Source: Candidatus Nitrosocosmicus franklandus
Lineage (GTDB): Archaea; Thermoproteota; Nitrososphaeria; Nitrososphaerales; Nitrososphaeraceae
DNA length: 64,000 bases
Direction of reading: 5' to 3'
Assembly: GCF_900696045.1 (NCBI RefSeq)
Contig: NZ_LR216287.1
Location: 1,655,854 to 1,719,853, forward strand
Position 1 is the stretch's first letter; each line of letters begins with the position of its first letter. Below the pieces are notes generated by a model. It saw only the letters and a program-made list of their open reading frames with translations. It was not told the origin of the DNA and did not search any database. Positions 1-64,000 of this stretch are shown in pieces. The translations under genes and the position numbers were made by a program.

Positions 1-665
1 TTGTGATCTTGGTTTTCCACAATATTTGATTGAATTGTATTACAAGGGATACAATATCCAGAAACTCTATTAAGCAATATATAAGAAATTGCACCAAAGC
101 GAACAAACGTGGTATAAATTTCAAATAACAGCTTTTTAGTGCCTTCTATATCCAAATCATCCATTTTCATTGTCAGAATCAACTTGTCAGCAATTGATAG
201 TGCATTAATCGACCAATGTCTTATTCCCGGACTCGTATCTATTATAATATAATCTGCATCAAGCTTGGTAATTATTTGCTCTCTAAGGAAAACCAATTTT
301 CTGAACTGCTTTTTCCAATAATCTGTTCCGTTGCCCATTTCAAACTTGAATATTGCATCTCGACTCGGATTTGAAAAACCAGTATAAAGTCTCCCCTTTG
401 AATTGGTTTGTTCTTGTCCTTGTGGAAAAAGCAAGGGAGTTGTATCAATTATGGATTCGTGTATGTCGGCATTATTATCTAAAAAATCGTTTATCCATTT
501 CTTTGGATTTGTCTTAAAATAATTGTGCAAACTAGGTGCATATACATCAAGATCGAGTATGGCAACCTTCTTCCCCATTTGAACGAGCAGTGCTGCAGCA
601 TTTGCAGCAATTGTTGTCTTACCAGTGCCCCCTTTATAGGAATGTATCGCTATACAATGAGTCAT
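1..665 (-). CDS. ParA/MinD-family P-loop ATPase, partial
   Basis: The frame is open from an ATG at 665 to the left edge of the window, so the C-terminus is missing. The protein begins MTHCIAIHSYKGGTGKTT, the deviant Walker A motif (KGGxGKT) of ParA/MinD/Soj ATPases at residues 11-18. It is followed by a predicted amphipathic helix and a VAILDLDVYAPS strand (Walker A-prime region). A later strand, ADYIIIDTSPGIRHWS, is the Walker B-like site that opens the switch II region. The family dimerises on ATP and positions DNA, chemosensory arrays or other cargo. No ParB or parS partner is visible here, so partitioning of a replicon cannot be claimed. About 221 residues are visible. Confidence 0.85.
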   Translation of the reverse strand, partial: MTHCIAIHSYKGGTGKTTIAANAAALLVQMGKKVAILDLDVYAPSLHNYFKTNPKKWINDFLDNNADIHESIIDTTPLLFPQGQEQTNSKGRLYTGFSNPSRDAIFKFEMGNGTDYWKKQFRKLVFLREQIITKLDADYIIIDTSPGIRHWSINALSIADKLILTMKMDDLDIEGTKKLLFEIYTTFVRFGAISYILLNRVSGYCIPCNTIQSNIVENQDH

Positions 666-983
666 ACTAAGTTTGCCTATTATTGTACTTCAAAGTTTGA
701 TATTAAATCTTTTGAATTTATATGCTTGGCATATCGTCATTTAGCCAGAACTAATAGGAAACCTTTCCTGTTTTTGTAAATTTTGTATTTAATCATGTCT
801 ATATACTTTTGAATGTTCATTTCGTCATTATGAAGTATCACAATTGGATAATTAATTTGTACGATATTAAATCAAAAAAGTGACGGCAAAAGCAATAATA
901 ATAAATAGCCATCAAAAATTCAGAATACATAAAAGCAAACATTTACCTATAGGTTAAACCCACTTTTGACGGGATTTCTGTTT
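666..983. other. intergenic region between divergent genes
   Basis: AT-rich stretch separating the leftward ParA-type gene from the rightward DUF504 gene. Both starts face away from it, so it must carry both promoters. I see no RNA gene or long open frame on either strand that looks coding. Confidence 0.5.
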
Positions 984-1196
984 ATGGTTAAAAAGGGCAT
1001 ATTGCAGGAAATTTTCAGCAAAGCACTTTATGCAGATAATCCATCGACTTATGTGGTGACTTACAGAGATCACGATATTTATCGACGAATTGCTTTAGAT
1101 GAATTCGTATTCATTTCCGAATATTTTCAGAAGATTCCTGCATCGAGAATAATCCGGGTCGAATTACGAGGACGAATACTTTATGAAAAAAATTAA
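984..1196 (+). CDS. DUF504 (UPF0248) family small protein
   Basis: A 70-residue protein. The frame is open from a TTG at 966, but the ATG at 984 (MVKKGILQEI) is the better start because DUF504 proteins begin close to that point. The ending, with an IPASRIIRVELRGRILYEK-type segment, matches the family's IPxHRIxxIRxxGxxxWxR core. DUF504 is a small archaeal domain whose proposed roles are in RNA metabolism; its biochemical activity is not established. The next gene starts 36 bp downstream on the same strand and may be co-transcribed. The assignment is by recalled motif only. Confidence 0.65.
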   Translation: MVKKGILQEIFSKALYADNPSTYVVTYRDHDIYRRIALDEFVFISEYFQKIPASRIIRVELRGRILYEKN

Positions 1197-1231
1197 AATA
1201 ATACCACGCTGAAACACCAATAACAATAATC

Positions 1232-1651
1232 ATGGAAAAAAATGTTACTGATTTTAGTAGCCTGTGTAATAAGCTAGTGGGATTAGATCCGAGAATTCGT
1301 TTCGTGGGGGTTACTGATAAACATGGCATGATACTTACAACCGCGGAGAGAACAGGTATAGTTCCTCTTTTAAATGATGAAGAAACTGAACAATATGCTA
1401 TTACTGCATCAACTAGACAATATACTAGATTGAGATGGCAAGATCTACTTGGAAAACTAAATTATACATGTTCCTTGTATGAAAAAATTTTGAGAATTAC
1501 AATCCCAATAACAAATCAAAAAAATAGGTTGGAATATTTGTTAATCTTCACTTTAGATCCGAATACCGATGATTTTGATTATCTTATTATGGAAAAAGTA
1601 ATTCCTGTGGTTACTAACTTCTTTTCAAGGATTTTGACAAAATCATATTGA
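1232..1651 (+). CDS. thaumarchaeal conserved protein, DUF6659-like
   Basis: A 139-residue soluble protein. An N-terminal helix leads into a VGLDPRIRFVGVTDKHGMIL segment that looks like the opening strand-turn-strand of a roadblock or PAS-like sensor fold. A second sheet (KILRITIPI, EYLLIFTLDP) and a C-terminal amphipathic helix follow. I recall thaumarchaeal DUF6659 proteins with a similar opening but cannot confirm this by search. There are no catalytic motifs, membrane spans or cysteine clusters. Its position after the DUF504 gene suggests co-expression; function is unknown. Confidence 0.6.
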   Translation: MEKNVTDFSSLCNKLVGLDPRIRFVGVTDKHGMILTTAERTGIVPLLNDEETEQYAITASTRQYTRLRWQDLLGKLNYTCSLYEKILRITIPITNQKNRLEYLLIFTLDPNTDDFDYLIMEKVIPVVTNFFSRILTKSY

Positions 1652-1806
1652 TTTGTAATGTTGGCTAGAATGTTGTCCAAATCGTTTCAAAACAGCTATA
1701 TTTTAAAAATTGAGGATACTACTTATTTTTATTATTATATATTGATAATTTCGGATAACTGATTTAATTTATGATCTAGAATCGCCCGAGTCCATACCAT
1801 GTAAAT

Positions 1807-1821
1807 AAATATTTTTAAAAC
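1807..1821 (+). promoter_or_regulatory. probable TATA box of the dihydropteroate synthase-like gene
   Basis: The A/T-only tract AAATATTTTTAAAAC lies 18-32 nt before the ATG at 1839, the expected place for an archaeal TATA element serving a nearly leaderless transcript. Confidence 0.4.
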
Positions 1822-1838
1822 AATTAATGTTATTTTGA

Positions 1839-2705
1839 ATGTTGACGACTATAGGTAATACTTCCATTCATCCTGATGAGCCTGTGAAGATCATGGGAAT
1901 TATTAACGTCAGTCCCGAATCATTTTATCAAAATTCAATCAAAAGAACCGAAAATGAAATACAAGATACACTGTCTGAAATGGAGGCTTCCGGGGTAGAC
2001 ATAATAGACGTCGGAGGCATGTCTACTGCTCCATATCTTAGAACAATAATTCCCGTTGAACTCGAGATAAAAAGATTGTTTAATGCTGTGTCTGCAATTA
2101 GGCAAATTAGTGATATCCCAATTTCCATAGACACTCCTCGATCTGATGTAGTTAGATCTCTTTTGAAATTGGAAATAAATGCCATAAACGATGTCACTGG
2201 ATTGAAATATGACACTAAAATGTCCAAACTCGCATATGAAAATGATCTACCGATAATTATAGGAGCACACATATCTAACAATGTAAATTCATATTATAGT
2301 GGAGATGTGCACGATACTCTTTCGCTTATACGAGATAGTATTACTATCGCACAGAAATCTAACATCGACCTTGATAATATGATCGTTGATCCTTCTATTG
2401 GTTTTTTTAGACAATCCGGAAATAGTCCCTTTTTCTCAAGAATCAAAGGGATGGAGTGGTATATTCGTGACTTGGAAATTCTCTCTAATATCGAGATGTT
2501 TAAATCTCTGTCTATTCCACTTTGTGTTTCAATTTCAAGAAAATCATTTATCCAGTCACTGTTTGGACTAAATGTTGAGGATAGATTAATTCCATCAATT
2601 ATATCCGAAGTGCACTGTGCTATTCATGGGGCCTCATTAATAAGAACTCACAATGTCAAAGAGACCAGACAAGCTCTTGATATGCTTAATTTATTAAGGG
2701 AATGA
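1839..2705 (+). CDS. folP: dihydropteroate synthase-like pterin-binding enzyme
   Basis: A 288-residue TIM-barrel protein with the pterin-binding signatures of dihydropteroate synthase: MGIINVSPESF (residues 19-29), DIIDVGGMSTAP (about 54-65), ISIDTPRSD (about 95-103), INDVTG (about 116-121) and SRKSF near residue 234, which in DHPS holds the pterin/sulfonamide pocket. In bacteria the enzyme joins a pterin pyrophosphate to p-aminobenzoate. Archaea with methanopterin-type C1 carriers need an analogous step, and the archaeal homologues are poorly characterised, so the exact substrate is open. The length is normal. The DVGGMSTAP segment departs from the bacterial GGESTRPG form. Confidence 0.82.
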   Translation: MLTTIGNTSIHPDEPVKIMGIINVSPESFYQNSIKRTENEIQDTLSEMEASGVDIIDVGGMSTAPYLRTIIPVELEIKRLFNAVSAIRQISDIPISIDTPRSDVVRSLLKLEINAINDVTGLKYDTKMSKLAYENDLPIIIGAHISNNVNSYYSGDVHDTLSLIRDSITIAQKSNIDLDNMIVDPSIGFFRQSGNSPFFSRIKGMEWYIRDLEILSNIEMFKSLSIPLCVSISRKSFIQSLFGLNVEDRLIPSIISEVHCAIHGASLIRTHNVKETRQALDMLNLLRE

Positions 2706-2761
2706 AAGAATCGAATTGTAACAGTTATAACTATTGAACTACAAAGAGATATTGGTTTGAT

Positions 2762-3388
2762 TTGAAGAAGGTTCATGAGATTAATCGTGTTACTCCCGGA
2801 GTATTGCTATCTGTAATCGAGGAATTCGATGCAGGCAAAAATACCTACGTAGATGAAGGTGATGTCAGGTCTTCTGTAATTGGAGGTTCAGCAATAGACT
2901 TTTCTGACCGCATATTAAATGTAGAGCAAAAGAATCCACCAATGATTCCTAAAATTGGTGATGTTGTAGTAGGATACATCGATATGTTATTTGGAAATAT
3001 GATATCTGTAAGAATACTTTATATAAATGAAAAATTTTCCAAATCTGGGTTTTCGGCCATAGCATCCACACGTATATCAAATGCTAGTAGCAACTACAAT
3101 TCGAATTGGCGAGATAGAAGCTATAAGGGTAAATATATTTTCAAAGTAGGTGATATAATCAGAGGGAAAGTTTATAGCTTGTTAAATTCTTCGATTCATT
3201 TAACTTTGGATGAAAAAGATTTGGGAGTAGTTTATACCATATGTTTTTCTTGTGGTCATGAATTTACTAAAGTTCCTGGTGGATTAAAATGCAATTTCTG
3301 TGGTAATTTTGAAGAAAGAAAAGTTTCAACCGATTTTGGTAAGGAATCTTTTACAGCTTTGTATGATAAACAGTTTCTTAAACTATGA
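2762..3388 (+). CDS. csl4: exosome RNA-binding subunit Csl4
   Basis: A 208-residue protein with three parts: an N-terminal PGxxL-type domain (residues 10-60), an S1-like beta-barrel (about 65-155, from IGDVVVGYIDML to SIHLTLDE), and a C-terminal zinc ribbon with two CxxC pairs (CFSCGHE and CNFCGN, about 163-182). This layout is that of archaeal Csl4, which caps the Rrp41/Rrp42 ring and recruits RNA substrates. The start is a TTG at 2762; no upstream ATG fits. The last bases overlap the start of the prephenate dehydratase gene by 4 bp, so the two are translationally coupled. Confidence 0.88.
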   Translation: MKKVHEINRVTPGVLLSVIEEFDAGKNTYVDEGDVRSSVIGGSAIDFSDRILNVEQKNPPMIPKIGDVVVGYIDMLFGNMISVRILYINEKFSKSGFSAIASTRISNASSNYNSNWRDRSYKGKYIFKVGDIIRGKVYSLLNSSIHLTLDEKDLGVVYTICFSCGHEFTKVPGGLKCNFCGNFEERKVSTDFGKESFTALYDKQFLKL

Positions 3389-4212
3389 AATTATGCGTCG
3401 GCTTTCAAGGCGAATCTGGATCATACAGTGAAGCCTCTGCTAGTAGCAGGTTCCCGGGTCCACACTATTCTTTTGTTCCTTTTAAATCCTTCCGAGAATT
3501 ATTTGACGGAATTGAAAATTCAGTAATTGATTTAGCCGTTGTACCTATTGAAAATTCTACGGAAGGTAGTGTAAATGAAACCTATGATTTGCTGGTAGAA
3601 AAACCTCTATTCGTGATTGGAGAAATATATCAAGAAATACACCATTGTTTAATTATTAATAAGCACTCATCTCCCGAAAATATTTCAGTTGTTTATTCTC
3701 ATCCACAAGCTCTAGCTCAGTGCAGAAGATATCTTCAATCAAAATCCTTAGATTCAATTCCAATGTATGATACTGCGGGTTCTGTTAAATTCATAAAAGA
3801 ATCCATGAAGCTCAATGCAGCTGCAATAGCAAGTAAACGCGCTGCTCAAATATATGATATGAAAATCTTAGATGAAAATATAGAAGATAACTCTAATAAT
3901 TATACTAGGTTTTTTATTATATCAAAAACCCATAAAAATGAGGCAAATCATGACAAAATATCTATTATATTTTCTATACCTCACACTCCGGGCTCATTAT
4001 ATTCAGTACTCAAGGAATTTGCATCGCGAAAAATAAATCTCACCAAAATTGAATCTAGACCTACAAAAAATGTACCTTGGGAATATTATTTTTTTGTAGA
4101 TTTAGAGGGCAATATGAATGAGAGAAGAATTTCTGAGTCAATTTCATCTATACAGAATCTTGTTAAATTCTTTAAATTGCTGGGAACATACAAGAAGGCT
4201 GAAATAAATTAA
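3385..4212 (+). CDS. pheA: prephenate dehydratase
   Basis: A 275-residue enzyme converting prephenate to phenylpyruvate in phenylalanine synthesis. The PDT domain covers residues 1-180, starting with VGFQGESGSYSE and carrying the catalytic TRF motif in NNYTRFFII (about 170-178). A C-terminal ACT domain (about 190-270) begins SIIFSIPHTPGSLYSVL and includes the ESRP loop that binds phenylalanine for feedback inhibition. It is a stand-alone PDT with no chorismate mutase domain, as usual in archaea. The ATG overlaps the csl4 stop region by 4 bp. Confidence 0.93.
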   Translation: MKLCVGFQGESGSYSEASASSRFPGPHYSFVPFKSFRELFDGIENSVIDLAVVPIENSTEGSVNETYDLLVEKPLFVIGEIYQEIHHCLIINKHSSPENISVVYSHPQALAQCRRYLQSKSLDSIPMYDTAGSVKFIKESMKLNAAAIASKRAAQIYDMKILDENIEDNSNNYTRFFIISKTHKNEANHDKISIIFSIPHTPGSLYSVLKEFASRKINLTKIESRPTKNVPWEYYFFVDLEGNMNERRISESISSIQNLVKFFKLLGTYKKAEIN

Positions 4213-4680
4213 TCAGGATTGCATTCTAGTTCTAATGCCAAGTCCCAGTACTACAATTCCGGTTATGATTAACATCATTTGGCCACTGAATGCTATAGGA
4301 CTAGCCTTTGAAAATGCTCCTAAACTTAGATTCAATGTATTATTACCATTGTTAACAACTTGAATCCTGTATTTACCATCTATCTCTGATGTAATAGTTT
4401 CATTAAAAATTCCATTGACATCTGTCTTATTTAATATTAAATTACTACTTGGGTCCAGAACCACGACTCTTGATCCTGATCCATTAATATAGATATTCGC
4501 TATATTGCCAGCATTCATGTCAGGTGTAAAAACCTCTGATTGATTAGGATCGATTGTTTCAGTTATCTCCACAAATCTCGGAGTGTATGAATCAATTATT
4601 GAAGCAATTCCTATTCCGATGAAGACAAAACCTGCAATAAAAAAAATTAAAAAAGAGCGCCTCCTTGATATAATTACCAT
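4213..4680 (-). CDS. membrane protein with extracytoplasmic beta-rich domain
   Basis: A 155-residue protein with a positively charged start (MVIISRRRS), a first membrane helix (about residues 9-29), an external domain of roughly 95 residues rich in Asn, Thr and Ser with potential N-glycosylation sites (NGSG, NKT, NET, NNT, NLS), and a second membrane helix near residues 130-149. The external part alternates beta-strands and resembles a small immunoglobulin or GOLD-type sandwich, but I do not recognise the family. It converges tail to tail with pheA with no gap. Function is unknown; a cell-surface location is inferred from topology. Confidence 0.65.
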   Translation of the reverse strand: MVIISRRRSFLIFFIAGFVFIGIGIASIIDSYTPRFVEITETIDPNQSEVFTPDMNAGNIANIYINGSGSRVVVLDPSSNLILNKTDVNGIFNETITSEIDGKYRIQVVNNGNNTLNLSLGAFSKASPIAFSGQMMLIITGIVVLGLGIRTRMQS

Positions 4681-5049
4681 AAATTGGCTTACTTAATCAT
4701 TTATTTAATATAATCTTTACATGATTTAGATATATTAGTTTAATCACCAATCGTTAAAGTACAAAAATTAATTCGATAGAATATTTGCTAAACTTGAACC
4801 TTGATACATATACCAGTCTGCTAAAATCCAAACATGAAAATCATGTTTAGTTTTTTCAATCATTTCTCTCTTTTCCTATTTGTTATATTTCTTCCTTGTA
4901 TCCTGTTTTATTATCGAAAATGCTTGTTATTTTTTTGCAACATTCAAATATAATACTAAAACCCTGCCTGTTAAAGAAGACGTGGTTTTAATTAACTTTT
5001 CAGACAATATTGCTATCCTCATAATCCCAGTACGATTTTATCGTTTAAA
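4681..5049. other. intergenic region, no gene seen
   Basis: AT-rich spacer between the membrane-protein gene, which reads leftward away from it, and the 3' end of the Dph2 gene. The one open frame inside (from about 4880) has biased low-complexity sequence and no recognisable motif. No RNA gene was found. Confidence 0.4.
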
Positions 5050-6051
5050 CTACAACCAGTGTTGAATTCTAAAAAATTCATCGACGGGTTCCTTTTTTAA
5101 TAATTTAATTAATGTTAATGCCTGTGGGACTGAAAGTACTGGCTTTGAAAAAAAATTGTCCGTACCCAATCTGGGACAAGCTACCTGGACAAAAGCGTCT
5201 ATTTCCCTAAAATTTTCTAGTCTTTCGTTAGTGATTTCGGTCATAGCTAATAACTGGGTATTCATTCCCAATTTTTTTAATTCTTTTCTGAGTTCTAATG
5301 CTTTGATATTTGCAAATTGCCCTTCCTTGAGACCGATTATTATTCCAATGGTTTTTGCATCAAGTGCTTTGTACACTGACAAGATCGCTCTCTTCTTCAC
5401 AACCTCTGCTTCTTCATTTATTTGTGTAAATTCCTCAAAATATGGATCTAACATGAATGTAGGCTTTTCTGTGGAGAGAGCTACTCCTATCGAATGGAAT
5501 CTACTCTGGCCAAGAAATATGAATGCCTCCACATTATGCTGAAATTTATGTAAGGGATGAAATTCGCAACCGAATACTTGTGCATCATTTAACTGTCCTT
5601 TGCCTTTTCCTAATTCTACATTATATCCACTCTTCTCAAATATTCTTCTGACGGTATCAATTTGGTGTAAGTGCTGGCTATATGTAACTAACGATATCGT
5701 TTTGTATTTTCCTTTTAGTTCATTGGCACACTTCATTGCAATCTTTTCAAAACTGATAGTGTCAAAAGCGTTTATCATAAATACTTTTTCACCAAAGTTT
5801 TCTAAACTGATCGTGTGTCCTATGTTAAACAATATATCTGCTCTCAGCATTTCTGCAGCCTTAGTATTTAAATCACAAGAACCCCAACTTCTATCGCTTA
5901 TGATATAGGACGTTATACCAAATTCCTTCTCGATATTTTCCGAAACTTTTTGAATTTTTGGTAACAATGGCTCAGGGCCGTTCAAAGCTACTGAACGAGG
6001 TTTCTTTGATCTAATAATTTTAAAAATACTTTCCTCATCTATTTGAATCAT
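5050..6051 (-). CDS. dph2: diphthamide biosynthesis enzyme Dph2
   Basis: A 333-residue radical-SAM-like enzyme that transfers the 3-amino-3-carboxypropyl group of SAM to a histidine of elongation factor 2, the first step of diphthamide synthesis. Three separated cysteines that bind the [4Fe-4S] cluster are visible: C59 in WGSCDLNT, one near residue 162 in GCEFHPL, and one near 292 in VACPRLGTDN. The three repeated Rossmann-like subdomains and the length match archaeal Dph2 homodimers. It stands alone; the flanking genes are unrelated. Confidence 0.92.
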   Translation of the reverse strand: MIQIDEESIFKIIRSKKPRSVALNGPEPLLPKIQKVSENIEKEFGITSYIISDRSWGSCDLNTKAAEMLRADILFNIGHTISLENFGEKVFMINAFDTISFEKIAMKCANELKGKYKTISLVTYSQHLHQIDTVRRIFEKSGYNVELGKGKGQLNDAQVFGCEFHPLHKFQHNVEAFIFLGQSRFHSIGVALSTEKPTFMLDPYFEEFTQINEEAEVVKKRAILSVYKALDAKTIGIIIGLKEGQFANIKALELRKELKKLGMNTQLLAMTEITNERLENFREIDAFVQVACPRLGTDNFFSKPVLSVPQALTLIKLLKKEPVDEFFRIQHWL

Positions 6052-6638
6052 ATTAAATATCTATTTGAATCCTATTTGATTCTATTCATTAATATTCTTA
6101 TGTTTTGTGAATCACGTTAAATGGTGTGTTAATTACTCTATAAACTAATTCTTTCTTGTGGGATCTCATACTGGTTTGAATTGATTATTTTCATTTAAGA
6201 TCCAATGATCTGCTAATAAAATTTATGAAACCTTGAAATATTAGAAAAATTGTGAAAAAATATTATTGCAAGCAGATTTCTCTATGACACTAATTTATGA
6301 TGTTATAAAAATAGTAAAAAAATTGTTACCGTAATCAGGAGTTTCGATAATCGAAATAATGTCCTCTAATTCTAAATTGCTTCCAATAAGTCATTGTCTT
6401 GAAGAGTAGAATAAGAGAATAGGAAGAGAACGGTGGAAATAGGATTGTGATTATTGAAGACACCACTGAACTCGGTCCAATCTCATAGATCAAATATCAA
6501 CTACAATTTTCGATCGTAAGATCTTCCTACTACATAACGTGTAAATTTGTTCGTAGTAAGATGTTTGTCAATGTTTGATCACGATCTGATGGTGTGTGTG
6601 CCATGTAAAGAATACATCAGTAATGATTCTTGTAAATG
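6052..6638. other. 587-bp intergenic region
   Basis: No coding frame or RNA gene is recognisable. It holds imperfect inverted arms CTTCCTACTAC (near 6523) and GTAGTAAGATG (near 6555), separated by about 20 bp, which could form a weak hairpin. The region lies upstream of the leftward Dph2 gene and downstream of the leftward wHTH gene. Confidence 0.4.
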
Positions 6639-7013
6639 TTAATTCTCTAGTAATTTACTAGTCATGACAAGTGTTTTATCCTTGCCTTTTTCTAAAGCTT
6701 CATCTACTAACATGTTTATTGTTTCTATCGAATATAAACTCAATATCTCTACCAATTTAAAATCTCTATTTACCTCATAATTCCTTATCTTTCCTTTATG
6801 TCTATTTTCCACTATAATCTTGTTTTTGACTAACTGAGGTAAAATTCTTTGAACTGATCTCAATGGGGTGTCACTGAGCTTGCTTATTTCCTTCGATGTG
6901 AATTTAAATTCTTGATTAATTATCAAAAAATCAATAATTCTAGCTATATTGTTTCTAAAAATCCGTTCTAGAGGTCTGTTCTTTACAATGTTTAGATCGG
7001 TACTATCATCCAT
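6639..7013 (-). CDS. winged helix-turn-helix transcriptional regulator
   Basis: A 124-residue protein. A DNA-binding wHTH occupies about residues 20-85: helix NNIARIIDFLIINQ, then FTSKEISKLSDTPLRSVQRILPQLVKNKII as helix-turn-recognition helix, and the wing around HKGKIRNYEVN. The C-terminal tail, ending in a lysine-rich amphipathic helix, may dimerise. Small regulators of this kind are abundant in thaumarchaea, with mostly unknown targets. It lies 20 bp downstream of the GNA1-like gene in the same direction, so the two are probably one transcript. Confidence 0.72.
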   Translation of the reverse strand: MDDSTDLNIVKNRPLERIFRNNIARIIDFLIINQEFKFTSKEISKLSDTPLRSVQRILPQLVKNKIIVENRHKGKIRNYEVNRDFKLVEILSLYSIETINMLVDEALEKGKDKTLVMTSKLLEN

Positions 7014-7033
7014 ACATAGATAACTATTTTATT

Positions 7034-7504
7034 CTATAAATATATTGCGCCAAATTTGGCGTTAAGATCCATTCTCATCATTATTCCTTTTTTTGCAAAT
7101 CCCAACTTTTCGTAAAATTTCGCCACTTTTGCATCACAGTCAAGTATAATCTTATAACATCCTTGCTCCCTCGCTAGTTTTATTAATTCATTAATTATTT
7201 TTCTTCCTACGCCTCTTCCCTCAAATCCCTTTCTAGTTGCAACATCTTCAATATGACCAACTTTTCCTCCGTTATGTATAAATTTCTGTTCAATCAATAG
7301 CGTAGCTGTACCTATTATTTTTTTACTTTCTAGATCTTCGGCGACAATGATTATATAATTTTGATCACCTAATACCTTTCCAATTACATCTCTCTTTAAT
7401 TCGTCATTTGAATAAATATCTCCAACTACAGTTAAATTTGAGAGTGTTTCAAAAAATCCATTGTCAAAATCTTTTTCTGTAATTTTTCTAACTAAAAATG
7501 ACAT
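7034..7504 (-). CDS. GNAT acetyltransferase, glucosamine-6-phosphate N-acetyltransferase (GNA1)-like
   Basis: A 156-residue GNAT-fold enzyme. The acetyl-CoA loop is RKGFEGRGVGRKII, in the R/QxxGxG/A form, with HIEDVAT just before it and YKIILDCDAKVAKFYEKLGF after it. The combination of GHIEDVAT and KIILDCD with FYEKLGF is the pattern of GNA1, which acetylates glucosamine-6-phosphate on the way to UDP-GlcNAc. Most bacteria and many archaea instead acetylate glucosamine-1-phosphate. A phosphoglucosamine mutase gene lies about 10 kb away. Substrate assignment is by resemblance only. Confidence 0.75.
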   Translation of the reverse strand: MSFLVRKITEKDFDNGFFETLSNLTVVGDIYSNDELKRDVIGKVLGDQNYIIIVAEDLESKKIIGTATLLIEQKFIHNGGKVGHIEDVATRKGFEGRGVGRKIINELIKLAREQGCYKIILDCDAKVAKFYEKLGFAKKGIMMRMDLNAKFGAIYL

Positions 7505-7869
7505 TGATGGATTCTATTTCTATATTATTCAAATTATTCTTTACTTTAGTGTTTTTTCTATTTTATATGTATTTCAATTGAATACCGTACAAAAATTGAT
7601 TAATTAGTGAAATCAGCAGCGTATTATAGATTGTGTCATTTTGTTTTGTTAACAAGCAAGAGGTACCCTTCAGCATTTAATGAGCACTTTTTCATCTTAA
7701 TTTCAAATATCCCTATTTGATGACCATTCCATAACACTTTTTATTTACTATTAGAATTAAACTATATAATGTATTTATCTCATCCACTTGTATAAAACAA
7801 TTACAGATTCTTTAGAAATGCTAATTAATATATTTCATTTACTTAATTATTAGTGTAAAAATAGTATCC
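7505..7869. other. intergenic region between divergent genes
   Basis: AT-rich spacer between the leftward acetyltransferase gene and the rightward response-regulator gene. It must contain both promoters; no gene or RNA structure is recognisable. Confidence 0.4.
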
Positions 7870-8289
7870 ATGACTTCCAAAGTTGAAATTAACAATCCGT
7901 CTAAGAATAAAATGGCCAGAGTAATGGTTGTAGATGACGAGAAAGATATTCTTAGGATTATTAAGAGGGATTTAGAAATAACCAATGAATTCCAAGTTGA
8001 AGTATTTTCAAGTGGACATGATGCGTTGAATTCTTTTAGGAATCATGAGCTGGGATATTATGACGTCATTATTACTGATATACGTATGCCCCGGATGAAT
8101 GGATTTGAGTTGTATAGACATATAAAAGAAATGCGTCCCAACACCAAAATAGCATTTATCACTGCATTTGAAATAAATAAAGATGAATTTACAAAAGTAC
8201 TTCCTTCTATTGATGTTAAAGATTTTATAATAAAACCAATTGACATGAATGATTTGATTTTTAAAATCAAATCTATGTTAACTACTTGA
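7870..8289 (+). CDS. response regulator, receiver domain only
   Basis: A 139-residue CheY-like receiver with the full active site: the acidic pair in VVDDEKD (about residues 21-24), phospho-acceptor D70 in IITDIRMPRMNGFEL, the Thr in FITAFEI, and the conserved Lys in FIIKPID near the end. No output domain follows, so the signal must pass by protein contact or to another regulator. The gene ends 24 bp before the histidine kinase start, and the two almost certainly form a two-component pair. Such pairs occur in thaumarchaea but are rare in many other archaea. Confidence 0.9.
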   Translation: MTSKVEINNPSKNKMARVMVVDDEKDILRIIKRDLEITNEFQVEVFSSGHDALNSFRNHELGYYDVIITDIRMPRMNGFELYRHIKEMRPNTKIAFITAFEINKDEFTKVLPSIDVKDFIIKPIDMNDLIFKIKSMLTT

Positions 8290-8313
8290 AACAAGATCTC
8301 AACTCAACTATAA

Positions 8314-10131
8314 ATGCTGAGCATTACATTATCTAGAAAAAACATCTTTTTACTAATTCTCGTAATTGGTGTCGGAATTTCACTATCTATTTTATCATAC
8401 CATTACTCTGGTTTAACAGCGGATCAAATTGGGGAAATCGCTTCCAATGATATTAGATCAAACGCTATAATTGAAACTGACGGACTTTCAAAGACTTTGT
8501 TGCATATTATCGATCCAGTTTCTACCAATTTGGAAATTCTTTCTAAGATTGTCAATTATAGTAATATTGGGGGAACCAGAATAATTATAGATGCAGTTCA
8601 GAACTCAACAAAATCATTGACTGAAGGTTATTATTGGATAAACGAAAATGGTCGGATCGTTTCGATAAGTAATGTTAATTCCAGTATAATTGCTTCTTAC
8701 GGCGGTATTGATTTAAGCAACAGAGAATATTTTGTTATCCCCAAGGAAACCCATACTAGTTACTATAGCAGTGCGATCGAATCTATAGATAAGATTCCTA
8801 GGCTTTATATATCGTTCCCTATATTAGAAAGATCAGGTGAAGAGGAGGTGTTTAAAGGAGTAATACTCGCTTCTATAAAAATTCACGAACTTGGTCGTTT
8901 CTTACAGAGCGAACTAGCACCTCAGGTTGCTGGGAATGTTGGACTGATGGATAAGAATGGGATCATAATTTATGGAAGCAATCCCTCTCTTATTGGCAAA
9001 TATTATCTAGGAGAAGAATTTCAATCACTTGTCCCAGAAGAAATTCGAGGACCTTATAATTCTCTTTTAGCTAGATCGCTACAGGGGTCCGCAGGAGCTG
9101 AAGATTTAATACTCTTTGGAGGAAATAAAACTACTCTCACTTACCAACCTGTTTTCATAGGTGGAAAGTATTTGTGGACCCTGTTTGTTAGCTCTCCTCA
9201 TCAATTGGCTGCTGAGGTTGGTGTATTAATTAATAATCAAAAAAACTTTAGCACATTAATGATATTAATAATCGGGGCTATAGCATTAGGTATTGCATTC
9301 TTGATTCTATCATGGAATAAGCGATTAGAATCAGCCGTAAACTCTAGAACTATTGAATTAAGAGATGCAAATAACTCTTTACTCAGATATAACAGATTAT
9401 TAGAATCGGCCAATGAAAAATTGAGTATTCATGACAAAATGCAAAAAGAATTCATTAATATCGCTGCCCACGAGTTAAGAACTCCAATTATGCCCATACT
9501 TGGAGATGCTATATATCTTGAAAAGCAATTTGAGGAAGGAAAAACAGAAGTCAAAGTTGATAGGGAACAAGTTAGTTCCATAATACGAAATGCTAAACGT
9601 TTGCGGAGACTTGCGTCAGATATTTTGGATATTACTAAGATCGAAAGCCAGTCACTCAAGCTCAATAAAGAGCGTTTTAATCTCAAAGATGTTATATTAT
9701 CCTCAATAAGTGATATAAGGGCCCAGTTGTTAAGTAGTAATCCTTTACAACTTGAAAATCTGACTATTTGTTACGACCCTAAAGACATTTACGTGTATGC
9801 CGATAAAAACCGAATTACCCAAGTTATTTTTAACCTTCTTAGTAATTCCGTTAAATTCACTGAAAAAGGTTGCATTGAGATAATGGTGGAAATTGAGAAT
9901 GATACTATGGATAGTAATTATGTTGTTGTAAGCATTAAAGATACAGGGCAAGGCATTGATAAGGAAATTCTGCCTAGACTTTTTACAAAATTTGCTTCTA
10001 AATCCTATGAAGGAACAGGATTGGGGTTATTTATCTCTAAAAGTATTATTCAATCGCACGGAGGAAAAATATGGGCAGTCAATAATAGTGATAGTGGTGC
10101 TACTTTTTGCTTTAAAATACCTCAACAATAA
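8314..10131 (+). CDS. membrane sensor histidine kinase with Cache-type sensor
   Basis: A 605-residue kinase. The first membrane helix (about residues 10-28) and the second (about 311-333) enclose a 280-residue external sensor. That sensor looks like a dCache domain (DLSNREYFVIPKETHTSYYS, and GNVGLMDKNGIIIYGSNPSLIGKYY), typically a receptor for small molecules. A linking coiled coil leads to HisKA with phospho-accepting H386 in NIAAHELRTPI. The HATPase domain has the N box (NRITQVIFNLLSNSVKFTEKG), G1 (DTGQGID) and G2 (GTGLGLFIS). It is co-directional with the receiver gene immediately upstream, its likely partner. Confidence 0.92.
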   Translation: MLSITLSRKNIFLLILVIGVGISLSILSYHYSGLTADQIGEIASNDIRSNAIIETDGLSKTLLHIIDPVSTNLEILSKIVNYSNIGGTRIIIDAVQNSTKSLTEGYYWINENGRIVSISNVNSSIIASYGGIDLSNREYFVIPKETHTSYYSSAIESIDKIPRLYISFPILERSGEEEVFKGVILASIKIHELGRFLQSELAPQVAGNVGLMDKNGIIIYGSNPSLIGKYYLGEEFQSLVPEEIRGPYNSLLARSLQGSAGAEDLILFGGNKTTLTYQPVFIGGKYLWTLFVSSPHQLAAEVGVLINNQKNFSTLMILIIGAIALGIAFLILSWNKRLESAVNSRTIELRDANNSLLRYNRLLESANEKLSIHDKMQKEFINIAAHELRTPIMPILGDAIYLEKQFEEGKTEVKVDREQVSSIIRNAKRLRRLASDILDITKIESQSLKLNKERFNLKDVILSSISDIRAQLLSSNPLQLENLTICYDPKDIYVYADKNRITQVIFNLLSNSVKFTEKGCIEIMVEIENDTMDSNYVVVSIKDTGQGIDKEILPRLFTKFASKSYEGTGLGLFISKSIIQSHGGKIWAVNNSDSGATFCFKIPQQ

Positions 10132-10275
10132 AACATTTACCAAATGAATTCTCCATTTAGAGATTAGATCTTGGAATATGATATTACTGTTATAGTTACA
10201 CATCACCTAGTCAAACAAAATTTCTATCAAATCTGACATTTCCAATCATCATTTAAATAAAGTTGGAAGGGTTTT

Positions 10276-10494
10276 TTACTGGTTTCTCTCTTTTTCATGC
10301 AGTGATTTTTCTAATTTTTTGTTCCAAGTTCTACTGGCAATAAATAACAAAACAATAATTATTAAGAGTAAAATTTCAAGGATTATTATATTTACTACTG
10401 CGAGTGATTCAAATATTTGAATAACAACAATTCCCATAATATTGCCCGTAATCATCACAATTAAAAAAATTTTAACCATCTCCTTCTTTGTCAT
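10276..10494 (-). CDS. small two-helix membrane protein
   Basis: A 72-residue protein: a short basic start (MTKKEMVK), one membrane helix (about 9-30), a very hydrophobic second helix (about 35-53), and a charged tail ending KNxEKSLHEKERNQ-like. The positive-inside rule puts both termini in the cytoplasm. No family is recognised. It converges with the histidine kinase gene with about 140 bp between. Confidence 0.5.
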   Translation of the reverse strand: MTKKEMVKIFLIVMITGNIMGIVVIQIFESLAVVNIIILEILLLIIIVLLFIASRTWNKKLEKSLHEKERNQ

Positions 10495-11224
10495 TCTGCA
10501 ATTACATTTTTGTATACTAAAATTAAAGGTATCTTTATTGACTTATTATATGCGTAATATCCTGTCAATGGAATACTATTTCGAATTTGATGTTGTTGAA
10601 AGATGATCACTCAAGATCGATTACTGAATATTTTATGCTAGTCAGGAAACTAATAAAATTTCCGATATGAAGTCAGAGCCTCTTATCCATGTCTTCATCA
10701 TGCGAATCTAACTTCTACGTTGCTCCCGACTCTGAAATTGATCAAGCATATAACTTAAATAGTCAGTTCCTTTTTCCGTGACTATTGAATTTTCCATCGG
10801 TTAGTGCCTGGCAAAAAAGGACATTATTGACATAAAGAATACATGTGAAGGAGGTAGGAAATGTCAAAAGATATTCATGATCTATTATTACTCATAAGTG
10901 TTTGAGGTTGTGCTCTGTCACAAGGACAATACCACTATTGTGCGTGTCAAATCATGATACATTTCTTGGCATTTCCACGTTAATGCCATTAAAATTGTTT
11001 CAGTTAATACTTGTATTGTAATTTATTACCCAAAAGATATTTTTCTGTTTCCGAATTTTTTTACTTACCGATTCAGTAAGGATCATGTCGACTTAGAGTT
11101 TGGAATCCTTTTTGCACCTTTTTAATTGAAATAAAATTCTAATATACAGTATTCAGTACAATAAAGTGTAATGGATTACCATTAAATTCGTATATCTATT
11201 TATTCTGATTGTGGCTAGTTATCA
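10495..11224. other. 730-bp intergenic region
   Basis: No recognisable gene. One feature stands out: a strong Shine-Dalgarno-like AAGGAGG at about 10849 directly precedes an ATG (10861) followed by only 14 codons (MSKDIHDLLLLISV) before a TGA. The same frame stays open for about 26 more codons after the stop. It could be the remnant of a small gene. The rest is AT-rich without RNA-like structure. Confidence 0.35.
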
Positions 11225-11770
11225 ATGATGACAACTGACAATACTATAGCCTTAGACCTTGATTCTGTTCTAGCTGATGTGATGCAGATCTGGTTGGAAG
11301 AGTATAATAATATGTTCCAAAAGAATTTTACGAAAAATGATATTTCTGACTGGCACATCTATAATGTATTGCCTATAACTAAAGAAGAAATTTCGAGCCT
11401 ATTCATAAGAGTTTGGAAAAATCGCTGGCAAGATATTCCACCAACTAGTAATGATATTGCTGATGTAACTGATCATTTGATATCTCAAGGATTCAGAGTC
11501 TCTATTATCACAAAAAGAGAACGAGTTACCGTGCCTTTCGTTTCATATTGGCTTGATCTTTACAAAGTCTCATTCAATGACTTGATTTTTATTTTTGATG
11601 ATGTGTCAAAGAACCGCTTTCCATTCTTTCTCTTAGTTGATGATTCTCCAATCAATGCAAAGGAGATTATATCCCCAAAAAGAATAGTCATTTTTGATCA
11701 GCCATGGAATCGATCACTAGTATCTTATGATAGAATATACAAATTAAATCAATTACTTGGTCTATTATAA
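11225..11770 (+). CDS. HAD-superfamily 5'(3')-deoxyribonucleotidase-like phosphatase
   Basis: A 181-residue HAD protein. Motif I is ALDLDSVLAD (D11 nucleophile and D13, counting from the ATG at 11225). Motif II is IITKRE, and motif III/IV is LLVDDSPINAKEI near residue 140. The order and the WxxxxP cap region match the NT5C-like group of deoxynucleotide and nucleotide 5'-phosphatases. It probably dephosphorylates a small phosphate ester; the substrate cannot be read from sequence. It converges with the following gene. Confidence 0.75.
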   Translation: MMTTDNTIALDLDSVLADVMQIWLEEYNNMFQKNFTKNDISDWHIYNVLPITKEEISSLFIRVWKNRWQDIPPTSNDIADVTDHLISQGFRVSIITKRERVTVPFVSYWLDLYKVSFNDLIFIFDDVSKNRFPFFLLVDDSPINAKEIISPKRIVIFDQPWNRSLVSYDRIYKLNQLLGLL

Positions 11771-11786
11771 TTTGCGATATTATTAT

Positions 11787-12116
11787 TTATTGCCTATGTC
11801 TCCCATCCAATTCAATATAAACTCTATTTATTGTTGAGGATAGTCCGTTATATTTACTCAGAAAATCATAGATCTCGTCAAAGAATTTTTCATTTGAATC
11901 TTGCTTCTCAAGATAGTCTAACTCTATTTCATCATTTTCTGTTTTTATGTAAATTGTATATATATGTCCTTTCGATTTATTACCCTCTTTCTTTTCATAT
12001 TCTCTCAGTTCGATTTTCGAAATAACTCCTCCTTCAATTTTGACTTCGTTGTCTAGTATTACTTTAGTTCTGATTAAATTCAATAAAGCATCATACTTGT
12101 GTATACATACATTCAT
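11787..12116 (-). CDS. conserved hypothetical protein
   Basis: A 109-residue protein of mostly beta-strands with alternating charge (KVILDNEVKIEG, ISKIELREYEKK, IYTIYIKTENDEIELDYLE) and a C-terminal helix-strand pair. It has no membrane span, cysteines or catalytic motif. The frame is clean and its composition matches the neighbours. I do not recognise the family. It sits 39 bp upstream of the end of the PurF-like gene on the same strand. Confidence 0.5.
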   Translation of the reverse strand: MNVCIHKYDALLNLIRTKVILDNEVKIEGGVISKIELREYEKKEGNKSKGHIYTIYIKTENDEIELDYLEKQDSNEKFFDEIYDFLSKYNGLSSTINRVYIELDGRHRQ

Positions 12117-12155
12117 TAATAAAATTCATTTCGAGTAGTAGTTACAAGATCTTGA

Positions 12156-13535
12156 CTACTTGTAATCTAGGAATCGTATCCATTCAGGAAACCACAACTG
12201 ACTTTCACGTACTCCAATCCCTTTGGACAAAATTTCGGGGGAATTAAAGAATACCGAGTCAACTCCTAATTCATAAGCTATTTCTCTATTCAAATCATCT
12301 ATATACGATATCTTGCCAATATATTTTCTGCTTATCAAATCTTTTTGTTGAGTGTATAGCCCGACTTGTCGACCATCAACTGTAGGAACATAACTTACTA
12401 TTACATGTATTTTACTTACGTTAGATCTCTTCAAATAGAAAACTGTTTCTATTATTGTTCCGCCTGTTTGTATCGTTCCTTGTACCGAAAGGATTTGCTT
12501 TTTATTGGTAATAGGTTCGATAATGAACTTAAGTGTTTTACCATTAGATAATAATTTGTTCTTACTTACCTGTTCTGAATAGTCAATCATTGGATCAGAA
12601 TCATCATACCGATCCTTTATGATTCCTTCCATCATCTCTATTTTCTTTTTATTGTTCTTAAATCCTTGATTTAATCCTAATGCCATGGGTCGTGTGTAGT
12701 CTGGTTCTGCTAGGATAACATCTGCATCTGCGATTTTGCTAGATAAAAACTGTGCCTGTACATTCCCGATATTTTTTCTGATAGAATAAATACTCTTATC
12801 ATTGAAAACACTTGATACATGTGATTCTCTAATAAACTCAAATGGGTCCATAAGAATTCTATTTTTGTCTAGTTGAGTTAGGATATCCATCCCATACTTC
12901 GAATTTATTCGTATTAGTTGTCCGGGGTTGATTTCCTTTAAATCTAATAGAGGAAAGAAGCTGCCAATGTAATTTTCGGAAGTAATAATAAAATCGTTTT
13001 GATCCTTATCTTTTCCTAGAAATAGAGGTTTAAAACCTGTACTGTTTCTAAAAACATGAATTTCATTCTCTATGTTTATAACATAGTTTCCTCTCAAATG
13101 TCGATCGAGAAATTCTGCTGCCTTGTATGGATCCTTTCTTTCTATTAGTAATTCTCTAAATATGTAGTGAATTTGGCTAAGTGGTTCATAATTTCTTCGT
13201 TTCATCAAAGGATGGGTTAACAATTTATCTAGATCAACAAAAAATCCGTCCAGAGCAAAATTTATTTTCTCTAATCTTCTGGTTATCGGTTTTTTTTTTG
13301 ACAAATGGCCAACAATCGCATACATGGGATCATTCTCATGTCTTAATACTTTCTCATGAATTGTTTTGAATACCGGCAAGGATCCATATCCACTTATCTC
13401 GAATTTTCCAGAACTGATCTTCCAATAAGCTTTACCACGATGCTGGAGTAATTGCATTCCACGATAGACTCGGTAGACTGATTTTTCATTGTTCGTGTCA
13501 TTAGTCAACCTGCATGTTGCAATTATTCCTCCCAT
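12156..13535 (-). CDS. PurF-like amidophosphoribosyltransferase paralogue, probably inactive
   Basis: About 459 residues from the ATG at 13535; the frame is also open to an ATG at 13619 (487 residues). The N-terminal half is a class II glutamine amidotransferase fold (GGIIATCRL, QLLQHRGKAYW, AIVGHLS, LRGNYVI). The C-terminal half is a PRTase fold ending IAYELGVDSVFFNSPE as in PurF. The position of PurF's catalytic Cys, directly after Met, is Gly here (MGGIIA). The PRPP-binding VDDSIVRGT motif is replaced by LSVQGTIQTGGT, without the acidic pair. I infer a pseudoenzyme with a regulatory or scaffold role. The start is uncertain because a TATA-like tract at 13629-13644 sits too close to the 13619 ATG. 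Confidence 0.75.
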   Translation of the reverse strand: MGGIIATCRLTNDTNNEKSVYRVYRGMQLLQHRGKAYWKISSGKFEISGYGSLPVFKTIHEKVLRHENDPMYAIVGHLSKKKPITRRLEKINFALDGFFVDLDKLLTHPLMKRRNYEPLSQIHYIFRELLIERKDPYKAAEFLDRHLRGNYVINIENEIHVFRNSTGFKPLFLGKDKDQNDFIITSENYIGSFFPLLDLKEINPGQLIRINSKYGMDILTQLDKNRILMDPFEFIRESHVSSVFNDKSIYSIRKNIGNVQAQFLSSKIADADVILAEPDYTRPMALGLNQGFKNNKKKIEMMEGIIKDRYDDSDPMIDYSEQVSKNKLLSNGKTLKFIIEPITNKKQILSVQGTIQTGGTIIETVFYLKRSNVSKIHVIVSYVPTVDGRQVGLYTQQKDLISRKYIGKISYIDDLNREIAYELGVDSVFFNSPEILSKGIGVRESQLWFPEWIRFLDYK

Positions 13536-13667
13536 TAAAATCCAGAAATCCTTTATCATTCGAATGATAAATGTTTTGATGTTCTTAATTGCAACAAAAT
13601 CAATTTCAGGTTCCTTCATTTTTTACAAAATAAATATATATTCCAAGACTTTGCAATTTATTTTCTA

Positions 13668-14867
13668 TTGATTATTGGCTTGTTGGGTAAGGCAAACGTG
13701 GGCAAATCTACTTTTTTTAACGCAGCCACTGATTCATCTGTTCCCGTTGCTAATTTTCCATTTACTACAATTAGCGCTAATATTGGAGTAGCTTTTGTAA
13801 GAGTTCAATGTGTTTGTACCGAATTAGGAATATCTGATAATCCTGTAAATTCAAAATGTATTGGAGGAATTAGATATATACCAATAAAGTTAATTGATGT
13901 AGCGGGACTAGTGCCAGGAGCCCATTCTGGTAGAGGATTAGGAAATAAATTCTTAGACGATGCGCGTCAGGCTGATGTTTTGATCCATGTGATTGATATT
14001 TCTGCATCAACAGATGCAGAAGGCAAATCCATCAATGCCGGTGAAGGTGATCCTTTTTTTGATATTAAATTTGTAGAAGAAGAATTCGATCTGTGGATAA
14101 GATCAATTATATTAAGAGATTGGCATAAAATAGTTCGAGAAAGTGAAAACCTAAAACAAAAGGTTGAAGCTGTAATATCTAACAGACTTTCAGGTTTATC
14201 AATTAACGAGCAGTTGATTAGAACTTCTATGGAGCAAATTGGATTGACAAAAAAACCCGCCGAATGGACTGAGAGTGATTTACTGTTATTAAGTAAACAA
14301 ATCCGTATCAAATCCAAACCAATTATAATCGCAGCAAATAAAGCTGATCTCATTACATCCGAACATAATCTTAAGAAACTAAAAGAAACCGGTAGACCTT
14401 TCTTTCCTACCGTCAGTGAGGCTGAGTTACTTTTGAAAAAAGCTGCGAACAAAAATCTCATTTATTACTTACCAGGAGATTCCACTTTCGAAATTAGACG
14501 GAAAGAAACCCTTTCACAGGAACAACTCAGCGCTTTAAACATGGTGTCCAATGTGTTGTCAAAGTTTGGTTCTACTGGAGTTCAACAAGTTCTGAATCAC
14601 GCTTGTTTTCATATGCTAAAGCAAATTGTTGTTTATCCAGTGGAAGATGAATATAAGCTCACAGACAAAAATGGAAATGTATTGCCTGATGCTAGGCTTG
14701 TTCCAGATAATTCAACAGCCAAGGATTTGGCATTCTTGGTTCATCAAGATCTGGGAAAAGGCTTCCTATACGCAATAGATATTAGGACAAAACAGCGAAT
14801 AGGTGCTGATCATGTATTAAGAAATAATGACATAATTAAGATAGTAGCTACTACAGGTCGAAAATAA
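13668..14867 (+). CDS. YchF/Obg-type GTPase with TGS domain
   Basis: A 399-residue TRAFAC GTPase. G1 is GLLGKANVGKST at the very start, the switch region includes NFPFTTI, G3 is DVAGLVPGA (about 71-79), G4 is NKADL (about 224), and a TGS domain occupies the last 80 residues (DARLVPDNSTAKDLAFLVHQ). Bacterial YchF has an altered G4 and prefers ATP; this one keeps the canonical NKAD, so GTP is expected. The family binds ribosomes. The start is a TTG at 13668, nearly leaderless, divergent from the PurF-like gene. It is followed after 2 bp by kae1, suggesting a translation-linked operon. Confidence 0.87.
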   Translation: MIIGLLGKANVGKSTFFNAATDSSVPVANFPFTTISANIGVAFVRVQCVCTELGISDNPVNSKCIGGIRYIPIKLIDVAGLVPGAHSGRGLGNKFLDDARQADVLIHVIDISASTDAEGKSINAGEGDPFFDIKFVEEEFDLWIRSIILRDWHKIVRESENLKQKVEAVISNRLSGLSINEQLIRTSMEQIGLTKKPAEWTESDLLLLSKQIRIKSKPIIIAANKADLITSEHNLKKLKETGRPFFPTVSEAELLLKKAANKNLIYYLPGDSTFEIRRKETLSQEQLSALNMVSNVLSKFGSTGVQQVLNHACFHMLKQIVVYPVEDEYKLTDKNGNVLPDARLVPDNSTAKDLAFLVHQDLGKGFLYAIDIRTKQRIGADHVLRNNDIIKIVATTGRK

Positions 14868-14869
14868 GT

Positions 14870-15898
14870 ATGCTGTGTTTAGGAATAGAAAGTACAGCTC
14901 ATACTTTCGGATGTTCTGTGATCGAATATAATAAAGATAGTTCTTATAGCGAGCTTAAAGATAGCTTTATACTGTCAGAGACTAGAGATATCTACCAGGC
15001 ATCTGCAGGATGGGGTATCCATCCTAGAGATGCATCTAAACACCATTCTCAGGTAGCTGCATACATATTAAATAAGTGTCTGCAAGAAGCTAGAGTCGAT
15101 ATTAAGAATATCGACCTTATCTCTTATTCAGCTGGTCCAGGATTGGGTCCTTGTCTGAGAGTAGGTGCCGTTGTCTCCCGATCGCTTGCCTCTTTTTATA
15201 ACAAACCATTAGTACCGGTTAATCATGCAGTTGGACATTTAGAATTGGGAATAAAACTTACAAATTCAGATAATCCACTAACGCTTTTGGTTTCAGGTGG
15301 ACATACTATGTTACTTGTCTTCCATAGAAATAGGTGGAGAATTTTCGGTGAAACACTGGACATTACTTTAGGCCAGCTCTTTGATCAAGTAGGAAGAAAA
15401 ATGGGATTCGCATCTCCATGCGGTAATAAAATTGAGGAGTTGTCTAACCTCTCGAAAACCAATTACTTACATCCTTTGCCCTATATCATTAAGGGGAATG
15501 ATGTATCATTTTCAGGGTTACTCAGTTCAGTTAAATCCTTGATTGATGATAAATCAAATAGCATTTATGATATTTGTTTCTCTTTACAGGAAACTGCTTT
15601 TGCAATCATTGTAGAGGCCGTGGAACGTGCGTTAGCATTTACTGGAAACAAAGAATTTCTAATAGTTGGAGGTGTTTCTGCTAATAAAAGATTGTCTGAA
15701 ATGCTTAATTTGGCATGCATTAGTCATGGATCCGATTTTAACTCTTGTCCTCTAAGATATTGCGGAGATAACGGAGCGCAAATTGCTTGGACTGGGTCTC
15801 AAATTTATTCAAGTGATAAATCCTCTTGCATAATGCCCGAAAATGCTACCATAAATCAATCTTGGAGACTGGATAGTGTTCATATCCCATGGAGATAG
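14870..15898 (+). CDS. kae1: KEOPS subunit Kae1/TsaD, tRNA threonylcarbamoyltransferase
   Basis: A 342-residue ASKHA-fold protein that transfers the threonylcarbamoyl group to A37 of ANN-decoding tRNAs as part of KEOPS. Visible motifs are LGIESTAHTFGCSV at the start, the metal-binding H119xxxH123 in NHAVGHLE, LLVSGGHTML, and the C-terminal GGVSANKRL and GDNGAQIAW. It follows the YchF-like gene after 2 bp. Its partner kinase Bud32 lies 384 bp downstream on the same strand, separated by one gene on the opposite strand. In many archaea Kae1 and Bud32 are adjacent or fused. Confidence 0.95.
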   Translation: MLCLGIESTAHTFGCSVIEYNKDSSYSELKDSFILSETRDIYQASAGWGIHPRDASKHHSQVAAYILNKCLQEARVDIKNIDLISYSAGPGLGPCLRVGAVVSRSLASFYNKPLVPVNHAVGHLELGIKLTNSDNPLTLLVSGGHTMLLVFHRNRWRIFGETLDITLGQLFDQVGRKMGFASPCGNKIEELSNLSKTNYLHPLPYIIKGNDVSFSGLLSSVKSLIDDKSNSIYDICFSLQETAFAIIVEAVERALAFTGNKEFLIVGGVSANKRLSEMLNLACISHGSDFNSCPLRYCGDNGAQIAWTGSQIYSSDKSSCIMPENATINQSWRLDSVHIPWR

Positions 15899-15900
15899 TA

Positions 15901-16245
15901 TTATTGATTATCTTTGTTCCATTGCTTTATCTGTAATTCGATTTCTTTAACCCAATTACTTGGATTTAGCACTCCAAATTTGTATATTTTATCACTATTT
16001 CGTAACTCGATAACTAATTTCTTTATAATTCTTCCTTCGGCTCTCGCTTGAGATATGTCTTTAAATTCAAATACTATTTTTTCATCTAGTAATTCTTTAG
16101 ATAATGTAGCTATTCGACCTTTCGTCTTCTCGAAAGTTAGCTTTTTATTTGTCAAAGTCAGAATCCCGCTTTTTAATGTATCTTCTGAACAGTCCTCGAA
16201 TAAGATTCCCTTTTCTTTATTAGGGGTTTGTGAAGTATTGTCCAT
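15901..16245 (-). CDS. PH-like/GRAM-type domain protein
   Basis: A 114-residue protein with seven predicted strands and a C-terminal helix (SNWVKEIELQIKQW), the layout of a pleckstrin-homology-like fold. ILTLTNKKLTFEK followed by SLDEKIVFEFKDISQARAEG-like strands and KLVIELRNSDKIYKFGV supports this. Prokaryotic PH-like domains often bind partners or lipids; no ligand can be assigned. It lies between kae1 and bud32 on the opposite strand, with its stop 2 bp from the kae1 stop. Placement as the only opposite-strand gene in a KEOPS pair is unusual. Confidence 0.6.
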   Translation of the reverse strand: MDNTSQTPNKEKGILFEDCSEDTLKSGILTLTNKKLTFEKTKGRIATLSKELLDEKIVFEFKDISQARAEGRIIKKLVIELRNSDKIYKFGVLNPSNWVKEIELQIKQWNKDNQ

Positions 16246-16282
16246 AATTTTTAAAGTACTGCCACATTACTAAAATTATCTA

Positions 16283-16909
16283 TTGTTTAAAGATGGAATT
16301 CTATTAAAAAGAGGTGCAGAATCCGAATTATATTTGATTAACTGGTACGGAACTCGTGCCATATCAAAAGTTCGAATTCGTAAAGATTATCGCCATCCAT
16401 CTATCGATATTCCATTGAGGAAACAACGAACCATTCATGAAGCTAATATTCTATCTCAAGTAAAATTACTTGGGATAAATGCTCCCTTTATTTACTATCT
16501 TGACATATCTAATTTTGAAATTGTCATGGAATTCGTTCAAGGAAAAGTCCTTAGGGATGTTTTTTCACCAGAGTACTGTATTGTACTAGGGAAGATGATT
16601 GGAGCGTTGCATTCAAACAATATAATTCATGGCGATATTACAACTTCCAATTTTATTGTATCACCTAATGGAGTAATTAGTTTGATAGATTTTGGTTTAT
16701 CTTTCATTTCTGAGCGATACGAAGATAAGGCAGCAGATATTCGGCTTTTCAAAGAGATATTAAACAGCATACACATTGAAGTTTTTGAGGAATCATATGA
16801 AAATTTTTGTAATGGTTATACCCAAAAATATACTAAGGTGGCACCCACAATATTTAAAATAGTTAGCAACATTGAAAAAAGAGGTCGATATTCTAGATCG
16901 CTTTTATAA
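16283..16909 (+). CDS. bud32: KEOPS kinase/ATPase Bud32
   Basis: A 208-residue minimal protein-kinase fold from a TTG at 16283. The glycine-rich loop is reduced (LLKRGAESELYLI), the catalytic Lys sits in RAISKVRIRKDYRHP, the catalytic loop is HGDITTSNFI, and the metal site is DFGLSF. The RxxKxYRHPxLD signature that marks Bud32 is present as RIRKDYRHPSID. It stimulates Kae1 within KEOPS. Length and motif set are typical for free-standing archaeal Bud32. Confidence 0.93.
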   Translation: MFKDGILLKRGAESELYLINWYGTRAISKVRIRKDYRHPSIDIPLRKQRTIHEANILSQVKLLGINAPFIYYLDISNFEIVMEFVQGKVLRDVFSPEYCIVLGKMIGALHSNNIIHGDITTSNFIVSPNGVISLIDFGLSFISERYEDKAADIRLFKEILNSIHIEVFEESYENFCNGYTQKYTKVAPTIFKIVSNIEKRGRYSRSLL

Positions 16910-16937
16910 ACTAAATGAATTTTGTTCTAACTTCCAG

Positions 16938-17168
16938 TCACTGTATAACTTTCTTACACAAACCTCTTTCTTTATGTTGAACAAAATGGTCTTGACAAAA
17001 ATCAGTTTCACATTCATAACAGTGCCACCCACACAATGTATAACAAATATTGCATTTCGAGATTGGTTTATTATAGTCAAATTCTTTATTTTGTCTATCA
17101 TTTCTTGCTTTTTGCAATCTTTTTTGCTGTTGTCTCATAAATCTATCCTCTATCATCGCATAAAACAT
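16938..17168 (-). CDS. small Cys/His-rich zinc-binding protein
   Basis: A 76-residue protein: a basic Gln/Arg/Lys-rich helix (RQQQKRLQKARNDR) followed by a zinc-finger region CNICYTLCGWHCYECETDFC with HFVQHKERGLC after it. The Cys/His spacing could bind two zinc ions and resembles B-box or HIT-type fingers. The start is at 17168 (MFYAMIEDRF); the ATG at 17156 is an alternative. It converges with bud32. RNA or protein binding is plausible; function is unknown. Confidence 0.6.
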   Translation of the reverse strand: MFYAMIEDRFMRQQQKRLQKARNDRQNKEFDYNKPISKCNICYTLCGWHCYECETDFCQDHFVQHKERGLCKKVIQ

Positions 17169-17312
17169 CTAGATGATGTTTGAAATATGTTCTCCAACTA
17201 AATGGATTCTCCAACCTGTTGCATAAAAACAGAATATTATTTAAGCTTTTCAAACAATATTTACTAATAAATCGATTCAATATCCTACAATTAAACATAG
17301 TCTAATGTTAAA

Positions 17313-17435
17313 TGCGGGAGGTGGGATTCGAACCCACGAATCCCTAAGGAACAGGGTTGTAGGAAACCTCCAAGCTCTTTCTAAGCCTCGCACTTTTACG
17401 ACCTGCGCCGTTGACCGGGCTTGGCAACCCCCGCA
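17313..17435 (-). tRNA. tRNA-Leu with introns, anticodon probably TAG
   Basis: On the reverse strand the acceptor arms GCGGGGG and CTCCCGC pair (one G-T), with discriminator A and no encoded CCA. The T-arm is GTGGG-TTCGAAT-CCCAC, the D-stem is GCC/GGC, and the long variable arm around TTCCTTAGGGATTC marks Leu. The gene is 123 nt against about 86 for a mature tRNA-Leu. The best fit is two introns: about 15 nt after stem base 30 and about 22 nt after loop CTTAGAA, leaving stem CAGGG/CCCTG. A CTA in the second intron is complementary to the TAG anticodon. A single-intron reading would give TAA but lacks U33. Confidence 0.85.
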
Positions 17436-17594
17436 TTATCTTATGGATGTTAAAAGCCAAATTTATCTATTGTCACTGCAATTATTTAACATGAATTAGA
17501 AACAGGTAATCTGTATTTATCTAAATGTAAATTGACTTATTACTCACTGATAGGGGAGAATCATTATATAATTATTCATATAGGTAGAAGGTTA

Positions 17595-19022
17595 ATGGTC
17601 AAGAGGCTATTTGGAACAAACGGGATTAGAGGAATCTTTGGTCAAGACCTGTCGATTGAGTTTATAATTGATATAGCATATTCAATTGGATATTATTTTG
17701 AGAAAGGACCTATAGTAGTAGGTTCTGATGGTCGTTCTTCTAGCTCATCCATTTCAAAAATCGTATGCGCGGTATTAAATTCCATGGGAATAGATGTTTA
17801 CCAAATGGGTTTGACACCAACACCATGCCTCCAATTTACCGTCAAGAACTTGAAAATGTCTGGCGGAATTATGATCACTGCATCACATAATCCTAAAGAG
17901 TACAATGGACTGAAACCAGTTTCTCACCTAGGGTTCGAATTATCGAGAGATGAAGAGATTAAAATTGAGTCAATATATCATCAGAGGTCCTTTTTAAACA
18001 AAAAGTATACATCCATTGGCAACTTGTATGATCTAAATCCATTTGATCAATACATCGATAAAGTTTTAACATTTGTGGATAGAGAAATTATAGAGAAATC
18101 CAAAATAAGAATTGTTATGGATTGTGGTAACGGTGTTCAATCGATTATAGCTCCCTTAATAGCGCGAAAACTAGGTTGTGAGGTTCTTGTCATGAACGGT
18201 CATATAGATCCAAATTTTTCAGCAAGAGGATCTGAGCCTAAAATGGACAATCTGTTTGGCCTTACAAAGATGGTGAGTGATAATGGTTACGATCTAGGTG
18301 TAGCATTTGATGGAGATGGCGATAGGAGTATCTTTTGTGATGAAAAAGGAGCGATCCATTGGGGTGACAAGACTGGATCACTACTAGCTTACCATATAAT
18401 TAAGAATAAAAAACTTGATACAGAAATTGTCTGCCCAATTAATTCCTCTTTAGTGATTTCGAGAGTAGGAGATTTGCTTGATAAGCGAGTTCATTTTACA
18501 AAAGTTGGAAGCATCGAAGTTACATATGGTATGAAAAACACTAATTCTCTAATCGGTTTTGAAGAAAACGGTGGATTTTTCTATGGTCCTCTTAATCTAG
18601 TACGCGATGGAGCAATTACAACGGCTTTAATGATTGAAATGTTAAGCTATTACAAGCAAGACATTCTGACAGGGCAAATTGATGACGTTGGTTTACCAGC
18701 AGAAACCCAAACACTCTCAGGTATTTATTCGATACTGGGAAAAACGTTTCAATACAAATCAAGTATAAATTTATCCAGTAAGGATGATATCCAAAGAGTA
18801 TTGGAGACCTGTTCTGAACATGGATCGGTATATAAGGTCGAAAAAATGGATGGAGTAAAAATATGGTTCGATTCTGAGTCTTGGATAATGTTTAGACCCA
18901 GCGGTACCGAACCATTGATTCGAATTTATTCTGAATCAAATGACGAAAGTTTAATGAATTCAAAAGTCAGAGAGTATTTGAATTTAATAAAAAGAACTTT
19001 GAACATAGAATTTAACACATAA
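17595..19022 (+). CDS. glmM: phosphoglucosamine mutase/phosphohexomutase
   Basis: A 475-residue alpha-D-phosphohexomutase. The ATG at 17595 (MVKRLFGTNGIRG) is chosen over the upstream TTG at 17532 because family members start at this point. It has the phosphoserine loop TASHNPKEYNG (S97), the metal loop AFDGDGDRS, the sugar-binding GFEENGG and the phosphate-binding RPSGTEPLIRIY near the C-terminus. It converts glucosamine-6-phosphate to the 1-phosphate, or an equivalent hexose phosphate, feeding nucleotide-sugar synthesis for glycans. It is transcribed away from the tRNA-Leu gene. Confidence 0.9.
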   Translation: MVKRLFGTNGIRGIFGQDLSIEFIIDIAYSIGYYFEKGPIVVGSDGRSSSSSISKIVCAVLNSMGIDVYQMGLTPTPCLQFTVKNLKMSGGIMITASHNPKEYNGLKPVSHLGFELSRDEEIKIESIYHQRSFLNKKYTSIGNLYDLNPFDQYIDKVLTFVDREIIEKSKIRIVMDCGNGVQSIIAPLIARKLGCEVLVMNGHIDPNFSARGSEPKMDNLFGLTKMVSDNGYDLGVAFDGDGDRSIFCDEKGAIHWGDKTGSLLAYHIIKNKKLDTEIVCPINSSLVISRVGDLLDKRVHFTKVGSIEVTYGMKNTNSLIGFEENGGFFYGPLNLVRDGAITTALMIEMLSYYKQDILTGQIDDVGLPAETQTLSGIYSILGKTFQYKSSINLSSKDDIQRVLETCSEHGSVYKVEKMDGVKIWFDSESWIMFRPSGTEPLIRIYSESNDESLMNSKVREYLNLIKRTLNIEFNT

Positions 19023-19090
19023 TAACATTTTTAATACTCTTTTTTATCATAAAACAGAGTGGAAATGATCCCAATGGGTGATTATGAAAT

Positions 19091-19471
19091 ATGAGTAAGC
19101 CATATTACGTTAAATTCGAAATACCTAAAGATCTTGTAAATGCTGTATATGAGGCAGTGAGACTGGCGAAACAAAGTGGAAAGGTCAGAAAAGGAACTAA
19201 TGAGACAACAAAGGCAATAGAAAGGGGAACTAGCAAACTCGTTGTTATTGCAGAAGATGTTGAACCTCCAGAAGTGGTGGCACATTTACCGATTTTATGC
19301 GATGAACGTTCTTCTAAATATGTGTTTGTACCTAGTAAAAAGGAATTAGGTAATGCATTAGGTATAGATGTAGGATCTGCTGCTGCAACAATCATAGATG
19401 CAGGTGAATCTCAGCAAATTCTCGATCAAATTACAAATACAATTGACGAATTAAAAAACAAGTCCGAGTAA
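19091..19471 (+). CDS. rpl7ae: ribosomal protein L7Ae
   Basis: A 126-residue kink-turn RNA-binding protein. Diagnostic stretches are [25 protein letters not shown] and [19 protein letters not shown]. In archaea L7Ae belongs to the large ribosomal subunit, to C/D and H/ACA RNPs, and to RNase P. It heads the tight run L7Ae-S28e-L24e-NDK-aIF5B, spaced by 22-37 bp or less, a conserved archaeal translation operon. Confidence 0.97.
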
Positions 19472-19493
19472 TATAATATGGTGCATTTAATTA

Positions 19494-19706
19494 ATGAGTA
19501 AAACCGAAGAGAAGGTTATCCCTGCAGAGGTCATACAAATTGTAGGAAGGACAGGGATAGCTGGAGAAGTAATTCAAGTCCGTGTGAGAATATCTGAAGG
19601 AAAAGATAAAGGGCGAATTTTGACCAGAAACGTTAAAGGTCCAGTTCGAATGAATGATATTTTAATGCTAAGAGAGACCGAGCGAGAAGCAAGAAAGATA
19701 AAGTAA
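19494..19706 (+). CDS. rps28e: ribosomal protein S28e
   Basis: A 70-residue OB-fold small-subunit protein. [20 protein letters not shown] and [17 protein letters not shown], with the [10 protein letters not shown] ending, are the S28e signature. Full length. Second gene of the L7Ae operon. Confidence 0.97.
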
Positions 19707-19742
19707 TACTTAAAATAGGGATTAATCGAAGGTGGTTAAATA

Positions 19743-19955
19743 ATGAGTAAGAATATCGCTTCCTTGAGAAATTGTTTTTTCTGCGGAAAACGCGTTGATA
19801 CTGGAAAAGGAATAATGCTTGTAAAAAATGATGGATCAATACAGTGGACTTGTTCTTCCAAATGTAAAAAAAACTTACGCAATTTAAAACGTGATCCACG
19901 TTTGTTCAAGTGGACCGATAAGTATATCAAGGGTGGAATTAGGAAGCAAAAGTAA
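19743..19955 (+). CDS. rpl24e: ribosomal protein L24e
   Basis: A 70-residue large-subunit zinc-ribbon protein. The metal ligands are CFFCG near residue 11 and CSSKC near residue 40, followed by the basic NLKRDPRLFKWT stretch that contacts rRNA. Third gene of the L7Ae operon, ending 1 bp before the ndk start. Confidence 0.97.
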   Translation: MSKNIASLRNCFFCGKRVDTGKGIMLVKNDGSIQWTCSSKCKKNLRNLKRDPRLFKWTDKYIKGGIRKQK

Positions 19956-19956
19956 A

Positions 19957-20361
19957 ATGGGAGCAGAGCAAACTCTAATAGTTATAAAGCCTGATGCTTT
20001 TAATCGAAAATTAACAGGCAAAATCCTTCAGCGATTTGAGGAAAAAGGTTTTAATATTGTTCAACTAAAAACTTATGTCTTTACCACTGAAAAAGCACAA
20101 GAATTTTATTCAGTGCATAGGAATAAACCTTTTTTTAATGAACTTGTCTCGTTTATATGCTCAGGTACAGTCGTAGCTTGTATACTGGATGGTAACAATG
20201 CCATTAGTACTGTTAGGATTATGATCGGCCTGACTAAATCTTTTGATGCGTCTCCAGGAACCATTAGGGGTGATTTTGGATTAGGCATTACTGACAATAT
20301 AATTCATGCATCAGACTCATATGAAAGCTTCATAAAAGAGTCATCTGTAATATTTTCTTAA
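19957..20361 (+). CDS. ndk: nucleoside diphosphate kinase
   Basis: A 134-residue enzyme moving gamma-phosphate from ATP to other NDPs by a phospho-histidine. The ATG at 19957 (MGAEQTLIVIKPDA) is chosen over the longer open frame because family members start here. Visible are the VIKPDAF opening, the RGDFG segment and the active-site H117 in IIHASDS. Its stop codon directly abuts the GTG of aIF5B, so the two genes are translationally coupled. Confidence 0.96.
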   Translation: MGAEQTLIVIKPDAFNRKLTGKILQRFEEKGFNIVQLKTYVFTTEKAQEFYSVHRNKPFFNELVSFICSGTVVACILDGNNAISTVRIMIGLTKSFDASPGTIRGDFGLGITDNIIHASDSYESFIKESSVIFS

Positions 20362-22146
20362 GTGCATCTACGCCAGCCTGTAGTTGTAGTATTGGGTCAT
20401 GTAGACTCGGGTAAAACATCATTACTTGATAAGATACGAGGTACCTTTGTACAGTCACGAGAAGCAGGTGGTATTACTCAACACATTGGGGCTAGTTTTT
20501 TTCCAATAGAGATAATTCAACAGTTGACTGGTCCCTTATCCAAGAAACTAACTTCCCATGATAATTCTATTCCTGGATTATTGGTAATCGATACACCAGG
20601 ACATGAAGTTTTTGCAAACTTGAGAATGCGAGGAGGTTCTGCTGCAGATATCGCAATTGTAGTGGTCGACGTAAATAAGGGATTCGAACCCCAAACAATA
20701 GAGAGCATAAATATTCTTAAGAATAGGAAAGTTCCTTTTGTGGTAGCAATAAATAAGATCGATCGTATCACAGGCTGGAAAAAAGGAACAACAAATTTTA
20801 TAACTAATGAAATAAAAATTCAACCAAAAGAAGTTCAATTAGATCTCGATAACAAAATGTATAGTGTATTAGGCTCTTTATCTCAACTAGGATTCAGCTC
20901 TGAAGCGTTTTGGAGAGTTAAGGATTTTACCAAGGAAGTAGCCTTAGTACCTGTAAGCGCTTCAAATGGTGTTGGTATACCAGAATTATTGACAGTATTA
21001 GTAGGTTTGACTCAACAATTTATGGCAAAAAAATTAGAAAGACATGAGGGATCTGCTAGAGGAATAGTTTTAGAAGTTAACGAAGAAATTGGATTAGGAC
21101 CGTCTGCTAATGTGATACTATTAGATGGTGTTATAAAACAAGGAGATACAATAGTTGTTGCAAAACGTGATACAGTAGTTTCAACAAGGATCAAATCATT
21201 GCTTTTGCCAAAGCCCTTGGATGAGATGCGAGATCCCCGCGACAAATTCCGTCAGGTGAAAACTGTTATATCTGCTGCAGGGTTAAAAATAACATCACCT
21301 GATCTGGAAGGCGTAATAGCTGGTAGTCCTTTATATGGTCTTTCCTCTCCTAATGATGAGACCAGAATAAAAAGCTTAGTTGAGTCAGAGGTCAAATCTG
21401 CATTAATAAACACTGATTCAAATGGGATAATTCTTAGATGTGATACTATCGGTTCGATCGAAGCCATTTCAGAAATGTTAAGAAAAGAAAATATTCCAAT
21501 AAGATCTGCAGATATCGGCCATATTAGCAGAAAAGATGTTATGACCGCGTCGGCTGTTAAAGAAAAGGATCGCTATTTAGGAGTAATTTTGGGATTTAAT
21601 GTAAAGATATTGGATGATGCGGAGAAAGAATCGATAGAAAGAGATGTTAAAATTTTTAATGAAAAGGTAATATACAATTTAGTACGAAGTTACAAAGATT
21701 GGGTATCATATCAAAAAGACCACGAGGATTCTATCTTATTTAATGAATTACCGCCCGTTTGCAAATTTGAGTTTATGAAAGGATATGTTTTTAGAAGGAG
21801 CGATCCTGCCGTATTTGGAGCAGAAATTAACATCGGTAGAATGAAGCAAAAAATGCCAATTATGAACCCGGAGGGCAAAAAGGTTGGGGTCATTCATCAA
21901 ATCCAGGATAAGGGTAAATCCATAGAGGAAGCGACACGTGGAATGCAAGTTGCAGTCTCTGTGAACGGTCCTCAAATAGGAAGACAAATTAACGAAGGAG
22001 ATATATTTTATACTTATTTAGATAGTCGACAAGCTAAATTACTTATCAATAGATTCAATAATCGACTAGACGAAGAGGAAAAAATGGTTTTAGATTTGAT
22101 TGTTAGTATACGTAGAAAAACGGATCCAGCATTTGGATATATATAA
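20362..22146 (+). CDS. infB: translation initiation factor aIF5B (IF2-type)
   Basis: A 594-residue GTPase that joins ribosomal subunits and stabilises initiator tRNA. G1 is GHVDSGKTS (residues 12-20), switch I includes GGITQHIGA, G3 is DTPGHE (about 74-79), and G4 is NKIDRI (about 131). Beta-barrel domains follow (ARGIVLEVNEEIGLGPSANV), then an IF2-like domain 3 and the C-terminal tRNA-binding domain. The start is GTG, immediately after the ndk stop. No intein is present, and the length is normal for archaea. Confidence 0.96.
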   Translation: MHLRQPVVVVLGHVDSGKTSLLDKIRGTFVQSREAGGITQHIGASFFPIEIIQQLTGPLSKKLTSHDNSIPGLLVIDTPGHEVFANLRMRGGSAADIAIVVVDVNKGFEPQTIESINILKNRKVPFVVAINKIDRITGWKKGTTNFITNEIKIQPKEVQLDLDNKMYSVLGSLSQLGFSSEAFWRVKDFTKEVALVPVSASNGVGIPELLTVLVGLTQQFMAKKLERHEGSARGIVLEVNEEIGLGPSANVILLDGVIKQGDTIVVAKRDTVVSTRIKSLLLPKPLDEMRDPRDKFRQVKTVISAAGLKITSPDLEGVIAGSPLYGLSSPNDETRIKSLVESEVKSALINTDSNGIILRCDTIGSIEAISEMLRKENIPIRSADIGHISRKDVMTASAVKEKDRYLGVILGFNVKILDDAEKESIERDVKIFNEKVIYNLVRSYKDWVSYQKDHEDSILFNELPPVCKFEFMKGYVFRRSDPAVFGAEINIGRMKQKMPIMNPEGKKVGVIHQIQDKGKSIEEATRGMQVAVSVNGPQIGRQINEGDIFYTYLDSRQAKLLINRFNNRLDEEEKMVLDLIVSIRRKTDPAFGYI

Positions 22147-22210
22147 TGTTACGCATATAGATCTCATCTGATATTTATATAACATCTAACTTGTTTATAC
22201 TGTAAAACAT

Positions 22211-22471
22211 ATGAATGACTTTAACCTCATTGGAAAAATCTATTTTGCTCCCAATACTTCTGATACTGAATTAATTGAAAAGGCTATGTTGCGATTGAAA
22301 GAAAATGGAATTCCTGAAGAAATTATTGAAATTAATTATAATGTTCAAAATCTTAACGAAGGAGATTTATACATAAGCTATGATCCTCCCGATTTGATAT
22401 TAAGAGAGGTTTATGCCAAAACTCAAAGCGGATTTATAAAAATGAAAAGTCTCAAATCTATTAAACTTTGA
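22211..22471 (+). CDS. conserved hypothetical protein
   Basis: An 86-residue acidic protein with alternating helix and strand (DTELIEKAMLRLKENGIPEEIIEINYNVQ, then GDLYISYDPPDLILREVY). It may be a small alpha/beta domain, but the family is not recognised. It starts 64 bp after aIF5B on the same strand and converges with hisS 3 bp further on. Confidence 0.55.
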   Translation: MNDFNLIGKIYFAPNTSDTELIEKAMLRLKENGIPEEIIEINYNVQNLNEGDLYISYDPPDLILREVYAKTQSGFIKMKSLKSIKL

Positions 22472-22474
22472 AAT

Positions 22475-23797
22475 TTAGTTAACCATCTTGTCATTGTCTG
22501 ATTGACTTAACTCCTTCACTAATTCATTAAAGTTCTCATCGGCTTTAATTTTAGTATATTTATTTTGTAAAGTGTTTTTTAGGATGATTTCTCCTCTTTT
22601 TTCTATTTCATCCTTTTTAAGAATTATGATGTTTTTGCTCTTTCTGTTTTCAGCTTCGGTAATTTGTTTTGAAAAAGATCTCTTTAGAAGATCGTATTCT
22701 GTTGGTATATCCTTTCTTCTTAATACCGAAGCCAAATGCTCGGCATAACCAAATAACTCATGAGAATTGTAAATTATAGAGGTAACATTCTTTCTATCAT
22801 CGTGTGCTCGTTTACTTAAGATGTCTTGATTTTTCAATGCCAGAATTATACGTTCTACACCACCGGCCGCGCCTGTGGCGCCTGCATCTCTTCTTCCAAA
22901 AATTTCTGGAAGATTGTCATACCGTCCACCACCAACAATTGCTCCAAAATTATTGTTAATATCAACCGCTTCAAAAACGATTCCAGAGTAATAATCCAAT
23001 CCCCGTACAATCCCGAGATTGATTCTAACGTTGACTACTCCCTTGTTATATAATGATTTGATTATTTTTTCAATTTCATTCCAAGCAGATAGACCGAGGG
23101 GCTTTAATGTCTTGTCAACCTGGTCGAAAGATCCCTTATTGTCAGCGAATTCCATGATTTTTAGTAAAATTTCTGTACTGATCTTATTTTCATATTCTTT
23201 TAATACTTCTATCTTTCCTTTTTTAGGTATTTTATCGATTGCTCTGTAGATCTCAAAAATGATATCCTTATTAGAAATCTTGAGAATGCGTTGTACGTAT
23301 TCTTCCAAAAGTGATCTACTACTGATTTCTATAACTATGTTTTTTAAACCCAATTTATTCAGAAAAACAGATGTAAATTCTATAATTTCAGTATCAGCTT
23401 CTATGCAAGAAGGACCATAGATTTCTATGTCCCATTGATGAAAAAACCTGTATCTTCCCGCCTGGGGTTCATCATATCTCCAAACACCACCAAACGAAGC
23501 AATTTTTGCGGGAATTTTAAGATCCCTTCTTGAAGCAAAGTATCTTGTTAGACCTATTGTTATATCAAATCTCAGAGCCACCTCCCGATTTCCTTTGTCT
23601 GTAAAGTTGTAAATCTCTTTGATGATAGCTGGACCAGACTTGGATTCTAGAGTTGACAACAATTCCAATGGGGATGGTTCCATAATTGTGAAATTAAAAA
23701 TTCTGGCAGATTCGATGAATGTATTTCTTATAAAGTTGATATTTTCAAACTCTTCGGGTTCCAGATCTCTCATTCCCCTTGGCAACAAAAATTTCAT
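22475..23797 (-). CDS. hisS: histidyl-tRNA synthetase
   Basis: A 440-residue class II synthetase. Motif 1 lies near the N-terminus (MRDLEPEE). Motif 2 is WRYDEPQAGRYRFFHQWDIE, and the HisRS-specific RGLDYYSGIVFEA (histidine A) and GGGRYDNLPEIFGR follow. Motif 3 is at AAGGVERIILAL, and the C-terminal anticodon-binding domain starts near residue 340. It is divergent from the archease gene, with a shared 81-bp promoter interval. Confidence 0.96.
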   Translation of the reverse strand: MKFLLPRGMRDLEPEEFENINFIRNTFIESARIFNFTIMEPSPLELLSTLESKSGPAIIKEIYNFTDKGNREVALRFDITIGLTRYFASRRDLKIPAKIASFGGVWRYDEPQAGRYRFFHQWDIEIYGPSCIEADTEIIEFTSVFLNKLGLKNIVIEISSRSLLEEYVQRILKISNKDIIFEIYRAIDKIPKKGKIEVLKEYENKISTEILLKIMEFADNKGSFDQVDKTLKPLGLSAWNEIEKIIKSLYNKGVVNVRINLGIVRGLDYYSGIVFEAVDINNNFGAIVGGGRYDNLPEIFGRRDAGATGAAGGVERIILALKNQDILSKRAHDDRKNVTSIIYNSHELFGYAEHLASVLRRKDIPTEYDLLKRSFSKQITEAENRKSKNIIILKKDEIEKRGEIILKNTLQNKYTKIKADENFNELVKELSQSDNDKMVN

Positions 23798-23843
23798 TAC
23801 AGACTAAAATGCTATAACCGTTTTAATTTAGATTTTCCGGTTT

Positions 23844-23861
23844 ATTATAATATATATATTA
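23844..23861 (+). promoter_or_regulatory. TATA box of archease gene in hisS/archease divergent promoter
   Basis: The run ATTATAATATATATATTA is centred about 26 nt upstream of the archease ATG (23879), the canonical spacing for archaeal TBP with a leaderless transcript. The 81-bp interval also has to serve hisS on the other strand. Confidence 0.6.
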
Positions 23862-23878
23862 GAAATATACATACTTGC

Positions 23879-24322
23879 ATGGATCATCGAAATGTTGAGT
23901 ATCTTGATCATATGACTGACGCATATCTTCGTATACATGGAACTAATTTGGAAGAGGCGTTCGAGTATGCAGGCAAGGGATTGGTTGGCACAATGTATGA
24001 ACTTGAAGGCATACAACCTAAAAAACAAGTTCCTATCGTGGCTGAAGGAAAGGATCTAGAAAATCTTTTGTTTGACTGGCTTGATAAGATCTTGCTAATT
24101 GTATTGATTGATAGGATTATTATGTCCAAGTTTATCGTCGAAATCGTCCGAGACGAAAAATCAGGCAAGTATATAATTAATGGATATGGAGAAGGTGAAA
24201 ACATAGACCCCGACAGACACGAACTAAAGGTAGAGATTAAAGGGATCACTTATCACGAGATGAAAATCATTGAAAACAAGGACAGTAACGGAGTCACTAT
24301 TGAATATATTGTAGACTTGTGA
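23879..24322 (+). CDS. archease, RtcB ligase activator
   Basis: A 147-residue protein of the archease family, which promotes guanylation and multiple turnover of the tRNA/RNA ligase RtcB in tRNA splicing. Diagnostic parts are the N-terminal DHMTDAYLRIHGTNLEEAFEYAG, the LLFDWLDKILLIV helix and the C-terminal VEIKGITYHEMKI-IEYIVDL with the final metal-binding Asp. With intron-bearing tRNAs in this window, an active tRNA splicing pathway is expected. RtcB itself is not in the window. Confidence 0.94.
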   Translation: MDHRNVEYLDHMTDAYLRIHGTNLEEAFEYAGKGLVGTMYELEGIQPKKQVPIVAEGKDLENLLFDWLDKILLIVLIDRIIMSKFIVEIVRDEKSGKYIINGYGEGENIDPDRHELKVEIKGITYHEMKIIENKDSNGVTIEYIVDL

Positions 24323-24480
24323 AGTGAAGTGTTTTTGTTTATATACATATTTGTACCTTGCTTTAAATAGCGTGAATACAAGGGTTAAGCTTTCTCTAAT
24401 GTATTCGCCGTGAATCTAAACACAATCTAAACTATGGTAAAGTCTTATATATGAAATACCGATATAAATTATCCGTAAAA

Positions 24481-24834
24481 ATGACAAGCGCATCAGGATC
24501 TACTACTTCTAATACCATAGTCGAACTATCTGAATCCAATTTTGAATCTTTTATTTCCGAAAATAAATTAGTACTAGTTGACTTTTGGGCAACATGGTGC
24601 GGTCCTTGTCAATTTATGTTACCAATTTTTGATAAACTATCAAAAAAATATTCAGATAAAGTCCGGTTCGGTAGATTGAATGTTGATGACAATCAGTCTA
24701 TTGCAATGCGTTTGGAGGTATATGCTATTCCTACCTTTGTTATGTTTGTTAATGGTAATGCCATAGACAGAGCAGTCGGCGCAGTGGGAGAAAAAGGATT
24801 GGAAGCACTATTACAAAAAAATCAGCTTCATTAG
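24481..24834 (+). CDS. trxA: thioredoxin
   Basis: A 117-residue thioredoxin fold with redox motif WATWCGPC, LNVDDNQSIAMRLEVYAIPTF (cis-Pro) and a C-terminal helix. The frame is open from an ATG at 24451, but TATA-like elements at about 24443-24450 and 24461-24468 make the ATG at 24481 (MTSASGST) the better start. The short Ser/Thr-rich tail before the domain is not a signal peptide, so it should be cytosolic. It is probably monocistronic. Confidence 0.93.
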   Translation: MTSASGSTTSNTIVELSESNFESFISENKLVLVDFWATWCGPCQFMLPIFDKLSKKYSDKVRFGRLNVDDNQSIAMRLEVYAIPTFVMFVNGNAIDRAVGAVGEKGLEALLQKNQLH

Positions 24835-25019
24835 AATATATTGTATATAAACTATAAATATTGGTAAAACGCGCGTATTTTCAAACTAATGACAAAGTTA
24901 TATTTATACAGCCCTATCTAATATTGATTAAGAGTAGCAATCAAATTGAAAACTCTTATTTGATTATTAGAAAGAATTTATTATTGAGATAATTTAGTTA
25001 TCTTCAGTGAGACAAATAC

Positions 25020-26741
25020 TTGACCGAGACTCTTTCTTATGATGTAATTATCGTTGGATCCGGGTTGGCTGGACTTAGGGCTGCTATTGCTGCAGCCTCT
25101 AAGAATAAAACTCTGAAAATCGCTGTTATATCAAAAGTACAGGTTATGCGTTCTCATTCCGTCTCTGCCGAAGGTGGAACAGCTGCAGTGCTTTATGATA
25201 ATGAGGGCGATAATATAGAATCTCATATTTATGATACCATAAAAGGGAGTGACTTTTTGGCCGATCAAGACGTCGCTGAAAGGCTTGTAAATTCAATTCC
25301 TAGGGAGATAATTCAACTTGACAGATGGGGAATGCCTTGGTCTAGACGTGATAATGGTCGAATTGATCAGAGGAAATTTGGCGGATATTCTTTTCCTAGG
25401 GCTACATATGCTCAAGATAAGGTTGGATTTTATGAGATGCAGACTTTGTATGATACCTGTCTTAAATTTGACAATATTTCTTTCTTTAATGAATGGTTTT
25501 GTACTTCTATTCTGCACGAAGGTAATAATTTTCAAGGATTCACTTGTATAGAGATGAAAAGTGGGAATTTTCTAAACATTACTGCCCCGTCTGGAATAAT
25601 CTGCACTGGCGGCGCTGGGAGAATTTTTAGCTTTTCTACTTACGCTTATTCGTCTACACCCGACGGTTTGGATATGGCATATCGTGCCGGAATGGCATTA
25701 AAGGATATGGAGTTTGTTCAATTTCACCCTACTGGAATCTTGCCTTCTGGAATATTGATTACTGAAGGTGCTCGTGGAGAGGGAGGTTATCTGATAAATT
25801 CAGAGGGTGAACGCTTTATGAAAAACTATGCTAAAGAGAAGTTAGAATTGGCTCCTAGGGATGTAGTGTCTCGCTCTATGATTACAGAGATTCAGGCTGG
25901 TAGAGGTTTTAAACATGTTACAGGAGTTGATTGTCTAAAATTAGATCTTACTCATTTAGGGGAAGAAAGAATCAAAGAGAAACTAGCTGGAATTAGGGAA
26001 ATCGGAATTAAGTTTTCTGGAATTGATGTAATAGATGAACCAATTGAAGTTAGACCTGTATGCCATTATATGATGGGAGGGATTCACTCCAACGTAGATG
26101 GGGCAACCGAGTTTAATGGATTATGGGTAGCAGGTGAAGCATCCTGTAATAGCACACATGGGGCCAACAGGTTGGGAGCTAATTCTACGTCTGAATGTCT
26201 TGTTTGGGGTGCAATAACAGGAGAATTGGCTGCCAATCATGCTCTTAGTAAAAAGAATATGTCAATAAATATCGATGATAAGCAAATCTTGCAAGAGGAA
26301 AAAAGAATTTATGATGGTATATTCCGAGGACGTGGTGATGTGAATCCTTATGAAGTTCGGAAGACTCTGACAGACACTATGGATGAAAAGGCCTATGTTT
26401 ATAGAAACGAGAATGATCTAATAGATGGACTAAAGAAAATCCGAAGTCTTAAACTAATGTCGTGGAAACATGTAAATGATCAAGCAAAGGAATACAACAC
26501 TAATTTTATTAATGTCATGGAGATTGATTCGATGTTACGGGTTGCTGAAGTAGTTTTATTGGGTGCAATTAATAGACGCGAATCTAGAGGTGCACATTCA
26601 AGAATTGATTATCCTTATCGTGATGATAATAACTTTTTAAAACATACTCTTGCTTATTATAGTAGCGATGAGACGGAACCAAGAATGGAGTGGCATCCCG
26701 TTATATTTACTAGATATGCTCCAGTGGAGAGGAAATACTAA
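25020..26741 (+). CDS. sdhA: succinate dehydrogenase flavoprotein subunit
   Basis: A 573-residue FAD subunit of complex II. The Rossmann start is DVIIVGSGLAGLRAA. SHSVSAEGGTAAVL carries the flavin-linking His region, FHPTGILPSGILITEGARGEGG the catalytic Arg, and GLWVAGEASCNSTHGANRLG the C-terminal FAD motif. The start is TTG at 25020. Its last base is shared with the ATG of the next gene, so the sdh genes form one operon in order A, C, D, B. Confidence 0.95.
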   Translation: MTETLSYDVIIVGSGLAGLRAAIAAASKNKTLKIAVISKVQVMRSHSVSAEGGTAAVLYDNEGDNIESHIYDTIKGSDFLADQDVAERLVNSIPREIIQLDRWGMPWSRRDNGRIDQRKFGGYSFPRATYAQDKVGFYEMQTLYDTCLKFDNISFFNEWFCTSILHEGNNFQGFTCIEMKSGNFLNITAPSGIICTGGAGRIFSFSTYAYSSTPDGLDMAYRAGMALKDMEFVQFHPTGILPSGILITEGARGEGGYLINSEGERFMKNYAKEKLELAPRDVVSRSMITEIQAGRGFKHVTGVDCLKLDLTHLGEERIKEKLAGIREIGIKFSGIDVIDEPIEVRPVCHYMMGGIHSNVDGATEFNGLWVAGEASCNSTHGANRLGANSTSECLVWGAITGELAANHALSKKNMSINIDDKQILQEEKRIYDGIFRGRGDVNPYEVRKTLTDTMDEKAYVYRNENDLIDGLKKIRSLKLMSWKHVNDQAKEYNTNFINVMEIDSMLRVAEVVLLGAINRRESRGAHSRIDYPYRDDNNFLKHTLAYYSSDETEPRMEWHPVIFTRYAPVERKY

Positions 26742-27235
26742 TGGGACTCAAGTCCGAAGAAAACAATAATTCTGAAATTAAGAGTACTGATAATAGACCT
26801 CAAGCAGATAATGGGCGTGTAGGCATCAAGGGCTGGCTTAATCCTACACGGTATGGCTGGGAAAGAGTATCGTATTGGCTGCAGCGCTTGACCGGTGTTG
26901 GTTTATTGATATATTTTGTGGGACATGTGTATGAAACAAGTTCTCTAGTCAATGGAATGGATGCTTGGAATAGTATGTTGGAGTTAACTCAAACAACTGG
27001 AGGACATATTTTCCTAATGTTAGTTATAGGAGCTAGCACTTTTCATACAGTTAATGGGATAAGGCTTATTTTTACAGAATCGGGAATAGGGCTCGGTAAA
27101 CCAGGGCGTCCTGATTATCCATATGATGCCACGTCTTTAAATTATAAGCAAAAGTCAGGAATCTGGGTTGCCTTGATATTAGCCGCAATAGCCATGCTAT
27201 ATGGTGGAATGGTCATGTTCGGAGATGCTGGTTAA
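26741..27235 (+). CDS. sdhC: succinate dehydrogenase membrane subunit, cytochrome b-like
   Basis: A 164-residue protein with a charged Asn/Lys-rich N-terminus and three membrane helices (about 48-68, 85-107 and 137-158). GWERVSYWLQRLTGVGLLIY and HTVNGIRLI are the SdhC-type motifs; the His residues (GHVYET, GGHIFL, FHTVNG) are candidate heme ligands. It anchors the dehydrogenase and passes electrons to quinone. It overlaps sdhA by 1 bp. Confidence 0.88.
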   Translation: MGLKSEENNNSEIKSTDNRPQADNGRVGIKGWLNPTRYGWERVSYWLQRLTGVGLLIYFVGHVYETSSLVNGMDAWNSMLELTQTTGGHIFLMLVIGASTFHTVNGIRLIFTESGIGLGKPGRPDYPYDATSLNYKQKSGIWVALILAAIAMLYGGMVMFGDAG

Positions 27236-27287
27236 AATATGTTCATGGTCTATAAATATCTGGTAATTAGAAATTATTTGGAGCACG

Positions 27288-27650
27288 ATGCATAGAATGC
27301 CGTTATTGAAACTACGAGAGAGTCAAATAATGAAGATTCATTATTTGACTGGTATATGCGCCGTTTTCTTCGTAGCTATTCACATACTATTTAGACTTGT
27401 TATGCCCTTCGGACAGAGCCTAGAATATGAGAATGTTGTAGCCAACTATCATAACGTATATTATGTTATATTGTTGGAATTGATATTGATTTTCATTTCC
27501 ATTCATGGCTTTAATGGTTTGAGGGTCATTTTATTGGAGCTTAAACAAGACTCTTGGTGGGAGTCCACAATGACTATATTGGTGTTGGCTGCAATGATAG
27601 GTGTCATTGCATATGGTACAAGAACAATTATCATTGGAAGTGGTTTGTAA
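27288..27650 (+). CDS. sdhD: succinate dehydrogenase membrane subunit, second anchor
   Basis: A 120-residue protein with three membrane helices (about 15-35, 55-75 and 94-115). HYLTGICAVFFVAIHILFRL and IHGFNGLRVILLEL provide conserved His and Arg residues of quinone/heme sites. It lies 52 bp after sdhC and 95 bp before sdhB in the same direction. The C and D labels are by order; both have the same fold. Confidence 0.8.
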   Translation: MHRMPLLKLRESQIMKIHYLTGICAVFFVAIHILFRLVMPFGQSLEYENVVANYHNVYYVILLELILIFISIHGFNGLRVILLELKQDSWWESTMTILVLAAMIGVIAYGTRTIIIGSGL

Positions 27651-27745
27651 AATGCAGCAGGAAACAAATTGTAGACATACTTATTCGTCGAATTTGTTCA
27701 AATAATGACCATATGAGATAACACCACAAAAGAATGTGAATAGAA

Positions 27746-28528
27746 ATGAGTGAAAAAACAAACAGAATAAAATTGAAAGTGTTTAGAACAAATTACAACA
27801 AGTCATCACTAGCCTCTTCTTATTATGATGAATTTGATATTACTGTTAAACGATGGACAACAGTTTTAGATGCGTTATTAGATGCAAAGTGCTATTCTGA
27901 TAGTAGTATAGGAATACGCTATTCTTGCAGAATGGCCTCTTGCGGTTCATGCGGAATGAAGATAAATGGCAAGCCTAGACTAGCTTGTTATACAAAGATA
28001 TCAGAATTAAATGATCAAACAGTAGTTTGTGAACCTCTACCTAATTTTCCGCGCATAAGAGATCTGGTAACCGATTTTACACAATTCTTTGCACACCATA
28101 AGAAAATTGAACCTTTTGTTCACAATGATGATGTATCGCTTCAGGTTACTGAAAAAGATGAATTAGTCGAATTTAAACAAACCCCAGAAGACGTGGAAAA
28201 GTATTTACAATTCTCTTATTGTATCAAATGTGGCCTATGCTATTCAGCTTGTCCTACAGTAGCAACTGATTCTAAATTTCCAGGACCTCAAGCATTATCT
28301 CAGGCTTATAGATACTTGGCTGACAATAGAGACGATGGTGAATCAAAGCGATTCAAAATAATTGATGAGCGACATGGAATTTGGAGATGCCATTTTGCAG
28401 GGTCTTGCAGCAATGTATGTCCTAAAGGAGTAGATCCTGCATTGGGAATCCAGCTTTTGAAAGGACATTTAATGGGTGTTTCAAAGAGCGATAAAAAAAT
28501 TGCTTCTATCAGATCAAAGGACGAGTGA
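27746..28528 (+). CDS. sdhB: succinate dehydrogenase iron-sulfur subunit
   Basis: A 260-residue protein with an N-terminal plant-type [2Fe-2S] domain (CRMASCGSCGM and a fourth Cys in RLACYT) and a C-terminal domain with two more clusters (CIKCGLCYSACP and CHFAGSCSNVCPKGVDP). The second cysteine motif follows the usual [4Fe-4S] pattern and the third the [3Fe-4S]/[4Fe-4S] pattern. It carries electrons from FAD to the membrane subunits. It is the last gene of the sdh operon, unlike the common bacterial C-D-A-B order. Confidence 0.95.
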   Translation: MSEKTNRIKLKVFRTNYNKSSLASSYYDEFDITVKRWTTVLDALLDAKCYSDSSIGIRYSCRMASCGSCGMKINGKPRLACYTKISELNDQTVVCEPLPNFPRIRDLVTDFTQFFAHHKKIEPFVHNDDVSLQVTEKDELVEFKQTPEDVEKYLQFSYCIKCGLCYSACPTVATDSKFPGPQALSQAYRYLADNRDDGESKRFKIIDERHGIWRCHFAGSCSNVCPKGVDPALGIQLLKGHLMGVSKSDKKIASIRSKDE

Positions 28529-28568
28529 CGCCAACAACAATAATTCTAATAACATAGTATTATTGTTA

Positions 28569-28940
28569 TTAATCTTCTGCTTGCTTTTTATTTTCATTTT
28601 TTGCTTCTTGCTTTTCTTCTTTCTGTTCTGAGGGTTTCTTGCTTTCATTTACCTGTTTGTTTATCGCCTCTGCCATGAAGTGATTACTCACGTTTACCTT
28701 CACGTCTTTAATGCCGTCAACCTTAAAAATATTGTCTCTTACATCTTGTGCAATTTTAAATCCAAATACTGCAGGACAAAAGGGACTGGTGAGATGCAAA
28801 TCTACATTAACTTTTCCTTTGTCTATGTCTACTTTGTCTATTAACTCCAATTCCATAATGGATACTCCTATTTCTGGATCCACTATCTTCGTAAGTTCAT
28901 CAAATATTTGTCGCCTTGTTAATTGCAAATCCTGAGACAT
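28569..28940 (-). CDS. MIP18/DUF59-family iron-sulfur assembly protein
   Basis: A 123-residue protein whose first 95 residues are a DUF59 domain: EIGVSIMELELIDKVDIDKG, HLTSPFCPAVFGF with the conserved Cys, and a second strand-helix pair. The last 25 residues are a Lys/Glu-rich tail. The family (SufT, PaaD, MIP18) helps insert Fe-S clusters into target proteins. It converges with sdhB, itself a three-cluster protein, which makes a functional link plausible but unproven. Confidence 0.85.
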   Translation of the reverse strand: MSQDLQLTRRQIFDELTKIVDPEIGVSIMELELIDKVDIDKGKVNVDLHLTSPFCPAVFGFKIAQDVRDNIFKVDGIKDVKVNVSNHFMAEAINKQVNESKKPSEQKEEKQEAKNENKKQAED

Positions 28941-29040
28941 ATTGTTAATATATGGTCGGCTTTCCTATTTAATGATTCTTTGTCCAGTTTCATCATAATT
29001 TTAGATTTATATTAAAATAACAGCACAAGTAAAATTTTCC

Positions 29041-30549
29041 ATGTATAGATCTCGACCCAGCGGAAATTTGGATAATAGAGCTTTATCATACTTATCATCT
29101 ATAACAGAGGATTCTGATCTATTCTATTATGATCTTTTGGGGAGTCAAGCTCATGTTATAATGTTATATGAATCCAATATTTTATCTAAAAAAGAGACAG
29201 TAGAAATTCTTAAAGGAATCGATCAGTTGTTGACTAATTCTAACACCTTAAATGAATATGCTGATACCTATGCTGAGGATATTCATGAAATGGTTGAATC
29301 AGCACTAATTAAGATGACAACTATGGATATCGGAGGCAAAATGCATACTGCAAGGTCCCGCAATGATCAGGTTGTGTTAGACATCAGAATGAAGCTTCGT
29401 GATGATCTAAATAGAATATCTTTAAATTTACTTGATTTGATAAATTCTCTTTTAGCCAAGGCAGAAGAACATATTGATACCATAATGCCTTTATATACTC
29501 ATCTACAACAGGCTCAGCTAGGCGTATTTTCACATTATTTGCTATCTTATTGTTTCTCTCTGTTGAGAAACTTTGAACGGTTTTCTGAAAGCTATAAACG
29601 AATTAATATTTCTCCATTGGGAGCCTGTGCAATAGGTGGAAGCAGCATGAATATAGATAGAGATAAGGTGGCCTCAATGCTGGGTTTTTCTGATATTGTA
29701 TACAATAGTGTGGACGCCACCAGCTCGCGTGATTTTTTGGTTGAATTTTCCTCTAATGCTCTTAATACCATGCTTGACCTTTGCAGAATATCGGAGGATT
29801 TTATTATATGGTCTACATCAGAATTTGGGTTTGTCTCTTTAGATGACCATTTTAGCTCATCTTCTTCTGCAATGCCTCAAAAGAAGAATCCCGATCCATT
29901 AGAGCTAATACGTGGAAAAACCGCAAGTACAGAAGGGAATTTAATCGCTATTACTTCAATCCTAAAAGGACTGCCTTCTGGATATAGTCGAGACTTGCAG
30001 GAAATAAAACCCTTATTATGGAAGACTTCGTCGACATTAGAAACTTCGATTGAAATGATGAAAGAAATCGTGTCCACAATCCATGTAGATCAAAATAAGA
30101 TGTATTTGGCTTCAGTCAACAGCTATGCTGTTGCCCTTGATATAGCAGAACAATTAATCAAAAATGGAGGCATATCTTTTAGGTTATCTCATAAAGTAAT
30201 AGGTACTATTGTAGACTATGCTTCAAGACTTGGAAATGTCCCTTTGAGTTCATTGACCCTATCAGACATAACCGTTGCTCTTAAGAAAATTGACTTTTCA
30301 CATGAGGTTATTACATCAGAAATGATACTGAACTTAATAAAGCAAAATACTCCAGAAAATTCGATCAGATTTCGAAAAACAAAAGGTTCACCAAATAAAA
30401 ATGAACAAAAAGCCATGATTGCTCATATAGAAAAAATGGTTATTGATTGTAAAAAAGATCTTGACAATAGGCTCAATAAGTTGCATTTGGCAAAAGATTT
30501 GTTGGATAAAAAAATAAAACAACTAATCGATGAAGGTCACAACACTTAA
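29041..30549 (+). CDS. argH: argininosuccinate lyase
   Basis: A 502-residue fumarase/aspartase-superfamily enzyme that cleaves argininosuccinate to arginine and fumarate. Signatures are HTARSRNDQVVLDIRM, THLQQAQ and the catalytic loop SSSAMPQKKNPDPLE (about 276-290). The start is the ATG at 29041. No argG lies nearby. Slightly longer than bacterial ArgH because of a C-terminal Lys-rich helix. Confidence 0.95.
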   Translation: MYRSRPSGNLDNRALSYLSSITEDSDLFYYDLLGSQAHVIMLYESNILSKKETVEILKGIDQLLTNSNTLNEYADTYAEDIHEMVESALIKMTTMDIGGKMHTARSRNDQVVLDIRMKLRDDLNRISLNLLDLINSLLAKAEEHIDTIMPLYTHLQQAQLGVFSHYLLSYCFSLLRNFERFSESYKRINISPLGACAIGGSSMNIDRDKVASMLGFSDIVYNSVDATSSRDFLVEFSSNALNTMLDLCRISEDFIIWSTSEFGFVSLDDHFSSSSSAMPQKKNPDPLELIRGKTASTEGNLIAITSILKGLPSGYSRDLQEIKPLLWKTSSTLETSIEMMKEIVSTIHVDQNKMYLASVNSYAVALDIAEQLIKNGGISFRLSHKVIGTIVDYASRLGNVPLSSLTLSDITVALKKIDFSHEVITSEMILNLIKQNTPENSIRFRKTKGSPNKNEQKAMIAHIEKMVIDCKKDLDNRLNKLHLAKDLLDKKIKQLIDEGHNT

Positions 30550-30613
30550 TAATAGACTGTATTAACTACTTGAGATCTTAGATTTAAATTATCCTCTGGA
30601 ATTACTTTTATTG

Positions 30614-30937
30614 ATGTCAGAAGTACAATCACAACCCGACCAACAAAATAAAGAAAACACACCTACAAGAGATGCAATTTATATTGGAAAAAAACCATTA
30701 ATGGCATACGTCACTTCAACACTTATACAACTAGCAAATCAACCTTCTGTAACTATCAAAGCGCGTGGTTTGAGCATTGGCAGAGCCGTAGATGTATCTC
30801 AAATAATTTTAAAACGGATGGAAAATGCAGGTTATGCTATTGGGGATATCAGGATCGGATCTGAAACAGTTCAGGCAGAAGATGGTAGAACTCGAAATGT
30901 TTCAACCATAGAGATTGAGATAAAAAGAAATTCTTAA
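30614..30937 (+). CDS. albA: Alba, archaeal DNA/RNA-binding chromatin protein
   Basis: A 107-residue protein: a disordered Gln/Asn-rich N-tail (about 20 residues) and an Alba domain (IYIGKKPLMAYVTSTLIQL, SVTIKARGLSIGRAVDVSQI, ending NVSTIEIEIKR). Lys in IGKKP is the residue subject to acetylation in crenarchaeal Alba. The ATG at 30614 follows a TTG and is the likelier start. It coats DNA and RNA. Alba and histones often co-occur in thaumarchaea. Confidence 0.95.
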   Translation: MSEVQSQPDQQNKENTPTRDAIYIGKKPLMAYVTSTLIQLANQPSVTIKARGLSIGRAVDVSQIILKRMENAGYAIGDIRIGSETVQAEDGRTRNVSTIEIEIKRNS

Positions 30938-30969
30938 ATATCTTTGTATTAATTTTTGTTCCTTGTGCT

Positions 30970-31623
30970 ATGGAAAAAAGGACAGCGGCAATATTTTTAG
31001 CACATATTAATCCATTAACAATTTCACATGAGAGAATTATAAAGAATTTGTTGCTGCAAAACTATAGCGTTTATATATTTCCTGTCCGATTCCTAAAGAA
31101 TAATCGAGAAGTCAATACTCGAAGCTTTCCATTCTCCTATGAAATCCGAAAACAAATGATACTTGAATCATTCGGATATGATGAGCACATTCATGTTTGT
31201 GGCGACTATGCATTTCACTCACCTTATTTACAGTATTTTCCTCCATTTGTTTCTCCAGCATTTAAGAAACTTAAAAACAAAATAATGATTAACATACAGG
31301 AAAATTCATTTGTAACTTATACTGGGGATAGGGCAGAGAGGGTTTTGTTATCCTTATTTGGTTTTAAACCGATCAAGGCAAGGAGACAAGTTATCTCTTC
31401 TACAAATGTAAAGAATCTGTTATACAATTCGGTTATACAACAGAATGATATGTATGATAACAATGGATATAATGAAGGTCAAGTGAAATGGAGCGATTTT
31501 GTATCTCCCAAAGTTATGGAAGTCATTAAAAAAAATTGGGAAATCATAAGAGCTTTTTCGATCTCCAAGGATGAAACTATTCGCGTCATGGGGATGAAAT
31601 TCCCAAAGAATGGATTTATTTGA
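30970..31623 (+). CDS. nucleotidyltransferase-like protein (NMNAT/cytidylyltransferase fold)
   Basis: A 217-residue protein starting AAIFLAHINPLTISHERII. The position and spacing correspond to the (H/T)xGH start of cytidylyltransferase-fold enzymes, with HINPLTISH in a degenerate form. A late SSTNVKNLLYN segment corresponds to the ISSTxIR phosphate-binding signature. Loss of the canonical HxGH makes the reaction uncertain; it could be a divergent NMN adenylyltransferase or a non-catalytic relative. It lies 32 bp after albA and 52 bp before ilvE in the same direction. Confidence 0.65.
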   Translation: MEKRTAAIFLAHINPLTISHERIIKNLLLQNYSVYIFPVRFLKNNREVNTRSFPFSYEIRKQMILESFGYDEHIHVCGDYAFHSPYLQYFPPFVSPAFKKLKNKIMINIQENSFVTYTGDRAERVLLSLFGFKPIKARRQVISSTNVKNLLYNSVIQQNDMYDNNGYNEGQVKWSDFVSPKVMEVIKKNWEIIRAFSISKDETIRVMGMKFPKNGFI

Positions 31624-31675
31624 TCAAAAAATTCATAATTTAACACTTTTATAGAAGTAAAAAACTTGCAAAATT

Positions 31676-32593
31676 ATGAATAGTAATAATGCCGAGTTTA
31701 TTTGGTTTGATGGTGAATTCAAACCTTGGGATTCAGTAACCGTACCCATAACTACTCATGCAATACATTATGGAACCTCAGTATTCGAGGGTATAAGAGG
31801 TTACTCCAATGATGAGAATCTGTTTGTGTTTAAACTTAGAGAGCATATAGAAAGATTGATTCAATCTGCTGAGGTCTATTCTATTAATTCCCGATACTCG
31901 ATTTCTGAGATATGTTCTTCTACAGTTGGGCTTTTAAAAAGGAACAATATTAAAAAATCCTGCTACATTAGACCTTTATTATTTGTTGGATTACATGGCA
32001 TTGACCTTAATGTCACTAAGAATTCGCCTTCCCACTTGGCAATTATTGCGTTTCCATTTAATAGATACTTCCCAGAAACAGGGATAAGAACATGTATTTC
32101 ATCGTGGAGGCGAATAAATGAGAACTCCACCCCTCCCATGGCCAAAGCAGGTGGCAATTATCTGAATTCAGTTCTTGCCACTCAGGAGTGTAAAAGAAAT
32201 GGCTTTGATGAATCAATTCTCTTGGATTATCAGGGCAACGTAAGCGAAGCCCCTGGGGAAAATATTTTTCTGATCAGGGGAAATAAGATTTATACTCCTC
32301 CTCTCTCAGATTCCGTCTTGGAGGGAATTACACGAAATACTGCTATAACATTGGCAAGAGATTTGGGATACGAAGTACAAGAGCGATCTATAACTAGAAC
32401 GGAACTTTATATCGCCGATGAATTATTTGTAACTGGCACAGCTGCAGAGATTACTCCTGTTATAAGCGTTGACAATCATAAGATTGGTAGCGGACAAGTT
32501 GGCGAAATTACCAAGAAAATTTCAAACTATTACCAAAAAGTTGTTATATCTGAGATCCCTGAATATAGGGAATGGCTTACGCCTGTATGGTAA
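31676..32593 (+). CDS. ilvE: branched-chain amino acid aminotransferase
   Basis: A 305-residue fold-type IV PLP enzyme. The opening HAIHYGTSVFEGIRGY, the PLP Lys K157 in MAKAGGNYLNSVLA, EAPGENIFLIRG and the C-terminal ELFVTGTAAEITPV are the IlvE signatures. It makes Leu, Ile and Val from their keto acids, and length is standard. The next gene starts 69 bp downstream on the same strand. Confidence 0.94.
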   Translation: MNSNNAEFIWFDGEFKPWDSVTVPITTHAIHYGTSVFEGIRGYSNDENLFVFKLREHIERLIQSAEVYSINSRYSISEICSSTVGLLKRNNIKKSCYIRPLLFVGLHGIDLNVTKNSPSHLAIIAFPFNRYFPETGIRTCISSWRRINENSTPPMAKAGGNYLNSVLATQECKRNGFDESILLDYQGNVSEAPGENIFLIRGNKIYTPPLSDSVLEGITRNTAITLARDLGYEVQERSITRTELYIADELFVTGTAAEITPVISVDNHKIGSGQVGEITKKISNYYQKVVISEIPEYREWLTPVW

Positions 32594-32662
32594 ACGTAAC
32601 ATTAGACGTAATAAAAACAAATACGAATACAAAAAATATTTAATCGTGGCGAATACAAGAGT

Positions 32663-33619
32663 TTGGGTGAAAAATCAATAAAAGCTGCCGTGATCGGTAC
32701 CGGTGGCTGGGGAAAAAATCATGTTCGAGTTCTGAATGATTTAGGGGTACTAGCTGCTGTTTGTGACTCTGATGAAAATCGATTGAAAATGCTTTCGAAA
32801 AAATACAAGGTCAATTCCTATACTAAATTGGAACACTTGCTTCAAAAAGAAACTGATCTTGATGCATGTTTGGTGTGCACTCCAACCAAAACTCACTTTC
32901 AAGTTGCCCAAGAGGTTATGAAAAATAAGATACATGTTTTTGTAGAAAAGCCCTTATCTTTTTCCTCAATAGAGTGCGAGAAGCTTACTGAACTGTCCAA
33001 ATTGAATAACGTAATTTTGACATCTGGATACATCGAACGCTTTAATCCTTCTATACAGGATCTGAAACAGATTATTGATGAAAACACTTATGGTGAATTA
33101 TTAATGATGGAATTTCACCGTGAGAACCGTATGCCTCTACATATAAAGGATGTAGGCATCATCTATGATACGTCTGTACATGACATAGATACTGCAATGT
33201 TTATTTTCAATGATAAACCAAATGTCGTTTTTGCTCGTGCAGGAAAGCGTTTTCATAATTCGGAGGATTTTGCGACTATAATGCTTGGTTTTTCTGGCCA
33301 GAAGGTTGCAATTATCGTGTCGAACTGGATTACTCCAAAAAAAGTTAGACGATTTTCAGCTGTATGTTCAGAAGGTACTATTACAGGCGATTTTCTAACC
33401 CAAGAAATTAAGATAGATGATGAAAACAAAACCCTTATCCCTAGGAGAGTTTTCAGAGAACCATTGACTCTCGAATTGGAAAATTTCATCAAAGCAGTTT
33501 CTGGTAATATTACAAAGTTTCTAGTTACACCAGAGGATGCAACGGCGGTAACAAAAATCGCAGAAGCGGCATTGATTTCTAGTAACACTGGCAATCCCGT
33601 TTATCTTTCATTCGATTAA
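32663..33619 (+). CDS. Gfo/Idh/MocA-family sugar oxidoreductase
   Basis: A 318-residue NAD(P)-dependent oxidoreductase. The N-terminal Rossmann motif is AVIGTGGWGKNHVRVL and the conserved EKPLS (about 95-99) holds the catalytic Lys. It shares the C-terminal alpha/beta fold of the family, with ERFNPSIQDLK and YDTSVHDID. Its nearest-looking relatives by motif include WbpB-type enzymes that oxidise UDP-sugar acids at C3. The hexapeptide acetyltransferase next door fits a WbpB/WbpD-like route to diacetamido sugars. The start is a TTG at 32663. Confidence 0.85.
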   Translation: MGEKSIKAAVIGTGGWGKNHVRVLNDLGVLAAVCDSDENRLKMLSKKYKVNSYTKLEHLLQKETDLDACLVCTPTKTHFQVAQEVMKNKIHVFVEKPLSFSSIECEKLTELSKLNNVILTSGYIERFNPSIQDLKQIIDENTYGELLMMEFHRENRMPLHIKDVGIIYDTSVHDIDTAMFIFNDKPNVVFARAGKRFHNSEDFATIMLGFSGQKVAIIVSNWITPKKVRRFSAVCSEGTITGDFLTQEIKIDDENKTLIPRRVFREPLTLELENFIKAVSGNITKFLVTPEDATAVTKIAEAALISSNTGNPVYLSFD

Positions 33620-33720
33620 GTTAGCGTGGCATAAAAAAGGGAATCAAGTCTTGTTGTATGATAACTATATAAAAAGAAGCACCCTTTGAGATAGTCATTT
33701 GATCTATATTTGATTTACAA

Positions 33721-33741
33721 GATATAGATAGATAGATAGAA
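33721..33741 (+). repeat. GATA short tandem repeat
   Basis: Tetranucleotide run of about five GATA units in the spacer before the acetyltransferase gene. No function is apparent. Confidence 0.5.
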
Positions 33742-33848
33742 GCGTAGTAGCATCAACAGCAGGCCATTGTTTCATTTCTTTCGCTCTCCTTATCAGATAA
33801 ATAAAAACCAGAAATTACAATTTGTGAGTAAATTATAAATGGACTCGA

Positions 33849-34373
33849 ATGAAAGTTTATGTGATTAGATTGTCAGAAAACTCTAATAAAATATCTGTAA
33901 TTAACTTTGTTTCACCAAAAGCCACCATAGGTAATAATGTCAAAATTTGGCATTTTGCATATGTAGGTAATGATACTATTATTGGAGATAATGTTATGAT
34001 CGGCTCTCTTACTCATGTTGATTATGGGGTCAAAATAGGGAACGGGTGTAGAATAGAGGGATCCGTATATATCCCCCCACTTACTAAAATTGGAAATAAC
34101 GTTTTCATTGGGCCTGGAGCTACTTTTACCAATGATCCGTATCCTATGAGTAAAAAAATGGTAGGGGTGGTTGTTGAGGATGGAGCTATAATTGGAGGAG
34201 GTTCTGTTATTAAGCCTGGAGTAACTATTGGTAGAAATAGTGTGGTTGCCATGGCTTCAGTAGTAACAAAAGATGTACCTCCAGACATGGTTGTAATGGG
34301 ACATCCTGCACGGATAAAATATGATAGATCCCAGTATGACAAGAAAAAGAATGATTGGGAGAGTCAGAATTAA
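33849..34373 (+). CDS. hexapeptide-repeat (left-handed beta-helix) acyltransferase
   Basis: A 174-residue protein made almost entirely of [LIV]-G-x4 hexapeptide repeats (ATIGNNVKIWHFAYVGND, IIGDNVMIGSLTHV, KIGNNVFIGPGATFTND), ending VVMGHPARIK. The TNDPYP loop and His in the coil match WbpD/PglD-like sugar N-acetyltransferases. Together with the Gfo/Idh/MocA gene just upstream it probably acetylates an amino-UDP-sugar for surface glycans or protein glycosylation. The exact sugar cannot be read from sequence. Confidence 0.88.
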   Translation: MKVYVIRLSENSNKISVINFVSPKATIGNNVKIWHFAYVGNDTIIGDNVMIGSLTHVDYGVKIGNGCRIEGSVYIPPLTKIGNNVFIGPGATFTNDPYPMSKKMVGVVVEDGAIIGGGSVIKPGVTIGRNSVVAMASVVTKDVPPDMVVMGHPARIKYDRSQYDKKKNDWESQN

Positions 34374-34595
34374 TAACGATACTGGGAATTAGATAGATTC
34401 TTGGATAATTGTGATAACTCTATCAGTCGGTCAGTATGTATGTACAGAACTAATACTGTTACTAAATTACTGATATCAAATTCTTCCCCATACTAATAAG
34501 AAGTTACTTCAATTTCACTTAATATTTGATAATAATTTGGTAATAAAAGACAAATGTGAAAAGTAAAGAATGTAAAACAGCTGTTAAACATTTAA

Positions 34596-35879
34596 TTAAA
34601 TTTCAACAGTATCAAACGTGGAATTTGCAGATATTATTATTATTTTATAGTTTGGAGGGTGATGTTGGTTAACATTGCTGTTCATTCTTTCGATTATTTT
34701 ATTATAATCAAAATTTGAGCATGCAATTATGATGTTGTTTAATGAATTGGGTATATAGTTTTCTACATCTTGTACTTCGACTTCTGCGATGTAGTCTCTA
34801 AGCTTTGATTCTAATAATTCTCTTATAATTGCTTTGTCTCCTCTTATTTCGTGATTGTCAATTGTCCAAAGAATTGTTACCTTTGTTCTACTTGCCTTTA
34901 TTTCTCTCTTTTTTAATTGGCTTCTTGTTTCATCTACCAAACTCTTGACAAATCCTTCTATAGATTTTATTGTTCCATTGACTAAATAACTCAATGCGGA
35001 TGAACTCGACAGTGAGTGACTTATAATTCTGAGATCAAATAATGCATTTGCTATTTCATCAAAGTAAATATTTTTTTGAGTTTCGTGAAGAATTTCTTTT
35101 TTATCTTCTTTTAATTTTGCAAATCTCGTGATTTCGTTGATACATGTTAAACTTGAATATCTATTTATCACATTTATTGAATGATTTAACTCTGCTGCTA
35201 TTATGCTGCCAACTTTTGTATTACTGTGTACGGAATCCTTTTTGGTAGCTAAATTTAAGATACTGTTTATGAAGGGGTTAATGTCGGTGTCAGTTTGTTG
35301 TTGATACGACCCGATTATTATTTGACTTGGGTTACTATTATGTGTCATTGGATCATAGTAGTATAAAATATCTGTTCCAACAATCAGACCAGATTGGTGC
35401 TCAATAAGGGTAATTATCTCATTATTTCCCCCAATTCCAAGTGGAACATTGATAACTATAGCTGTATTTTTGGTCAAATACGTAATCAATTCTTTAAATT
35501 TTTGAATTATTTCATTCTTTACATCTTGATTGATTTTCCTAATTCTGGGAGCGAAAAAGATTACTGGTGCGTTGACGATGGCTTTATCAAAAGGTTCCAG
35601 ATTCAAAAGCGGTTCCTCATCGGTTAGGAAGTTGATGTTCGGGAACTCTTTTACTATTTCTGAAGTGAGAACTATTCCAAGTCTGGAGTTTTCGTCGATA
35701 ATGATCACTTTGGATTTTCCTTGTATTATCTTCTTGGCAATTTCGTATCCTTCGGTGCTTAATCCATAGATTACAATATAACCGTCCTTTGAATTTTTTT
35801 TGGTTGCAACAATTTTCTTGTTATCATTATCATTGCGAAAATTGTCAAAATAATCTATAGGTACTTTTTCGGAATGCAT
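34596..35879 (-). CDS. derived nucleotide-sugar dehydrogenase-like protein
   Basis: About 427 residues from the ATG at 35879 (MHSEKVPIDY); the frame extends to 35909. A Rossmann motif (YIVIYGLSTEGYEIAKKI, then SKVIIIDEN) is followed by PVIFFAPRIRKI and VVINVPLGIGG-like strands. A central helix (GSIIAAELNHSINVINRYSSLTCINEITRFAK) copies the middle-domain helix of UDP-glucose/UDP-ManNAc dehydrogenases. A C-terminal Rossmann-like lobe ends the protein. The GxGxGGhCxxxDP catalytic loop with the thiol nucleophile is absent, so oxidation of a UDP-sugar is doubtful. It may be regulatory. It is divergent from the DUF354 gene. Confidence 0.6.
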   Translation of the reverse strand: MHSEKVPIDYFDNFRNDNDNKKIVATKKNSKDGYIVIYGLSTEGYEIAKKIIQGKSKVIIIDENSRLGIVLTSEIVKEFPNINFLTDEEPLLNLEPFDKAIVNAPVIFFAPRIRKINQDVKNEIIQKFKELITYLTKNTAIVINVPLGIGGNNEIITLIEHQSGLIVGTDILYYYDPMTHNSNPSQIIIGSYQQQTDTDINPFINSILNLATKKDSVHSNTKVGSIIAAELNHSINVINRYSSLTCINEITRFAKLKEDKKEILHETQKNIYFDEIANALFDLRIISHSLSSSSALSYLVNGTIKSIEGFVKSLVDETRSQLKKREIKASRTKVTILWTIDNHEIRGDKAIIRELLESKLRDYIAEVEVQDVENYIPNSLNNIIIACSNFDYNKIIERMNSNVNQHHPPNYKIIIISANSTFDTVEI

Positions 35880-36066
35880 CGACTTTTCGCCTTCACCTTC
35901 TTTGAGCACCCTTCCTGAAATACCCTACTCCCCCAATAACTTACTTTTCCTTTTATTTATTTAGTTTTGGATTTATTGATTTTAACTGCAATTTCGATCG
36001 ATAAAAGGAATAATAGTAGTCAATCAGTCAAAGAGAAAGAATTTTTTAACATCTCGGAATTACCTT

Positions 36067-37209
36067 ATGAATGTGAAGATTTGGTTCGATATATTAACTC
36101 CCAAACAGATAATGTTTTTCAGCCCTGCTATTGCAATTTTGCAAGGTGACGGTCATGATATACTTAGTACCTCTAGAAATTATAGGGAAGCAAACGAATT
36201 GTCTAAACTAAAAGGACTACATCTTATTCGAGTAGGTAGCCATGGCGGATCAAATCTTTACGATAAGCTCTATCAAAGTTCCAAGCGAATAGTCGAGCTA
36301 ACAAAAATAGCATCAAAATTTTCTCCCGATTTAGTGGTAAGTTTCTCATCCCCTGAGGCCTCTCGTGTTGCCTTTGGTCTGGGTATTAAACATATTGGGT
36401 TCAATGATTCCCCACATGCCGAAGCTGTTGCCAGACTAACGATTCCGCTATTATCAACTTTATTTTCTCCATCCGCGATTCCCTTGACAGCTTGGAAAAA
36501 ATTCGGAATATCTCCAAAAGACATAATCCAATATAATGGATTGGACCCTATGGCATGGCTAGACCAAACATACAAGAGTAGGGCAGTCAAAGGCACTCTA
36601 TACTCCAATAATTCCTCTAAATCAAATTCCTCCTCATCAAATTCAAGTCAGAATTTGTTTGCAAGTTTAGGTATTGATGACAGTAAAAAATCTATATTGA
36701 TAAGACTGGAAGAATCAAAGGCCGCCTACATTTCAAACAAGAATCTAAGAATCCAGCCTCTGTCTTTTGTGGATCACGTTGTCAATACCTTTGGTCCAAA
36801 AACCAATGTTATAGTTTTATGCAGATATCCAGACCAAATCAGAGAAATGTCCAAGAGATTTGCAAATAAGGCCACCGTACTAAAACGGGTTGTAGACGGG
36901 GTAGATCTGCTAAAGAAGGTAGACGTTTTTATAGGAGCTGGCGGAACCATGACTGCCGAATCCGCATTATTGGGCAAGCCGACTATTTCTATAGCCCCTA
37001 TCCAATTCTATATAGACGATTATCTGAAAAAAATTGGACTCGTAAAACAAGCTCTCACTCCTTATCAACTTGATAAATTGGTAAATTCATTTCTAACAGA
37101 TCAAGAGAGGTGTGATGAGGTTAGAGATAATGCAAATAGGATAATAAAGGAAATGGAAAATCCAATCGAAAAATTGATCAAATATATTTCTACAATGAGT
37201 AAAAAATAG
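36067..37209 (+). CDS. DUF354 family protein (UDP-GlcNAc 2-epimerase-like fold)
   Basis: A 380-residue GT-B-fold protein. It opens VKIWFDILTPKQIMFFSPAI-, the DUF354 equivalent of WIDxxxPxHVxFF, and has FNDSPHAEAVARLTIPLL in the middle and FIGAGGTMTAESALLGKPTIS in the C-terminal nucleotide-sugar site. A Ser/Asn-rich insert (about 180-197) interrupts the two lobes. DUF354 proteins are common in archaeal surface-polysaccharide loci; their reaction is unknown. It ends 48 bp before tRNA-Gln. Confidence 0.85.
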   Translation: MNVKIWFDILTPKQIMFFSPAIAILQGDGHDILSTSRNYREANELSKLKGLHLIRVGSHGGSNLYDKLYQSSKRIVELTKIASKFSPDLVVSFSSPEASRVAFGLGIKHIGFNDSPHAEAVARLTIPLLSTLFSPSAIPLTAWKKFGISPKDIIQYNGLDPMAWLDQTYKSRAVKGTLYSNNSSKSNSSSSNSSQNLFASLGIDDSKKSILIRLEESKAAYISNKNLRIQPLSFVDHVVNTFGPKTNVIVLCRYPDQIREMSKRFANKATVLKRVVDGVDLLKKVDVFIGAGGTMTAESALLGKPTISIAPIQFYIDDYLKKIGLVKQALTPYQLDKLVNSFLTDQERCDEVRDNANRIIKEMENPIEKLIKYISTMSKK

Positions 37210-37257
37210 ATTCGTAAAATTAATAACATCCGTAAATACAATATAGAAATGCCCGGA

Positions 37258-37348
37258 AGCCCGGTAGTATTTAATTGATGCCGAGTGTAGTGGCCAAGCA
37301 TAGAGGCCTTTGGAGCCTTTGACCCCAGTTCGAATCTGGGCCGGGCTA
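37258..37348 (+). tRNA. tRNA-Gln (TTG) with 18-nt intron in the D-arm
   Basis: Acceptor AGCCCGG pairs with CCGGGCT, discriminator A follows, and CCA is not encoded. The anticodon arm is GAGGC-CTTTGGA-GCCTT, giving anticodon TTG. The T-arm is CCCAG-TTCGAAT-CTGGG. Between AGCCCGGTAGT and GTAGTGGCC lie 18 extra bases (about 37269-37286). Removing them leaves 73 nt with a normal D-arm GTG-TAGTGGCCAAG-CAT. Exon CGGTA can pair with intron TGCCG, consistent with a relaxed bulge-helix-bulge splice site. Confidence 0.88.
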
Positions 37349-37805
37349 CTTGTGGTATTGTACCAGTTTAGTTTATCAAATGATAATTATTGCAACAATT
37401 TGTCGGTTTTAACATAATATTTTTAGATTTACAATAATCGGACAATTCGTTAGTTAGTTAGTTAGTTACCGGATCTCGTACAGCTAGAAATCATATAGTT
37501 TTTCTTCTAGATCGTAATGAAGGTCATACCACAATACGAGTCTATTTTCTTCAGCGAACCACTATACATGTTCTTACTTATATAGACAGGTAGATTTGAG
37601 GTCATTGGGTTTTCAAACCACAAATTATCACTTCTCGTTTGCAATACGAAAAACCAGTTCACACGTTGATACATGTCATTCAGACATATGTGTAATCATG
37701 CTCGTCAGACTTCAATAACTAATAGAATTATTTTCTAAATTTCCATTACATAGTTTAGTATCAAAACTCAGTTTAATCTAATTGTTATTGCTAAAATGAT
37801 TAAAA
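37349..37805. other. 457-bp intergenic region, start of accessory region
   Basis: AT-rich spacer with a (GTTA)5 short tandem repeat at about 37449-37468. No gene or RNA structure was recognised. It precedes the collagen-like gene and must hold its promoter. Confidence 0.4.
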
Positions 37806-38273
37806 ATGATTACCATCAAATCTTTGAGTGGAATGATGCTCGTAACCACGGCATTGTTCTTAAGTGGGTTATCGCTGCAACAGTCAGCAGATGCGCAGCT
37901 ATTCGGAATTGGGAGTTGCATAGTTAACTGTATAGGTGGTGAACAAGGACCACAAGGACCACAAGGACCTCCAGGACCACAAGGACCTCCAGGACCACAA
38001 GGTGAAAAGGGTGATACTGGTGACCAAGGACCACAAGGACCTCCAGGACCACAAGGTGAAAAGGGTGATACTGGTGACCAAGGACCACAAGGACCACAAG
38101 GTGAACAAGGACCTCCAGGACCACAAGGTGAACAAGGACCTCCAGGCGATGATTGTCCAAACGTAAGTGGATTACATTCACCTGGAATTCCAATAATATT
38201 ACCGGATGGTGTACCTGTGTATCCAGATAATGGTGCAGAAGGAGTTTGTACTCCAAATCCACCAACACCTTAA
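37806..38273 (+). CDS. secreted collagen-like (Gly-X-Y) protein
   Basis: A 155-residue protein with a signal peptide (about residues 1-30, ending SADAQ), a short CIVNC segment, then 24 uninterrupted Gly-X-Y triplets (about residues 45-116). The triplets are rich in GPQ, GPP, GEQ, GEK and GDT, the composition that forms bacterial collagen triple helices without hydroxyproline. A C-terminal Pro-rich tail contains two Cys that may link chains. It is probably a cell-surface or extracellular trimeric rod. The triplet DNA is itself repetitive, so copy number may vary. Its codon use is clearly unlike the flanking genes because of the repeat. Confidence 0.88.
37938..38153 (+). repeat. collagen-type tandem repeat DNA
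   Basis: A 9-bp based repeat of GGACCACAAGGACCTCCA-type units encoding 24 Gly-X-Y triplets. A larger block ([18 protein letters not shown]) occurs twice in tandem, 51-54 bp apart. Confidence 0.85.
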
Positions 38274-38281
38274 TTTTTTTT
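38274..38281 (+). terminator. T-rich terminator candidate
   Basis: An uninterrupted run of eight T residues directly after the collagen-like gene stop codon. Archaeal termination commonly occurs at such tracts. Confidence 0.4.
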
Positions 38282-38597
38282 GATACTTTTATTATATCAA
38301 TAATTTATCCAAAAGATAAGGATTCTTATATCAAGTATTCGTTCTCTTATTTTCCTCTAACAATATTCAATGAATCTAATAATTCTCTCAATATGGTATA
38401 ATTCAATAATATTTCGGTTTATTAGTAATCAATTAGACAGGTCAATGAAGAAGGAGACACTCTTCAAAGTTTTATTTGAGACATAACAAACAATATAGGA
38501 AATTCGAGATTCTTAATCAAACATATTGCTTTCTGCGCTTCATCCAGCCTAATTCTGGTACGAATATTAGATAAGATTATGTTTAATAGTTTTTACT
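38282..38597. other. intergenic region upstream of IS copy A
   Basis: AT-rich sequence with no gene recognised. The last bases contain TTTAATAG (38582-38589), the octamer that is duplicated around IS copy B, but here it lies 8 bp away from the IS end. Confidence 0.35.
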
Positions 38598-39267
38598 GGC
38601 TCTGTTCAGTTAACGATAAGCCTATAGCTTGAAAGCATTCCATTTCTTTTATGCTTACTAGAAACAGAACGCCTTCAAAGTATGTATATTATGGGTTGCA
38701 TTTGTACTTTTCAGGCCTATCGTTAAGGAAAGCCTCGGAAAGATTATCTCAGATATACAAGAGAAATCACGTTTCCATCTGGAATTGGATTCAAAAATAC
38801 AGGCCTCAAAAATTGAAAGCATCAAGAAGAAGAATTCTAGAATATATTGTAGACGAGACCATGTTAAAGGTGGGATCAGAGTTTGTCTGGCTCTGGGTTG
38901 CAACTGAACCCGAAAACAGGCAAATTCTCGCACTGTCTATCTCTAAAGAAAGAAACATGTTTGTAGCTGAAAGATTCATTTCAGATTTAGTCAAGATTCA
39001 TGGAATTCATCCAGTTTCGACTGATGATAGAGGTACTTGGTATCCAATGGCCTGTAGATTCTTAAATCTCGATCATCACATTCATTCCTCTCTGGAGAAA
39101 AGTCTGATTGAAAGAAAGATGCAATACATAAAGGATAGAACCGAAAGTTTCGATGACTACTTTCCTTGTAGAATAAAGAATTGCAAGTTAAAGCATGTAC
39201 GGAATTGGCTGCGGCTCTTTGTAGACTATCATAACAATGAAATAAAACATATTAAGTGAACAGAGCC
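38598..39267 (+). mobile_element. IS6-like insertion sequence, copy A (intact transposase)
   Basis: A 670-bp element. The terminal inverted repeats are GGCTCTGTTCAGTTAA (left) and TTAAGTGAACAGAGCC (right), 16 bp with one mismatch. It encodes one full-length transposase. The flanking octamers (TTTTTACT and TAATAGTA) do not match, so no target duplication remains, unlike copies B and C. Confidence 0.9.
38651..39259 (+). CDS. IS6-family DDE transposase
   Basis: A 202-residue transposase. An N-terminal HTH region (SGLSLRKASERLSQIYKRNH-VSIWNWIQKY) is followed by a DDE catalytic core: Asp in YIVDETMLKVG, Asp in VSTDDRGTWYP and Glu in SLIERKMQYIKDRTESFDD. Copies B and C show STDGGTWYP and STDDGGTWYP at the second Asp, so the DRG here is a local change that may affect activity. 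It is the only uninterrupted transposase of the three copies. Confidence 0.9.
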   Translation: MLTRNRTPSKYVYYGLHLYFSGLSLRKASERLSQIYKRNHVSIWNWIQKYRPQKLKASRRRILEYIVDETMLKVGSEFVWLWVATEPENRQILALSISKERNMFVAERFISDLVKIHGIHPVSTDDRGTWYPMACRFLNLDHHIHSSLEKSLIERKMQYIKDRTESFDDYFPCRIKNCKLKHVRNWLRLFVDYHNNEIKHIK

Positions 39268-39903
39268 TAATAGTAGTACATGAAAGTATATATATAAGTT
39301 ATGCTTCTTTATGGTTTTTAGTTAAAATACAATAATAGATAATTAATTGATATAAAAACTGCTACTGACATTGCGGGTTCAACGATGTCTACATTTTTTA
39401 ATCTTATTGTGCAGGCATGAGGGAAGCAAGCATTACAATCTATCATTATGCTTATACTGCTCTCTAACCCAATCTGGATGATACCTTAAGAAAAAATCAA
39501 TCAGATGATAGAGGTAAAATAAATGATTCCAAAAAAACTACTGTCTTTAATTTGTACATTGCAACAAAATGTAATGTAGACAATTCTATTTAACGCTACT
39601 TGAAATATTTTTTATTCGATCGATATGATCTTTTCAAACTAATCGCAACTGAAATTGATGGTCTTAGCAATTGAGGGTAATTTGTAATACCTTTTTTCAA
39701 GAGAATTGATTCTCAAACAATTCGATTATTTTACTAATTCGAGTAGAATATTTTGAGGATTAATCGCTTTTACTTCAGACTGCCTTTAGAGCATTTTACC
39801 AAACAATAACTTCGTCTAACGGGGCACTGACCATTTTTTTATGATAGGTAGCAGGATTGAACTTAAGTTTTCAAATCGATAATTAAAGACAGTGTACTTG
39901 AGC
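39268..39903. other. 636-bp intergenic region after IS copy A
   Basis: AT-rich, with stops in all frames and no RNA structure recognised. It is probably decayed sequence, continuous with the pseudogene that follows. Confidence 0.35.
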
Positions 39904-40328
39904 TCAGACAATTGCTCCCTTGACTTGTGCTATAACCAAAAGCAATTGTTCACCTGCTCGGAAACCCGCAGCAATTCCATAACTAGCAAATCCGACTACT
40001 ATATCATTCCGTTCTGCAAATACAAAATTGATTGCATTTTTTTTGAAACTTCCGGAATTCCATGTTTGTATTCCGGAGTTACTAATACAAACTCATCAAA
40101 TGAATTGATTTTGGCAGTCCATTTTTGGTGTGATTTTTTGCGTATTGCCTCTGGAATGGGGTAATGGTTATTCTAGTAGGAGGAAGATGGTATCTACGAT
40201 GTCGACTAAATTGAATTCCACATAACTTGGTTTTTTTGCATTTTCGTATACCCGTTTATTTTACCAATCCGTCTTGGTCTCGTGATGTCTAGAATAGCCA
40301 CCACTCTGATAAGATTTTGATTTGTCAT
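39904..40328 (-). pseudogene. NADPH-dependent FMN reductase family pseudogene
   Basis: Reverse-strand fragments in different frames line up with this flavodoxin-like family. They are, in order: MTNQNLIRVVAILDITRPRR (start at 40328, the GSTRPGR position), VYENAKKPSYVEFNLVDI, FDEFVLVTPEYKHGIPEVS (the VTPEYNxGxPxxLKN motif), and NDIVVGFASYGIAAGFRAGE followed by QLLLVIAQVKGAIV. At least two frameshifts and in-frame stops break the gene; one shift lies in a run of six A. The protein would have reduced flavins or quinones. It lies between IS copies A and B. Confidence 0.82.
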
Positions 40329-40848
40329 CCGAGTAAAAGATCGATAAACTTATCATAATTCAAAGAAGAATTCTCAAGACGTTCTAATATTTAATAATCA
40401 TATTCCAATATATATTCACTTAAGCAAGCCATCAAAATTCAAACAGAGGGATTTATAATGGTATACAATTGCGTACTGAATCTATGACTGTTTGTACAGA
40501 TCGAAAAGAAGATTTAAATATTTAGAAACAGGATTTGCCGGGGATTTCTAAAGATATGGAAATTCAAGGTATCAAATATTCTTCATACAAATTTTGCCAC
40601 TAAACAAATATGGTTCTGAATAAGGAAACTTGATCAATCTATAGTCACTCAGTGTCGTACTGTGAATCCATTCAAAGAGGCAAGTGCTTTGCTTAGAAAT
40701 TATTTCTAATTACAACTAGTATTCATTGTATCTTTATATTCGTGAACATACAAAGGACAATCATGAAAATCTATTCAAGTAATTCGATTAACAAGCCGAT
40801 TTCTTTTAAGTCTTGTTTTGTTAATCTAAATCGTAGGGGGAATTATTG
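40329..40848. other. 520-bp intergenic region
   Basis: No intact gene. A short frame near 40485 (MTVCTDRKEDLNI, then a stop, then about 25 more open codons) could be another decayed gene, but no family is recognised. The promoter of the glyoxalase-like gene lies at the right end. Confidence 0.35.
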
Positions 40849-41235
40849 ATGGAAATGAAACTCGAGTTGATTGCAATACCGGTAACTGATGTAGATCGTG
40901 CAATTGATTTTTATAAAAACAAAGTAGGTTTTAATTTGGACCATGATCATACAGTAAACGAGAAACTTCGTTTTATTCAAATGACACCTCCAGGATCTGC
41001 CTGTTCAATCTGTTTTGGGATCGGCATTGCTGACAGTATGAAACCCGGTAGCATTAAGGGTTTACAAATGGTAGTTAAGGACGCTCAAGTTGCTCACGAT
41101 GAACTCAAAAATAGAGGTGTAGATGTTACCGATGTAGATACACAAGTTTGGGGAAAGTTCGTTTACTTTAACGATCCTGACGGCAATGCCTGGACCCTCC
41201 AGGAATTACCTCCTAGAGACCAATTTAAGGTATAG
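40849..41235 (+). CDS. glyoxalase/VOC-family protein
   Basis: A 128-residue vicinal-oxygen-chelate protein with two beta-alpha-beta-beta-beta modules: LIAIPVTDVDRAIDFYKNKVGF at the start, GLQMVVKDAQVAHDELKNRGVDV in the middle, and FVYFNDPDGNAWTLQELPP at the end. The metal-site positions are partly conserved (Glu in the last strand). Members include glyoxalases, dioxygenases and resistance proteins, and the substrate cannot be assigned. The ATG at 40849 has a good GGGGGA ribosome-binding site about 10 bp upstream, unusual in this otherwise leaderless genome. Confidence 0.88.
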   Translation: MEMKLELIAIPVTDVDRAIDFYKNKVGFNLDHDHTVNEKLRFIQMTPPGSACSICFGIGIADSMKPGSIKGLQMVVKDAQVAHDELKNRGVDVTDVDTQVWGKFVYFNDPDGNAWTLQELPPRDQFKV

Positions 41236-41401
41236 TCATTAAAGAAATCTCTCCAACTTTCTTCAAATTGCAATACGAATGCAATCTTAGAACGGATATC
41301 TGGTTGACTGCTTTATAGGCTTGGCTCATAATAGAATATATAATCTAAAACAATAATTTGTACAAAGTGCATTTATTTATTAATCTTTCATCATTTAATA
41401 G

Positions 41402-42069
41402 GGCTCTGTTCAGTTAACAGGTTTTAATTCCTTGTTGTGATAGTCGACAAACAGGTTCAACCAGTTTTTTACGTGTTTTAGTTTGCAGTTCTTTAGCCTG
41501 CAGGGAAAGTAATCATCGAAACTTTCAGTTCTGTCCTTGATATACTGCATTGTTCTTTCAATCAAGTTTTTTTCATAGGAGGAATGGAGATGGTGTTCTA
41601 ATTTAAGGAATTGACAAGCCATGGGATACCAAGTACCACCATCTGTTGAAACTGGATGCTTTCCATAGTCTCTGACTATGTTTGACAGAAACCGTTCCGC
41701 AACAAACATGTTTCTCTCCTTAGAAATGGATAGTGAGAGAATTTCCTTACTTTTCGCATCTATTGCAACCCATAACCATGTGTATTCTGAACCAACCTTA
41801 AGCAATGTTTCATCTACAATGAATTCACATATCCTTCTTTGTTTTGTCTTGATAATCTTAGGTTGGTACTTTTGAATCCAGTTCCAGATAGTGACATGAT
41901 TTCGTTTGATACATCTGAGACAATCTTTCCGAGGCTTTTCTTAAAGATAAACCTGAAAAGTACAAATGTAAGCCATAATACACATATTTTGAAGGTGTTC
42001 TGTTTCTAGTATTCATAAAAGAGATAGGACATCTTCAAGCTATAGACTTGACGCTAAATGAACAGAGCC
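41402..42069 (-). mobile_element. IS6-like insertion sequence, copy B (frameshifted, 8-bp target duplication)
   Basis: A 668-bp element in reverse orientation, with GGCTCTGTTCA ends at both sides. It is flanked by perfect 8-bp direct repeats TTTAATAG (41394-41401 and 42070-42077). The octamer length is the IS6-family target duplication, so this is a clean, simple insertion. Confidence 0.9.
41410..42016 (-). pseudogene. frameshifted IS6-like transposase (copy B)
   Basis: Starts at an ATG at 42016 (MNTRNRTPSKYVYYG) and runs in frame through SLRKASERLSQMYQ. A 1-bp insertion relative to copy C in the ATGTATCAAACGAAATCATG stretch then breaks the frame and leads to an early stop. The catalytic C-terminal part is open again from 41805 (MLKVGSEYTWLWVA) with STDGGTWYP and the Glu in NLIERTMQYIKDR. 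It diverges more from copies A and C than they do from each other in the C-terminal half. Confidence 0.85.
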
Positions 42070-42312
42070 TTTAATAGTATTCATTCGTATTGTTCTGTGC
42101 TGTTATAATTGGTTAGTATAAAAGGAATTATATCGGTATTCTATCATCTAGTTTGACTTATTTAGACACCGTGATTCATTCAATCATGCCTGTTATTTGC
42201 ATACAAGCTATCAATTACGAGTATTGCATCTATACCAAAATGGTTTTCATCGCAAATATGCCGCAATTCAAAATGAGATAATAATATGGAATTTATTAAA
42301 TGTGATAATTCT

Positions 42313-42783
42313 TTAGTGTTTCTCTAAATCCCATGTAGAGTAATATTGAGGAAATATTTCCAGAACTACTGACTGACCACTCTTTTGCATATTCAATAGT
42401 GTCTGTGCTAATGGATGCTCTGTATTTCCCAAATACTTTATCATTATTTTCTCTGCAACAGGAACGTTGAAGCTAATTTCTTCATGAATCTTGACCTCGC
42501 CTTTGCCACGTACTCCTCTTGGTGCATTCGGATCATCGATACAAAAATAAGCAACAGAATTGTTTTTGAGATTATTTGTTTTCTTGGAGTTTTTTGAAGT
42601 TTCTATGTATATTCTGTAATTTTCAGTATCGTAGTAAAACCATACAGGATGAACGTTTGGATGGCCTTTCTCATCTATAGTCCCGAGATGTAAGTTTAAT
42701 CTGCCTGTAGTAAGAAATTTTATTGTTTCTTCCTCAGTTAGAGGCTCTCCGAATCCTATATTTCCATGGAGAATTCTTAACAT
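42313..42783 (-). CDS. pyridoxamine 5'-phosphate oxidase-like flavin/F420-binding split-barrel protein
   Basis: A 156-residue split-barrel protein. LTEEETIKFLTTGRLNLHLG at the start, then GHPNVHPVWFYYD, IYIETSKNSKKTNNLKNN and VAYFCIDDPNAPRGVRGKGEV, matches the PNPOx-like/F420-dependent FDOR group. It probably reduces or oxidises a small molecule with FMN or F420; thaumarchaea make F420, so that cofactor is plausible. No signal peptide. Isolated between the IS copy and the next gene. Confidence 0.85.
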   Translation of the reverse strand: MLRILHGNIGFGEPLTEEETIKFLTTGRLNLHLGTIDEKGHPNVHPVWFYYDTENYRIYIETSKNSKKTNNLKNNSVAYFCIDDPNAPRGVRGKGEVKIHEEISFNVPVAEKIMIKYLGNTEHPLAQTLLNMQKSGQSVVLEIFPQYYSTWDLEKH

Positions 42784-43234
42784 GTAAAATATGGGATATT
42801 ATCCTAATTAAATTGTATCAAGATAGGAACTGAAATTTTGATTAGTATAATCCTTTATTCGATTAATATATCGTCAGATTCTTTGTTAACGCTATTTAAT
42901 ATCGCCTTGCTGTTTAGTCTCTAAGTTCTTTATCCTTTCAAATCTTCTAAAAGATCGTTCTTAGTTAATAGTTGTAATACGGATATACGTCGTCCCGTTT
43001 TAATTTATAAATATCTAGTGAGAAAAATATGATTCTAAAAAATTAAGAGGCTTCACAAACTTAAAGGATCTTTTCCTTTTTCTTCTTCTAGCAATTCATA
43101 TAAGAGATAATTGGTTGGTATGCTTTGAATTATTTGCCATGCTATACTGCATAAACATATCCTTTTCCGAACCTCCAGAAAAATGATATTAAAATATTAT
43201 TATTGATATAATCTTGTAGATGATTTTGTATATC
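42784..43234. other. intergenic region between divergent genes
   Basis: About 450 bp of AT-rich DNA between the leftward split-barrel gene and the rightward PepSY gene. No RNA gene or coding frame recognised. Confidence 0.35.
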
Positions 43235-43242
43235 TTTAAATA
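43235..43242 (+). promoter_or_regulatory. TATA box of the PepSY/Met-His-rich gene
   Basis: TTTAAATA lies 23-30 nt upstream of the ATG at 43265, the standard archaeal TBP site for a leaderless mRNA. Confidence 0.55.
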
Positions 43243-43264
43243 CTTTTAATTCTACGATAGATAA

Positions 43265-44002
43265 ATGAACCTAAACTTTTCTATAGTGGTGGTTTCCCTA
43301 GCTTTGTTATTTAGTTTTGTACTAGTCTTTACATCTACGACAAATACTCACGCGCAGGAATTAAATAATACTATGAATCATCAAACATTTGGCAATCCAG
43401 ATGACATGACAATGAATGATAACATGTCTATGGGGTCCACTTTTGGAACAAGTGAAAAAGAACACGATATAACTAGCTCAGTTTCCATCTTTCAACCTAT
43501 AATCAATGCATTCAAATCAATGATAAAAATCAATATCAATGATGCTATCACATCGGCACAAGACACCGTAGGAGCAAATGCTACTACTGTCGCTGCTTTC
43601 CTTCACCCTGAAAAACAGTATATCGTATATAACATAATTACATTGGACTCCAGTGGAACTATACACAGAGTACTAGTAGATCCTGGGAACGGTAGCGTCT
43701 TAGATGATAAACAAGTATCCTTTATGGAATTGATGAAAATGGTTCATGGCGATGGCATGATGGGCGGCCATGACAAGATGATGGGACCAGAAATGGGTAT
43801 GGGCGGCATGATGGGCGGCCATGACAAGATGATGGGACCAGAAATGGGTATGGGCGGCATGATGGGCGGCCATGACAAGATGATGGGACCAGAAATGGGT
43901 ATGGGCGGCATGATGGGCGGCCATGACAAGATGATGGGACCAGAAATGGGTATGGGCGGCATGATGGGCGGCCATGACAACTCGTACGGACCATGGAATT
44001 GA
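43265..44002 (+). CDS. secreted PepSY protein with Met/His-rich repeat tail
   Basis: A 245-residue protein. A signal peptide (about 1-30, ending THAQE) is followed by a Met/Asn-rich linker. A PepSY-type domain (about 85-150: DAITSAQDTVGANATTVAAF, IVYNIITLDSSGTIHRVLVDPGNGSVL) comes next. The tail has four perfect 17-residue repeats MMGGHDKMMGPEMGMGG and a partial fifth. Clustered Met and His with no Cys is typical of extracytoplasmic copper(I)/silver binding. Ammonia oxidisers depend on copper enzymes, so copper storage or delivery is a plausible inference. Confidence 0.8.
   Translation: MNLNFSIVVVSLALLFSFVLVFTSTTNTHAQELNNTMNHQTFGNPDDMTMNDNMSMGSTFGTSEKEHDITSSVSIFQPIINAFKSMIKININDAITSAQDTVGANATTVAAFLHPEKQYIVYNIITLDSSGTIHRVLVDPGNGSVLDDKQVSFMELMKMVHGDGMMGGHDKMMGPEMGMGGMMGGHDKMMGPEMGMGGMMGGHDKMMGPEMGMGGMMGGHDKMMGPEMGMGGMMGGHDNSYGPWN
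43754..43980 (+). repeat. 51-bp perfect tandem repeat
   Basis: Unit starts at 43754, 43805, 43856, 43907 and 43958 (last one partial, diverging after about 23 bp). The units are identical at DNA level, including third codon positions, so the array is recent or kept uniform by recombination. It is GC-rich against the AT-rich surroundings. Confidence 0.95.
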
Positions 44003-44281
44003 AAACACAGCACAAATCTCACATTTTTAATTATTTTGATTCCTTGAGTGCTTATAGTACCCAATAAAAGAACAACTGAATCATCCATTTCCTTTTTCTC
44101 TGTCTATTTAAATATACTTATAAATGAAAACTGGTTACTATTTCTCTCTAGTTTAGCTTTTGATCTAGTATAGTCTCTTTGAAAGGACAAAATCAAGATA
44201 TTAGAAAAGACTCATTTCATCATCTTTGTTACTTATTATCTGAATTAAGTTATAATAAAGTACGCTGTTGTCTAATTCGAT

Positions 44282-44875
44282 TTGATAGCAGAGAAATTTT
44301 CCACTACGGGTGAAAACGGAGAAGACGTTGCGTGTGATGAAAACCCATTTAACCAATTTTTGAACAAGCTACGTATTATGAATAAATCATTTGTTATGAT
44401 GTTTGGAGTGACAACCATTTTTGCATGGTTGTCGATAATATCTTTTGGTGCTAATATATTTGAGACATTTATAATCTATCCTAACATATTTCATGATGTA
44501 CCATCATCATTGGAAAGGGCGATGGGTTTTATGGTTATTGCAGGACCAGATGACTTTTTTCCTATCATTGGATTTTTGACACTAGTTAGTGGTATTGCGA
44601 CACTAATTCTTACACGGAAGATTAAACAATCTAAATATTGGATAATGGGGAGCCTGCTTGTAATATTTGTTGGGGAATTCTTGTTCTCATCAGCTTACTT
44701 TTGGCCTAAAAATACTGTTATGTTTCTAGAAGGGACATCCGTACATTCTATCTCTGTACTGCAGGAAACAGCTAAAGATTTCCAAACTGGACACTGGTTA
44801 AGATTATCAATGAATGGAGTTGCCGCGATAATGTCATTTATTGGAATGATGTATATATTCAGATATATATCATAG
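44282..44875 (+). CDS. four-helix membrane protein, DUF1772-like
   Basis: A 197-residue protein with a hydrophilic N-terminus (about 35 residues) and four membrane helices (about 40-62, 84-108, 120-140 and 171-192). IFETFIIYPNIFHDVPSSLERAM between helices 1 and 2, and HWLRLSMNGVAAIMSF before helix 4, recall the DUF1772/anthrone-oxygenase-like family, whose function in prokaryotes is unknown. The start is a TTG at 44282; an ATG at 44378 would remove the hydrophilic part. No partner gene is evident. Confidence 0.6.
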   Translation: MIAEKFSTTGENGEDVACDENPFNQFLNKLRIMNKSFVMMFGVTTIFAWLSIISFGANIFETFIIYPNIFHDVPSSLERAMGFMVIAGPDDFFPIIGFLTLVSGIATLILTRKIKQSKYWIMGSLLVIFVGEFLFSSAYFWPKNTVMFLEGTSVHSISVLQETAKDFQTGHWLRLSMNGVAAIMSFIGMMYIFRYIS

Positions 44876-45436
44876 TATATGAAACAACCATGATTTAAGA
44901 TATTCAATACATGTGTTTAGTCCAAGTCTTAGTAACAATACCTGAAAAGCACATTTTAATATCTAATTCGTATTGAAAAAGGACCATATTAATGAGTCAA
45001 GTGGAGAGCAAAACAAATGACCGCATTGTGCTGATCAAGCAGTCAACTTCATTTTGCCAGTGTGATAATCGTCTACTACTATTGAGAATGGATGGATGAA
45101 TTCTACTTCATCTGTCTAACTATTCACATAGTGTCAGCACGTTCTGAATGCAAATTTGATAGATGTTTTGCCATTGGTAATTTGAGGAGCAATAATATTT
45201 ATCTCTCAAAATTGATTTGATCAAATTATTTTCTTGTCAGTGGTTTCTCAATACCTAACGGGTTATTCAATGCAACTAACAAGGAGTTACAAATATGATT
45301 AATGATCTGTTCATTAACTGGCTTTACTAAATTATTTTGACCAAAACATGTCAGGTATGCACTATTACTTTTAATAGTCAATTAAATATAATACTAATGA
45401 TAAATTAGCAAAAATGGTAGAAGGGGAATTATGTAG
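44876..45436. other. 561-bp intergenic region
   Basis: It contains a 35-codon frame at 44992-45099 (MSQVESKTNDRIVLIKQSTS, later CQC) that has plausible amino-acid composition but no recognised family. It could be a microprotein or a truncated remnant. The rest shows no gene or RNA structure. Confidence 0.35.
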
Positions 45437-45859
45437 ATGAATTACGATATTGTCGCTTTAACAGAGGCGCTAGATAAAATCCTTAGACCTTATATTGAAA
45501 TCCTTACTTTTGCTATTGATATTGCAGCTGGTATCGTCATAGCTGTATCTGCGTTTGTTGCTCTAATTTCATTTCTTAGAATACTGACAAAATCAAGGGC
45601 AATACAAACACACGAAAAAGAAACCATTAGACTAAGATTAGCAAGAGGAATGCTTCTTGCATTGGATTTTGAAGTAGGAAGCGATATCTTGAAGACAATT
45701 CTTCTCCCTGGAATTAACGAATTGGCAATACTTGCTGTGATAGTTGGGATTAGAATCGGCCTTAGTTGGTCATTATCAAAAGAAATAGAGAGACATCGAA
45801 TTAGCAAAATTAAAATGGATACAGACGCTGACGTGTCAAAGAACAATAATGAAAGTTAG
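45437..45859 (+). CDS. DUF1622 family membrane protein, first of pair
   Basis: A 140-residue protein with three membrane helices (about 20-50, 68-85 and 93-112) and the DUF1622 signature RLRLARGMLLALDFEVGSDILKTIL. Length is normal for the family. Function is unknown; such proteins are small integral membrane proteins found in many soil microbes. It lies 33 bp upstream of a second, divergent DUF1622 gene in the same direction. Confidence 0.82.
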   Translation: MNYDIVALTEALDKILRPYIEILTFAIDIAAGIVIAVSAFVALISFLRILTKSRAIQTHEKETIRLRLARGMLLALDFEVGSDILKTILLPGINELAILAVIVGIRIGLSWSLSKEIERHRISKIKMDTDADVSKNNNES

Positions 45860-45892
45860 TATCAACTTTCTTATATAATTGGTAGTTGAGAA

Positions 45893-46324
45893 TTGCTACT
45901 TAATTTTTCTGAACTCCTTATCGAAATCCTAACGACCATAACATGGGTACTAGATTTTATCGCCGTAACAATAATTGCAGTTTCTGTATTCCAAGCTTTG
46001 ATGTCTAAGGCCGTTGCAGGTCATCAATATGATTTTTCTTTCTCGTCTCTTTTGAATGGACATCTTGCTCAAAAAAAGAAAAAGTTTTTTAGAAAGAAGG
46101 AAATGAGGGGAAATAATTCGTTAAGGGGCCTAGTTAGAGGGCTATTATTGGCGTTGGAATTCGAATCTGCAAGTGCAATTATCAAATTAGGAATTTTTAT
46201 GACCAATATTACAATATTATCTGAACCTATATCTACCAATCTGGGTAATTTTGCTTTCTTTGTTGGTATTTTTGCACTAAGAATAGTATTAAATCAATCC
46301 TTAAGAAGATTTAATACCAGTTAA
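45893..46324 (+). CDS. DUF1622-like membrane protein, second of pair
   Basis: A 143-residue paralogue of the gene just upstream, from a TTG start. It has a membrane helix at about 15-38, a basic insert (QKKKKFFRKKEMR) absent from its partner, then the family core SLRGLVRGLLLALEFESASAIIKLG and a last helix near 118-136. Low identity between the pair suggests an old duplication and possible heteromer formation. The basic loop could contact lipid head groups or a partner. Confidence 0.75.
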   Translation: MLLNFSELLIEILTTITWVLDFIAVTIIAVSVFQALMSKAVAGHQYDFSFSSLLNGHLAQKKKKFFRKKEMRGNNSLRGLVRGLLLALEFESASAIIKLGIFMTNITILSEPISTNLGNFAFFVGIFALRIVLNQSLRRFNTS

Positions 46325-46715
46325 TGGGAAAATAGGATACAACCGGACTCCCGTTATAAAGTACTGTATTGATATCTATAAAAGTAAGTATCTCTAATAG
46401 TGTTTCTATCTTCTCAAAAGTATCATAGGATGTCTATAATTGCCTTTATGTTACCCTAATACCATATTGAGATCCTGAGTACTTGTTTTCAATATAATTG
46501 ATTTATTTTGCACTTTGGCAATGAAATTATTCTACTTCCATTTCTATAGTTATCTAAATTGACTGTGATTGGGAACTAACGATAACCAGAAGATGACTGA
46601 AGAAGAAATTGACAAATACTAAAAAATATACTTTAATAACCGAACACTTCAGCAATATTATTCTCAGATTCATCGACGCTGTTAATAAATAGTTTTAATT
46701 GTTTAGATCCTAGAA
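46325..46715. other. 391-bp intergenic region
   Basis: AT-rich; nothing recognised apart from the presumed promoter of the following gene. Confidence 0.35.
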
Positions 46716-47123
46716 ATGCTTGGTGATATTATATATGAAGGTCAAGGAAAGCTTGAGAATAGGAGAATTGTTGGAATTAAAGACGGTAATCCGTTACTTG
46801 AAGGTACAATATCTCAAACTGGCGTAATAAAAGGTATTGATGTCACGAATTTAGTTACTTATAACAGTATTCTCCAAAGTGACGGTACGATTTATGGGGA
46901 GGGTTTTGGACTGATTTCTACTCTTGACGGGTCTGAAAGAGTTACTTGGAAAGGTCAGAGTATTGCTAGAATAGCCGGTGAAACCCGAAGAGACATAGGT
47001 TCGATCTTTTATAATACTGACTCGACCAAAAAACTGTCGTTTTTAAAAGATTTGGTAGGTGTTTTTGAATATGAAACACGTAACGATGGAAAAATAAAAG
47101 GCATAGTTTGGGAATGGAAATAG
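46716..47123 (+). CDS. conserved beta-barrel protein of unknown function
   Basis: A 135-residue all-beta protein: GDIIYEGQGKLENRRIVGI, GTISQTGVIKGIDVTNLVTY, DGTIYGEGFGLISTLDGSERVTWKGQ, and a final GVFEYETRNDGKIKGIVWEW. I recall uncharacterised prokaryotic proteins with the same GEGxGxxxTxDGExxxWxGQG pattern; a lipocalin-like or allene-oxide-cyclase-like barrel is likely. No signal peptide, so probably cytoplasmic. Function is unknown. Confidence 0.65.
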   Translation: MLGDIIYEGQGKLENRRIVGIKDGNPLLEGTISQTGVIKGIDVTNLVTYNSILQSDGTIYGEGFGLISTLDGSERVTWKGQSIARIAGETRRDIGSIFYNTDSTKKLSFLKDLVGVFEYETRNDGKIKGIVWEWK

Positions 47124-47343
47124 GAATTAATCTATAGACTTGTATGAATCGACTTTATAATGTAATTTAGTTGACGGGATACTGTATACTGTGAATAACG
47201 AACATTGTATAAACAAAGTACTATACAAAGTTCAAAATCTCCAAATCTCTTATTTTATCTTGATAGCTGACCATAATTACTTTTGATATCAATATAGCTT
47301 AAAGACTCCATCTTTTATGTCATGTCTTATCATTATTTCAACC

Positions 47344-47631
47344 TTAATTTGGTCCAGCCCTTATTATCGAATTTAGTCTCTCAACTTCTTGACTCTGTTC
47401 TATAAGTAACGCCATTATAGTTGAAAAAAGTAGTTCTGTGTCGCTTTCTGATTTAGTCCTTATCGCGTTATGATATTTATGATAACAGCTAGAAATCATT
47501 CTTAACATTAGCTGTTTACCCTCTTCTGAATTTAGATTAGAAACAATTGAATCGAGTTGATTTATGATTCTCTGATAAATTTTATCGTTTTTCAAAAATA
47601 AATTATTCGAAGGGTCGATATATCTATACAT
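47344..47631 (-). CDS. conserved hypothetical helical protein
   Basis: A 95-residue all-helical protein (KIYQRIINQLDSIVSNLNSEE, LMLRMISSCYHKYHNAI, LLFSTIMALLIEQSQEVERL) without membrane spans or metal sites. A helical bundle is likely. It lies about 100 bp before the end of the Ig-like protein gene on the same strand. Not recognised. Confidence 0.5.
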   Translation of the reverse strand: MYRYIDPSNNLFLKNDKIYQRIINQLDSIVSNLNSEEGKQLMLRMISSCYHKYHNAIRTKSESDTELLFSTIMALLIEQSQEVERLNSIIRAGPN

Positions 47632-47731
47632 AATTATTTTAAAGGTGCAGGTAAGTCAAAAGGATTTACCTGGCCATTACTATGATTTTCAGAATCGACT
47701 ATCCAAAATTAGAAAGATGTGGAAAACTTCT

Positions 47732-48799
47732 TTAAGATCCTCCATTGGTCAAAGTAGGTGCATTAGGGTCTTTTGGTACTAGTTCAGCTTTTAGACAAAT
47801 AGGGTATGATGCAACAGTACTAGAGGTAGATGAAGGAAGATCAACAGGATTATGTGACGCATAGGTACGCCATTGTCCATTATCAATGGTATTGTAGTAG
47901 ATTTTAGATGCCCCACTAGCTTGAAATCCGCCACCGATTAAAATTTCATCTCCAGCACAAGAGCCTCTTGTAACGATATTACGTGGAGTATCACCCTCTG
48001 CATTTTTTGTTTCTCCTTCACCTATCCGCACCGACACTTGCAAATCTAGGTACGGAAGCACGGTTGTTGCTAATTGTCTCTTATCCATCTTTGATAATAT
48101 GATTGGCAGAATTCTATCTACCATCTTTTCATCCTCGACGTATTGTGCAGCATCTTTGAGGACATCTTTCTCTGTTGGACTGGTCTTTATATCTCCTAAA
48201 ACTCCTCCTCCTGGACCACCGCTACTACTTCCAGAATTACCTCCACCACCGCTACTACCGCCACCATTAGGATTAGAAGGTGTTGATGGAGAAGGCTGTT
48301 GAGGTGGTGATGGTGGTGTTTGTGATGGTGATGAAACTTCAGACTCAGTAGTAAACGACCATGGTGATGCAAAATTCATGGTGTTTCCAGCCAAGTCCTT
48401 GACATCAGAAATTGTTGCCGTGTATATCGACGAACCGGCTAAAGCTGAAGCGGGAGTAAATATCACAGTAGTTCCATCTGTGCTTAGTGAAATGCTTCCC
48501 TGCACCTTGTTATTATCAGTTTCCAGGGTAAACGTATCGGGGGTAACGGTTGAAGCATCCACTGGTTCGCTGAATGTCACGGTTATAGTTGTAGTTACTG
48601 GAATACCAGATGTGCTCACATTTGGGGTAACACTTAAAACGTTAGGAGATGTCATATCTATTTGGGATGGTTGCTGGACCTGAGATGGGTCTTCCGAATC
48701 AGGTGTCTCTCTGTTGTTATTTACTCTCATCTGATATCTCAAAATCTGCATTCTCTTGAGAAGTTTCAGTTTCCTCAATTTGTCCCAGGGTATTATCAT
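47732..48799 (-). CDS. Ig-like (Big_5) surface protein body, N-terminus in another frame
   Basis: A 355-residue frame. The first 35 residues (MIIPWDKLRKLKLLKRM) look non-coding because the true N-terminus is in the other frame. From about residue 50 a Big_5-type Ig-like domain runs SPNVLSVTPNVSTSGIPVTT to SPWSFTTESE, followed by a Pro/Ser/Gly-rich linker (PPSPPQQPSPSTPSNPNGGG) and a C-terminal domain of about 140 residues with three Cys. The export signal is encoded at 48717-48956. One single-base indel around 48720 would join the two into a secreted protein of about 410 residues. Confidence 0.75.
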   Translation of the reverse strand: MIIPWDKLRKLKLLKRMQILRYQMRVNNNRETPDSEDPSQVQQPSQIDMTSPNVLSVTPNVSTSGIPVTTTITVTFSEPVDASTVTPDTFTLETDNNKVQGSISLSTDGTTVIFTPASALAGSSIYTATISDVKDLAGNTMNFASPWSFTTESEVSSPSQTPPSPPQQPSPSTPSNPNGGGSSGGGGNSGSSSGGPGGGVLGDIKTSPTEKDVLKDAAQYVEDEKMVDRILPIILSKMDKRQLATTVLPYLDLQVSVRIGEGETKNAEGDTPRNIVTRGSCAGDEILIGGGFQASGASKIYYNTIDNGQWRTYASHNPVDLPSSTSSTVASYPICLKAELVPKDPNAPTLTNGGS

Positions 48800-48956
48800 T
48801 ATTTTCAGAATCTTCCTCTCCTATTTGGGTAGTAGAATAAGCTGGGATCAGTGAGAATGACGATGATTGTGTATTTGCTAATGCAACAAAAATAAATAAA
48901 ATTGTCACACCTAACAGCAAAAAAGTATAACTGTTGCTATTCATAACAATTACCAT
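48717..48956 (-). pseudogene. signal-peptide part of the frameshifted Ig-like protein
   Basis: A 79-residue frame starting MNSNSYTFLLLGVTILFIFVA (ATG at 48944) with a clear signal peptide, then an acidic linker (IGEEDSENNDNTLGQIEETE, ending DFEISDESK). Its stop lies where the acidic linker continues in the next frame as NNNRETPDSEDPSQ. I read both pieces as one gene broken by a 1-bp shift, or as two coupled genes if the shift is a sequencing artefact or programmed. Confidence 0.65.
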
Positions 48957-49168
48957 GTAAAGGCGTTTATAAAGAATCTGTTAATCTGAGTGGAACCTTT
49001 GGAATTAAGAGAGTGATTGTTTTCTTACTTCCTCTAATATCTGTTAATTCGTTATCATTATTTAACTTATTTCTAAATGAAGGTTTATCGCTTGACGAAA
49101 TGTTTGGTGATGTCGTATCTGAGATTGTAGTTTGTACATCACCTAATTCAGTAATAATCCTTTACAAT

Positions 49169-49842
49169 GGCTCTGTTCAGTTAACGATAAGCCTATAGCT
49201 TGAAAGCATTCCATTTCTTTTATGCTTACTAGAAACAGAACGCCTTCAAAGTATGTGTATTATGGCTTACATTTGTACTTTTCAGGTTTATCTTTAAGAA
49301 AAGCCTCGGAAAGATTGTCTCAGATGTATAAAAGAAACCATGTCTCCATCTGGAATTGGATTCAAAAGTACAAGCCTCAAAAGCTGAAGTCAACTAGAAG
49401 AAGAGTTCTAGAGTATATAATAGATGAGACCATGTTGAATGTGGGATCAGAGTTTGTCTGGCTCTGGGTTGCAACTGAACCAGACAGAAAACAGGCAAAT
49501 TCTCGCACTGTCTATCTCTAAAGAAAGAAACATGTTTGTAGCTGAAAGATTCATTTCAGATTTAGTCAAGATTCATGGAATTCATCCAGTTTCGACTGAT
49601 GATGGAGGTACTTGGTATCCAATGGCCTGTAGATTCTTAAATCTCGATCATCACATTCATTCCTCTCTTGAGAAAAGTCTGATTGAAAGAAAGATGCAAT
49701 ACATAAAGGATAGAACCGAAAGTTTCGATGACTACTTTCCTTGTAGAATAAAGAATTGCAAGTTAAAGCATGTACGGAATTGGCTGCGGCTCTTTGTAGA
49801 CTATCATAACAATGAAATAAAACATATTAAGTGAACAGAGCC
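49169..49842 (+). mobile_element. IS6-like insertion sequence, copy C (frameshifted, 8-bp target duplication)
   Basis: A 674-bp element with GGCTCTGTTCAGTTAA and TTAAGTGAACAGAGCC ends, flanked by perfect 8-bp repeats TTTACAAT (49161-49168 and 49843-49850). Its first 85 bp and last 350 bp are almost identical to copy A. The stretch at about 49253-49331 matches copy B instead, so it is a mosaic. Confidence 0.92.
49222..49834 (+). pseudogene. frameshifted IS6-like transposase (copy C)
   Basis: The N-terminal part is open at 49222-49521 and the catalytic part at 49439-49834. A 4-bp insertion relative to copy A (GAACCAGACAGAAAACAGG against GAACCCGAAAACAGG, near 49485) breaks the frame. The catalytic half keeps STDDGGTWYP and SLIERKMQYIKDR. 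It needs transposase from another copy to move. Confidence 0.88.
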
Positions 49843-50244
49843 TTTACAATTGATAAAAAGATTAAATTTGAGGACAAAATTATAGCCATTTGAATTATTC
49901 ATGAATTACCAATAGACTATAAAGCACTTGATAATTACAATAAAATATATCGAAACTAGGGATTTCTATCAAACAAGACACTATTCATTCTCGAAAATGA
50001 CTATTATAAACAACTATATTCAATGAATAAAGGCAATAAAGTTAGATAACAAGAATTCTCTTGTCTCATTTTAACGGCGACTCGATTCAAGAATTTAATA
50101 CACTTTTTCATGTTTATAAAAAAATCTCGAGAGGTTGTTTGGATGTATTGAAAGAAAATTCTGAATACTTATTATACTTTGTAGGCGAAAGGCCTCTTCG
50201 TATCATATTCCTTGGAGCAGTTAGAATTTTTTCATTTCACTTTA
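49843..50244. other. 402-bp intergenic region after IS copy C
   Basis: Starts with the target duplication TTTACAAT. A frame from about 50061 on the plus strand is open but is the antisense of the UBP finger gene. No other feature was recognised. Confidence 0.35.
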
Positions 50245-50505
50245 TTAGCCATATCTATTATGTTCATAACACCATTTCCAAGATTTGTTTGGCAACTCAA
50301 TCATTACAGGGTGTTTTGTCTCTTCGTAATGCCTTCTTGCGTGTAGTCCTACGGAGGAATCACAACATCCAATATGCCCACAGGTCAGGCACATACGCAA
50401 GGCTACCCAATGCAATCCATTGCTTTTGCACTTTTTACACTCAAGTGAATCTTGCACATCCTTATTTTCTCTTGCATTTTCGATATGTTCACATGCTTGG
50501 CCCAT
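50245..50505 (-). CDS. UBP-type zinc finger protein
   Basis: An 86-residue protein that is essentially one ZnF-UBP domain: CEHIE near the start, CKKCKSNGLHWVALRMCLTCGHIGCCD in the middle, then HARRHYEETKHPVMIEL and WKWCYEH. In eukaryotes this fold binds the free C-terminus of ubiquitin in deubiquitinases and HDAC6. Stand-alone copies occur in thaumarchaea and bacteria with unknown ligands. The reverse strand is chosen over the longer plus-strand frame because of these motifs. Confidence 0.88.
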   Translation of the reverse strand: MGQACEHIENARENKDVQDSLECKKCKSNGLHWVALRMCLTCGHIGCCDSSVGLHARRHYEETKHPVMIELPNKSWKWCYEHNRYG

Positions 50506-50608
50506 ACATTAAACTAGATACAATGCGATTTAAAGACTCTGGATTTGGTCCAGCAAGTAACGTGAAGGTAATAGTGATTAAATACTATGTTTAACATGTC
50601 TTGACATA

Positions 50609-50800
50609 ATGCCTCAAAATAATAAGAATAGCAACAATAATAGGGGTTTGGCATCTGCTAGCGCAGAAACTAGATCTAGAGTAGCTCGAGCCGGAGGAAA
50701 AGCAAAACATGATGAACGAGGATTACAGGCGGCTAGCGCAGAAACTAGATCTAGAGTAGCTCGAGCCGGAGGAAAAGCTTCACGCAAAAATTCAAGTTGA
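50609..50800 (+). CDS. KGG-repeat stress-type small protein
   Basis: A 63-residue, very basic, Ala/Arg/Gly-rich protein with two near-identical units GLxxASAETRSRVARAGGKA. The (R/K)xGGKA pattern is that of KGG repeat (Con-10/GsiB-like) proteins, general-stress hydrophilins linked to desiccation or spore tolerance. It is predicted to be disordered. The internal duplication is also present at DNA level (47 bp). Confidence 0.82.
   Translation: MPQNNKNSNNNRGLASASAETRSRVARAGGKAKHDERGLQAASAETRSRVARAGGKASRKNSS
50657..50778 (+). repeat. 47-bp direct repeat inside the KGG gene
   Basis: Identical 47-bp copies at 50657-50703 and 50732-50778, offset by 75 bp (25 codons). Perfect identity including silent sites points to recent duplication or conversion. 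Confidence 0.92.
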
Positions 50801-51346
50801 GAATAAATGTCCTAAATTAACGGATCACCTTAAAGAGGATATTCAAGAGTCTGTGCAGATAGTACTAGGATACGAATTCATAGGATATTATTTTTCATTT
50901 TCTTTGTGCTTATCTTTTTGATTTAACGTTCGTTAGTTATCTTCATCATTTAAATAAATCAAATATACGTTGATTAAAAAAGACTGACTAAAACCATTCA
51001 TCTTTCTTCATGTTTTTTTATTCATTCAATGATTTTGTTAATTCAACCTATTCATTCTTTGCAAAACTATGTGATTTAACACAAACAATTTTGAAAATTG
51101 GTGCTCAAGTTCTATTCTCTTGGATTCTGATTCTCTGCCTCAATTTTCAAGTGAGTTAAAAATGCTCTTGTTCAATAACTGAATGATATTTTAAAACGTT
51201 TCAATTTACTTTCAAATAGCTTCCGATACTTATACGACGTAAGTATCTTTTCATTAATTTTGAAAACCAAGAAAATAAATATATGTCAATGGTCTAGGAG
51301 GTTCCTTGTATCTAATTATTTATAAAAACTGAAAAAAATTAAAAAA
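50801..51346. other. 546-bp intergenic region
   Basis: AT-rich spacer between converging genes (KGG protein and repeat protein). No gene or RNA gene recognised. Confidence 0.35.
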
Positions 51347-52285
51347 TTATTGCTGGGCTGCTGCGTTATTACCAGTATTGTTCTGGGTTTGTGTGTTTAC
51401 ATTATTTCCTGATCCAGCTGTGTTACCCCCAGAAGCTACACCACTGTTTTGGTTAGAGGTTTGTGATTGGCCGATACTTTGGGTAGCTTGGTTACCTCCG
51501 CCACTACCACTACCACCACTTTGGGCTGCTGCGTTATTACCAGTGTTTGTTTGACTCTGGGTGTTTTGGTTATTGCCTGAGCCTGTTGTATCGCCACCAG
51601 AAGCTACACCACTGTTTTGGTTAGAGGTTTGTGATTGGCCGATACTTTGGGTAGCTTGGTTACCTCCGCCACTACCACTACCACCACTTTGGGCTGCTGC
51701 GTTATTACCAGTGTTTGTTTGACTCTGGGTGTTTTGGTTATTGCCTGAGCCTGTTGTATCGCCACCAGAAGCTACACCACTGTTTTGGTTAGAGGTTTGT
51801 GATTGACCGATACTTTGGGTAGCTTGGTTACCTCCGACACTACCACCACCTTGTTGTGCCAGTGCATTATTTCCACTATTTGCTTGGTTTTGAGCATTCA
51901 AATTATTGCATGATACAAATGTTCCTGTTCCTGAGACACATAACGCGTTTTGGTTAGAGGTTTGTGATTGGCCGATACCTTGATTAGCAGTATTACCATT
52001 GTCATCATCATCATCATCGCCACCTTGTTGTGCCAATGCGTTATTACCTGTATTTGTTTGACCTTGAGCGTTCAAGTTATTGCATGAAAAAAGAGTACCG
52101 TCACCAGACACACAAATGCCCAATTGAGTAGAAGCCTGTGATTGGCCGATACCTTGATTAGCAGTGTTTGTTGTAGCAAATGCGTTCATGGTCATAGAAG
52201 CTGGACCTAAGAGAAGTATGAAAGAAATCGCTAAAACTGTTGATGTAATTAATGCTCTGTTCACATTAACGATAATATTCATCAT
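51347..52285 (-). CDS. secreted Asn/Gln/Ser-rich repeat protein, amyloid- or curli-like
   Basis: A 312-residue protein. A signal peptide (about 1-38, ending AFA) is followed by two modules with one Cys pair each (CVSGDGTLFSCNNLNAQ and CVSGTGTFVSCNNLNAQ). An Asp-rich spacer (GGDDDDDDNG) separates them. Three further modules of 56 residues are nearly identical (NQATQSIGQSQTSNQNSGVA, then GNNQNTQSQTNTGNNAAAQS, then Gly/Ser linker). Regularly spaced Gln/Asn and Ser with Gly turns resemble curlin-type beta-solenoid or amyloid repeats, though I cannot assign the family. Extracellular matrix or surface adhesion is the likely role. Confidence 0.75.
   Translation of the reverse strand: MMNIIVNVNRALITSTVLAISFILLLGPASMTMNAFATTNTANQGIGQSQASTQLGICVSGDGTLFSCNNLNAQGQTNTGNNALAQQGGDDDDDDNGNTANQGIGQSQTSNQNALCVSGTGTFVSCNNLNAQNQANSGNNALAQQGGGSVGGNQATQSIGQSQTSNQNSGVASGGDTTGSGNNQNTQSQTNTGNNAAAQSGGSGSGGGNQATQSIGQSQTSNQNSGVASGGDTTGSGNNQNTQSQTNTGNNAAAQSGGSGSGGGNQATQSIGQSQTSNQNSGVASGGNTAGSGNNVNTQTQNNTGNNAAAQQ
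51355..51840 (-). repeat. 168-bp tandem repeat in the secreted repeat protein
   Basis: Units of 168 bp (56 codons) repeated about three times. The two interior units are almost identical, and the outer one (51355-51520) has drifted at several sites. Confidence 0.88.
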
Positions 52286-52410
52286 ATTTGGGTATCTGCA
52301 ATAGTATATAAACTAAATTCTATGTTTATCATCTATAGTATTATACTATGCTTTTTTATACATAATTTCAACCAGAATTAAAGCTGTGACTGCCAATAAT
52401 ATTTTAAAAA

Positions 52411-53502
52411 TTATTTTGGATTTTGTTCGCTTTTATTACTTCTGCTCGAATAATATGGTCTTTTTAATTTGATGTTTCTAAATCTGTCCATCCTTGAAGT
52501 TACTCGTGTCTCGGAGGCAGTATATGGATGGGGGATTACCACAACCCTTTCAATGGATGGAAAATGAGAACTGATTACGGACTGAATTTTCTGAGATAAT
52601 GTTTCCACTTCTTCTAGAGACTCCTTACCATCAACAGCAATATGTATTTCAGCTTGATCCACCATTCCTGAAGACCGAAGCAAAACATCTCTTACCACTA
52701 TTTTCTCGTCACTAAATTGCTCGGATATAATGTTTTTAATAACTACTGTTAGTTTTGGATTTTGCCAAGAGTCAATTAGTATCAAAGATGACTTTTTTAA
52801 AGACAAATATGATACTGAAAAAATGTATCCTGCTATTATCATTCCACCAATTCCATCCATCTGTACAAACCCAAACTGTGTGGCAACAAGAATGCTAAAA
52901 AATCCTATAACCGATGCTGAACCATCCTTTATGGAATTTCTTGCGTCTGTTTTTAGGGAAAGTAAGTTGTATTTGTTGGCTATGAGCTGCATTTGAAATG
53001 CCCTGTGTAGAGACAACGCGCTGGCTCCTGCCAAGACTGCCATGACAATGTAAGGATGTTTGATTTCATGAGGATGGATTAATGCTTGATAAGAATTGTA
53101 AAAAATAATGACACCAATAACTATCATTCCTATTGCCGCTATTAATGCTGAAAAACTTTCAACTTTATGATATCCAAAATGAAATTTCTTATCAGCTGGT
53201 TTATGTGCAATTCTCAATCCTAACAATACTATAAATGAAATCACGGCATCAGATATCGAGTCAATACCATCAGCAGTAGCAACAACACTGCCACTTAATA
53301 TTCCAGTTATTATTTCTACGACACCTATGGCCAATAAAGTTATGACAGAAATCTTTGCAATTTTTTTTCCTGCAATAATGCCTTCTTGGACCAGATTGGG
53401 AGACTGTTGTGTTTTTGTGTTAGTTTTAATCAAATTTTCTTTGAGCTCTGCAGGATCGTCTGTAGTAGATTTATTTTCCTTCTTGTCTTCTGAATCGTCC
53501 AA
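52411..53502 (-). CDS. cation diffusion facilitator (CDF) metal transporter
   Basis: A 363-residue transporter with a Lys/Asp-rich N-tail, six membrane helices (about 48-225) and a C-terminal cytoplasmic domain. Metal-site motifs are ADGIDSISDAVISF (helix 2), HFGYHKVES (after helix 2) and DARNSIKDGSAS (helix 5). The family exports Zn, Fe, Mn, Co or Cd in exchange for protons. It uses Asp pairs at the transport site with one His missing, which may shift selectivity away from zinc. No metal regulator is adjacent. Confidence 0.9.
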   Translation of the reverse strand: MDDSEDKKENKSTTDDPAELKENLIKTNTKTQQSPNLVQEGIIAGKKIAKISVITLLAIGVVEIITGILSGSVVATADGIDSISDAVISFIVLLGLRIAHKPADKKFHFGYHKVESFSALIAAIGMIVIGVIIFYNSYQALIHPHEIKHPYIVMAVLAGASALSLHRAFQMQLIANKYNLLSLKTDARNSIKDGSASVIGFFSILVATQFGFVQMDGIGGMIIAGYIFSVSYLSLKKSSLILIDSWQNPKLTVVIKNIISEQFSDEKIVVRDVLLRSSGMVDQAEIHIAVDGKESLEEVETLSQKIQSVISSHFPSIERVVVIPHPYTASETRVTSRMDRFRNIKLKRPYYSSRSNKSEQNPK

Positions 53503-53752
53503 ATTAATAATTTATTCTTATTTCATTATTACACTATTTAAAATTTGCTAGCTCACAAATCTTTATGAAAAAAATTTTCAAAAATCTATTTGAAATATCA
53601 ATTTAATGTATAAAATGGAAGTAATTTTGAATTATTTATAATATTCATAGTTAATTGAACAACGAATCTATTGTTGCAGTACTTTGCCTTTATTCTAAAA
53701 AATATTTGCATAGAACCCTAAAAATTATGCGCTCTCAGTCTCTTTGTTATAA

Positions 53753-53826
53753 TGGGATCAGCCGGATTTGAACCGACGACCTCCAGCGCCCGAGGCTGGC
53801 ATCATACCAAGCTAGACTATGATCCC
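53753..53826 (-). tRNA. tRNA-Pro (CGG)
   Basis: On the reverse strand, acceptor GGGATCA pairs with TGATCCC, discriminator A follows, and CCA is not encoded. The anticodon arm CCAGC-CTCGGGC-GCTGG gives anticodon CGG, and the T-arm is GTCGG-TTCAAAT-CCGGC with one G-C shifted. It is 74 nt and intron-free. Confidence 0.93.
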
Positions 53827-53921
53827 TAATTTGATATTTTATTACTATAATTTGTTCCTATATTTATTATGTTTCTGGACGCGTATTGTTTTTTATTATT
53901 GTTCAATTGGAGTTGACAGAT

Positions 53922-55313
53922 TTATTGCCATGCGATATCGATATCGAGTTCCTCTTTGCATACGTTTACTAGATTCACATCAAACGGAGCAACCTTCTGA
54001 GCAGTTATGGTTTCCTGAGAGCACTTTAGTATTCCTTCACTTAAAAGCTTGAATATGATGGCATAACTAATAGGGATGGCACCTGTGGCCCCTGGAGAAT
54101 TATAATTAAGTATGTGCAAAATATTGTCTCGTAGGATAAAAACCGGGTTTGATACAAAACTACCATCTTTGTCTATTAGAACCGATCTTATACCAGCTGT
54201 TCCACGGGTCCTAAACTCCTTTGGGTCTATAGAGGGAAGAAATTTTTTCACTCTGTTGATCATGTACCTTTTGGAAATACTGCTCAATGCTTCTTTGGTA
54301 ACTAGATCGAGTAATTCCTTTCTAAAAAGCGTTCTATTTATTCCATGATTCTTTTTGGATATTAATCCATATATTTTAGGAAGAAATTCTTTTGCATTTG
54401 TAAAATTATTGTATCCATATGGTGATAATACTGGACATGCATTTGGACCTACCTCCCTTGTTCCACTGACCCTGATTATCCAGTGTGGATCTAGAAAAGG
54501 AAATTGTTGAAATTGAGGTACCGAATAGATACTATGCCTCGTTAGGTCGTTGTATCTTGATGGGGCAATCCAGTATTCGCCCCTAAACAAAAGATCTTGA
54601 TATGGATGCTCTATTCTCAATTTATTCAAAATATTGATCGAATTGCTGCCGGCAGCATTTATTAAAAAACTACAGTCAATTTCCCTTTTCGTTTTTTCCA
54701 AAGAATCAAAGTATTCTACTTTTATAGATTGTTTTGAGGGTTCTATTCGAATATCAACAACCTTAGAAAATGTTATGATTCTCGCTCGTTTGTTCTTGAT
54801 GGGTATTTGGTTCCCCATTGTTTGCGTGATCTGACCATAATTTACTGATGCATCTTTCTTGCAGAATACTGCAGCTTGACACCTTACATGGGGCTCAATT
54901 GTTGATACTTCCCTTTTGCTTAGAATCGTAATTTCAGATTCGTTCAGGCCATTTTTTATGCCCCATTCAAAGTATTGGTGGAGTGTCTTTTCGGATTTCG
55001 GATCAGCTGCAACTTCAACTACTCCATCCTCAATAAACGCTAATCCGTTAGAACGACAGTAGTCTTTCAAAAAATCATATCCATATGCTGCAGCTTTGGC
55101 CCAAACTTTTTTCTTTTCGGGATTATATATAAACGGAGCATGTACCTTACCTGTATTTCTTGAACTCGTATGTAGCCCTGGTTTTTCTTCTTGTTCTAAG
55201 ATGGTGATCTTTGTATTACATAGTGAAGATATTGCATACGCTAAAGTAGTTCCAAGAATACCGGCTCCTATAATTAAGATATGATCATTGTCGCTAATTG
55301 TCAGACACTTTAT
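53922..55313 (-). CDS. L-2-hydroxyglutarate oxidase (LhgO)-like FAD oxidoreductase, start unclear
   Basis: The DAO-family FAD fold begins HILIIGAGILGTTLAYAISS (about 55285) and continues through LEQEEKPGLHTSSRNTGKVH, so the gene extends about 80 codons beyond the TTG at 55070. FLINAAGSNS and a C-terminal TGAIPISYAI-type FAD motif with NYNSPGATG complete the fold. LhgO/DadA-like enzymes oxidise hydroxy or amino acids to keto acids. No ATG, GTG or TTG lies in frame between the FAD motif and the upstream TGA at 55331; ATA at 55313 is only a nominal start. A GTG at 55309 in another frame reads VSDN, and a 10-bp offset would fuse it in frame as MSDNDHILIIG. Confidence 0.75.
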   Translation of the reverse strand: MKCLTISDNDHILIIGAGILGTTLAYAISSLCNTKITILEQEEKPGLHTSSRNTGKVHAPFIYNPEKKKVWAKAAAYGYDFLKDYCRSNGLAFIEDGVVEVAADPKSEKTLHQYFEWGIKNGLNESEITILSKREVSTIEPHVRCQAAVFCKKDASVNYGQITQTMGNQIPIKNKRARIITFSKVVDIRIEPSKQSIKVEYFDSLEKTKREIDCSFLINAAGSNSINILNKLRIEHPYQDLLFRGEYWIAPSRYNDLTRHSIYSVPQFQQFPFLDPHWIIRVSGTREVGPNACPVLSPYGYNNFTNAKEFLPKIYGLISKKNHGINRTLFRKELLDLVTKEALSSISKRYMINRVKKFLPSIDPKEFRTRGTAGIRSVLIDKDGSFVSNPVFILRDNILHILNYNSPGATGAIPISYAIIFKLLSEGILKCSQETITAQKVAPFDVNLVNVCKEELDIDIAWQ

Positions 55314-55334
55314 CCCATGTCCAAAAAATCATTA

Positions 55335-55709
55335 TTACACTCCTGTCATTGTTACTTTGCCCATCATTAATGACTGGTTGATCTCACTTATTTCATGACT
55401 TTTATGTTTCCTTCGCTCAATGACGTACCCAGATTTAGAGTGATAATAAATTATCATGTCCGTAGGATAAAATGATATTATGGAATGATTATCCGAATCA
55501 GATGCAAGATGTCTCAGATGGATGTTTTCCCACTCAAAGAGCTTGTCGATGTCGCCATCAAAATGAAAGTCACTTCCACAACTGCATTGGACATTTCTCC
55601 AACTTTCTTTGATATTTCTTAACCATTTGTCTTTTTTAACTCCAATTCCTTCTACACTATCGGATTTCTTTTTTTGATCAGATTCCGTATCATTTTTGGT
55701 TGTTTTCAA
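55335..55709 (-). CDS. conserved hypothetical protein
   Basis: A 124-residue protein with a Lys/Asp/Ser-rich N-tail, then a core VQCSCGSDFHFDGDIDKLFEWE with a CxC motif and later SIISFYPTDMIIYYHSKSGYVIERR beta-strands. The single CSC pair with nearby His could bind a metal. It ends just before the LhgO-like gene on the same strand and may be in its operon. Not recognised. Confidence 0.5.
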   Translation of the reverse strand: MKTTKNDTESDQKKKSDSVEGIGVKKDKWLRNIKESWRNVQCSCGSDFHFDGDIDKLFEWENIHLRHLASDSDNHSIISFYPTDMIIYYHSKSGYVIERRKHKSHEISEINQSLMMGKVTMTGV

Positions 55710-55893
55710 TTCTTTTATCCCGGCGTCCTAAACCTCTATTATAAGATCCTCTTGTTTTAAATCTGTTACTTTCTATAATTCAGTCTAGGCCTCCTATACA
55801 AGCTAACATACTGCCAACAATTAAAGTCAATCACGTATCTAATTTCAATAAACAAACTTTTTTTTGTAACATTGATGGGAGAAATGGAATCTG

Positions 55894-57921
55894 CTATTTT
55901 CTAAAATGTATTTTAGCATTTGAAAAATCTAAACTATTCCATTCAATATTAAATCCTAAAAATGAAAGCAAGTCAATATGTATTTTTTCTGGCAATCCTT
56001 TTGAAGTCATTACCACGGAAGCTTCTCTGACGGTCGGCTTTTCTTTAATTTCATCGAGAACTTCTTTAACAAATTCCTCTTTAAGTAAGAGATCATTTAC
56101 CATTGACAGTCTATTACTACTTAGCTCTTCATTAAATTGCTTCTTAAACTTGACATTTTTATCTACTAAATCTTTGAACATAATTTTCAAGAGATTGTTA
56201 TCTAATTGTTCTGTTTCCAAAAATCTTTCTAGATCGCTTATTGACATAATATCCTTTTCTGAATTCCTAAATTTTCTTAAAAATCTTGAGACATATTCTA
56301 TAAGAATACTTTGACTCTCTTCATTTAAGAGCTCGTCATTTAAGTAATAGTTATCAATTTTTTTAAGAAACGAAATAATATCTTTAAAGAATAGCTTGTC
56401 TTTCTTATATGAAGTTATTAATACGTTACTACTTCCCTTGACTTGGTCTAATTTCTCATTATCAGTATTTTCATATGACATCAGATTTTCGTGGTTAATA
56501 ATAAGGATCATAAAGAATTTTTCTTCCTTGCTTTTATTTTGAATTATGTCGTGTATTTTTGATAATTTTCTTTCAAGGTATTCCTTTGTCCAAAAACCAA
56601 TGATTTCTACAATTATTTGATAATTGAATTTAGACAATAAAAAATCAGGTATGAATGCAGTTTTTTGTTTAGTTACAATCGGTTCGGGTTCTCGTTCAAT
56701 TTTCCAACCCGTTTGAAATAACTCAAACTGCTGTTGGAATTTACTTTCTATCTTGCTATCAAACCCAGCTTTCGGGGAATTGTGGATAAGTTCGTGGGAT
56801 GCTATGTTATCTGGTATTACTGTATTAAAGTTCTGATCGTGTTTGTATTTCTTGTTTGCAGATGTTAGTCTAACTACCGATTGACTTTGACTAGTTAAAC
56901 TCCTTAAATATACAATATCCTTTTCATAAATACTGAAATCTGCAGATGAAGGGATAGAACGCGGATAAGACTTTTGATTAATTTCAAATTCATATACAAT
57001 TTTTTTGCCGCTATTTGTTATTCTTAGGATGTCAGCATTTATTGACCATCTATCTGATTTTAAAATAATTGGAAATATTTTTGCTATTGCATTTCCATAT
57101 CTATCGGTCATTTTCAAGACATTTAAAGCGCCTTCAATTGTACATACGATTTTTTTTTCCTTGGATAATTTGTCATTAGATTGGTGGTTATAGCCTGATT
57201 GTTCAAAGTCCTCGATTTCTAACCAGTACATTAATCCAAGCCTTTTTACCTCTCTTAATACTTCTTTCCATAATGTACCTGCACTAGAGGTAACATCTAA
57301 TACTATTCTCATTTTTAAACAACCAAAAAGCAAAGTCTGAATAAGAGAAATGTTATACATCAATAGTAATTTATCTGGAGCAATGGGTAGGAACACATCA
57401 ATTATTGCATTCTCATCCAGATCCGACCACATCATTTTTGATAAAATATGCGGTGAAGTTTTTAAATTATTTGAAATATCTTCTAATAGTAATTTTCGTT
57501 TGTTCTCATTTGTCGGTATCCCCTTTCTGGCTGATTCGTCAAATACTATTCGCCTTATCTCTATCGCACTTAGCTCTTTCATTAAATCATTTGATTCTTG
57601 ACTATATCTTGTATTATCGTTTTTAGTATCGCTATTATTTTTTGAGTATGATTGTGATAATGGCTTAAATATGCACCTTCTCTCTAATACTGCTGCTAGT
57701 CCCCTAACAAGTTTATAATCTTTGTAGGTGACTTCCATATCTCTAAGATTTTCATCTAATTTTTCTTTAGTTAACTTTTGTTTATGACAATAATCAAAAG
57801 TCTGTATTATATGAGATGCTAATTCTATATCCTTTGAGTTCTGTTCAAAAGAACATAAAACTGGACCTATTCTATGGTTTTTGTTATCTATTTTGTATCT
57901 TAGTAGATCGACCGGGAGCAT
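55894..57921 (-). CDS. Bax1-type nuclease (DUF790), XPB partner
   Basis: A 675-residue DUF790 protein. It starts MLPVDLLRYKIDNKNHRIGPVL as the family does, and has a PD-(D/E)xK-like nuclease region near residues 410-445 (FIPDFLLSKFNYQIIVEIIGFW, then TKEYLERK). Long helical C-terminal extensions of about 190 residues follow. In archaea Bax1 binds XPB and cuts 3' overhangs or bubbles, forming a helicase-nuclease pair in nucleotide-excision repair. It lies 129 bp downstream of the XPB-like helicase on the same strand, the usual pairing. Confidence 0.88.
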   Translation of the reverse strand: MLPVDLLRYKIDNKNHRIGPVLCSFEQNSKDIELASHIIQTFDYCHKQKLTKEKLDENLRDMEVTYKDYKLVRGLAAVLERRCIFKPLSQSYSKNNSDTKNDNTRYSQESNDLMKELSAIEIRRIVFDESARKGIPTNENKRKLLLEDISNNLKTSPHILSKMMWSDLDENAIIDVFLPIAPDKLLLMYNISLIQTLLFGCLKMRIVLDVTSSAGTLWKEVLREVKRLGLMYWLEIEDFEQSGYNHQSNDKLSKEKKIVCTIEGALNVLKMTDRYGNAIAKIFPIILKSDRWSINADILRITNSGKKIVYEFEINQKSYPRSIPSSADFSIYEKDIVYLRSLTSQSQSVVRLTSANKKYKHDQNFNTVIPDNIASHELIHNSPKAGFDSKIESKFQQQFELFQTGWKIEREPEPIVTKQKTAFIPDFLLSKFNYQIIVEIIGFWTKEYLERKLSKIHDIIQNKSKEEKFFMILIINHENLMSYENTDNEKLDQVKGSSNVLITSYKKDKLFFKDIISFLKKIDNYYLNDELLNEESQSILIEYVSRFLRKFRNSEKDIMSISDLERFLETEQLDNNLLKIMFKDLVDKNVKFKKQFNEELSSNRLSMVNDLLLKEEFVKEVLDEIKEKPTVREASVVMTSKGLPEKIHIDLLSFLGFNIEWNSLDFSNAKIHFRK

Positions 57922-58050
57922 TTTCTATTTTTGACACCTTGTATTTACATTTAACTGAGGTCCAAAAAAAAACAACAACAATGATAATTATTTTTTTGTC
58001 TTGACATAGTGGATTAAGACATGATCATCATTTAATCTTTTTTGGATTTC

Positions 58051-59436
58051 TTAGCCGCCATGTACCTTCCTTATCGCTTTATTTCTCTTACTACTTGTAA
58101 AAACTTCGCTAGTATCTGAAGAAATTATCTCTATAAGATTTGCTAAATTTTCCGTTTCCTGTTTTGGTCTAAGTAGTCTTCCAAGTCTTTGAATGAATTC
58201 TCTTTTGCTGCCTGTCCCGCTTAAGATTACTCCCATATTTGCGTCTGGTACATCAGTTCCCTCATCCAAAACCTTTGTTGTGACTATGACTCTATAATGG
58301 CTTTTCCTAAATTTTTCCAGAATTTCATTTCTTTCTTCGTTCTTGGTTTTATTTGTAATAACGGGTATCAAAAATCTGTTGGATATGTTGTATGCAAGTT
58401 TCGTGTGAACAGTGAATATGATTATTTTTTCTGATTGGTGAGTTTCCAGTATTTTCTCAAGTTCTTTGATTTTTGCCTGACTGTTAAGTGCAATATCTAA
58501 AGCTTCGTTTCTTAAAAGTAGTGCTTTTCTGAGATTAACATTTGATGCAGACATAATGATTAGCTTTTCTAATTTTAACGGATAGTAAATTTTTGATTCT
58601 CTTAACAATTGTTTATATTCGTAGATGGTCCTATTATATCGAGATATTTCATGTGGTAACATACTAACCTTGATCTTTTTAAGATTAAATCTTGCTAAAT
58701 GTTTTTGTTGTGAAAGTTCGTAAAAATCTTTTTTATATACTATGTTACCTATCAATCTGAATATATTGATATGTTTATCGTCTTCTCTTTCTATAGTTGC
58801 AGTTAATCCTAAACGGAAAGGAGAAATGAATTGCTCTCCGATTAAAGAGTATTTGTCAGATCCAAGATGGTGAACTTCATCGAATATTAGAAATTCAAAT
58901 TTGTTACCTAGATAAGATGATTTTAGATATGCTGAATCATAAGTTGTAATTGTGATGCTCTTAACTTCTTCGAAACCTCCTCCTAGTTTTCCAATCTGAT
59001 CCTTTTCTCTTACCATACTGGATATCGATTCAAACCATTGCTCCATTAAGTTTAATGTCGGAACAATTATCAGTGTTGATGTGTTTGTTCTTAGAATGGC
59101 ATGTAAGGCAATTATTGTCTTTCCTGCCCCTGTGGGGAGAACTATACATCCTTTCATGTTATTTATCCTCCATTTTGTCAGTGCTTCGCTTTGATAATCC
59201 CTTAACTTGCCAATACTGTTACTGTTGTAATGTCCTTTGTGAATAGCAATGAGGTAATTGGGTACTCTATCTTCATATTCTATTTCGTTTTTTCTAAGAT
59301 AATTTATTATGTTTGAATAATCAAGACCTAGGGCGCGATATCCATTAATTCTTGGATCAAATACTGAATAAGGGGTATTAAATGGGCCTTTTATTAAGAT
59401 AGTACCTTTATCAAATGTTAATCTAGTTATTTCTAT
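58051..59436 (-). CDS. xpb: XPB-like superfamily 2 DNA helicase, start codon unclear
   Basis: About 461 residues. Motif I LPTGAGKT (about 99-106), motif II DEVHHLG (about 187), motif VI QRLGRLLRP near the C-terminus, and RDYQSEAL (Q-like site) ahead of motif I. The standard start in this frame is only the ATG at 59157 (MKGCIVLPTGAGKT), which would leave just the Walker A and no N-domain. Upstream the frame continues through LTFDKGTILIKG and SVFDPRINGYRALGLDYSNI, the damage-recognition-like N-domain of archaeal XPB. No ATG, GTG or TTG exists before the TAA at 59463; ATA at 59436 or 59430 aligns with the expected start. Confidence 0.85.
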   Translation of the reverse strand: MEITRLTFDKGTILIKGPFNTPYSVFDPRINGYRALGLDYSNIINYLRKNEIEYEDRVPNYLIAIHKGHYNSNSIGKLRDYQSEALTKWRINNMKGCIVLPTGAGKTIIALHAILRTNTSTLIIVPTLNLMEQWFESISSMVREKDQIGKLGGGFEEVKSITITTYDSAYLKSSYLGNKFEFLIFDEVHHLGSDKYSLIGEQFISPFRLGLTATIEREDDKHINIFRLIGNIVYKKDFYELSQQKHLARFNLKKIKVSMLPHEISRYNRTIYEYKQLLRESKIYYPLKLEKLIIMSASNVNLRKALLLRNEALDIALNSQAKIKELEKILETHQSEKIIIFTVHTKLAYNISNRFLIPVITNKTKNEERNEILEKFRKSHYRVIVTTKVLDEGTDVPDANMGVILSGTGSKREFIQRLGRLLRPKQETENLANLIEIISSDTSEVFTSSKRNKAIRKVHGG

Positions 59437-59439
59437 TTT

Positions 59440-59452
59440 TTTATATATAAAA
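59440..59452 (-). promoter_or_regulatory. TATA-like tract upstream of XPB
   Basis: TTTTATATATAAAA on the minus strand, just ahead of the proposed N-terminus of XPB. Its spacing to the ATA at 59430 is shorter than the usual 25 nt, so the transcript probably starts inside the presumed coding frame or the true start is further in. Confidence 0.4.
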
Positions 59453-59478
59453 TATAGCCGGTGTTTTTTTATTTAAAC
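59453..59478 (+). repeat. 26-bp perfect direct repeat, copy 1 (intergenic)
   Basis: The 26 bases from 59453 (TATAGCCGGTG, then a T run, then ATTTAAAC) are identical to 59733-59758, which are coding in the next gene. Copy 1 overlaps the stop codon of a small minus-strand frame and lies just upstream of xpb. Confidence 0.9.
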
Positions 59479-59598
59479 ATATTTTTTGGGTGTCCAAATC
59501 CTTGAATCTTTTATCTTGCATGAGAAATTAGCCTCACTTTTTTCGACCAATATGGTGATTTTCTTTATTGGCCCATAACCTAGTAATCTTGTAACCAA
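59473..59598 (-). CDS. possible small protein, standard start uncertain
   Basis: A reverse-strand frame of 41 codons from a TTG at 59598 (MVTRLLGYGPIKKITILVEK, then NFSCKIKDSRIWTPKKYV). The frame stays open further upstream as FNLTIGLLFGPL without any standard start codon before a stop. Amino-acid composition looks coding and differs from the AT-driven noise of nearby spacers. No family is recognised. It ends inside the 26-bp repeat. It could be a small conserved gene with an unusual start, or a gene remnant. Confidence 0.35.
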   Translation of the reverse strand: MVTRLLGYGPIKKITILVEKSEANFSCKIKDSRIWTPKKYV

Positions 59599-59664
59599 AG
59601 GGCCGAATAATAATCCAATAGTTAAATTAAAAGGACAGTCTACGGCATATAATTTGATAGCAAT

Positions 59665-59994
59665 ATGTCGAGTGAGGAGAGATTACTACAATTTCTAAAA
59701 GAAGGCAAAGACTGGGAAAGAAAGCCCACAAGTATAGCCGGTGTTTTTTTATTTAAACTTCCTGAATATCGTGGTAGACCTCCTACTATTGCAATAGAGA
59801 TTAATCCACTCAATTCAAATGGCGCCCCAAGCAAAAAGAGGGGTATTGTAATAAAATCCTCAGAGGAACTTAACTCAATTCTTGAATTAATAGGAAATTC
59901 CAAAGTTTTACAACTAGCACAATCAATCGATAATGTTAATCCAGAAAGAAAAACTGTAGTTAAAGGTGAATCAAACGACGTATTCGAGATTTAG
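59665..59994 (+). CDS. thaumarchaeal hypothetical protein
   Basis: A 109-residue protein with an amphipathic start (SSEERLLQFLKEGKDWERKP), a beta-rich middle (SIAGVFLFKLPEYRGRPPTIAIEINPLN) and a helical end (ELNSILELIGNSKVLQLAQSID). It has no catalytic motif. The internal 26-bp stretch coding SIAGVFLFK is duplicated upstream of xpb. It precedes the Hef-like gene by 58 bp on the same strand. Confidence 0.55.
   Translation: MSSEERLLQFLKEGKDWERKPTSIAGVFLFKLPEYRGRPPTIAIEINPLNSNGAPSKKRGIVIKSSEELNSILELIGNSKVLQLAQSIDNVNPERKTVVKGESNDVFEI
59733..59758 (+). repeat. 26-bp perfect direct repeat, copy 2 (coding)
   Basis: Same 26 bases as 59453-59478; here they encode part of SIAGVFLFK in a 109-residue protein, which suggests this is the original copy. 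Confidence 0.9.
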
Positions 59995-60052
59995 ATTTTC
60001 ATATTTGATAGATAATAGCATTCGCCCCATTTGATTTAATACTTTTATAGAT

Positions 60053-62449
60053 TTGGTCCAAGAATATTTTACACATCCTCTATTAAGAAAAAATTCGCTG
60101 ATATTTCGTCAATATCAACAAGACATTGTACTAAAGTCTTTGTATAGAAATTCTTTAGTTGTTATTCCTACTTCCTTAGGTAAGACCATTGTCGCACTTT
60201 TGATCTGTCTTGATATATTGCTGAATTGGAAAGATTCTAAGATTCTGATTCTAGCCCCAACCCGGCCTCTAGTGTTTCAGCATTTTGATCTCTTCAGAAA
60301 ACATACTCTTCTTGCAAGCCAATGTGTTTGCTTGACTGGAAAAACTGCACCTGAAATTAGGAAAGTATTGTGGAATTCTTCAGAAATTAGAGTTTATTTT
60401 GCTACTCCTGAGCTCGTTAATAATGATCTTTGTAATAATTTATTGAAAAAAGATGATTTTTATCTAATAGTATATGATGAAGCTCATCGGGCAGTTAAAG
60501 ATTATAGTTACACCCGTATATCTAATCAATTCTATCGTGATTCGGAGAACAATGATCCTCCACTTGTACTTGGGTTATCTGCAAGTCCAGGTTATACTGA
60601 AGATAAAATCAAAGAGGTATGTGGCAATTTGTTTATAGAACAAATAATTTCAAAGGAAGAACGTGAGGATGATGTATTACCATATGTATATGATACCGAT
60701 ATAGAATATCAACGCGTTGTGTTGAATAACTATCATTTGGAAATATCTGACATTTTAACCTCGATGATCCATGATAATATCAATTGGCTCATCAAGAATA
60801 GACTATTGAAAAAGAAACGAGCGGATAGCGTGTATAAAAAGGATTTACTATCGCTTAGGGACTATATAACTTTGAATCTTGATCCAAAAGCACCAAATCT
60901 TTTCTTAATTACTGCATTAAGGTATCAATCACTATCTATGATCTTACTTTATTGTCGTGACTTAATTGAATCACAGGGTGCCTTTGCCTTGAGAAAATTC
61001 CTCAATGCCTCCAAAGAAAATTCTGGTAAATCCTATAATTACTTGTTCTTGGATACACGAGTGCAACAAATCGAGGCAATATTAAACAAAAATATTGGTC
61101 AGGCAGAACCCAAATTAGCTAAATTATTGTTCGTAATCAACCAATTTCTTAAACCGGATTCAACGACTTTATCTGATCATAAAAAAAATACGTTGTCAAA
61201 GTTTTCACAAAATTCCATTGTTAATACTCCTAAAAAAATTGAATCACTACCTATTGCACAGTCAAGTTCTTCTATTGCACAGAAAAAGGTCTTGATATTT
61301 TCTCAATATAGAGATACTCTTGAAGAGATCACGTTATTTCTGGAAGAAAATGGTATAAAATGCAAGGGATTTTATGGCCAAGCCAGTAGGAATGGCGTAA
61401 AAGGCCTTAGTCAAGATAAGCAATTGTCAATACTTGACGATTTTCGTGAGGGTAAGTTTCCAGTTCTTGTTGCTACTTCTGTTGCTGAGGAGGGCCTCAA
61501 TATTCCTAACGTTGATCTTGTGTTATTCTACGAGCCTGTTCCAAGTGAAATAAGGTTTATACAAAGAAAAGGTAGAACCGGAAGGTTCTCAAACGGCAAA
61601 GTGGTAATTCTGGTTTCGGAAAATTCTGTAGATGTAAAATACCTTGAGGCCTCTAAGAGAAAACTATTCAGAATGCAGTCAAGCCTTCAAAAAACTAATT
61701 TCTCATTAAACTATTACAAGAAAAGATCCTTTGAAAATTATGAGAGAATGACAGAGTCAGATATTTCTCGATTATACACCCAACCCGACCAATTTCATGA
61801 AGGAATTAAGGAAAATAAGACGCAAACTGCAAATATCGATACTGTATTGACAAATGATAATCCTATTTACGAGTATGTTTCTTCTAATTCTAATAAGAAG
61901 ATAAAGACTCTTGTAAGAAGATTGTCTTATCGTTCTTTCAAGTCCGACAGCAATAGAACCTCCAAAGATTTTACCTCTTCTTTTACATCGAAAAATCTTG
62001 AAGACTTGTATGAGGCGTCTTTAAGCTTGGACAAAAAGAAAATGGTTCAGAAGGCTCAAAGACAGATTAATAGTCTTCTTGCAAAAGCCGGAAAATCAGG
62101 ATTGACTATTGCTACTATTGAAGAACAGGTTGATATGGATAGGACGATCATTCAAGAAGCAATTGCTAACTTGAAAAAAATAAAACGAATAGTATTACTA
62201 AACAAAAATACGTTAGCTCTGGTCGAATCAACACGGTTTTTACCTGGTAGCAAGTACTCTATATTTATTGAAAAGGTATTATTAGGCAAGGCCGTAGTAA
62301 AAGTAAATGATAAATGGTATGCTTCTCTCGAACACTATGACTATTTCGGACCAAGACAGCTACTAAAAAAGGGTAATACACTGGAGGTTATTGGCGAGAT
62401 GTACAAAAGAGAAAATGTACTGCATTTGATCATAAAAAAGATATTATGA
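60053..62449 (+). CDS. Hef/FANCM-like helicase without nuclease domain
   Basis: A 798-residue SF2 helicase from a TTG at 60053. Motif I is PTSLGKTIVALL (about 40-51), Ia APTRPLVFQH, II YDEAHRA (about 141-147), III SASPG, and VI QRKGRTGRF (about 503). The second RecA-like domain follows with LIFSQYRDTLEE and VATSVAEEGLNIP. The insert domain between motifs III and IV is present, as in Hef. The C-terminal 250 residues hold a Ser/Lys-rich segment and a winged-helix-like end (SGLTIATIEEQVDMDRTIIQ). No ERCC4-type nuclease (ERKxxxDL) or HhH is visible, so it is the helicase-only form. It should remodel forks and joints. Confidence 0.88.
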   Translation: MVQEYFTHPLLRKNSLIFRQYQQDIVLKSLYRNSLVVIPTSLGKTIVALLICLDILLNWKDSKILILAPTRPLVFQHFDLFRKHTLLASQCVCLTGKTAPEIRKVLWNSSEIRVYFATPELVNNDLCNNLLKKDDFYLIVYDEAHRAVKDYSYTRISNQFYRDSENNDPPLVLGLSASPGYTEDKIKEVCGNLFIEQIISKEEREDDVLPYVYDTDIEYQRVVLNNYHLEISDILTSMIHDNINWLIKNRLLKKKRADSVYKKDLLSLRDYITLNLDPKAPNLFLITALRYQSLSMILLYCRDLIESQGAFALRKFLNASKENSGKSYNYLFLDTRVQQIEAILNKNIGQAEPKLAKLLFVINQFLKPDSTTLSDHKKNTLSKFSQNSIVNTPKKIESLPIAQSSSSIAQKKVLIFSQYRDTLEEITLFLEENGIKCKGFYGQASRNGVKGLSQDKQLSILDDFREGKFPVLVATSVAEEGLNIPNVDLVLFYEPVPSEIRFIQRKGRTGRFSNGKVVILVSENSVDVKYLEASKRKLFRMQSSLQKTNFSLNYYKKRSFENYERMTESDISRLYTQPDQFHEGIKENKTQTANIDTVLTNDNPIYEYVSSNSNKKIKTLVRRLSYRSFKSDSNRTSKDFTSSFTSKNLEDLYEASLSLDKKKMVQKAQRQINSLLAKAGKSGLTIATIEEQVDMDRTIIQEAIANLKKIKRIVLLNKNTLALVESTRFLPGSKYSIFIEKVLLGKAVVKVNDKWYASLEHYDYFGPRQLLKKGNTLEVIGEMYKRENVLHLIIKKIL

Positions 62450-63138
62450 TTCAATAGGTTTAATTCAACAATTTATTTACCTAAATAATTATATCAATTT
62501 TCAGACTCTAATAAGTTCAGTAAATGCTAATCTTTATCAAAAATAAATGGAAGTTATATATAAACAATTTTGGCGTAAACTAGAACAAGCTGGTAATCAT
62601 ATCTTCACCTCTTTTGGATTTACAGGAAGAGAGAACAATAATGATGATTATAATCATTAATTGATGCCTGAGACATCTTGAAGCCGTCTCATCATGTTAA
62701 TTGTCAGTCCTTTGGAAAACTTTGTGTAAGCAAAAATACATACATACTTTAAGTTAAAAAAAGCGACACCGGTAAAATACATACCCTAGTATCCTACGAT
62801 TCTTTCGAGCAAACAAGGATACAAAAACGTCATAATTTTCCTTATAGGGCTCCTAGCTGATGCTTTTGTTCGTATTCTATTTCTTTTGACAATCATATCT
62901 ATTCTACTGCCTTTGGGCTGTTAAACTTTGGTTAGATAGACACAAAACGGCTCGCGAATTAAACCCGAGACTATGAAGAATATTTACAGAAATGCTGCAG
63001 TTCAATTTTGCTTGTTCGTATTGATACTCAGTCATTAGAGAATATCGGACTTTGTTTCGAGAATCAACGAAATAGATATTCGATAGTTTCTTTCAGAAAA
63101 ACTACTCTACTATTTTCGAAAGGAAATATAGGTACTCG

Positions 63139-63184
63139 CATCCACTCTGAGGGGTTTCTCCGTTGATCCTTCTCATAGTGGATG
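63139..63184. repeat. 46-bp inverted repeat, candidate structured RNA or operator
   Basis: Outer arms CATCCACT (63139-63146) and AGTGGATG (63177-63184) are perfect complements. Inside, TGAG (63148-63151) and CTCA pair further, leaving a loop of about 20 nt. This layered pairing is unlikely by chance in a 36% GC genome. Confidence 0.5.
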
Positions 63185-63277
63185 TAACAAGATAATTGAG
63201 CATGTCTCTTTGTTTGCCTATTCTTTTAAACCTCTCATGTAAACAACTTTCAAATTATAACTCTTGTCATTTTAAAA

Positions 63278-63297
63278 TTTGTGGATTTATCCACAAA
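63278..63297. repeat. 20-bp palindrome
   Basis: TTTGTGGATTTATCCACAAA is a perfect inverted repeat with 9-bp arms around TT. The form suits a dimeric regulator binding site more than an RNA hairpin, since the loop would be too small. Confidence 0.5.
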
Positions 63298-64000
63298 ATA
63301 GTTCATAATCAAATTAACTAGTTCCTCGAATGTCTAAATAGATTTATGATTTATAATGCCCATCAGCAAGTCTTGATACTACTTGGAACCATTATTTAGA
63401 TTCGAGACAACGGAAGAATATATTCAACATAAGGAAATTTGATATCTTTCTGATTGAACTAGACACTGAATTAGTAACACATGATAATTCCTATTTAGAT
63501 CCTAACAAGCAGATCTAAAAATTTTATATTTGTTGTGAAGAGCTTGTCTGTCAGCAGGATTCGAAAACTATCAGGACCATTAAACCGGTATACATCATTA
63601 AATGTGGTGGACGAATATTATACGTTGGTATATTCCTTCTTTTCTCATATTCTTGATAGATAAACTAAGAGAAATCAAATATTCATTACTAATATCTATA
63701 GCAGAGGCAAATTCGGTATTCAAGATTCTGACTCTTTAGAATGAAAATCTTGATCAGAGATATATATTATATTTAGGAATAAATTATAGCCAATGCACAT
63801 ATGGCAAATGAAGTATTCACTAAACATCTGCAATGTAATTGTAGATTGAGAAAGGCTACATTCACGTCATAAGTTTACTTGTTCAGGATATTTCTGATAC
63901 AAGATACAAAAACGTGAGAAAGGTTTAATCATTGCCTGACGTTGATGCCTTTCTTAATCTTGTTACATTGTGATTGTTATTAAAATATATTTGTCTACTT

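Follow-up and report, generated by a model that had tools for sequence, protein, structure and literature searches.

We describe a family of proteins, found across soil ammonia-oxidizing archaea, in which a PepSY scaffold carries a hypervariable tail of methionine-rich repeats. The member analyzed here is encoded by the genome of Candidatus Nitrosocosmicus franklandus C13, in a stretch of 64,000 nucleotides on contig NZ_LR216287.1 that is referred to below as the window, and whose positions are used throughout. Its tail is a perfect tandem array rich in Met and devoid of Cys. By analogy with the silver-binding protein SilE, we assign a probability of about 0.5 to the prediction that it is a PepSY-scaffolded, disordered buffer of Cu(I) or other soft metals. 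Literature searches that combined PepSY with archaeal ammonia oxidation, and Met-rich proteins with Thaumarchaeota and copper, returned nothing on this family. The features of the gene are as follows.

43235–43242, forward strand: TATA-like box TTTAAATA, some 26 bp upstream of the start codon (direct sequence reading)
43265–44002, forward strand: whole ORF of 245 aa, PepSY protein with a Met-repeat tail, predicted to be exported
43265–43357, forward strand: predicted Sec-type signal peptide (hydropathy), cleavage probably near A30/Q31
43358–43480, forward strand: Met-containing linker beginning NPDDMTMNDNMSMG, modelled with low confidence (pLDDT ∼38–47)
43490–43747, forward strand: PepSY-fold core, residues 76–161 (pLDDT, structure matches, and Pfam in relatives)
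43754–43980, forward strand: tandem array, 51-bp unit × 4.45, 100% identical, encoding MMGGHDKMMGPEMGMGG (TRF and exact unit check)
43979–43999, forward strand: C-terminal cap NSYGPWN after the array (translation)

The array consists of four identical 51-bp units (43757–43807, 43808–43858, 43859–43909, and 43910–43960), each of which is translated into MMGGHDKMMGPEMGMGG, and a partial fifth unit (MMGGHD). TRF and an exact check of the units both reproduced this arrangement, which had been reported in a first-pass annotation of the window. Identity at period 51 continues without a break from 43754 to 43980; the observed run is 176, whereas shuffling the bases of the window 20 times gave a longest run of 10. 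A search of the complete genome with the DNA pattern of the motif gave four occurrences, each of them inside the array. Every unit contains MGGHDKM (M-GG-H-DK-M), that is, an MxxHxxM motif. There are 26 Met and 6 His among the last 86 residues, and the maximum density of 22 Met per 60 aa compares with ≤ 8 in 451 background ORFs, comprising the other ORFs of the window and those of the relatives’ loci. Because the assembly of the C13 genome combined Illumina reads of 147 bp with early MinION data (PMC6776761), the copy number of the array, which spans 227 bp as assembled, is to be read as plausible; perfect repeats were also present in the assemblies of other species.

The most hydrophobic segment of the protein begins at residue 5, no transmembrane-like segment follows it, and the A30-Q31 pair is invariant across the orthologue alignment. 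Based on this hydrophobic N-terminus and the invariant pair, we infer that the protein is exported. The position of the TATA-like box suggests that the transcript of the ORF is likely to be leaderless. No Cys occurs in the 245 residues, and the AlphaFold model assigns a pLDDT of 39–52 to the tail from residue 171 onward, which predicts disorder. The Met residues of the linker are kept in the close orthologues, and aromatic C-terminal ends similar to that of the cap are frequent among the relatives. The annotation’s description of a tail dense in Met and His and free of Cys, on a protein predicted to be exported, was borne out, and this tail is probably disordered.

The assignment of the core to PepSY, also made in the annotation, agrees with the predicted fold and with the Pfam matches of the relatives. 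The window protein itself scored 12–14.8 bits against the Pfam PepSY profile (PF03413), under the cut-off of 24, and 13 of 14 relatives matched this profile (best E-value, 4.2e-05). In an AlphaFold2 model built with 37 sequences, the core comprises two helices, four strands, and one helix, with a pLDDT of 87–97 over residues 81–160. The best structural matches found with Foldseek and VIA-align were PepSY proteins: CD1622 (4exr; Z 11.0, rmsd 1.4, 65 residues aligned), YpmB (2gu3; Z 9.3), YpeB (5boi; Z 8.2), and UipA (7ath; Z 7.1, with 65 residues aligned at rmsd 3.0). Since all the Foldseek E-values were > 0.001, the claim of a PepSY fold combines three lines of evidence, namely the order of the matches, their Z scores, and the profile of the family, and taken together these place the modelled core in the PepSY alpha/beta fold. 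CD1622, YpmB, and YpeB share the core fold with the window protein and differ from it in architecture; the comparison here covers the core.

Relatives of the window protein occurred in 56 of 70 Nitrososphaeraceae genomes (E ≤ 0.001), and 17 genomes of the wider order outside Nitrososphaeraceae gave weaker matches. In scans of genome contigs, the single sequence detected no relatives, and the alignment of cores did. PepSY homologues are also present in N. viennensis (for example G042:C1:2265286–2265681). The layout, for which the annotation knew of no described protein, is thus not unique. The orthologues in genomes G008, G005, and G010 are 61–63% identical to the window protein, and in a tree of 92 cores these three (L004, L005, and L006) group with it with a support of 100/100. 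Among 93 distinct family ORFs, the cores could be aligned and the tails were divergent. The tails range from 9 to 120 aa beside a conserved core and include Met/Gly repeats, Tyr/Gly/Met types, and His/Gly types without Met; Cys is nearly absent from them, and Gly is as abundant as Met. A Met fraction of 20–45% is maintained in many tails, and the order of the units is not.

We also analyzed the tandem repeats of the family, defining a tail as Met-rich when it had ≥ 14% Met and a length of ≥ 25 aa. Tandem repeats were present in 20 of 50 Met-rich tails, for which shuffles led us to expect 0.11, and in 0 of 32 Met-poor tails (Fisher p = 9e-6, to be taken as a guide because related sequences are not independent). 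The 20 arrays have periods of 5–19 aa, and their DNA copies are 96–100% identical. The array of G008 (13 aa × 3.8) uses its own codons, and its unit, MMGQGNMMGPEMG, resembles that of C13 but lacks His, as do several other Met-rich tails. Near-identical DNA within a species, together with different units between species, indicates recent duplication or homogenisation. The 17-residue unit of C13 is thus a recent local expansion and not a conserved module. The Met-rich label required 13 changes on the core tree, compared with 30.7 for shuffled labels, and we infer that Met-richness is a recurrent and labile property of the family. The annotation had taken the perfection of the repeats as a possible sign of selection, and selection on this unit is not supported by units that differ between species and that in G008 have no His. 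Its alternative suggestion, that metal capacity is easily changed, agrees with the variation in the period and length of the arrays.

What the tail does may be considered first by comparison with known metal-binding proteins. SilE of Enterobacteria is a periplasmic sponge that is disordered when free and folds upon binding six Ag+, which it binds through MxxH and HxxM motifs; PcoE, a related protein, can take up as many as nine Cu+ (PMC5008109, PMC10080550). The window protein has in common with them Met/His motifs spaced at 3–4 residues, together with predicted export and predicted disorder, and its tail is by analogy a candidate counterpart of these chains with multiple soft-metal sites. It differs in having no sil or pco operon, a folded PepSY domain, and a tail that is dominated by Gly and Met, has few His, and is made of exact tandem repeats. 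A comparison of the tail with solved structures gave no match, the query being of low complexity; the likeness to SilE described here is one of motifs. Two further proteins show parts of the layout. UipA, a PepSY protein of Microbacterium, binds uranyl and iron, and its extracytoplasmic PepSY fold, like that predicted for the window protein in type, is tied to metal binding. UipA contains a transmembrane segment as well as two PepSY domains, and it is on an acidic face of this fold that uranyl is bound (PMC8963506), whereas the candidate ligands of the window protein sit in its tail. In CopI of Rubrivivax, disordered His/Met segments have been proposed as a copper buffer (PMC13308877), but they are joined to a cupredoxin-like protein instead of a PepSY domain and form no tandem array.

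Under the proposed mechanism, the protein would work outside the membrane as a sponge for copper(I) or another soft metal, with a small folded PepSY domain bearing the disordered tail. Each 17-residue unit would supply the thioethers of seven Met together with a single His, and the MxxHxxM motif is part of this set of ligands. The analogy with SilE and CopI leads us to expect that soft metals bind to the tail, and with its 26 Met and 6 His it is possible that several ions are held per tail; if these are Cu(I) ions, they would be exchanged rapidly. Such a buffer would either keep copper at hand for the enzymes of ammonia oxidation that depend on it or blunt copper surges, and tandem duplication of the Met/Gly-rich unit would alter the number of sites. 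The proposal joins a predicted export, a putative metal binding, a presumed metal, and a presumed direction of the benefit to the cell.

The ligand spacing, which is like that of SilE and PcoE, fits the annotation’s view that the tail would suit Cu(I). The genomic context speaks against this view, as does the absence of His from the repeats of G008 and from several other Met-rich tails. Copper gene families were absent from the 25 most frequent families neighbouring the family members. The copper-limitation motif of Nitrososphaera viennensis occurred in the window at chance level, with no occurrence near the gene. None of the genes beside the window gene is a conserved neighbour, so it does not lie in a metal-resistance operon, and conserved synteny was set aside as a functional clue. 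The spacing of His and Met was likewise discarded as proof of metal sites: the enrichment at 3–4 residues was strong relative to shuffles, but Pro-Met pairs were equally enriched, which reflects the spacing of the Met blocks.

Among the other explanations, the tail might be a flexible, mildly hydrophobic Met/Gly-rich segment of low complexity in a thick wall or aggregate matrix, and thus part of a structural coat or biofilm protein with no metal role. C13 has no S-layer and a very thick wall (PMC11559005), it continuously forms cell aggregates (PMC12448741), and the window encodes other exported low-complexity repeat proteins (37806–38273 and 51347–52285). The equal abundance of Gly and Met, and the tails rich in Gly and His that lack Met, would also suit such a role. 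However, a plain spacer would not need the costly Met that many tails keep at 20–45%, and we consider this explanation unlikely, although the best of the alternatives.

The tail could also be nearly neutral, growing by replication slippage in ATG-rich DNA with little effect, on a PepSY regulator whose core binds a protease or sensor as DbfQ does. PepSY proteins serve as regulators elsewhere, DbfQ being an example (PMC12714742), and M50 peptidase genes adjoin some relatives. A conserved core beside tails of such different lengths, and repeats whose near-identical DNA marks them as young, also speak for this reading. Yet the reading frame and the Met-rich composition have survived repeated turnover across many lineages, and neither a protease gene nor a sensor gene was seen next to the window gene; we regard this explanation as rather improbable. 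A sink for oxidants, in which surface Met is converted into sulfoxide by peroxide or by reactive nitrogen species from ammonia oxidation, would suit the high extracellular Met count, including that of tails without His, but is very unlikely, since the genome gave one match each for MsrA and MsrB and the MsrA ORF has no obvious export signal, so that repair of Met outside the cell is not evident.

The metal-buffer reading can also be set beside the copper physiology of C13. Among three nitrifiers, C13 had the highest copper content per cell and resisted copper deficiency, and the authors suggested storage mechanisms for this copper (PMC13003922). The Cys-rich protein Csp (DUF326, PF03860), which goes up under copper limitation in N. 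viennensis (PMC7785015), is a proposed copper reserve of ammonia oxidizers, the role proposed here for the window protein, but it binds copper via many Cys, whereas the window protein is free of Cys and has a disordered-looking tail. Our search for Csp recovered an 18-Cys protein of 118 aa in G042 that fits the description of the N. viennensis Csp, which indicates that the search works, and the same search found no intact Csp in C13. Instead, a remnant of 28 residues with an internal stop was detected (L162; G000:C1:1891321–1891410, minus strand), with 71% identity to the Csp of G007; relatives carry intact copies.

The loss of Csp in C13 alongside a Met-repeat tail is suggestive. The idea that Csp loss strictly accompanies the expansion of tails was rejected, because in G013 and G014 Csp was not detected and yet the tails are short. 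It is distinctly improbable, in our estimation, that Nitrososphaeraceae use the family of PepSY-anchored Met-repeat tails as extracellular stores of Cu(I), tuned by tandem duplication that changes how much they hold, and that in C13 these stores replaced the lost Cys-based Csp. The gene is nevertheless a specific, testable candidate for the copper store proposed in C13 by the 2026 study (PMC13003922), and it bears on how ammonia-oxidizing archaea gather and hold copper for their energy metabolism. The natural variation of repeat number within the family can be compared with copper tolerance.

Several minor observations were made in the family and in the window. A Met-poor subgroup of the family (L128, L129, L131, L134, and L144) lies near apparent M50-type membrane peptidase genes, and this branch could have a protease-linked role. 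Of the two exported repeat proteins mentioned above, the one at 37806–38273 (forward strand) is collagen-like (PF01391), with GPQGPP repeats encoded by perfect 54-bp DNA repeats, and the one at 51347–52285 (reverse strand) is of low complexity and contains a 168-bp × 3 tandem repeat. Similar ORF fragments at 38651–39259 (forward), 41410–41805 (reverse), and 49222–49834 (forward) are apparent copies of one transposase, some of them seemingly broken. Two adjoining DUF1622-like membrane proteins are encoded at 45437–46324 on the forward strand.
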